DNA of 6,384 bases from Thermotoga sp. 4484_232 (GTDB lineage: Bacteria; Thermotogota; Thermotogae; Thermotogales; Thermotogaceae), in contig MZGO01000088.1 in assembly GCA_002084985.1 (NCBI GenBank), positions 1-6,384 of the forward strand, read 5' to 3'. Below are positions 1-6,384 of the stretch, one piece after another (position 1 is the stretch's first letter; every line of letters begins with the position of its first letter). The notes under the pieces were generated by a model. That model searched no databases and was not told the DNA's origin. It was given only the letters and a program-made list of their open reading frames with translations. The position numbers and the translations under genes are program-made.

Positions 1-2316
1 GATTTTGAGTTCAATATACCCGATACCTTTTCATCCTGTGATCTGAAGATATCCTCAGCAAAGGACGATGAATTCATACTGCCCGGTGAAAGGGCGGTTG
101 TTATCGGTAGGGAAAAAGGGAGGATAGAAGAAGTGTGGATACATCCTGTGAAAATCCTGAAAGAGATGAGAATAAGGGTAGATGGTGTCAGGATCGAAAA
201 ACTCGTGAAGGAAACGATCATAAGGCCAGAATATGTGGAGATCTTGGGAGAGAATCTCAGATACTACGTTATGACCTCCTTGAGGGATCCCGCTGTTTAT
301 CTTCACATTGATTTTTTGGATGATGATGTTCACTTGTTGGATATAGATTTTTCCATACCTTTCAGGATCATGTGGCCTTTCGATGAGAATTACTTCCATA
401 AGGTTTTGATCGATACAAGGGAAAACATGGTCTCGGTTATGGATTGGGAAAAAAGGTATCAAGCTTTTTACATTTTTTCTGAAAAACCTATAAAGAGAAA
501 GGTGATCACCAGAGGCAAGAAAATATATCTCCATCTTCGATTTCCGGTTAGAAGTAAAATTACCCTGGCGGTCGTTGGAAAGATGAAAGAAGCTCTGGCA
601 GTTGATAGAATTCTCGATCTTGAATATCAAAACAAGACTCTGGAAAGATTCTTCGAGGATGTTTTAAAAAGGGTGAATGTGGAAACAGATGATAAGGTCC
701 TCGAAGAAAGCTTGAAATGGGCAAAGATCGGCCTGAGTAGATTCCTTGTAAAAACACCTGGTTTGGGGAGAGGGTTAGTGGCAGGTTATGGAAAGTCCCT
801 CCCTGGATGGTTCGAAGGAAGACCTGGATATGCCTGGTACTTTGGAAGGGATAGCGAATGGGTGTCTCTGGCTCTTCTGGATTTAGGAGATTTCCAGGCT
901 GTGAAGGATAATCTCCTTCTTTTAATGAAATACCAGGGACCAGATGGGAAGATATATCACGAACTCACAACCAGTGGTTCTGTTCATTACGACGCCTCCG
1001 ACTCAACCCCTCTTTTCATCCTAACTTTTGCAAGGTATGTAAAGTACACAGGTGATGTCAACTTTGCGAAAAGGTATTGGAATAGCCTCATGAAAGCGCT
1101 AAAATACGTTTCATCAACCGATAAAAACGATGACGGTTTGGTTGAGAACGAACGTGTTGGACATGGATGGATAGAAGGAGGAAGGATCGGAGTATCTCAT
1201 ACAACTTCGTACACAAACGCCATCTGGATAAAAGCCTTAGAGGAGATCATCGAAGTTGGAGATTTTCTGGGAAAGAATATGAGAGAGCAGAAAGAAATTT
1301 TAAAAAGAACAAGAGAAGCTTTCGAAAGATTCTGGGATCCAGAGAAGGGGTATTATTGTGTGGGGCTCGATGTATCTGGTAGAAAGATACCACACGAAAC
1401 GATACTGCCTTCCGTTGGTATGATGTTTAACGTAATACCGGAGAACAGGAGAGAAAAGATGCTCGAGGATTTTGCAAGTAATGAGTTCACAACTGATTGG
1501 GGAGTCAGGTTAGTTAAGAAATCATCAGAAGTATTTGATCCTCGGGGCTACCACGAAGGAAGTGTGTGGCCGTTATTTACAGGATGGGTATCTCTTGCAG
1601 AGTATGAAAGCTGGTATTCGATAAATGGATACGTTCACATGATGAACAACGCTTTGGATTACAGAAATTGGACTAAAGGCTACATTTCGGAGGTACTTCA
1701 TGGGAAAGTCTACAAACCTGCTGGGGTTTGTCCTTTTCAAGCATGGTCCCAATCCATGGTTGTACAACCCTTCGTCGAAGGGATGTTAGGGTACAAGCCT
1801 GATGCTCTGAAAAAGAGGGTGAATCTGAATCTGAGGATACCTTCTAACATCACCCGTTTAAGAGTATCGTCACTTCCTTTTTCCACAGGTTCAGTGAGTG
1901 TCATTTGCGAAAGAGAAGGAGAAGATATGTTTATAACGATCTTGAAAAGATACGACGGGGAGATCACCTTGAAGATGCGTGTGGGAATACCTCTTCTATC
2001 GGAGATAGAATCTGTTTTGGTTTGTGATAGAGCCATCGAATTTTCATACTATGAAAAGGGAGATAGAAAAGTTGTTGAAATTCCTGAGCAGATTTTGAAA
2101 GATTCTCTGACCCTTCATCTGAAACTGAAGAATTTTTCGGATGTGAAGCCTCCTGTACATGTTCCCAAACCTTTTTCAAGATCCAGAGGTACAAGGATCG
2201 TGGGGTTCATGAAAGAAGGTGAAAAGCTAAAAGTAATCTATGAAGGAAAGATCCCTCCTGAGATTGTGGGAGATGGTATATACCTTGTGAAGCGAAATCA
2301 AGATAGTTCGAAGTAG
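1..2316 (+). CDS. Glycogen-debranching-like (alpha/alpha)6-barrel glycosidase, 5'-truncated by the window edge
   Basis: The reading frame is open from base 1, so the GTG at 133 is internal and the true start lies outside the window; 771 residues are visible. Numbered from the window edge, residues 1-210 look like an N-terminal beta-sandwich domain (RAVVIGREKGRIEEVWIHPV near 35-49 is typical of debranching-enzyme N domains). Residues about 225-600 form the helical toroid, with the landmarks PGYAWYFGRDSEW (275-287), GLVENERVGHGWIEGG (379-394), YHEGSVWP (517-524) and CPFQAWSQSM (577-586). The rest is a C-terminal beta domain. Such proteins are annotated as amylo-alpha-1,6-glucosidase or GDE_C-like and hydrolyse alpha-glucosidic branches or related oligosaccharides. 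Acidic residues in WIEGG and YHEGSVW are candidate catalytic groups, by inference. The substrate cannot be fixed, and whether there is a signal peptide is unknown because the N terminus is missing. It is the only + strand gene and converges on the yhaN-like gene with a 19-bp overlap. Confidence 0.85.
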   Translation, partial: DFEFNIPDTFSSCDLKISSAKDDEFILPGERAVVIGREKGRIEEVWIHPVKILKEMRIRVDGVRIEKLVKETIIRPEYVEILGENLRYYVMTSLRDPAVYLHIDFLDDDVHLLDIDFSIPFRIMWPFDENYFHKVLIDTRENMVSVMDWEKRYQAFYIFSEKPIKRKVITRGKKIYLHLRFPVRSKITLAVVGKMKEALAVDRILDLEYQNKTLERFFEDVLKRVNVETDDKVLEESLKWAKIGLSRFLVKTPGLGRGLVAGYGKSLPGWFEGRPGYAWYFGRDSEWVSLALLDLGDFQAVKDNLLLLMKYQGPDGKIYHELTTSGSVHYDASDSTPLFILTFARYVKYTGDVNFAKRYWNSLMKALKYVSSTDKNDDGLVENERVGHGWIEGGRIGVSHTTSYTNAIWIKALEEIIEVGDFLGKNMREQKEILKRTREAFERFWDPEKGYYCVGLDVSGRKIPHETILPSVGMMFNVIPENRREKMLEDFASNEFTTDWGVRLVKKSSEVFDPRGYHEGSVWPLFTGWVSLAEYESWYSINGYVHMMNNALDYRNWTKGYISEVLHGKVYKPAGVCPFQAWSQSMVVQPFVEGMLGYKPDALKKRVNLNLRIPSNITRLRVSSLPFSTGSVSVICEREGEDMFITILKRYDGEITLKMRVGIPLLSEIESVLVCDRAIEFSYYEKGDRKVVEIPEQILKDSLTLHLKLKNFSDVKPPVHVPKPFSRSRGTRIVGFMKEGEKLKVIYEGKIPPEIVGDGIYLVKRNQDSSK

Positions 2317-3668
2317 GTTTCATTCTGGATCACTCTGGTATCGCTTGTTAAAAAGATCACCTGCCTCTTCTCTGAGATCTCCTTGAGAAAGTCCTTCATG
2401 ATTCCAATCATTCTATCATCGAGATTCACAAATGGGTTGTCGAGTATCAAAGGGAGATCAAGTTCCAATAGATCGTGGATGGATATCTTGTAAAGAAGTG
2501 ACAGTATGTTCAGAAAAGCTCCACCCAGTATCTCAGATGGCTTGAACACTTTGTTCGATATGAAAACTCGCAAACTCAAATCGCTTTCTACGATGAAGTT
2601 ATCTATATCTCTAGAAAACCTGCTGGAGTTTCTCAGAATCGATTCTGCCAGATCATCTTTGTAGGCGGAGATGATCTCTTCCTTGATGCTCTTCAAAAAA
2701 CTCTCGACGTAAGGGTAGGCAGATATCCTGGCTTCCAGTCTCGAAAGTTCCTTTCTTTTCTCTTCTAACTTCAAAAACATGTCTTCTGGCGTTTCGAGGT
2801 TCGGTACTTTCAAACTTTCGAGTTTCTCTCTTTCCTTTTCTATAATTCTTTCGAGCTTTACGATCTCCTCATTTTCCTCCTTCATTTCCAATTCTTTCAG
2901 CATCATCTCGTATTTTTCAACATCCTTCCTTTTCTGGGCTATCGATTCTTCAATTCGACTTAAATTCTCCAATTCTTCGAGAATTCTTTCAACATCACCT
3001 ATACTCTCACACCCGTTGTCTTTCAATATTTCATTCTTCCGCTTAACGAATTCTTCCAAATGAGCTCTCAAACTTCTCTCACGATTTGTGAGGTTTTCCA
3101 GTTTCATTTCCGCATCTTTCAGTTTCATGATGCTACCCTTCACCTTATTCAAATCTTCTTCAGCTTTAGCTAAAATACTCTCAACATCTTCAGACTCTTC
3201 ATACCCCAAATCCTTGAGAATGCTCAAAATTTCTTTATCGATCCTTTCCAATTTGGGGGATGAGATAAGCATCTTCTCCAGTTTTTCTCGGAGTTCGTTG
3301 ATGCTCTCAAAACCAGTTATACCCTCTATCCCCTTCAATTCTTTGAAAACATCCCTTCTTCTCCTCTCCAAATTCCTTATGGCTATGTTTGATTCTATTA
3401 TCTCTTCTTCCACGCTATTGGCTTTCATTCTATCGAGTCTGATGGTAAAGATGTAAACTACGGAGAGGAAAGCCAGCGTAACGCTTCCTATGTGAAAGTA
3501 TTTTGAAAACGTCATACCGAGTACCAAAAAGGTACCTGCTCCGATAAGAAATAACAAGCTCTTTATAAGATCTCTTCTTGTCTTCTTTCTTATATCCCTT
3601 AAATCTTTCTCTAAGGATTCTAGCCTGTAACGTTCCTTTTCCAACTCCTCACTTATTTCAGACAGCAC
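2298..3668 (-). CDS. C-terminal fragment of YhaN-like ATPase (membrane hairpin, coiled coil, Walker B half)
   Basis: This open frame has 456 codons from a GTG at 3668, probably not a natural start. The GTG lies inside the duplicated 56-bp unit, has only a weak upstream AGG, and the frame itself is open back to 3704. Residues 35-54 and 60-77 are two hydrophobic segments forming a predicted transmembrane hairpin, flanked by basic residues (RKKTRRD before, RLDRMK after). Residues 85-340 are coiled coil broken by short Gly-containing modules. The C-terminal head follows: PSEILGGA (377-384) at the ABC signature position, PLILDNPFVNLDD (406-418) as Walker B plus D-loop, and KRQVIFLTSD (about 435-444) as the strand before the switch. 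The signature lacks its usual Ser, and Asn411 replaces the acidic residue normally following the Walker B Asp. The gene ends inside the convergent glycosidase gene. Confidence 0.78.
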   Translation of the reverse strand: MLSEISEELEKERYRLESLEKDLRDIRKKTRRDLIKSLLFLIGAGTFLVLGMTFSKYFHIGSVTLAFLSVVYIFTIRLDRMKANSVEEEIIESNIAIRNLERRRRDVFKELKGIEGITGFESINELREKLEKMLISSPKLERIDKEILSILKDLGYEESEDVESILAKAEEDLNKVKGSIMKLKDAEMKLENLTNRERSLRAHLEEFVKRKNEILKDNGCESIGDVERILEELENLSRIEESIAQKRKDVEKYEMMLKELEMKEENEEIVKLERIIEKEREKLESLKVPNLETPEDMFLKLEEKRKELSRLEARISAYPYVESFLKSIKEEIISAYKDDLAESILRNSSRFSRDIDNFIVESDLSLRVFISNKVFKPSEILGGAFLNILSLLYKISIHDLLELDLPLILDNPFVNLDDRMIGIMKDFLKEISEKRQVIFLTSDTRVIQNETYFELS

Positions 3669-3727
3669 ACTGATTCTAGCCTGTAACGTTCCTTTTCCAA
3701 CTCCTCACTTATTTCAGACAGCACACT
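3616..3727. repeat. Perfect 56-bp tandem duplication (two copies)
   Basis: Copy 1 spans 3616-3671 and copy 2 spans 3672-3727; every base matches, starting gattctagcctgtaacg and ending cagacagcacact. The tract is exactly 2.0 units: the flanking bases do not extend the period, so no junction microhomology is visible. Because 56 is not a multiple of three, it shifts the reading frame of the surrounding ATPase gene. Each copy encodes VLSEISEELEKERYRLES when read in the coding frame, so the repeated peptide is coiled coil. It looks like a recent event because the copies have not diverged at all. Confidence 0.97.
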
Positions 3728-3825
3728 CTCTACTTTTGAAAGCGTTTGATCTATGGAGATACTTTTCTCCCTCTTTTTCATATCCAGTAACAGACGAGCG
3801 TTCTTCAATCTTACTTCAACCTCTG

Positions 3826-4638
3826 TTATACTTTTAACAATTCGTTCAGTTCTTTGCTTAACTTTGATATCTCCTCACTCAGGATAATAGCTTCTTTTAG
3901 ATTTTCTACACTGGCCTTTCTCAAGTGCGATCTTTTACGCCTTTCATCTTCAAGATACTGTATTTCTTTTTCAAGCTCTTCTAATTTCTTTTTGATCTCC
4001 TCAATTCTCCTTTTCTTATCCTCTTCAAATTTTTTTCTCTTATACTCGTAGTCTTTGGAAAGCTCTTTCAACCTTTTCTCCAAAATTATTTTTTCTCTCC
4101 TCAAAGAAAGGATCTCTTTTTTTCTCTCCTTCCATATATTCAGTTTTTCCTCAATCTCAGCGATTTCATCCATAACTTTTTTCTTCCGATCTACAAAGAT
4201 ACTTGGGCCTCGTTTGAGAGCATTCTCAATATTCCTGATCAGCTCTTTGTTTGAATACTTTTCTCTGAAAAGTAGAATGATCTTCCTGTCAACCGATTTT
4301 TCCATCTTTCCATCGTACGTCTCGGAAAGGAAGGAGGAAAGGTCAAAAAGATCTCTGTCGATCAAGTGAGCCTTTTCCGAGAGATTTATAACTTTTTCTC
4401 CTTCATATGTTTCTACAAAAAGATTCCCTCCAAAAACGTCGTGATACCAAGGCCTGTATCTTTCTATTTCTTCGGCTTTAGCTTCGCTGAGAAGGTATCG
4501 GATGAAATTTGCTAAAGTTGTTTTGCCTGCGTTATTTGGGCCATATACCAGATTCAGCCCTTCTCTGAACTCAATTTCGAATCCCTTGAATTTACCAAAA
4601 CCTTCTATTTCCACCTTTCTCAGTCTCAACATTCTCAC
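3826..4638 (-). CDS. N-terminal fragment of YhaN-like ATPase (Walker A half)
   Basis: This 270-codon frame holds the N-terminal nucleotide-binding half. LRLRKVEIEGFGKFKGFEIE is the typical first strands of the SMC/RecF/Rad50 fold, followed by GPNNAGKTT (33-41, Walker A) and the YhaN-like RYRPWYHDVFGGNL (about 60-73). After roughly residue 135 it becomes charged coiled coil. The GTG at 4638 overlaps the upstream TGA by 4 bp (GTGA). The ATG at 4632 is the more likely start, because the Shine-Dalgarno GAGGAG at 4645-4640 lies 7 nt before it but only 1 nt before the GTG. Either start implies translational coupling with the upstream phosphoesterase-like gene. The last four codons (LLKV) follow a homopolymer A run; the coiled-coil coding continues in the -1 frame, so the stop at 3826 is premature. 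Alone, this piece lacks Walker B and the signature and should not be an active ATPase. Confidence 0.8.
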   Translation of the reverse strand: MRMLRLRKVEIEGFGKFKGFEIEFREGLNLVYGPNNAGKTTLANFIRYLLSEAKAEEIERYRPWYHDVFGGNLFVETYEGEKVINLSEKAHLIDRDLFDLSSFLSETYDGKMEKSVDRKIILLFREKYSNKELIRNIENALKRGPSIFVDRKKKVMDEIAEIEEKLNIWKERKKEILSLRREKIILEKRLKELSKDYEYKRKKFEEDKKRRIEEIKKKLEELEKEIQYLEDERRKRSHLRKASVENLKEAIILSEEISKLSKELNELLKV

Positions 4639-5324
4639 TCTCCTCGAAGCATCTCTAGAACGACCATTTTTTCAACTCTTTTTTCCAACCTCTCTAGATA
4701 TTTCCGGAAGCAAATAGGTGATTCAGGTATCTCTTCATAAAGAGCTTTCACGTTCTTTAAATGCCTTATCTTTTCGACTTCAAGCGGCGTGAGGAAGGTG
4801 TTTAAGACGAAAAGCTCTTTTTCATTGATGAGATTTAAAGGAGATTCTTCGAATTCCTCTAGGATGTTGAGTTTTAAAGAAGGAAAGTCTAGATTGACTT
4901 TTGAAAAAGCCCTATTCTCGTAGATAACACAACTGGGAAAGTTGTTTATAGGGCTCGAAGAGAAATCTGTGGGTATTTCTATCCCCTCTATAAACACTTT
5001 TTCTTCTTCGATCTTGACCCAATCCTGTTCATCGTGGAAATAAACGTTGGGAGGAAGCTTCAAAGCACCTGTAAGTTCTTGGTCTAAAATCACGATTCTC
5101 CTATCTTTAGGGAACACTTCATCCATAAATGTTTCGAGCTCTTCAGGTAGAGCTGCTTTACCAAAAAGGTTTATGAACAGGTATGTACTGTCATTGAAAA
5201 GAGAGAAAACGAAAGAAATAAAAGCTCTCTTGACGTTATCTATCGTACTTGCAAAAAATACCTCTTCACCCTCACTATCCTTTACTTTTATATCTTTCAA
5301 AACAATGACTTTCAAACAATCCAC
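4635..5324 (-). CDS. Degenerate Mre11/SbcD/YhaO-like metallophosphoesterase-fold protein, predicted non-catalytic
   Basis: This 229-residue protein sits directly upstream of, and overlaps, the YhaN-like ATPase, the place a YhaO/SbcD nuclease would occupy. Read against that fold, the order of motifs is kept but the metal ligands are gone. LKVIVLKDIKV (4-14) has DxK instead of DxH; LFINLFGKA (49-57) replaces the IAGDLFDKA motif; RRIVILDQEL (75-84) replaces the PGNHD strand; LPPNVYF follows as in nucleases; FVLNTFLTP (172-180) stands where ALGHxHxP belongs. This alignment was done by eye and is an inference. A structural partner for the ATPase is the natural role. The start is uncertain: GTG 5324 runs straight out of the G-rich Shine-Dalgarno, while TTG 5315 has GGGGGTGG five bases upstream and would give MKVIVLKDI, the normal first strand of the fold. 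It could also be an unrelated protein. Confidence 0.6.
   Translation of the reverse strand: MDCLKVIVLKDIKVKDSEGEEVFFASTIDNVKRAFISFVFSLFNDSTYLFINLFGKAALPEELETFMDEVFPKDRRIVILDQELTGALKLPPNVYFHDEQDWVKIEEEKVFIEGIEIPTDFSSSPINNFPSCVIYENRAFSKVNLDFPSLKLNILEEFEESPLNLINEKELFVLNTFLTPLEVEKIRHLKNVKALYEEIPESPICFRKYLERLEKRVEKMVVLEMLRGE
4640..4645 (-). promoter_or_regulatory. Shine-Dalgarno GAGGAG deciding the YhaN-like start
   Basis: GAGGAG sits 7 nt before the ATG at 4632 and only 1 nt before the GTG at 4638, favouring the ATG. It lies inside the last codons of the upstream phosphoesterase-like gene, so translation of the two genes is probably coupled. Confidence 0.65.
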
Positions 5325-5498
5325 CCCCTACCTGGAAGTGGTATTTGAGCTATTTTTAACTATCACTTTTTTAATCCGTCACTTATGAATCAAAAGGGTG
5401 TTACTTTTCTGATTTACGATCTCTGAAAGAATCCCCCCTATCCCCCCCTTGGATGGACCCGATGAAGTTAGAGAGGAGGGCCCCACCCCCTCCTCTTT
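5325..5498. other. 174-bp intergenic spacer with hairpin and G/C homopolymer tracts
   Basis: This spacer separates the sigma/membrane-protein pair from the YhaO/YhaN-like pair, all on the - strand. It holds a GC-rich hairpin at 5472-5496 and, on the - strand, G-tracts of 5 and 4 (5490-5481), 7 and 6 (5448-5433) and 5 (5328-5324). It should hold the promoter of the downstream pair. The best candidate I can see is GTGACG, 18 bases, TAAAAA within about 5383-5354 on the - strand. That is only 8 of 12 consensus bases, and I do not regard it as proven. No small gene or structured RNA is recognised. Confidence 0.6.
5472..5496. terminator. GC-rich hairpin, intrinsic-terminator-like
   Basis: AGAGGAGGG (5472-5480) pairs perfectly with CCCTCCTCT (5488-5496) across a 7-base loop. 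It begins 2 bp after the stop codon of the membrane-anchored protein gene, so it plausibly ends the sigma operon on the - strand. However, the T-rich tail (TTTTC then ATTTTTT, 5496-5507) is on the + side, where no gene leads in. On the - strand the stem is followed only by CTAACTTC. It may act in both directions or block antisense transcripts. Confidence 0.55.
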
Positions 5499-6125
5499 TC
5501 ATTTTTTGGGAATGTAGAGACTGAGGTCTTTCTCAAGATTATTTATTCTAGAGGTTTTAAGCTGAACAACTTTCGTGGGGTGGTACCTCCCCCCACTAAC
5601 TCCGAATACCAAAGCGTAAACTCTGCCTGGTATACCCACAACTATCGTTGAGTCTGGTGGTACAACGATCGTGTACTCTGTTTCTATTTTGGGTTTTTTA
5701 AAATAGTAGAATCTGTATGGAGAAAGACCCGGTTTCAAATCCTTCGAGAAAAGGATCGTGTTTCCTTTCTTGACGGTTATCCACACTGGATCGTAGCCTA
5801 TAACGAAGAACTTTATGTACCCAGTCGTCGGATCGTTGTTCATCTCCGTGAAGATGGCTTCCAGATCGACCACAGCGTTTTTGAAATAATTGACAGCGTT
5901 CACATATCTATCGAAAAGTGAGTTTGGAGCCAACATATTTTCCAATTTTGAAATTCTATCGGAATTGATAGATATTTTCTCACTGAGGGCACTTTTTACA
6001 ACTCTCAATTCTTTCACGATTTTCCTCTCCATAATGAATGCGGAGATGGAAAAAACCATGGCTAGAACCATGGAAACAAGCAATAAAAACGCTAGAAAGG
6101 TCGTGATGAAATTTCCTTTTCCCAT
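5499..6125 (-). CDS. Membrane-anchored coiled-coil protein of unknown function
   Basis: I do not recognise this 208-residue protein. It has one N-terminal hydrophobic segment (about 7-31, FITTFLAFLLLVSMVLAMVF), preceded by GKGN and followed by basic MERKIVKELRVVK, which fits a signal anchor. Residues 33-66 form a short coiled coil (VVKSALSEKISINSDRISKL). Residues 72-208 look beta-rich, with WITVKKGNTILF, YTIVVPPDSTIVVGIPG and VYALVFGVSGG, probably an extracytoplasmic domain. The ATG start is well supported by GGAGGG at 6136-6131, 5 nt upstream. The gene starts 13 bp after the stop of the SigH-like sigma gene and is therefore almost certainly cotranscribed with it. A link to sigma control is only suggested by position; no known anti-sigma motif is visible. 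Confidence 0.75.
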   Translation of the reverse strand: MGKGNFITTFLAFLLLVSMVLAMVFSISAFIMERKIVKELRVVKSALSEKISINSDRISKLENMLAPNSLFDRYVNAVNYFKNAVVDLEAIFTEMNNDPTTGYIKFFVIGYDPVWITVKKGNTILFSKDLKPGLSPYRFYYFKKPKIETEYTIVVPPDSTIVVGIPGRVYALVFGVSGGRYHPTKVVQLKTSRINNLEKDLSLYIPKK

Positions 6126-6130
6126 GTTTT

Positions 6131-6136
6131 CCCTCC
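6131..6136 (-). promoter_or_regulatory. Shine-Dalgarno GGAGGG for the membrane-anchored protein
   Basis: GGAGGG lies five bases before the ATG at 6125 and just after the sigma gene stop (6141-6139). It fixes the start of the downstream gene. Confidence 0.8.
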
Positions 6137-6138
6137 AT

Positions 6139-6384
6139 TCAGATTAGCTCCTTCAACAAGTTGAATATACTCGATTTCCCTCTGTCTTTCAAAATTCTCC
6201 TGACCTTTTGAACAGTGTTGTCTACCTTCTTAGGGGACACTCCCACATTTTCGCTTATATCTCTGTAAGAGTAACCGTTCAACCACATGGAGAATATCTC
6301 CTTTTCCTCCTCACTCAAAAATTTCATCACTTCTTCTATCAGATACTCTACAATCGCTTTTCTTGAGGTTGTTAACTTATAATC
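6139..6384 (-). CDS. SigH-like sigma-70 family factor, C-terminal part (cut by the window edge)
   Basis: The frame is open to the last base, so the GTG at 6330 is internal; 81 residues are visible. FLSEEEKEIFSMWLNGYSYR followed by DISENVGVSPKKVDNTVQKV is a sigma region 4 helix-turn-helix (about 22-64), which contacts the -35 promoter element. The LNGYSYxxI and KxVDNxxQxxRR pattern most resembles SigH of Firmicutes, whose region 4 carries similar VDNALQRxxRK residues. The gene symbol is not assigned because the N-terminal regions 2 and 3 are not visible. It could also be another alternative sigma factor or a LuxR-type HTH, though the latter fits less well. It precedes the membrane-anchored protein gene by 13 bp, in one apparent operon. 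Confidence 0.75.
   Translation of the reverse strand, partial: DYKLTTSRKAIVEYLIEEVMKFLSEEEKEIFSMWLNGYSYRDISENVGVSPKKVDNTVQKVRRILKDRGKSSIFNLLKELI

Follow-up and report, generated by a model that had tools for sequence, protein, structure and literature searches.

Two neighbouring frame-shifting lesions in a YhaN-like ATPase gene of Thermotoga sp. 4484_232, possibly reflecting a local assembly error

A gene predicted to encode a YhaN-like AAA ATPase of the SMC/Rad50 type, located on the minus strand of the window (the whole 6,384-nt stretch of DNA analysed here), is broken in this record by two frame-shifting lesions about 105 nt apart, namely a 79-nt deletion and a perfect 56-nt tandem duplication. 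Both lesions most likely arose through a local error of assembly, an origin that we favour over a real double mutation and hold with about even confidence.

The N-terminal piece of the gene matched AAA_23, AAA_15 and AAA_27 (PF13476, PF13175 and PF13514) above their cut-offs, and AAA_27 reached 34.4 bits with this piece and 31.9 bits with the closest relative, P0001, against a curated cut-off of 22. The PF13514 model is the one that we take to be linked to the name YhaN, and its score bears out the name given to the gene in an earlier reading made from the letters alone (the sequence-only reading). A family search reached one unrelated genome, and its list of 14 control genomes showed a match to the same model in Thermotoga maritima as well as in 12 more of them. 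Searches of the PDB sequences with the ATPase gene returned SMC and Rad50 ATPase domains only. The C-terminal piece as query recovered four close relatives (784-789 aa), all of them full length and none split, the closest of which, P0001 (785 aa), is 99% identical. This search scored 7997 candidates, was confined to proteins of 0.55-1.75 times the query length and represented each 90% cluster by a single protein, which could leave other alleles hidden. Genome contigs yielded no relative with the C-terminal piece and, with alignment A2, just two loci, both distant (titles Clostridiaceae and Ruminococcus); viral contigs gave no match or relative and plasmids gave no match.

In the close relatives, motifs that are presumably Walker A and Walker B lie near residue 31 and near residues 734-747, respectively. 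In YhaN-like ATPases the coiled coil is interrupted midway by a membrane hairpin, and hydropathy (with no topology predictor) points to such a hairpin in P0001, where a central hydrophobic stretch spans about residues 362-407 (19-residue windows; the highest mean, 2.04, at 363-381 and the last one exceeding 1.6, 1.88, at 389-407). The gene thus resembles YhaN-like ATPases in its N-terminal P-loop domain above cut-off, its coiled coil, which has a hydrophobic hairpin at its centre, and its C-terminal Walker B. The ATP-binding proteins P0012 and P0013 of Thermotoga sp. (758 and 756 aa) share this architecture; they are distant, with 28% and 27% aligned identity to P0001, and are full length, unlike the gene in the window. 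The occurrence of these Thermotoga proteins among the more distant relatives makes a Thermotogales host probable. P0001 also matched 28 PADLOC models, the best among the matches listed being LmuB (E 2e-15, residues 2-70). The 25 of the 28 matches that were listed fall mostly on the N-terminal ATPase part, and a few extend into the coiled coil (AriA, residues 4-339; mad3, residues 3-298). An identity as a defence gene was rejected, as these matches were read as shared ATPase ancestry and the neighbouring partner gene matched none of the models.

Alignment of P0001 with the window (tblastn) fell into three collinear segments, each in its own frame. The first covers residues 1-267 (4632-3832) and the second residues 293-348 (3835-3668), followed by a remainder that ends with residue 785 at 2301 and whose true match starts at about residue 329. 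At the first junction (3832-3835, minus strand), residues 268-292 are absent and the frame is shifted. The codon of residue 294 lies at offset 800 from the start codon instead of the expected 879, so 79 nt are absent relative to P0001. From start to stop codon the gene spans 2335 nt, versus 2358 nt for P0001, and the difference of -23 equals +56 minus 79. The missing residues are present in 10/10 sequences of alignment A3, P0001 included, which was built from 10 of the 14 hit proteins, leaving out P0015-P0018 as the weakest hits. Depending on unseen codons, the deletion junction may hold 1, 4 or 5 nt of microhomology. Outside the lesions, the comparison with P0001 shows four substitutions, one in the N-terminal piece and three in the C-terminal piece, a count that leaves out five mismatches in the out-of-frame ends of the pieces.

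The deletion lies upstream of the duplication in the gene's direction, and by itself shifts the frame into a stop at 3826-3828, which a translating ribosome would meet before reaching the duplication. The N-terminal piece (3826-4632, minus strand; taken from GTG 4638 in the ORF list) is 99.6% identical to P0001 residues 1-267 and carries Walker A and the first part of the coiled coil. A middle frame island (3653-3874, minus strand) covers the interval from one lesion to the other and ends at a stop at 3653-3655; its 73 open codons (3656-3874) are the incoming frame of the sequence-only reading, which had correctly placed the stop at 3653. The C-terminal piece (2298-3704, minus strand; mechanical ORF 2298-3668 from GTG) carries the rest of the coiled coil, the hydrophobic hairpin and Walker B, and its frame opens only from 3704 on the minus strand, again as had been stated. 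The claim that the duplication splits the gene needs amending: the frame shift that it causes is real, but the duplication does not act alone, since the 79-nt deletion further upstream already disrupts the frame by itself.

The duplication itself was detected by Tandem Repeats Finder at 3616-3727 (period 56, 2.0 copies, 100% match), and a string comparison agreed, so the two perfect adjacent copies described earlier are confirmed. In the gene's reading direction, the first copy (3672-3727, minus strand) corresponds by alignment to P0001 residues 329-346 plus 2 nt, and the second, identical copy occupies 3616-3671 (minus strand). Matches at offset 56 run for exactly 56 nt, compared with a maximum of 13 nt at any other offset between 7 and 300 and of 15 nt in 200 order-1 Markov simulations of the window, so a chance repeat was rejected. 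When the 10 bases on either side of the array were compared by eye with the ends of the unit, only 1/10 positions agreed; the junction therefore has no microhomology, in line with the earlier claim, and replication slippage between short repeats was rejected as the source. A hairpin-driven event was likewise rejected, as only three inverted repeats, each of 7 nt, occur in 3560-3900. Taken together, the lack of homology at the ends and these few inverted repeats leave the duplication unexplained by local sequence. A promoter-like match (9/12, minus strand) is present in each copy, and no promoter within the repeat is claimed, since 3500-5600 holds five such sites versus 3.5 expected. An Rfam scan of the window gave no RNA family at gathering score.

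Perfect short tandem copies can be lost via recombination or slippage, and the sequence-only reading had called a reversible on/off switch, by deletion of one copy, conceivable. The two copies are indeed perfect and shift the frame, and titles in the reference list of PMC4022640 link duplication-driven phase variation in pneumococci to cap8E, tts and the type 3 locus. An excerpt of the same paper describes one isolate and cited serotype 8 variants in which wchA was inactivated by a short tandem duplication, so that the pneumococcal capsule genes (wchA/cap8E and, by title, tts and the type 3 locus) are likewise silenced by a short duplication within the open reading frame (PMC4022640). Unlike those genes, the present one carries an extra independent deletion, has shown no reversion and is tied to no known surface trait. 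Because the deletion is separate and lies upstream, loss of one 56-nt copy would give no intact gene; moreover, the four close relatives found are all full length at 784 to 789 aa (other alleles could be hidden). A simple on/off switch is thus refuted as stated by the second lesion, and we regard any such role of the duplication as extremely unlikely.

The AlphaFold2 model of P0001 is weak as a whole (mean pLDDT 65.6) and stronger in the arm, where means over ten residues range from 83 to 90 for residues 261-300 and from 70 to 79 for residues 321-350; it was relied on for the coiled-coil helices only. In this model, the deleted residues fall within a helix of residues 242-289 and just beyond its end, and the duplicated stretch falls within a helix of residues 295-382, which supports the earlier placement of the lesion in the coiled-coil coding region. 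Both lesions thus fall in the coiled-coil arm that separates the Walker A half of the ATPase head from the Walker B half, so that no single piece carries both motifs. Such an arrangement might suit a split gene, in which the N- and C-terminal pieces are made separately, the latter from GTG 3668, and form a two-chain ATPase head. The two halves are in different pieces with their motifs present, and isolated Rad50 halves can associate. However, the stop at 3826-3828 and GTG 3668 are 157 nt apart, no ribosome-binding sequence was seen by eye ahead of this GTG, the two arms would be unequal in length, and 0/4 of the close relatives found are split, which together make a two-chain enzyme scarcely credible.

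Upstream, an open partner gene (4635-5324, minus strand; ORF list) encodes 229 aa and overlaps the start of the ATPase gene. Its relatives are P0005-P0008, and the protein is conserved in three relatives at 86, 69 and 62% identity. For two of the partner relatives, the longest contig equals that of ATPase relatives (5700 and 7491 bases); the other two cases differ. At E 0.001 the partner had no match among the Pfam, NCBIfam, PADLOC and PHROGs families, and Pfam gave none even at E 1; the PDB sequences offered nothing convincing (best E 0.42), and its structure model, with a mean pLDDT of 38.8, was discarded. YhaN-like ATPases have a neighbouring YhaO/SbcD-like nuclease, and none is evident among the genes of this window. 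The 229-aa protein is a possible partner of the YhaN-like ATPase. The locus departs from YhaN-like ATPases in this neighbour without a Pfam match, in the lack of an evident Mre11/SbcD-type nuclease and in the broken copy itself. The ORFs neighbouring the broken gene are open. At the other end, the ATPase gene (ending at 2298, minus strand) converges on a glycoside-hydrolase-like gene (1-2316, plus strand), and the 3' ends of the two share 19 nt. A terminator-like G+C-rich hairpin followed by T-rich sequence (5470-5498, plus strand) stands between two minus-strand genes amid C runs; three terminator-like sites were found in the region scanned versus 2.0 expected. The stretch 6139-6384 (minus strand) encodes part of a small protein that runs off the window and whose helix-turn-helix resembles sigma-70 region 4 (PF08281).

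The data behind this comparison suggest a draft or metagenome assembly, as the partner cluster P0005 comprises 18 contigs of which the longest has 55,661 bases. The favoured error of assembly would proceed as follows. An assembler would have misjoined a 164-nt island (3672-3835) at both ends; one end would have been joined via a short spurious overlap, with loss of sequence, while at the other end a 56-nt overlap would have been left unmerged, so that this sequence was counted twice. The cell's own gene would then be intact, like P0001. The two lesions do sit at the two ends of this island, and an unmerged overlap would be expected to produce a perfect repeat without junction homology, as observed. 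A misjoined island would also explain the closeness of the lesions and the otherwise undamaged gene. However, this closeness is not rare by chance, as random pairs of points simulated in a 2358-nt gene fell within 105 nt in 8.7% of cases and within 161 nt, the distance to the tandem junction, in 13.2%. Real short duplications can also lack junction homology, and none of the literature matches listed deals with an assembly error of this type. The sequence-only reading had offered a recent event or an assembly artefact, and this pair of options is supported by the 99% identity to a full-length relative.

A recent loss-of-function allele, with a real small deletion and a real small tandem duplication, is a tentative but serious alternative to the error of assembly, to which we give somewhat less than even confidence. 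The lesions could have come from two events or from one episode of template switching in replication or repair, and the near-identity of the remaining gene to P0001 fits a very recent origin. Among wild-type spontaneous mutations in pyrE of Sulfolobus acidocaldarius, with frameshifts in one 7A tract excluded, 16 (fraction 0.099) are large indels, a class made up of deletions and tandem duplications (PMC7785828). Tandem duplications are also marked in the pyrE spectra excerpted from another study (PMC3139894), the short duplications of pneumococcal wchA are inactivating as well (PMC4022640), and human rearrangements are described in which deletions are interspersed with discontinuous duplications (PMC2621351). 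Small deletions and tandem duplications are thus an ordinary loss-of-function class in this one thermophile (PMC7785828). However, the pyrE cases are sequenced mutants of one selectable archaeal gene, whereas here two adjacent lesions occur in one unverified record, and no direct precedent in Thermotoga was among the literature matches listed. Against real lesions, the duplication ends lack homology and the inverted repeats nearby are few and short, and two adjacent mid-size lesions with no further decay would require either a coincidence or a complex event. More specifically, the deletion and the homology-free duplication may both stem from a single replication-repair episode in a Thermotogales relative, and the population may have kept the allele, perhaps in the form of a split ATPase. 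This is very doubtful; if true, the pair would be a signature of template switching or of filled-in staggered breaks in a hyperthermophile.

The case is chiefly a cautionary one. A switch is readily suggested by one record with a perfect tandem duplication, and comparison with full-length relatives reveals the second lesion, which removes that hypothesis. If both lesions are real, they would offer a small example of mid-size deletions and homology-free duplications arising together in a thermophile lineage.
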